Of a stretch of 16,424 bases of DNA, positions 1-16,424 are shown in pieces. The stretch lies in contig JAISFX010000017.1 in the NCBI GenBank assembly GCA_031263385.1, forward strand, positions 1 to 16,424. The letters run 5' to 3'. Source of the stretch: Lactobacillus sp. (lineage in GTDB: Bacteria; Pseudomonadota; Alphaproteobacteria; RF32; CAG-239). A program made the position numbers and the translations under genes. The notes under the pieces were generated by a model. The model was not told where the DNA came from, did not search any database, and saw only the letters and a program-made list of their open reading frames with translations. Within the stretch, counting starts at the first letter, position 1; each line of letters begins with the position of its first letter.

Positions 1-21
1 GACACGACGCTCTTCCGATCT
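1..21. other. Illumina adapter remnant at contig end
   Basis: Bases 2-21 read acacgacgctcttccgatct, which is the 3' end of the standard Illumina TruSeq read-1 adapter. Base 1 does not match the adapter's next base (T), so it is probably a sequencing error or trimming leftover. Genomic sequence appears to start at about base 22. The adapter happens to be open in the mlaF reading frame and would add spurious residues (TRRSSD) to an automatic translation. This is a technical artefact, not biology. Confidence 0.96.
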
Positions 22-22
22 T

Positions 23-172
23 GCCCGCAAGATTGCAGATAAAATAGCCATGCTTTATAAGGGAAAGATTATTTGGCAAGGTAGCGTAAAAGAGCTTGAT
101 AAAACAGATAACGAATATGTCAGACAGTTTATTAAGGGAAGCTCCGTCGGCCCAATTAAGGTAGAAGTATAA
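23..172 (+). CDS. mlaF: MlaF-type phospholipid ABC transporter ATPase, C-terminal fragment
   Basis: This is the last ~49 codons of a gene truncated at the contig end; codon 1 here is the GCC at 23, directly after the adapter. The peptide reads ARKIADKIAMLYKGKIIWQG, followed by a VKELD...NEYVRQFIKG...GPIKVEV tail. It matches the C-terminal end of MlaF (Ttg2A) ATPases, where the H-loop segment is followed by S-ARKIADRIAML and the protein ends near QFI-G---GPI. MlaF is the cytoplasmic ATPase of the Mla system, which moves phospholipids between the outer and inner membranes. The Walker motifs and signature lie outside the window, so the assignment rests on the tail alone. The stop is one base before radA, so the two genes are very likely cotranscribed. 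Confidence 0.8.
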   Translation, partial: ARKIADKIAMLYKGKIIWQGSVKELDKTDNEYVRQFIKGSSVGPIKVEV

Positions 173-173
173 C

Positions 174-1541
174 ATGGCAAAAAAAAGCAGCGAAGTTATA
201 TGTCAGGAATGTGGAACGGCCTATTCAAAATGGCAAGGCAAGTGTGATTCCTGCGGTAACTGGAACTGCCTTAATGAGGAAAAAGTAAACGGCGAGGGTT
301 TTTCTAACTTCAAGCCTAAAAAGAAAGGTAGCATGCTAGAGTTCGTTCCTTTAAGCGGTGCACCTGAAAAGCTTGAAAGAATGGTAACCGGCATAAAAGA
401 GCTCGACCGTGTTTGCGGTGGCGGCTTAGTTGCCGGCTCGGCAATTTTAGTTGGTGGAGACCCGGGAATAGGCAAGTCCACCCTGCTTTTACAAGCCTGT
501 GCCAGCATTGCCAACCTTCCGCAAAAACCAGAATGTTATTATATCTCTGGCGAGGAGGCTATTGATCAGGTGCGTATTCGCGCCAAAAGGCTAGACCTTG
601 ACCAATCACCGGTCAACCTTGCTTCAGCCACAGATGTTAGCGATATAGTCGCCACGCTGGATAAGTCCCATGCGGCTGTTGTCATTATTGATTCTATCCA
701 AACCATGTATCTTGAAGAAGTCGAAAGCACTCCGGGCAGCGTCTCTCAGGTTAGAGCCACGGCTTATGAGCTTATTAAGCTTGCCAAGAAAAAGGGCTTC
801 ACATTGTTTTTAGTTGGCCATGTTACCAAACAGGGCTCAATTGCCGGCCCAAGAGTTTTAGAACATATGGTTGATACCGTTCTTTATTTTGAGGGAGAAA
901 GAGGCCACCACTTCCGCATACTCAGAGCAGTTAAAAACCGTTATGGCGCAACAGACGAAATCGGCGTTTTTGAGATGCAGGACAAAGGCCTTACTGAGGT
1001 TGAAAACCCTTCAGCATTATTTTTGGCAGAAAGACAAGGCAACGTCTCTGGCTCTTGTGTCTTTGCAGGCATAGAGGGTTCTCGTCCGGTGCTTGTAGAA
1101 ATTCAGGCTCTTGTTAGCCCCACAGGTTATTCCAGCCCCAAACGAGCAGTCGTCGGTTGGGATTCTAACCGTTTAGCGATGGTCTTGGCCGTTTTAGAGG
1201 CTCGTTGCGGCATGAACCTCAGTTCTCAAGACATTTATCTTAATATCGCAGGGGGCTTAAAAATATCAGAACCCGCTGCAGATTTAGCGGTAGCTATGGC
1301 CGTAATATCTTCTCTAACCAACAAGCCCTTACCTGCAGATACGGTAATTTTTGGAGAAATCGGCTTGTCAGGAGAAATCCGCGCCGTCAGTCAGCCCAAT
1401 TCCCGCCTCAAAGAGGCTCACAAGCTTGGTTTTTCCAGTGCCATAATACCGGCATCTGCCAAAGACAAAAAGTTTAACCCTTCCGGCATAAAAGTTAATG
1501 AAATCGGCAATGTCCAGCGCCTTATAAACTGGTTTCAATAG
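174..1541 (+). CDS. radA: DNA repair protein RadA (branch-migration ATPase)
   Basis: RadA is a RecA-like ATPase that helps process recombination intermediates by branch migration. The 455-residue length is normal for the family. An N-terminal C4 zinc finger has Cys10, Cys13, Cys24 and Cys27. The RecA-like core has a Walker A GGDPGIGKST near residues 94-103 and a Walker B VVIIDS at 169-174. The RadA-specific KNRYG motif is at 254-258. A Lon-protease-like C-terminal domain follows from about residue 285 (PTGYSSPKRAVVGWD, then DIYLNIAGGLKISEPAADLA). The ATG at 174 gives the usual short leader before the zinc finger. It starts one base after the mlaF stop and cvpA follows 11 bases later, so all three probably form an operon. 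No key residue is missing. Confidence 0.98.
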   Translation: MAKKSSEVICQECGTAYSKWQGKCDSCGNWNCLNEEKVNGEGFSNFKPKKKGSMLEFVPLSGAPEKLERMVTGIKELDRVCGGGLVAGSAILVGGDPGIGKSTLLLQACASIANLPQKPECYYISGEEAIDQVRIRAKRLDLDQSPVNLASATDVSDIVATLDKSHAAVVIIDSIQTMYLEEVESTPGSVSQVRATAYELIKLAKKKGFTLFLVGHVTKQGSIAGPRVLEHMVDTVLYFEGERGHHFRILRAVKNRYGATDEIGVFEMQDKGLTEVENPSALFLAERQGNVSGSCVFAGIEGSRPVLVEIQALVSPTGYSSPKRAVVGWDSNRLAMVLAVLEARCGMNLSSQDIYLNIAGGLKISEPAADLAVAMAVISSLTNKPLPADTVIFGEIGLSGEIRAVSQPNSRLKEAHKLGFSSAIIPASAKDKKFNPSGIKVNEIGNVQRLINWFQ

Positions 1542-1552
1542 AGGATAAAATT

Positions 1553-2335
1553 ATGATAAACATTAATAATCTTGATGTAATTATTTTAATCATCATCGGT
1601 ATCTCGGCATTAATTGCTTTAAGCCGCGGCTTTGTCAAAGAGGTCCTGTCCATCGTTGGCTGGATATTAGCGTTTGCCTGCATAATTTATTTACTCCCCG
1701 TTTTAAACCCTATAACCATGAAGTATATTGCCAGCGGTCTGGTATCTGGCATTATTACAGCTCTGTTTGTTTTTGTTGGCTTTTTGGTTTTCTGGATTTT
1801 ACTTACCGGAAACATCGTCGGACAGATAAAAGACAGCCGCTTTAACTGGCTGGACAAGTTTTTAGGCCTTTTCTTCGGCCTTGCCCGTGCATTTTTAATT
1901 GTAATATTGTTTAATATCCTAATCTCTTGGGTAATCCCTGCAGAAGAGCAGTCTGAGTTTTTCTCAGAATCTAAATATTTCAAAATGGCCGGAAACTTTG
2001 CCAAACCGATAGAGGCATTAATTCCTGCTGAGACTTTAGAAAGCATAAAGAGCAAAGCTAAAGACGCTTCTGAAAAAGAAGAAAAGAAAGAAGTAGATAA
2101 AAAGAAGAAAAATGAAACCGACGAGCTTTTTGAGAAACTTGCCCGTCCTAAGGTAAAGAAGAAGGTTGAAGAAGTAAAAACTAAGGCAATTGAAAAAGCC
2201 AAAAAACAACCAGAGGCTAAAACTGTCGAAAGCAGCAAAAAAGCAGCTGCCAAACCGGCAGCCAAGCCTGACCAAGAGGGCTATAATAAAAGCGACCGTA
2301 ACGAGTTAGATAACCTTATAGAAGAAGCCTTATAG
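1553..2335 (+). CDS. cvpA: CvpA family membrane protein with long charged C-terminal tail
   Basis: The first ~150 residues are a CvpA domain: a short N-terminus, then four hydrophobic segments (about residues 7-25, 33-50, 58-84 and 103-126) with the family-typical LSRGFVKEVLSIVGWI and GLARAFLIVILF stretches. CvpA proteins are inner-membrane proteins needed for colicin V production in E. coli and linked to envelope integrity; the molecular function is unsettled. The family is usually about 160-190 residues, but this one has 260. The extra ~90 residues are almost entirely K, E, A and D, and look disordered or coiled-coil. A ribosome site AGAGGA (1540-1545) overlaps the radA stop and fixes the ATG at 1553. 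The 3' end overlaps the convergent GlmU-like gene by 6 bases, so no terminator fits between them. The purF gene that often follows cvpA is absent. Confidence 0.88.
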   Translation: MININNLDVIILIIIGISALIALSRGFVKEVLSIVGWILAFACIIYLLPVLNPITMKYIASGLVSGIITALFVFVGFLVFWILLTGNIVGQIKDSRFNWLDKFLGLFFGLARAFLIVILFNILISWVIPAEEQSEFFSESKYFKMAGNFAKPIEALIPAETLESIKSKAKDASEKEEKKEVDKKKKNETDELFEKLARPKVKKKVEEVKTKAIEKAKKQPEAKTVESSKKAAAKPAAKPDQEGYNKSDRNELDNLIEEAL

Positions 2336-2950
2336 CTTCTTTTTACTGAAGTATTTTGCAGCCCCATCGGGCTTCTGAATCAAGGGCGCTCTGGAAATAG
2401 CAAGAGCGCCTTTCTCAACACCCTGACTCACCACACTACCCGCCGCCACCAAAGAGTCCTCAGCGAGCCTTGCAGGAGCAACCAGCGTAACTTGAGATCC
2501 AACAAACACATTGTCCTCAATGGCTGTCTTATTTTTGTTAACGCCGTCAAAATTACACGTCACCATTCCGGCTCCAATTCCGACATTGTCGCCAATTTCA
2601 CTGTCGCCGATAAAACTCAAATGCCATGCCGGAGAATTTTTGCCAATTGTTGAGCGCGCCACCTCTACAAAGTTTCCAATTCCAGAATTATCTCCAATAA
2701 TCGTATTAGAGCGGATTCTTGCAAACGGACCTATAAGACAGTTTTCGCCGATAATGGATTGCTCGATATGAGAAAATGCTTTAATAGTGCATCCCTTGCC
2801 GATTTTAACCTTATCTCCAAACACAACAAAAGGCTCAACCAAAACCCCTTCGGCAATATCTGTATCTTCTCTCAGATAAACGGTATTGGCGTCAATAAAG
2901 TTAACCCCTTTGGCGATTAACTTTTCACGAAGCACTTTTTGTTCAGACAT
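2330..2950 (-). CDS. Stand-alone GlmU-type acetyltransferase domain (left-handed beta-helix)
   Basis: The 206 residues match only the C-terminal half of GlmU. They begin in the linker (LIAKGVNFIDANTVYL), run through the hexapeptide-repeat beta-helix (EPFVVFGDKVKIGKG, IGPFARIRSNTIIGD, IGDNVGIGAGMVTCNFDG) and end in a GlmU-like tail (GALAISRAPLIQK). Full GlmU is ~450 residues with an N-terminal uridylyltransferase; that half is absent, and recR lies directly upstream. By alignment from memory with E. coli GlmU, catalytic His363 (H110), Arg333 (R80), Asn386 (N133) and Lys392 (K139) are kept. Lys351, Tyr366 and Asn377 become A98, F113 and G124. A GGAGAA ribosome site inside the end of recR supports the ATG at 2950. 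It could acetylate glucosamine-1-phosphate as half of a split GlmU, or be a paralogue with another acceptor. Confidence 0.85.
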   Translation of the reverse strand: MSEQKVLREKLIAKGVNFIDANTVYLREDTDIAEGVLVEPFVVFGDKVKIGKGCTIKAFSHIEQSIIGENCLIGPFARIRSNTIIGDNSGIGNFVEVARSTIGKNSPAWHLSFIGDSEIGDNVGIGAGMVTCNFDGVNKNKTAIEDNVFVGSQVTLVAPARLAEDSLVAAGSVVSQGVEKGALAISRAPLIQKPDGAAKYFSKKKL

Positions 2951-2952
2951 TT

Positions 2953-3552
2953 TTATTCTCCAACGACTTTTCTGGAATTTACCGCCAGTTGAATAGTCCC
3001 TTCATCCATATAATCAAGCTCTGCCCCCATGGGGATTCCCTGAGCTAGGGTAGAAACTTTTACATTGCTGTCTTTTAGGCGCGCTGTCAGGTAATGAGCT
3101 GTAATCTGTCCGTCAACCGTTGCCGGCAGAGCCAAAATCACTTCGCTGATTTCTTCTTCTGTAACGCGGGCCAGCATGCTTTCAATATTTAGATCTTCGG
3201 GGGTAACGCCGTCCAGTGCCGATAATATCCCCCCCAGAATATGATACTTTCCTTTGAAGAAAGACACTCTCTCCATTGCCCACAAATCAGCAACATCTTG
3301 CACCACGCACAAAATGCCGTTTTTTCTTTTTTCATCTTCACAAATAGAGCAGGGGGATTGCGTGTCAAAATTACCGCATATTTCGCAGGTCTTTACATTA
3401 TTGGCAACATCAGTCAAAGCCTCAATCAGCGGCAAAAACAAAGTATCGCGCTTTTGCAAAAGCTGCAAAACAATACGCCTTGAAGACCTCGCTCCTAAAG
3501 ACGGCAGTTTTGCCACCAACTTCACCAATTTATCAATATCTTTGCCTGCCAT
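2953..3552 (-). CDS. recR: Recombination mediator protein RecR
   Basis: RecR works with RecO and RecF to load RecA onto gapped single-stranded DNA. The 199-residue length is standard. The N-terminus has the helix-hairpin-helix region (LPSLGARSSRRIVLQLL, about residues 16-32). A C4 zinc finger has Cys56, Cys59, Cys68 and Cys71. The Toprim domain follows from about residue 80 (ILCVVQDVADLWAMER), and then the family-typical TVDGQITAHYL and STLAQGIPMGAELDYMDEGT. The gene sits 13 bases downstream of ybaB and its stop is two bases before the GlmU-like ATG, so translation of the four genes dnaX-ybaB-recR-GlmU-like is probably coupled. Confidence 0.98.
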   Translation of the reverse strand: MAGKDIDKLVKLVAKLPSLGARSSRRIVLQLLQKRDTLFLPLIEALTDVANNVKTCEICGNFDTQSPCSICEDEKRKNGILCVVQDVADLWAMERVSFFKGKYHILGGILSALDGVTPEDLNIESMLARVTEEEISEVILALPATVDGQITAHYLTARLKDSNVKVSTLAQGIPMGAELDYMDEGTIQLAVNSRKVVGE

Positions 3553-3565
3553 ACCCGTTCTCTGC

Positions 3566-3874
3566 TTACATACCGAAAGGCATTTTCATTCCGCCGGTAA
3601 CATTCCCCATAGCGCTGGATGTTTTTGCATCAACTTTTGCTTTGGCATCATTAAAAGCGGCCATAATCAAGTCCTCTAAAATCTCTGTATCTTCGGGGTC
3701 TACCAAAGACTTATCGAGGCTGATTTTTTTCATATCAAATCTTCCGTTAAGAACAACTTTAACCATTCCCCCGCCGGAAGACCCTTCAACCTCTTCTTTT
3801 TCAAGCTGCTCTTGTGCCTCTGCCATTTTCTTTTGCATAGCCTGAGCTTGCCTCATAATCATTTGAATATCCAT
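3566..3874 (-). CDS. ybaB: YbaB/EbfC family nucleoid-associated protein
   Basis: This 102-residue protein has the hallmarks of YbaB/EbfC DNA-binding proteins. It has a Met/Gln-rich N-terminal helix (MRQAQAMQKKMAEAQEQLEK), a Gly-rich turn (SSGGGMVKVVLNG, about residues 32-44), and a central ISLDKSLVDPEDTEILEDLI segment ending in AAFNDAKAKVD. The Gly/Met-rich tail (GNVTGGMKMPFGM) is also typical. Members form dimers that bind DNA with little sequence preference and contribute to nucleoid organisation. The gene lies between dnaX and recR, the most conserved neighbourhood of this family. The dnaX stop is one base upstream of its ATG, and a GAGGA element in the dnaX tail may serve as the ribosome site. 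Confidence 0.96.
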   Translation of the reverse strand: MDIQMIMRQAQAMQKKMAEAQEQLEKEEVEGSSGGGMVKVVLNGRFDMKKISLDKSLVDPEDTEILEDLIMAAFNDAKAKVDAKTSSAMGNVTGGMKMPFGM

Positions 3875-3875
3875 T

Positions 3876-5555
3876 TTATATTATATCCTCCTCAAACAAC
3901 AATTCTTCTTCAGAATCATTTTCCATTTGTTCTTGCACTTTTCGCACTAAACTTTCTATTTTAGCACCTTTAAACTCTGCCAGAATAGCTCTTACTAAAG
4001 GATACTCTGAAACATCTCTCTGGTCATTCTCTGTTTGCGCTTTTTCAACATCTGCAATAGTCTCGCCCAATACTCCGCGAGAACTGTCAATCTTCCACTG
4101 TTTTCCGGTTGCTTCGGTCAATACTTTGTGCAGATTTAATATATAATCCATATCAAGCTTGTCAGACATCACCATTTTTATATACCCGTCCTTGAACTCT
4201 GATATTGATATATCATTTTTCAAAGAATACATCATGCGCACTTTCTTAGTGTCATCCAAAAGCTTAACCAAATCTGCGGTGGTATTGAGAATAGCGCCGT
4301 TGCTGTTGTTGCTGTTTGCCGCCATAACGGCAACAGCCTCGCTTTTAGGGGCTTGAGCTATAGGCTCTTTAGGGGTGTTTATGCTGAAATTAGAGTTTTT
4401 TTTTACGTCATCCAAAATCTGGGCTGGCGTTGGCATGTTTGCAGAATATGCAATTCTTATTAAAATCATTTCCACCGCATCTATCTGCGAAGGCGCAATA
4501 TTAAGCTCGCTAAGACCTTTAATCAGCATTTGCCATATTTTAGAAAGAACTGCCACAGAAATATTTGGAGACAGCTTTTTGCAAAGCTCTTTTTCGTTCT
4601 CTGTCAAAGACAAATCATTAATAAAAGCCGGTGCAATTTTAGCCTTTGCAACCATATGAGTAATATTGATTAAGTCTTGTATTAATGTATAAGGGTTAGC
4701 GCCATTTTTGTATTGTTCTTGCAGGTTTTTAATAACCTTATTAACATCGCCGCTGACCAAGGCTTCAAACAAATCAAAAGTCTGATTTCTGTCTGCCAGA
4801 CCAATCATCTCTTTAACCACCTCAGTTTTAACAGAACCTGAGCCCAAAGAAATCGCTTGGTCTAGGAGAGACAAGCCGTCGCGGGCAGAACCGTCCGCAG
4901 CTTTAGCAATAATATGCAAAGCTTCTTCATCGCCTTTCCAGCCTTCATTGTTAATGATTTTATTAAACAGCTTAGTTAAATCTTCAATAGTCAATCTTTG
5001 CAAGTCAAAGCGCTGGCAACGAGACAATACCGTAACCGGCACTTTTCTAATCTCTGTTGTTGCGAATATAAATTTTACATGAGAAGGGGGTTCTTCCAAG
5101 GTCTTCAATAACGCATTAAAAGCGTTTTTAGAAAGCATGTGAACCTCATCGATGATATATACTTTGTACCTGGCATTTGTTGGTTTATATCTTACGCCGT
5201 CCAAAATCTCTCTAATATCATCAACGCCTGTTCTTGAGGCAGCGTCTAACTCTAAAACATCAATATGTCTGTCTGCGGCAATAGCTTTACAGTTTTCGCA
5301 TACTCCGCATGGGTTGATAGTAGGGCCTCCGCTGCCGTCTACACCGGTACAGTTGAGAGCTTTTGCAAGAATTCTGGCGGTAGTAGTTTTTCCTGTTCCG
5401 CGGATTCCCGTAAGCATATATGCGTGATGTAGGCGGTTGTTTTTGATAGCATTTGTAAGTGTCTGAACAAGCGCATCCTGCCCCAGCAAATCATCAAAAT
5501 TCTGCGGGCGATATTTTCTCGCTAAAACTACATATTGTTTATCTTCTTGTTCCAA
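3876..5555 (-). CDS. dnaX: DNA polymerase III subunits tau (and probably gamma)
   Basis: DnaX is the ATPase of the clamp loader, which places the beta clamp on DNA; its long form, tau, also tethers the polymerase. In order: Walker A GIRGTGKT (residues 50-57), a zinc site with Cys69, Cys83, Cys86 and Cys89, Walker B IIDEVH (134-139), the SRC sensor (178-180), and domain III to about residue 370. A linker and a tau-specific C-terminal region to residue 559 follow. The start is TTG at 5555: an in-frame TGA lies two codons upstream of it, and the next usable start would remove the conserved LARKYRPQNFDDLLGQ region. GAGAAG is a possible ribosome site. A run of nine A at codons 384-387 may produce a short gamma form (separate entry). 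The SRP RNA gene lies 33 bases upstream. Confidence 0.97.
   Translation of the reverse strand: MEQEDKQYVVLARKYRPQNFDDLLGQDALVQTLTNAIKNNRLHHAYMLTGIRGTGKTTTARILAKALNCTGVDGSGGPTINPCGVCENCKAIAADRHIDVLELDAASRTGVDDIREILDGVRYKPTNARYKVYIIDEVHMLSKNAFNALLKTLEEPPSHVKFIFATTEIRKVPVTVLSRCQRFDLQRLTIEDLTKLFNKIINNEGWKGDEEALHIIAKAADGSARDGLSLLDQAISLGSGSVKTEVVKEMIGLADRNQTFDLFEALVSGDVNKVIKNLQEQYKNGANPYTLIQDLINITHMVAKAKIAPAFINDLSLTENEKELCKKLSPNISVAVLSKIWQMLIKGLSELNIAPSQIDAVEMILIRIAYSANMPTPAQILDDVKKNSNFSINTPKEPIAQAPKSEAVAVMAANSNNSNGAILNTTADLVKLLDDTKKVRMMYSLKNDISISEFKDGYIKMVMSDKLDMDYILNLHKVLTEATGKQWKIDSSRGVLGETIADVEKAQTENDQRDVSEYPLVRAILAEFKGAKIESLVRKVQEQMENDSEEELLFEEDII
4396..4404 (-). promoter_or_regulatory. Candidate dnaX slippage site (A9) for gamma synthesis
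   Basis: On the coding strand nine A follow GT: the codons are GTA AAA AAA AAC (V384 K385 K386 N387). Both A AAA AAA and A AAA AAC are in the X XXY YYZ phase needed for -1 ribosomal slippage. A9 is also the type of run reported for transcriptional slippage in Thermus thermophilus dnaX. One extra A, or a -1 shift, gives K387 L388 stop (388 residues). Loss of one A gives T L I S A stop (391 residues). The site lies about 15 residues past the end of clamp-loader domain III, where a gamma-type product should end. No strong upstream Shine-Dalgarno-like stimulator is seen, and the only nearby hairpin (GAGC/GCTC, loop 5) is weak. This favours transcriptional over ribosomal slippage, if it is real. 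It is the longest A/T homopolymer I noticed in the window. Confidence 0.55.
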
Positions 5556-5588
5556 CTTAGTTCACTTCTCTATATACATCTTGTAGGT

Positions 5589-5676
5589 GGGGGACTGTTG
5601 ACCTTAGTCAAAAATCGTTACGGCTGCTTTCTTCCGAACCTGACCGGGTTGGCGACGAACTAACCCAAAGCCCCCC
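5589..5676 (-). ncRNA. ffs: Signal recognition particle RNA (4.5S, bacterial small type)
   Basis: The minus strand carries the conserved SRP domain IV: GTCAGGTTCGGAAGAAAGCA followed by GCCGTAACG. It contains the GGAA tetraloop and the asymmetric AGCA/CAGG internal loop bound by Ffh M domain. The flanks pair as an arm: GGGGGGCT at the 5' end with AGTCCCCC at the 3' end (with a G-U pair), and TTAGT with ACTAA further in. The length of about 88-95 nt fits the small bacterial form. With Ffh, this RNA targets nascent membrane and secreted proteins. The 5' end is 32 bases after the LppC stop and the 3' end is 33 bases before the dnaX TTG, with no obvious terminator after it. Ends are estimated from pairing and may be off by a few bases. 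Confidence 0.95.
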
Positions 5677-5707
5677 ATAAAGGCAATTTGCGACAATACT
5701 ACAGGCT

Positions 5708-7159
5708 TTAATACAAAATATCAACCGATTCTAACAAATTATCTTCTTCTGGTTCAACAGCCTTTTCAACGGGCTTCGGCAGAACCTTACCATAAATCAG
5801 GGATTGAGCAAGAACCTCGTCTTTGCCAAATATTTTTGGTGGCATATAAGAACTATCTACATTAACAACTTTGTTGAGGTCTCTCATCTCGTGATGGTTC
5901 AATTTTTTAGGCGCTGCACTAACAACAACATTGCCGTTTCTTCTTACTTCATAAATATCCAGACTATGCTCGTTAGAGCCGTTTTCATAGATTCTGAACA
6001 CGCCGCTTATGCCGATATACCCATCCTCGGTGGTTATGTATTCTTTTATGTATTTTTTATTTTTTGCAGACATTGCGTTTGCTAGGGCGATGGCGTCATA
6101 TGCCAATGATGATAATGCGCTAGGTTTCTCGCTGAATGTGTCATTATATTTTTTCAAGAAGTAAGAGCTGTGGATTCGCGATAAAGCAGGGAACCAAGAG
6201 CCGATAGCCACGCTCTCGTTGCTAAGAGATGTGCTTTCCCATAAAGAAGTTCCCAAGAACTTAACCTTTGGCCCGCTAACGTCATAATACCCAAACATCG
6301 CAATAGCAGATTTTAGCCTTGCTCCGCTTTCAGGGATTAGAACGGCATCAAATTCAACATCATCAATAGTGTCAAAACGCTCCAGCTTTTTAAGCTCTAC
6401 AGCAGCGGCTTCATCGCCGTTTTTAGCAGCGGCAGCCAAATTCTTCTTCATCTTTTTAACTTTTTCAGAACGCTCGGTATAATTGGTCATTTGCTTCAAA
6501 ACGCCAGAGAAGTCTGTGGTATTGGGAGGGTAGAATGCAATATTAGATACCACCACATCGTTTCTTATCGCCGCTTTTACGGCAGATTTTGCTACAGCAA
6601 TACCTGTTCTGTTGTCAGGCACCAGTAATGCAAAGTTTTTGCGCCCTTTGTCAGCAGCATAAGTCATAATGCGGTTAACTTGTTCGTCAATCAATAGCCC
6701 CAGCGTATAAATCCCGGGCCTTAAAACCTCTTCAGATGTAGAGAATGCAATAACCGGAACACCTTCTTCTTCAACTCTGTCTGCAATAGACTGCAAAGAG
6801 GAGCTCATCAATGGCCCTACAACCATGTCGACCTTTTGGCTTAAGGCGTTTTCAATAGCAATGCGAGACCCTGCAGGAGTGCTCTTGGTATCATAAAACT
6901 GCAAAACTAAATTAGGGTTGTTTATGTCCTCCATAGCCATTAGGGCAGCATTTTTAAGCCCTTTACCATGTTTCGCGGCTTCCCCTGTCAAAGGCAGCAT
7001 CACACCCACTCTGAATGTTTGCTTAGTATCAGGGTCTATGGTTATCTCGTCATAGCTAAAACTACCGTCATCAATCCCGCCTCTTAAATAAACCGGAGAT
7101 GAGCAGCTAGCAACCGCAAAAGCAAATATGGCAATACAGAATTTTTTAAACACTTGCAT
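5708..7159 (-). CDS. LppC/LpoA-type lipoprotein (penicillin-binding protein activator family)
   Basis: The N-terminus is a lipoprotein signal: basic MQVFKK, a hydrophobic stretch, then the lipobox V16-A17-S18-C19, so the mature protein is probably anchored to a membrane through Cys19. From about residue 50 comes a periplasmic-binding-protein fold of the Leu/Ile/Val type: FRVGVMLPLTGEAAKHGKGL, then MAMEDIN, VVGPLMSSSLQSIADRV, VPVIAFSTSEEVLRPGIYTLG and FALLVPDNRTGIAVAKS. This matches the LppC family that includes E. coli LpoA, the outer-membrane activator of PBP1A. The 483 residues cover the substrate-binding-like domain without the long N-terminal TPR region of enterobacterial LpoA. It is divergent from rsmI and close to yraN, as in E. 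coli (yraL / lpoA-yraN). AAGGGA sits five bases before the ATG. Activation of a penicillin-binding protein is inferred from the family. Confidence 0.85.
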   Translation of the reverse strand: MQVFKKFCIAIFAFAVASCSSPVYLRGGIDDGSFSYDEITIDPDTKQTFRVGVMLPLTGEAAKHGKGLKNAALMAMEDINNPNLVLQFYDTKSTPAGSRIAIENALSQKVDMVVGPLMSSSLQSIADRVEEEGVPVIAFSTSEEVLRPGIYTLGLLIDEQVNRIMTYAADKGRKNFALLVPDNRTGIAVAKSAVKAAIRNDVVVSNIAFYPPNTTDFSGVLKQMTNYTERSEKVKKMKKNLAAAAKNGDEAAAVELKKLERFDTIDDVEFDAVLIPESGARLKSAIAMFGYYDVSGPKVKFLGTSLWESTSLSNESVAIGSWFPALSRIHSSYFLKKYNDTFSEKPSALSSLAYDAIALANAMSAKNKKYIKEYITTEDGYIGISGVFRIYENGSNEHSLDIYEVRRNGNVVVSAAPKKLNHHEMRDLNKVVNVDSSYMPPKIFGKDEVLAQSLIYGKVLPKPVEKAVEPEEDNLLESVDILY

Positions 7160-7242
7160 TTTCCCTTAAAATATAAGAAAGTTCTTTAAAACAACTTCCC
7201 ACATAAGCTAAAGTAAAAAGAAAATAAAGTAAAGACAGAAGA
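7160..7242. promoter_or_regulatory. Divergent intergenic region between LppC gene and rsmI
   Basis: These 83 AT-rich bases separate two outward-facing genes, so they must hold at least the rsmI promoter and probably one for the lipoprotein gene. On the minus strand a TTGTTT and a downstream TATTTT lie about 15 bases apart before the AAGGGA ribosome site; the spacing is short of the ideal 17. On the plus strand I see no convincing -35/-10 pair, only A/T-rich sequence and a weak AGAAG near the rsmI ATG. This is a location call from gene orientation, not a defined promoter. Confidence 0.4.
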
Positions 7243-8076
7243 ATGAAAAAAGGTTTGTACATAGTCGCCACCCCCATTGGCAATTTAGGAGACGTCTCTG
7301 AGCGCGCCCTTAGTGTTCTAAGGGATGCAGATGTCGTGGCCTGCGAAGATACTCGTGTAACAAAAAAACTTTTCTCGCTGCTCGGCATCAGCCTCAAGAA
7401 GACTTTTCTGCCCCTTCATGACCATAACGAGTCTGAGCAGTCTGACCACATAATAGGTTTGATTAATAATGATAAATCCGTTGCCCTCGTTAGCGATGCG
7501 GGCTCTCCGCTTATTTCAGACCCCGGCTATAAGCTTGTCAAAAAGTGCAAAGAGCAGAGTCTTTATTATACAATCGTCCCAGGCGCCAGCGCTGTAATCT
7601 CTGCCATACAGCTTTCCGGACTCCCTTCCAATCGCTTTATGTTTGTGGGCTTTATCCCTAACAAAGAAAAATCCAGACGAGATTTATTTGAAGAGCTTAA
7701 AGGCATTAATTCTACGCTCATTTTTTACGAAACCGCCCCGCGGATTCTAAAGACCCTGACTGCTGCGTTAGAAGTTTTTGGCGATAGAGAAGGGGCAGTT
7801 GTCAGAGAAATCACCAAAGTATATGAAGAAAGCATCGGCGGTCACCTTTCAGATATAATCTCAAACATCAATCAAAAACCGATTAAAGGAGAGATTGTTT
7901 TTCTGGTTGCTCCGCCGGAGGAAGATGCATCTGATATAGACATTGAAGCCATCTTAAAACAAAAGCTTAAAAAGCTTTCTCTAAAAGATGCCGTGGCAGA
8001 GGTTGTAAAAGAATATAAGCAAAACAAAAATGATGTTTATGAAAAAGCTTTAGGGATTAAGAATGACAGCAGATAA
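7243..8076 (+). CDS. rsmI: 16S rRNA 2'-O-methyltransferase RsmI (C1402)
   Basis: RsmI uses S-adenosylmethionine to methylate the 2'-hydroxyl of C1402 in the decoding centre of 16S rRNA. The 277 residues begin with the family signature GLYIVATPIGNLGDVSERAL (residues 4-23) and DVVACEDTR (30-38), followed by LHDHNESEQ, ALVSDAGSPLISDPGYKLV (about 81-99), VPGASAVISAIQLSGLPSNR and IFYETAPRI. These belong to the tetrapyrrole-methylase fold. A short Lys-rich C-terminal domain resembles the helix-turn-helix RsmI tail. The last 14 bases overlap yraN, so the two are probably translated together. Confidence 0.97.
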   Translation: MKKGLYIVATPIGNLGDVSERALSVLRDADVVACEDTRVTKKLFSLLGISLKKTFLPLHDHNESEQSDHIIGLINNDKSVALVSDAGSPLISDPGYKLVKKCKEQSLYYTIVPGASAVISAIQLSGLPSNRFMFVGFIPNKEKSRRDLFEELKGINSTLIFYETAPRILKTLTAALEVFGDREGAVVREITKVYEESIGGHLSDIISNINQKPIKGEIVFLVAPPEEDASDIDIEAILKQKLKKLSLKDAVAEVVKEYKQNKNDVYEKALGIKNDSR

Positions 8077-8413
8077 CTCGGGCAAAACGGCAGAGAGATT
8101 GGTTAGAGCCTTTTTGTTTCTTAAGGGCTATCGGATTCTTGCATCCAATTACATCACCGGTCGCCGAACCACCGCCGGAGAAATCGACATCATCGCCTGC
8201 AAAGGCAAAACCCTTGTTTTTGTAGAGGTAAAAAAGCGTAGCACCATAGAAAAAGCAGCTTATGCTTTGCTTGCCAAACAGCGCCAGCGCATCCAAAGAG
8301 GGGCAGAGGCCTTTATCAAAAGACACCCCCAATATAAAAAACACAATGTTCGTTTTGACGCTGTTTTAGTAAAATTACCACTGACTATAAAGCACATTAA
8401 AAACGCTTTTTAA
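8063..8413 (+). CDS. yraN: YraN family (UPF0102) endonuclease-fold protein
   Basis: The 116 residues match the UPF0102/YraN family, which has a restriction-endonuclease-like fold and unsettled function. Visible motifs are GKTAERLVRAFLFLKGYRIL (7-26), the putative active-site pair GEID (39-42) and VEVKKRS (54-60), and the RIQRGAEAFIKRHP helix. Thus Glu40, Asp42, Glu55 and Lys57 form a classical E/D...ExK nuclease constellation. It overlaps rsmI by 14 bases; rsmI-yraN adjacency is common in Proteobacteria. The 3' end overlaps the convergent CCA-transferase gene by four bases. Confidence 0.93.
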   Translation: MTADNSGKTAERLVRAFLFLKGYRILASNYITGRRTTAGEIDIIACKGKTLVFVEVKKRSTIEKAAYALLAKQRQRIQRGAEAFIKRHPQYKKHNVRFDAVLVKLPLTIKHIKNAF

Positions 8414-9627
8414 GACACCAGACTTTCCAAAAGCTCATCCCTATTAAGGCTAAAATTGCTATCAACCCAGTCTTGCTCAAGCTTATCAATTGTTTTGCCG
8501 ATAGTTTTCGGGTCAACCCCTGCAGCAATGACGTCTTTGCCTCTTATTGGGAATATTGGCATTACCATATTCTCGATCTTGCCAATAATATCCATATATT
8601 CTGTTGTGTGCCTTTTTTCATATGCTAAAGATAGCAGAAACTTGTCTCTGGCAAATTCTTTGTCGTGAAGATAAATAATCTTGCGCAGCTTGTTTTCATC
8701 AAAAAAGTCATCCAAATTAACCTGCTTTGAGGCTAAATTCACAAACAGTTCTTTTCTTTTCTTGCTCATTTTGAGCCTTGCCGCCAAATTAACAGCCAGC
8801 TCTTTATTAGGGTAGAACAACGCAAACAAACGCCTCAAGCTCTTGTTTGGCAAATGCGTAGCCTCGGTCATGTTTACCAAGAAATCAAGCTTATCCAAAT
8901 GCTCTGCCTTTGGCAAAATGGTATCAAGAATACCATTCTCCATCATAATTTTGACAGTCTCCACCACTTTAGGAGTGCTTAAAAGCTTTTCAAATTCAAC
9001 ACAGATTCTTTCATTTGAAAGCTTTTTCAGCCCATCTTTGTTTTCTATGCATGCCTTTAAAGCCTTGGGGTCGATAGGTGTTTTGCTGAATATTGAATAA
9101 AAACGGAAGAAACGCAGGATTCTAAGGTAGTCCTCTTTGATTCTGGCAGAAGGGTTTCCGATAAACTTCACCACTCCTTTTTCCAAATCCTCGATTCCAT
9201 TGTAATAATCAAAAACATTACCTTTTTCATCTGCATAAACGGCATTTATGGTAAGGTCACGTCGAGATGCGTCAATCTCCCAGTTGGTCGTAAACTCAAC
9301 CACGGCATGTCGTCCGTCTGTACTCACATCTTTTCTCAAAGATGTGACCTCAAGCAGATTATTCTCAATAACCACTCCGACAGTGCCAAACTTAATGCCG
9401 ATAGGCACGGTCCTTAGGCCTTTCTCCTCACAGGCTTCAACCATTTCCTCAGGCGACAAATCTGTCGCAAGGTCGATATCAAACCCTTCGATTCCCATTA
9501 ATGCATCACGAACACATCCACCGACAAACCTTAAAACGCCTCCATGATTCTCTACTGCACGGAACAAACGCATTATTTTTTTGTCTTTTATAATCTTGGA
9601 TACATCTAAGTAATTGTCTCTAATCAT
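8410..9627 (-). CDS. cca: CCA tRNA nucleotidyltransferase (class II)
   Basis: This enzyme adds or repairs the 3' CCA of tRNAs, using CTP and ATP. The 405-residue protein has the class II nucleotidyltransferase head: FVGGCVRDALMGIEGFDIDL (residues 34-53), with the GG...RD loop and metal-binding Asp50 and Asp52. A region TSLRKD...DGRHAVVEF follows, then the nucleotide-binding DASRRDLTINAVY (119-131) and the RIKEDYLRILRFFRF helix (162-176). The rest is the helical body and tail. Poly(A) polymerase I shares this head, but the length and the DASRRDLTINA motif fit the alphaproteobacterial CCA-adding type better. AAGG seven bases before the ATG is the likely ribosome site. It stands alone, convergent with yraN and divergent from the IalB-like gene. 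Confidence 0.92.
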   Translation of the reverse strand: MIRDNYLDVSKIIKDKKIMRLFRAVENHGGVLRFVGGCVRDALMGIEGFDIDLATDLSPEEMVEACEEKGLRTVPIGIKFGTVGVVIENNLLEVTSLRKDVSTDGRHAVVEFTTNWEIDASRRDLTINAVYADEKGNVFDYYNGIEDLEKGVVKFIGNPSARIKEDYLRILRFFRFYSIFSKTPIDPKALKACIENKDGLKKLSNERICVEFEKLLSTPKVVETVKIMMENGILDTILPKAEHLDKLDFLVNMTEATHLPNKSLRRLFALFYPNKELAVNLAARLKMSKKRKELFVNLASKQVNLDDFFDENKLRKIIYLHDKEFARDKFLLSLAYEKRHTTEYMDIIGKIENMVMPIFPIRGKDVIAAGVDPKTIGKTIDKLEQDWVDSNFSLNRDELLESLVS

Positions 9628-9725
9628 TTTTTTACCTTAAAAAGTATTTTTTATAAATTAACATTTTTTATAGAATTTTCCAGTACTATTTATCCAAATC
9701 AACCTTAATTTGTGAGTATTTCAGT
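9628..9725. promoter_or_regulatory. AT-rich divergent intergenic region (cca / IalB-like gene)
   Basis: These 98 bases separate two divergent genes and are strongly AT-rich, with several T runs and TATAAA/TATAGA-like boxes on both strands. Promoters for cca (leftward) and for the IalB-like gene and rlmN (rightward) must lie here or just inside the genes. Several -10-like boxes compete, for example TACTAT at 9684-9689 on the plus strand, but none has a good -35 at 16-18 bases. I therefore mark the region rather than individual promoters. Confidence 0.4.
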
Positions 9726-10235
9726 ATGTATAAGTTTTTAACGTTTTTTACCTTGTTTTTATTAGTTTCTTTTCACGCAAACGCTGCTCCTCCTAAAGAG
9801 ATTGGCGAATTTGGCGACTGGATAGCTTATCATTACAAAGAAACCAACGGCGATGTCTGCTACATGGCCTCAGCTCCCAAAAAAGATGAGGGCAAATATA
9901 ACAAAAGGGGCGATATCTATGTTGTTGTAACCCACCGCCCTAAAGAGAAAAGCTTCGATGTCGTAAACTTTGTTGCCGGCTATGATTATAAAACAGGTTC
10001 TGAAGTTGCTGTTAAAATTGGCAACAAAACCATAGATAACTTGTTCACCAGCGGAGACAAAGCTTGGGCCATCAGCGATTCTACCGATAAAGAACTTGTT
10101 GCAGCTATGCAAAAAGGTGATAAGATGATTGTGCACGGAGAATCATCTCGCGGAACTAAGACTAAAGACACTTATTCCCTCAAAGGTTTTTCTGCTGCAT
10201 ATAAAGCAATCTCTACAAAATGTAATAAGAAATGA
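9726..10235 (+). CDS. Invasion-associated locus B (IalB) family periplasmic protein
   Basis: The protein starts with a Sec signal peptide (MYKFLTFFTLFLLVSFHANA, cleavage likely after Ala20), so it is exported. The mature part has the IalB family pattern: FGDWIAYHYK (residues 29-38), where the family has FGDW followed by a Cys-containing strand, then DVCYMASAP (43-51). A middle region VNFVAGYDYKTGSEVAVKIG follows, and at the end MIVHGESSRGTKTKDTYSLKGF and AAYKAISTKC. Two Cys remain in the mature protein (Cys45 and Cys166), and could form a disulfide. IalB was named in Bartonella, but the family is widespread in Alphaproteobacteria and a role in invasion should not be assumed. Its stop overlaps the rlmN start by four bases (ATGA), a neighbour pair seen in other Alphaproteobacteria. 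Confidence 0.85.
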   Translation: MYKFLTFFTLFLLVSFHANAAPPKEIGEFGDWIAYHYKETNGDVCYMASAPKKDEGKYNKRGDIYVVVTHRPKEKSFDVVNFVAGYDYKTGSEVAVKIGNKTIDNLFTSGDKAWAISDSTDKELVAAMQKGDKMIVHGESSRGTKTKDTYSLKGFSAAYKAISTKCNKK

Positions 10236-11272
10236 TAGAATTAATAGGCCTCTCCAAAAAAGAGCTTGAACAAGAACTTATAAATATCGGAGAAAAACCG
10301 TTCCGAACCAAGCAGCTTTGGCAGTGGCTTTACTTCCACGGCGCAACAGACTTTGACAAGATGAGCAATCTGTCAAAAGATTTGCGCGAGAAGTTAAAAC
10401 AAAACTTCACCATTACCCGCCCTAAGGTTGTAAACAGTCAGTTGTCGTCTGACGGCACTCACAAATGGCTTTTAGAGTTCTCCGACGGCCAGCGTATTGA
10501 GGCTGTTTATATTCCCGAAGAGGACAGAGGCGCGGTCTGCATATCTTCACAAGTAGGCTGTGCGGTGGGCTGCAAATTTTGCAATACCGGCACCCAAAAA
10601 ATAACCCGAAACCTCACCACTTGCGAGATTATATCTCAATTTATGACTGCCCGTGATGTTTATAATGATTGGACTGTCAAGGACCGCAAGCTCAGTAATA
10701 TTGTGGTTATGGGCATGGGAGAACCCCTTCATAATACTGACAACATGATAAAAGCATTGCAAATTTTAACAGACCCCGACGGCATGGCTATTGGCCGCCG
10801 CAAAATAACTCTTTCCACCTCAGGCATTGCTAATAAGATTGTAGAGATTATCAAAGCCTCCGGCGTTAAACTTGCCATAAGCCTTCATGCCCCAAATGAT
10901 GAGAAGCGTTCTCAGATAATGCCTATCAACAAGAAGTTCCCTCTTGATGCGGTTTTAAAGGCCTGTCAAGATTATCAAAAACTAGAAGGCAGTCGTTACA
11001 TTACTTTTGAGTATTTAATGCTCAAAGGCTTTAATGACAGCCTGCAAGACGCACGTGAACTGGTGTCTTTAATGAAGAAATATAAACTAGGTGCCAAGTT
11101 TAACCTGATCGCCTTTAACCCTTGGGAAGGCTGTGGCTATGAATCTTCTTCCAAAAACACTATCAGAGCCTTCGCTGCCGAGATTGAAAAGGGCGGTTTT
11201 GAAGCTCCGATTAGAGCATCTCGCGGGCAAGACATCCTCGCGGCTTGCGGACAGCTAAAGTCAAAGAAATAA
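10232..11272 (+). CDS. rlmN: Dual-specificity 23S rRNA A2503 / tRNA A37 C2-methyltransferase RlmN
   Basis: RlmN is a radical-SAM enzyme that methylates C2 of A2503 in 23S rRNA and A37 in some tRNAs. The 346 residues include the radical-SAM cluster Cys110, Cys114 and Cys117 in SSQVGCAVGCKFCNTG. The two mechanistic cysteines correspond to Cys103 (AVCISSQ) and Cys339 near the C-terminus (LAACGQL), equivalent to E. coli Cys118 and Cys355. Other family motifs are FRTKQLWQWLYFHGATDFDKM, VVMGMGEPLHN, RRKITLSTSGI, LAISLHAPNDEKRSQIMPIN, FEYLMLKGFNDS and FNLIAFNPWEG. The 4-base ATGA overlap with the IalB-like gene suggests translational coupling. All expected catalytic residues are present. Confidence 0.98.
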   Translation: MIELIGLSKKELEQELINIGEKPFRTKQLWQWLYFHGATDFDKMSNLSKDLREKLKQNFTITRPKVVNSQLSSDGTHKWLLEFSDGQRIEAVYIPEEDRGAVCISSQVGCAVGCKFCNTGTQKITRNLTTCEIISQFMTARDVYNDWTVKDRKLSNIVVMGMGEPLHNTDNMIKALQILTDPDGMAIGRRKITLSTSGIANKIVEIIKASGVKLAISLHAPNDEKRSQIMPINKKFPLDAVLKACQDYQKLEGSRYITFEYLMLKGFNDSLQDARELVSLMKKYKLGAKFNLIAFNPWEGCGYESSSKNTIRAFAAEIEKGGFEAPIRASRGQDILAACGQLKSKK

Positions 11273-11277
11273 ACCTC

Positions 11278-11306
11278 TTGCAGATTCCCTCAAATTTTGC
11301 TAAAAT
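11278..11306 (+). promoter_or_regulatory. Candidate sigma-70 promoter for small ORF
   Basis: TTGCAG (11278-11283) and TAAAAT (11301-11306) are separated by exactly 17 bases. The -10 matches five of six consensus bases and the -35 three of six. It begins five bases after the rlmN stop and would start transcription near 11313, about 20 bases before the ATG of the small gene. Confidence 0.5.
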
Positions 11307-11331
11307 CCCTCTGTTTAATAAATTTATATGT

Positions 11332-11505
11332 ATGAAGATGATTGAAGTTACGGATCCTCGTTATCCGGAAATAGCAAAGCTATTCGAAAACGAGGCAGTA
11401 AAAAAAACAACCCCTGTTGACGGTGGCGCCGAAGAGACCCCACCCTCAGGGAAAACAAAAAAGGAAAAAAGAGTTAGAAGCGTAACGCACAATCGCAGAT
11501 ACTGA
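11332..11505 (+). CDS. Small hypothetical protein (57 aa)
   Basis: I do not recognise this gene. The reading frame is open further upstream (from 11245, inside rlmN), but the natural start is the ATG at 11332 or 11338, which follows a candidate promoter. The product begins MKMIEVTDPRYPEIAKLF, has a short acidic helix-like stretch, then a Pro/Thr/Gly-rich middle and a very basic end (KTKKEKRVRSVTHNRRY). It has no signal peptide or membrane segment. No clear Shine-Dalgarno sequence precedes the start. It ends shortly before a bidirectional terminator hairpin. Support for it being a real gene is the promoter, the terminator and a protein-like N-terminus; it could be lineage-specific. Confidence 0.5.
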   Translation: MKMIEVTDPRYPEIAKLFENEAVKKTTPVDGGAEETPPSGKTKKEKRVRSVTHNRRY

Positions 11506-11527
11506 CTCTTTCCTAAAGTAAAACAAA

Positions 11528-11555
11528 AGCCATTTTCCCCTAAAGGAAAATGGCT
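11528..11555. terminator. Bidirectional intrinsic terminator hairpin
   Basis: A perfect 11-base inverted repeat, agccattttcc (11528-11538) and ggaaaatggct (11545-11555), flanks a six-base loop. On the minus strand it is followed by TTTTGTTTTA, a good U-tract for the leftward 262-residue gene that ends 25 bases earlier. On the plus strand the tail is only ATATTATT, weaker but usable for the small rightward gene. It lies between two convergent genes, as expected of a shared terminator. Confidence 0.85.
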
Positions 11556-11579
11556 ATATTATTGCCCTATCAACAAAAG

Positions 11580-12368
11580 CTACTCGTCGTCGCTCGACTT
11601 ATCTTCCAACATCAATAAAATGTTTTGTTCAATCTTAGGGTCCACCTTGGCAGCCTCTCTAATCCGCCTCTGGTTCTTTTGTGGAGCAAATAGCAGTTCT
11701 ACCATCTCCATTGGGTTTTTGCCTTCCAAAAGCTGTTGCTGAGCAACATGAGAAGCCACTGCCTTAACCATTTCATTCCTAAACACCTCTTGGGCACTTT
11801 CGCGGGCTTTTTCTTCTTTCTTTCTCTCTCGTTCAGTATATTTGCGGTGGAAGCGGGCAAACTCATAAAGCGGATTCCCTCCCATTTTATAGCCGTCTAG
11901 CCTAACCAGATTGGTTTTTTCATCCATAAGGGTAATAATCCCTTGTCCTTCTTTGTCTCTATAGATTTTCCAATCTTCAATAATGTCCCAATAAATTGCT
12001 TCTTGTACAGCCTCTGTTCTGATTTTGCCAAAACCCAAGCTTTTAACCCCATCTTCTTCTGTCGTAACTGAAATATTATCTAAAAAGAACTCCAGATTCT
12101 CTTTATATTTTCTCAAAGGGTCAACAAGGTTTTGTGCCAAACAAATCGCCGTTAGAGCAAACTTCATCTCTTGGTTTGCCATATAGCCAATCTTCCTTGG
12201 GTCTCTCATAACCTCAGGGTTGTTCAAAATCTGATTCACGCAATATTCGTTAAGACTGTAAAGCGCGCCGATTTGCTCATCGTCAAATTCAACATTTGAG
12301 TCGATAACAACATTAACTGCCCGCTCAATAATTTTGTTTATTATTTTTTGTATTTTAGCATCTGCCAT
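11580..12368 (-). CDS. Hypothetical cytosolic protein (262 aa)
   Basis: I do not recognise a family. The protein is hydrophilic and largely helical, with no signal peptide, no membrane segment and no obvious catalytic motif. Residues 1-100 look like packed helices (KIQKIINKIIERAVNVVID, FALTAICLAQNLVDPLRKY). A middle part (about 122-170) is rich in aromatic residues (EAIYWDIIEDWKIYRD). Residues 178-215 form a highly charged likely coiled coil (ERERKKEEKARESAQEV). The C-terminus is acidic (MLEDKSSDDE). AAGGGA about a dozen bases upstream could serve as ribosome site. It has its own strong candidate promoter and a terminator, so it is probably transcribed alone. The charged helices could suit a structural or partner-binding role, but no function is claimed. 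Confidence 0.8.
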   Translation of the reverse strand: MADAKIQKIINKIIERAVNVVIDSNVEFDDEQIGALYSLNEYCVNQILNNPEVMRDPRKIGYMANQEMKFALTAICLAQNLVDPLRKYKENLEFFLDNISVTTEEDGVKSLGFGKIRTEAVQEAIYWDIIEDWKIYRDKEGQGIITLMDEKTNLVRLDGYKMGGNPLYEFARFHRKYTERERKKEEKARESAQEVFRNEMVKAVASHVAQQQLLEGKNPMEMVELLFAPQKNQRRIREAAKVDPKIEQNILLMLEDKSSDDE

Positions 12369-12396
12369 ATCAAACGTATCCCTTAGAAATTAAGAG

Positions 12397-12425
12397 ATTA
12401 TAACATATATCTGTCTCATTATCCA
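12397..12425 (-). promoter_or_regulatory. Strong candidate sigma-70 promoter for the 262-aa gene
   Basis: On the minus strand a perfect TATAAT (12402-12397) is preceded by TG one base away, forming an extended -10. A TGGATA (12425-12420, four of six consensus bases) lies exactly 17 bases upstream. It is located 28 bases before the ATG of the 262-residue gene and overlaps the end of the upstream membrane-protein gene. It is the best promoter match I found in the window. Confidence 0.75.
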
Positions 12426-12943
12426 GATATATTCTCTTCTGTATATTCGATTATTTCATCTTCTTCAAAGTCATCGTCGCTGGCAATAACCAAACCGATA
12501 AAAGTTGTCACAACAAATATCACCACCGCAAAAATAGTATCTCTAATCTTGTGTGGCTTCTTGGCTTTAATCTCACCGCTTTTCTCAAACCTGATTCTGT
12601 TCACCTCAACTCTTAATCCTGCGAAATAAAAAGCAATGAAGAGCACTGCAAACAATAGCACCATGTAAGGCACTCGCTCTCCTTCAATCTGGTAGGCAAA
12701 AACATCAAACGCTCTCATAATAATCAGCCATATATAGCCAATTCTGTAACCCATAGCCACAAGAAACAGTGCCACCGGATAAACCATAAGAGCCCCTGCT
12801 GCAGCATAAACATCTGATGATAAAAACATCGCAAGAACAATTTGCAGCAAAACCAAAGCAGATGCTATTGTCCTATATTTTTTTACCATAGAACCATCAA
12901 CAATCTTTTCTTTTTGGCTCATTGTTACATCAAAAATACTCAT
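12419..12943 (-). CDS. Hypothetical small inner-membrane protein
   Basis: I do not recognise a family. The 174 residues have a charged start, then four or five hydrophobic segments (about 24-44, 47-66, 68-80, 92-110 and 134-154). A basic loop (KSGEIKAKKPHKIRD, about 121-135) precedes the last segment, and a very acidic C-terminal tail (SDDDFEEDEIIEYTEE) follows it. This suggests an inner-membrane protein with short soluble ends. Its ATG overlaps the rppH stop (ATGA) and a strong AAAGGAG site lies eight bases upstream inside rppH, so its translation is coupled to rppH. It is the last gene of the envelope operon; a new promoter starts in its 3' end. The operon position hints at an envelope role but proves nothing. 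Confidence 0.78.
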   Translation of the reverse strand: MSIFDVTMSQKEKIVDGSMVKKYRTIASALVLLQIVLAMFLSSDVYAAAGALMVYPVALFLVAMGYRIGYIWLIIMRAFDVFAYQIEGERVPYMVLLFAVLFIAFYFAGLRVEVNRIRFEKSGEIKAKKPHKIRDTIFAVVIFVVTTFIGLVIASDDDFEEDEIIEYTEENISG

Positions 12944-13419
12944 ATTTCATACTCCTTTATTATTGGAATGAACGCCTCCATAGCCGTTTTATAGGACTCT
13001 ATTTTTGGGTGCCATGCTCTTTTAACAGGCTCATCTTCGCTCACCCATTCATAAGCATTAAACTCCACCTCGTCCTTGGCAAAATCTATCTCGCTGTCAT
13101 CGCCATAAAAATAAAACAAAGACCAGTATTGGTCTTGCCCTACAGCATCTCTGCCCATTGTCTTAAATTTTTCAACAACATCTTCCGGAAAGTTATATCT
13201 TATGGGTTTATCTAAAGACATAAGCCTCTTAACAGAGGTTATACCTGTCTCTTCTTCAAGCTCTCTAGCCGCTGCTTCGGCAGGGGTCTCTCCGTCATCA
13301 ATCCCGCCCTGAGGAAACTGCCATAGCTCATTAACCGTGCTGGACAGCCTTCTGCATAACAAAATCTTTTTATCTTTATTAAAAACTACAGCACCGGCAT
13401 TTTTGCGATAAACACCCAT
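12940..13419 (-). CDS. rppH: RNA 5'-pyrophosphohydrolase RppH (Nudix)
   Basis: RppH removes pyrophosphate from the 5' triphosphate end of mRNA, triggering RNase E-dependent decay. The Nudix box fits GX5EX7REUXEEXGU exactly at residues 38-60 (GGIDDGETPAEAAARELEEE then TGI). Other family features are YRKNAGAVVFN, ELWQFPQGG just before the box, and DQYWSLFYFYG. The frame is open upstream to 13458, but those extra residues (MRLCRCLLWWLSK) read through the end of the previous gene. The ATG at 13419 gives the normal N-terminus MGVYRKNAGAVV and lies one base after that gene's stop, so I chose it (159 residues). The location after ctpA and the deacetylase family gene is usual in Alphaproteobacteria. 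Confidence 0.93.
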   Translation of the reverse strand: MGVYRKNAGAVVFNKDKKILLCRRLSSTVNELWQFPQGGIDDGETPAEAAARELEEETGITSVKRLMSLDKPIRYNFPEDVVEKFKTMGRDAVGQDQYWSLFYFYGDDSEIDFAKDEVEFNAYEWVSEDEPVKRAWHPKIESYKTAMEAFIPIIKEYEI

Positions 13420-13420
13420 C

Positions 13421-14581
13421 TTACTCAACCACCAGAGCAGACACCGGCACAATCGCAAAAGGCTTTTCGATAAGTCTCATATCTATACCCAAATCTTTTG
13501 CCTCTTCATATGTATATTGTGGAGAGAAATTGTCTACCCACTCTTTTACCAAAAGCAACACACTAGGCTTTGCGTCGATAACAATCAACACTTGCCCGTT
13601 TTGAATAGCAATTTCTTCTGCTGTTTTCAGCTGTTCTTTGATATATGCTTTGTTGAATACAGAGTCTATGATTACATCAGCTTTCTTTCTAGCCAAGCCT
13701 TCAACCTCAATACTTTCCAAGAAGTCACTTTCTGTTGCATCAACCATCAAAATCCCTCGGTCCTTAACAAAGTTCAGAGACCTCTCTACGTTTTCTCTGT
13801 TTCTGGTCTGTCCTCTACCAACAACCACACCGCCAACAGGCATCCCGGGGGAGATAATTTTTTTAATTCTTTTTATTATCTCGTCATCAGATGCATTAAC
13901 ATTCATTGCCATTGGTCCGGCATCTTTCTGCATATAATTTGGGGAATCAAGAATAATATCAGCATAGGTTTCATGCCCATATTCTCTGGCCTCTTTTATA
14001 AGGTCTTTAAGGTTGCGCCCATAAGGCGAGAAAGAATAAGAGATATTAGGTGGAGACCCTTTAATCAACAGCTCTGTAAGGGCAGTATCCATGCCCATAT
14101 TTTTTATAACCACAGCCACTTTATAGAAGTTTGGCAACACATTAACCCGATTTCCATACTCTGTCCAAGGCCTCTTTCCGTTAGAAGATATTTTAGGAAC
14201 TTCCAACCCATCTATCGTCTCAATCATTCCCGAATAGTTAGCAACATGTTTGAGGGGGCTCTTTCCTGCCATAGGGGTAATCTGGTTCAACATCGGAATA
14301 CCTCTTACCACTTCTTCCAAAGTAGTTTTCTTCACCACCTCAGCAAGCTTTTCATTTTTCTTTTTTGGTTCAATCTTTTCGACCACCCTTTTTTCTTTAT
14401 CGGGCAGAGTAATCACATGTTTGGGAGCTTTGTTTTTAGTATCAAACATAATCTTGTCGATTTTATTTATATAAACAGGCTCAGCCTTCTTGAGCGAAAA
14501 ATAAACACCCACCCCCACAACAGCCATAAATATGAATGTTACAGCAATAAGCAGTTTGTTATTTTTTATAAACTTACCCAA
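13421..14581 (-). CDS. Divergent polysaccharide deacetylase family protein, probable pseudoenzyme
   Basis: The 386 residues start with a cytoplasmic tip, one membrane segment (about 10-30) and a linker of ~120 mostly charged residues, then a domain from about 153 aligning with the divergent polysaccharide deacetylase family (YibQ/DUF610). The alignment holds around VAVVIKNMG, SYSFSPYGRNLKDLIKEARE, YGHETYAD, AGPMAMNVNASDDEIIKRI, PGMPVGGVVVG and RGILMVDATESDF. The metal and catalytic motifs are replaced: family VIDDLG is VIKNMG (158-163), HLPM after GHE is DIIL (208-211), NNHMGS is VVGRGQ (253-258), and GHPHP is IDAKP (335-339). It sits four bases after ctpA and one before rppH, the usual alphaproteobacterial order. 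It is probably an anchored periplasmic domain that binds a partner or glycan without deacetylase chemistry. Confidence 0.82.
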   Translation of the reverse strand: MGKFIKNNKLLIAVTFIFMAVVGVGVYFSLKKAEPVYINKIDKIMFDTKNKAPKHVITLPDKEKRVVEKIEPKKKNEKLAEVVKKTTLEEVVRGIPMLNQITPMAGKSPLKHVANYSGMIETIDGLEVPKISSNGKRPWTEYGNRVNVLPNFYKVAVVIKNMGMDTALTELLIKGSPPNISYSFSPYGRNLKDLIKEAREYGHETYADIILDSPNYMQKDAGPMAMNVNASDDEIIKRIKKIISPGMPVGGVVVGRGQTRNRENVERSLNFVKDRGILMVDATESDFLESIEVEGLARKKADVIIDSVFNKAYIKEQLKTAEEIAIQNGQVLIVIDAKPSVLLLVKEWVDNFSPQYTYEEAKDLGIDMRLIEKPFAIVPVSALVVE

Positions 14582-14585
14582 AAGA

Positions 14586-15902
14586 TTAATCCTTTTTTGC
14601 TACCTGTTTCTCAATTTCTTTTTTCAAAGTAGGTTCTTGGTTATAAATACTCAAAGCTCTAACTAGGTCAATAGCCCTCACCAACTGATAATCCTTGGCA
14701 TCATCGGGCTTTATGGCTGCTTTTTTAGCACCTTCATCTTTGTTTTCATTGTTTTTCAGAGCATTAGAGAAATCAGCCTCGCTTCTTTCAAACCCTGTTT
14801 CAATAATCTCCAACTTAGCAGGCTTTACCTCTACATCAGGCTCAATACCCTTTGCCTGAATAGAGCGCCCTGAAGGAGTATAATAACGAGCGGTGGTCAA
14901 CCTCATCGCGCCATATTTTCCAAGAGGCACAACAGTCTGCACAGAGCCTTTACCAAAAGACTTCTCGCCCAAAATCACAGCACGTTTGTGGTCTTGCAGC
15001 GCACCGGCCACAATCTCAGACGCTGACGCTGAGCCATCATTTATAATCACAACAACAGGTAGCCCATTAGAGATATCACCTCTTTTAGCATTGTACTTAA
15101 TAGTGTCCTCTTCATGACGAGAACGTGTAGAAACAATCTCTCCTTTATCAAGGAATAAATCTGATACAGAAACCGCTTGGTCAAGCAATCCTCCCGGGTT
15201 GTTTCTCACGTCTAAGATAACGCCGGCAAGCTTCCCATTGGCTTCTTTCTTCATCTTGTTGAAAGCCTTTTCCACCTGCTTGTCTAAATCTTCACTGAAA
15301 GAAGAAATTCTTATATAAGCAACATCACCTTTAAGCTCATTTTTAACTGTCTGGATTTTAATTTCTTCTCTTTTAAGAGTAACATCAAACGGCTTTTCGT
15401 TGATTCTGCGAATAGTAAGCTTTACCTTTGTACCAACCTTACCGCGCATTTTGCCAACAGCATCGTTCAAAGACATTCCAACAACGGTTTCTCCGTCAAT
15501 ATTTGTAACATAGTCACCGGGTTTTAGCCCTGCCTTAAAAGCAGGAGTATCATCAATCGGAGACACGATTTTTACAATTCCGTTCTCCATAGTGACCTCA
15601 ATACCAAGCCCGCCAAATTTTCCTTTAGTTTGCTCATTCATATATTTGAAATCTTTGGCATCAAGAAAGCTCGAGTGAGGGTCTAAAGACACCAACATCC
15701 CATTAATGGCAGATTCTATAAGCTTTTTATCAGACACATCCTCCACATAAGAAGCCTTTGCCCTCTCCATAACCTCTCCGAAAAGATTAAGCATTTCATA
15801 AGTTTCTTTCTCATCATCTTTCACTTTCTGTTCTGCATATGCCTCCGGCACGATAACTGCTAAGCTAAATAACACTGCAAAAATAGATAATCTTTTCTTC
15901 AT
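14586..15902 (-). CDS. ctpA: C-terminal processing peptidase CtpA/Prc (S41 family)
   Basis: CtpA is an exported serine protease with a PDZ domain that cleaves periplasmic proteins, often murein hydrolases or other envelope proteins. The signal peptide is MKKRLSIFAVLFSLAVIVPE with cleavage after AYA (residue 23). Then come the N-terminal helical region, a PDZ domain at about 94-165 (FGGLGIEVTMENGIVKIVSP, AGLKPGDYVTNIDGE), and the S41 core (VAYIRISSFSE, GVILDVRNNPGGLLDQAVSV). The catalytic Ser is 293 (NDGSASASEIVAGAL) and Lys318 (GEKSFGKGSVQ), 25 residues apart as in E. coli Prc. A TTG at 15920 would add six residues, but AGAGGA seven bases before the ATG at 15902 fixes the start. EnvC lies just upstream and could be a partner or substrate. 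A PDZ-to-protease order and 438 residues are normal for CtpA. Confidence 0.96.
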   Translation of the reverse strand: MKKRLSIFAVLFSLAVIVPEAYAEQKVKDDEKETYEMLNLFGEVMERAKASYVEDVSDKKLIESAINGMLVSLDPHSSFLDAKDFKYMNEQTKGKFGGLGIEVTMENGIVKIVSPIDDTPAFKAGLKPGDYVTNIDGETVVGMSLNDAVGKMRGKVGTKVKLTIRRINEKPFDVTLKREEIKIQTVKNELKGDVAYIRISSFSEDLDKQVEKAFNKMKKEANGKLAGVILDVRNNPGGLLDQAVSVSDLFLDKGEIVSTRSRHEEDTIKYNAKRGDISNGLPVVVIINDGSASASEIVAGALQDHKRAVILGEKSFGKGSVQTVVPLGKYGAMRLTTARYYTPSGRSIQAKGIEPDVEVKPAKLEIIETGFERSEADFSNALKNNENKDEGAKKAAIKPDDAKDYQLVRAIDLVRALSIYNQEPTLKKEIEKQVAKKD

Positions 15903-15909
15903 TTTATAT

Positions 15910-15915
15910 TCCTCT
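15910..15915 (-). promoter_or_regulatory. Ribosome binding site deciding the ctpA start
   Basis: AGAGGA on the minus strand ends seven bases before the ATG at 15902. It lies inside the longer frame that could begin with TTG at 15920, so it argues against that start and for the ATG, which also gives a normal signal peptide (MKKRLS...). Confidence 0.8.
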
Positions 15916-15922
15916 TTCAATA

Positions 15923-16423
15923 CTAATTTTTTTCAATCCATCTCATTGGGTCTAATGGATTACTGTCTTTTCTTATTTCTATATATAACTTTGCGTTTGC
16001 ATCGTTAGGCATTTGTCCGATAGGCTCTCCTGCTAAAAGCATTTGTCCCGGTTCGCAGTCAACGCTTTCCATTCCTGCCAGCAAAGACAAGTACCCCTTT
16101 CCGTGGTCAATAATAATAGTGTTTCCATACCCTCTGAACGGAGCAGCAAACATCACTGAGCCATCAAACGGAGAAACCACCTGAGCCATATTTCTGGTTT
16201 TTACAACCACACCCTTAGATTTCACGCCTTTGCTCATCTCTTCATTAAACTTAGTAACTACAGATCCTCGAGCCGGCATCAAGAGCTTCCCTTTGGCTTT
16301 TATAAACTCTTCTCCTATGTCATTTATAATAGGGGGTTTTAATTTAATCAAGTCAGCTCTTTTAATCTCCTCAAGTTTTTTCGATTCCATAGCCTGCTGT
16401 TCTTCCAGAGCCTTTTTCTCAGC
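15923..16423 (-). CDS. envC: EnvC-like murein hydrolase activator, C-terminal part
   Basis: The gene is cut by the window edge: the frame continues upstream past the Met at 16390 (AEKKALEEQQ), so that Met is not the start. The visible part is the end of a Lys/Glu-rich coiled coil, then a LytM/M23 domain of about 120 residues: PARGSVVTKFNEE, VSPFDGSVMFAAPFRGYGNT, IIIDHGKGYLSLLAG, ESVDCEPGQMLLAGEPIGQM and LYIEIRKDSNPLDPMRWI. The M23 zinc ligands are missing: the first His/Asp motif is SKGVVVKT and the HxH motif is YIEIR. This is the pattern of E. coli EnvC, which activates amidases AmiA and AmiB at the division site rather than cutting peptidoglycan itself. It is followed by ctpA after 20 bases, the usual operon order. 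Confidence 0.88.
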   Translation of the reverse strand, partial: AEKKALEEQQAMESKKLEEIKRADLIKLKPPIINDIGEEFIKAKGKLLMPARGSVVTKFNEEMSKGVKSKGVVVKTRNMAQVVSPFDGSVMFAAPFRGYGNTIIIDHGKGYLSLLAGMESVDCEPGQMLLAGEPIGQMPNDANAKLYIEIRKDSNPLDPMRWIEKN

Positions 16424-16424
16424 C

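Follow-up and report, generated by a model that had tools for sequence, protein, structure and literature searches.

Several routes by which dnaX, the gene for the gamma/tau subunit of DNA polymerase III, can give a long protein (tau) and a short one (gamma) have been described. Thermus thermophilus uses transcriptional slippage on a run of nine A's (A9); its tau is encoded by one open reading frame (ORF) that contains the run, and each of the two alternative frames soon meets a stop (PMC1088944, PMC5009743). Escherichia coli uses a -1 ribosomal frameshift at A_AAA_AAG, together with a Shine-Dalgarno element and a stem-loop. For E. coli, a review links the dnaX shift to the sole tRNA-Lys of this bacterium and speaks of considerable controversy around gamma (PMC5009743). 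Antonov et al. described in 2013 a two-ORF form of dnaX, in which tau needs recoding, in 17 genes from 12 genera; this reversed layout is thus already published for other bacteria, and Figure S3 of that paper contains nine A10 species, one of which may be an alphaproteobacterium (PMC3711429). In Caulobacter crescentus, by contrast, gamma is produced from tau post-translationally by ClpXP, and this was the one alphaproteobacterial route to gamma that we found in the literature searched (PMC5422525). Among the papers listed by our searches of the open literature, none deals with recoding of dnaX in this class. The need for two lengths of DnaX, and the reason for it, have long been disputed.

Here we examine a dnaX gene whose layout resembles that of Thermus. 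The window, by which we mean the whole stretch of 16,424 bases that was analysed, holds a single homopolymer of at least nine bases, and this A9 run lies within dnaX. A preliminary description of this DNA had placed the run at codons 384-387, between clamp-loader domain III and the tau-only region, and both the sequence and the Pfam matches agree with that placement. The features of the gene are as follows.

3876..5555, minus strand: dnaX, DNA polymerase III gamma/tau subunit, TTG start, 559 amino acids
4410..4829, minus strand: clamp-loader domain III, PF12169 (Pfam, residues 245-384 of the 561-residue frame)
4396..4404, minus strand: A9 run (T9 on the plus strand) in codons 384-387 of the TTG numbering, where slippage is proposed
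4390..4392, minus strand: TAA reached when an A is added or the frame shifts by -1, predicted product ending VKKKL, 388 amino acids
4379..4381, minus strand: TAA met after one A lost or a +1 shift, predicted product ending VKKTLISA, 391 amino acids
3954..4286, minus strand: tau C-terminal domain, PF12362 (DUF3646; Pfam, coordinates converted from residues 426-536 of the 561-residue frame)

The open frame extends to 5561, which gives 561 residues, and in this numbering the run starts at codon 386, right after domain III. The site reads GAC GTA AAA AAA AAC TCT AAT TTC AGC ATA A, and the earlier reading of its frames holds: an extra A leads to K-L-stop (388 residues), a lost A leads to T-L-I-S-A-stop (391 residues), and A_AAA_AAA and A_AAA_AAC both lie in -1 slippery phase within the run. 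The tau domain is in frame 0, so the window has the Thermus-type arrangement of a run of about nine A's at the gamma/tau border with tau in a single ORF, and not that of a two-ORF dnaX. Solved clamp-loader gamma and tau chains, which we take to be those of E. coli, align to residues 7 to 377-379 of the window's 559; the predicted gamma would therefore retain the entire clamp-loading part, while PF12362 is predicted to be absent from it. Two further ORFs lie 3' of dnaX at window positions 2953-3874, one at 3566-3874 that presumably corresponds to ybaB and one at 2953-3552 that presumably corresponds to recR; dnaX-ybaB-recR is the usual gene order.

The site is more widespread than the preliminary description could show, being order-wide and recurring in other families of the class. 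The order was sampled with 153 genomes, 152 in one family and one (G031) in another, with the window's genus represented by the window genome alone, and dnaX DNA across the site was obtained from 144 of them. The other nine comprise G147, whose contig stops before the site, G063 and G170, each represented by a part of the gene, five genomes with no match of DnaX strength (G018, G070, G080, G097 and G156) and one with no match (G107); locus L031 was omitted as a duplicate, having the same contig as L183 and an identical site sequence. The A run is present in all 144 genes, as A9 in 90, A10 in 52 and A11 in two. Within 247 kb of the order's dnaX genes, runs of at least nine A's occur 144 times at this site, 33 times at a second site in the linker and once elsewhere. 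At the protein level, the best 120 of 8000 scored matches, which include the window's own DnaX, carry VKKN at the site in 119 cases and LKKN in one; the named organisms among these 120 are Azospirillum sp. 47_25 and Candidatus Scatocola faecipullorum, the latter assigned by NCBI to Alphaproteobacteria, Rhodospirillales.

The length of the run keeps tau in frame in 142 of the 144 genes. In the remaining two (L249 from G153 and L250 from G136), A11 replaces A10, the short product is in frame 0 and tau lies in another frame, which may be a natural reversal or a draft-assembly error. Assembly error is also possible for an additional in-frame stop within the tau linker of L253 (G059) and for an apparent frame break close to the tau end of L228 (G058).

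Stops close behind the run are conserved in both wrong frames. Their statistics were drawn from 142 genes of the order, the two A11 genes being left out, and compared with 74,676 control positions elsewhere in these genes. A stop within six codons is found in the -1 frame in 99.3% of the genes versus 47% of control positions, in the +1 frame in 99.3% versus 34%, and in both frames together in 98.6% versus 13.6%. Resampling synonymous codons in 141 genes with the protein held fixed yields 52% for the -1 frame, 43% for the +1 frame and 21% for both. At the tightest threshold, within two codons, the +1 stop shows no enrichment (5.6% versus 16.3% of controls) because it usually falls at the third codon. 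A first null, which scored stops no farther away than the one observed where the later resampling used a fixed threshold, gave mean per-gene probabilities of 0.45 (-1), 0.42 (+1) and 0.19 (both), so that no individual gene is decisive. The product for both stops over one representative of each of 17 genera is 10^-15.4, a figure that ignores kinship; since the order's sequences share kinship, multiplied probabilities exaggerate their independence. The equal conservation of the -1 stop and the +1 stop fits transcripts that both lose and gain A's, a pattern that gain and loss of A's requires and that -1 ribosomal shifting alone does not.

Selection is also evident on the nucleotides of the run. 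A tree of 141 DnaX proteins (FastTree, midpoint-rooted, without support values), built without the partial genes L251, L253 and L254, served to count codon changes. On this tree neither Lys codon of the run undergoes a synonymous change, compared with 5-40 AAA/AAG changes in each of 29 further columns with Lys in 60% or more of the sequences. The codon preceding the run encodes Val, Leu or Ile and shows 14 first-base changes versus one third-base change, its third base being A in 140 of 141 sequences; the exception, L226, has ATT and retains A10 with a shifted start. Apart from these, any column whose third base changes no more than twice encodes Met or Trp. The preliminary description had proposed an alignment of relatives in which the run and both off-frame stops should be kept while synonymous sites vary, and had named relatives that lack the run or interrupt it with AAG as evidence against the site. 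The order follows the former pattern, with other Lys codons varying synonymously, and all 144 genes have the run, AAG occupying the two Lys codons in none of 141 sequences. Given each gene's amino acids and codon usage, the mean probability of an A run of nine is 0.24 (142 genes); such a run is thus not rare within the codon usage of one gene, and the case depends on joint conservation. These comparisons mark the A9 run as a site under selection, very probably for slippage.

A constraint on the protein would offer another account, in which the linker requires V/L/I-K-K-N/K and AT-rich codon use supplies the A's incidentally. The invariance of KK at the site (141 of 141 sequences) and the share of AAA among Lys codons elsewhere in the order's dnaX genes (78%) agree with this, but the lack of synonymous change in the run's codons, the conservation of both stops and the retention of A10 in L226 despite its shifted start do not. 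Forms ending in A make up 140 of the 141 preceding codons, versus 14% (GTA), 22% (TTA) and 21% (ATA) of the respective codon families elsewhere in these genes, and on this third-base pattern we reject protein constraint alone, which is strongly disfavoured and, as a full explanation, very improbable. We also regard as improbable a chance homopolymer, or a DNA-level phase variation in which replication slippage takes the place of a per-transcript event. Lengths of 9, 10 and 11 are indeed found, with tau out of frame in both A11 genes; however, the run length leaves tau in frame in nearly every gene of the order, and on-off switching of tau would presumably be costly in a gene for replication. 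The joint conservation of the stops, the conservation of the codons and the synonymous-codon null rule out chance.

A further question is which machine slips. A -1 ribosomal frameshift on A_AAA_AAA or A_AAA_AAC would leave the mRNA unchanged and give the same K-L-stop, 388-residue gamma. Consistent with this are the in-phase heptamers, the near-universal -1 stop, and the position of tau in the -1 frame after A_AAA_AAG or C_CCA_AAR in related orders, which makes -1 shifting in dnaX plausible within the class. GAAGGAA lies immediately 5' of the run in many A10 genes, at close spacing, Shine-Dalgarno pairing of -5 kcal/mol or stronger occurs in 10 of the 144 genes, and downstream folds are stable in some (z < -2 in 8 of 144, or 5.6%, L170, L188 and L113 among them). 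Neither stimulator is conserved, however: pairing of -6 kcal/mol or stronger is found in 3 of 144 genes, downstream structure shows no excess (mean fold z +0.09 over the 144), and no Shine-Dalgarno or stem-loop feature is common to the order's genes. The window itself has a Shine-Dalgarno duplex energy of -3.1 kcal/mol (z -0.46) and a fold of the 71 bases 3' of the run at z -0.02, in line with the weak stimulators noted earlier. A_AAA_AAG, the best E. coli heptamer, is present in only two of the 144 genes (L202 and L233) and is missing from the window's run, and the +1 stop is conserved to the same degree as the -1 stop. In addition, G013, from the same family as the window, has tRNA-Lys(CUU) as well as tRNA-Lys(UUU) (30 of its 37 tRNA matches were covered as loci), whereas the E. 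coli shift is tied to a sole tRNA-Lys in the review (PMC5009743).

Together, the lack of a conserved Shine-Dalgarno element or hairpin, the rarity of A_AAA_AAG and the conserved +1 stop favour Thermus-like transcriptional slippage, the route that the preliminary description had also preferred. From sequence comparison, we consider slippage by RNA polymerase the probable event at the run and ribosomal frameshifting an unlikely one. Published experiments and surveys bear on this choice: in many bacterial genomes, selection against A/T slippage runs becomes visible at a length of nine (PMC1088944), a truncated ribosome-sliding product in a cell-free E. coli system was robust on A11 and little on A9 or A10 (PMC4363877), and a 9-A reporter cassette gave 40% frameshifting in E. 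coli, the slipping machine not being separated (PMC3711429).

The retention of the run in every gene across the site, with stops close by in the wrong frames, suggests that slippage very probably lets dnaX yield two clamp-loader proteins, one long and one short. Overall, programmed and chiefly transcriptional slippage on A9, yielding tau and gamma, is in our judgement the best explanation and a probable one. RNA polymerase would slip on the run; mRNAs with 9 or 9+3n A's would be read through to the 559-residue tau, and on those with other counts translation would pass into the -1 or +1 frame. There an off-frame stop, mostly within six codons, would terminate translation directly after domain III and give a gamma of 388-391 residues that keeps the clamp-loading domains, is missing the tau domain and would be used by the cell alongside tau. 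This slippage likely arose independently of the Thermus case.

A second A9 or A10 run occurs in 33 of the 144 genes (for example L120, L171 and L182), about 11-26 codons downstream of the first and in another codon phase; the window dnaX has none. By genus, it is found in 16 of the 16 genes of g4 that reach the site, in 7 of 7 of g7 and in 5 of 6 of g8, plus five other genes, and L133 has a further extra run 59 codons downstream of the first. Of these 34 extra runs (the 33 and that of L133), 24 are followed by a stop in each of the two alternative frames no more than six codons on, and ten are not. The second run looks like a tandem slippage site, the duller alternative being a Lys-rich linker.

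Beyond the order, we compared 199 unique DnaX loci, defining the border zone as -10 to +35 codons from the end of domain III. Runs of at least nine A's lie near the border in 28 of the 199 (1.10 per kb), with eight elsewhere in those stretches (0.028 per kb); 15 of the 28 come from the order of G036 and one (L270) from another order, both sampled because the run had already been seen there. The 13 border runs outside the order of G036 include that of Marinicaulis sp. OFTM318 (L088), where A9 sits at the matching place in a gene of 61% G+C with a -1 stop two codons on. The AT-rich genes L014, L023, L097, L109, L308, L322 and L327 have A runs that are shorter or placed elsewhere. In L358/L319, from the order of G227, and in L314, A_AAA_AAG has a -1 stop one or two codons behind it, which is the E. 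coli arrangement. Tau lies in frame 0, with the border free of candidate heptamers, in 135 of the 199 loci, so the slippage feature is far from universal in the class; these 135 may follow the ClpXP route described for Caulobacter (PMC5422525), or may make no gamma.

The reverse layout, with gamma apparently in frame 0 and tau in the -1 frame, is seen here in three other alphaproteobacterial orders. In that of G036 (L017 and L256-L269), all 15 genes close frame 0 within a few codons of an A9/A10-G run and leave the -1 frame open for another 64-187 codons. Four of the five genes tested (L256, L263, L268 and L269) have the Pfam tau domain in that frame at E-values of 1e-26 to 1e-30, and L266 gives a weak match below the Pfam cut-off (E 0.003); tau in this order therefore seems to depend on a frame shift. 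Four of the five genes in the order of G227 (L359-L362) are reversed at C_CCA_AAG, C_CCA_AAA or A_AAA_AAG, the fifth (L358) having tau in frame 0, and G275, the sole genome of its order, has the reversed layout as well (L299/L357). Candidate shift sites across these genes also include AAA AAG GGG. The -1 frame matches to Pfam tau are above the cut-off in L357, L359, L360 and L361 (E 2e-19 to 2e-18) and weak in L362 (6e-4). Short frame-0 ends in L107, L110, L291, L302, L304, L305, L306 and L317 were not counted as reversed.

We think it somewhat better than an even bet that a whole alphaproteobacterial order makes gamma through RNA polymerase slippage and not through ClpXP, with tandem runs in some genera, and that the class as a whole has moved among gamma-giving slippage, tau-giving slippage or frameshifting, and proteolysis. 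One class apparently reaching both proteins by several unrelated means would be evidence of selection for the short form. The A9, A10, shifted A10, tandem and reversed sites constitute a natural experiment on slippage by polymerase versus ribosome, and dependence on ClpXP for gamma is predicted to vary among alphaproteobacteria.

We place the order's site among the known dnaX recoding sites, nearest to that of Thermus; its lineage, its order-wide fixation, the tandem sites and the patchwork inside one class look new. Like Thermus thermophilus dnaX, the window gene has tau in one ORF, a sense-strand A9 and near stops in the two alternative frames; unlike it, the site is found in another bacterial class, the order's runs measure 9-11 A's with C, T or G as the next base, and in a subset of genes the linker adds another A9/A10 run. 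The Thermus type is also marked by varied A counts in mRNA and a gamma:tau ratio of about 1:1. With E. coli the window shares the gene, the outcome (predicted here) and a -1 stop soon after the run, but in the order the heptamer of the E. coli signal of A_AAA_AAG, Shine-Dalgarno element and stem-loop is confined to two genes, its stimulators are unconserved and a +1 stop is conserved. As in two-ORF dnaX, an A run marks the point where the short and long products diverge, but it is tau and not gamma that occupies frame 0 in the window. Caulobacter belongs to the same class and has the same two-product outcome that we predict for the window, but reaches it by a post-translational route.
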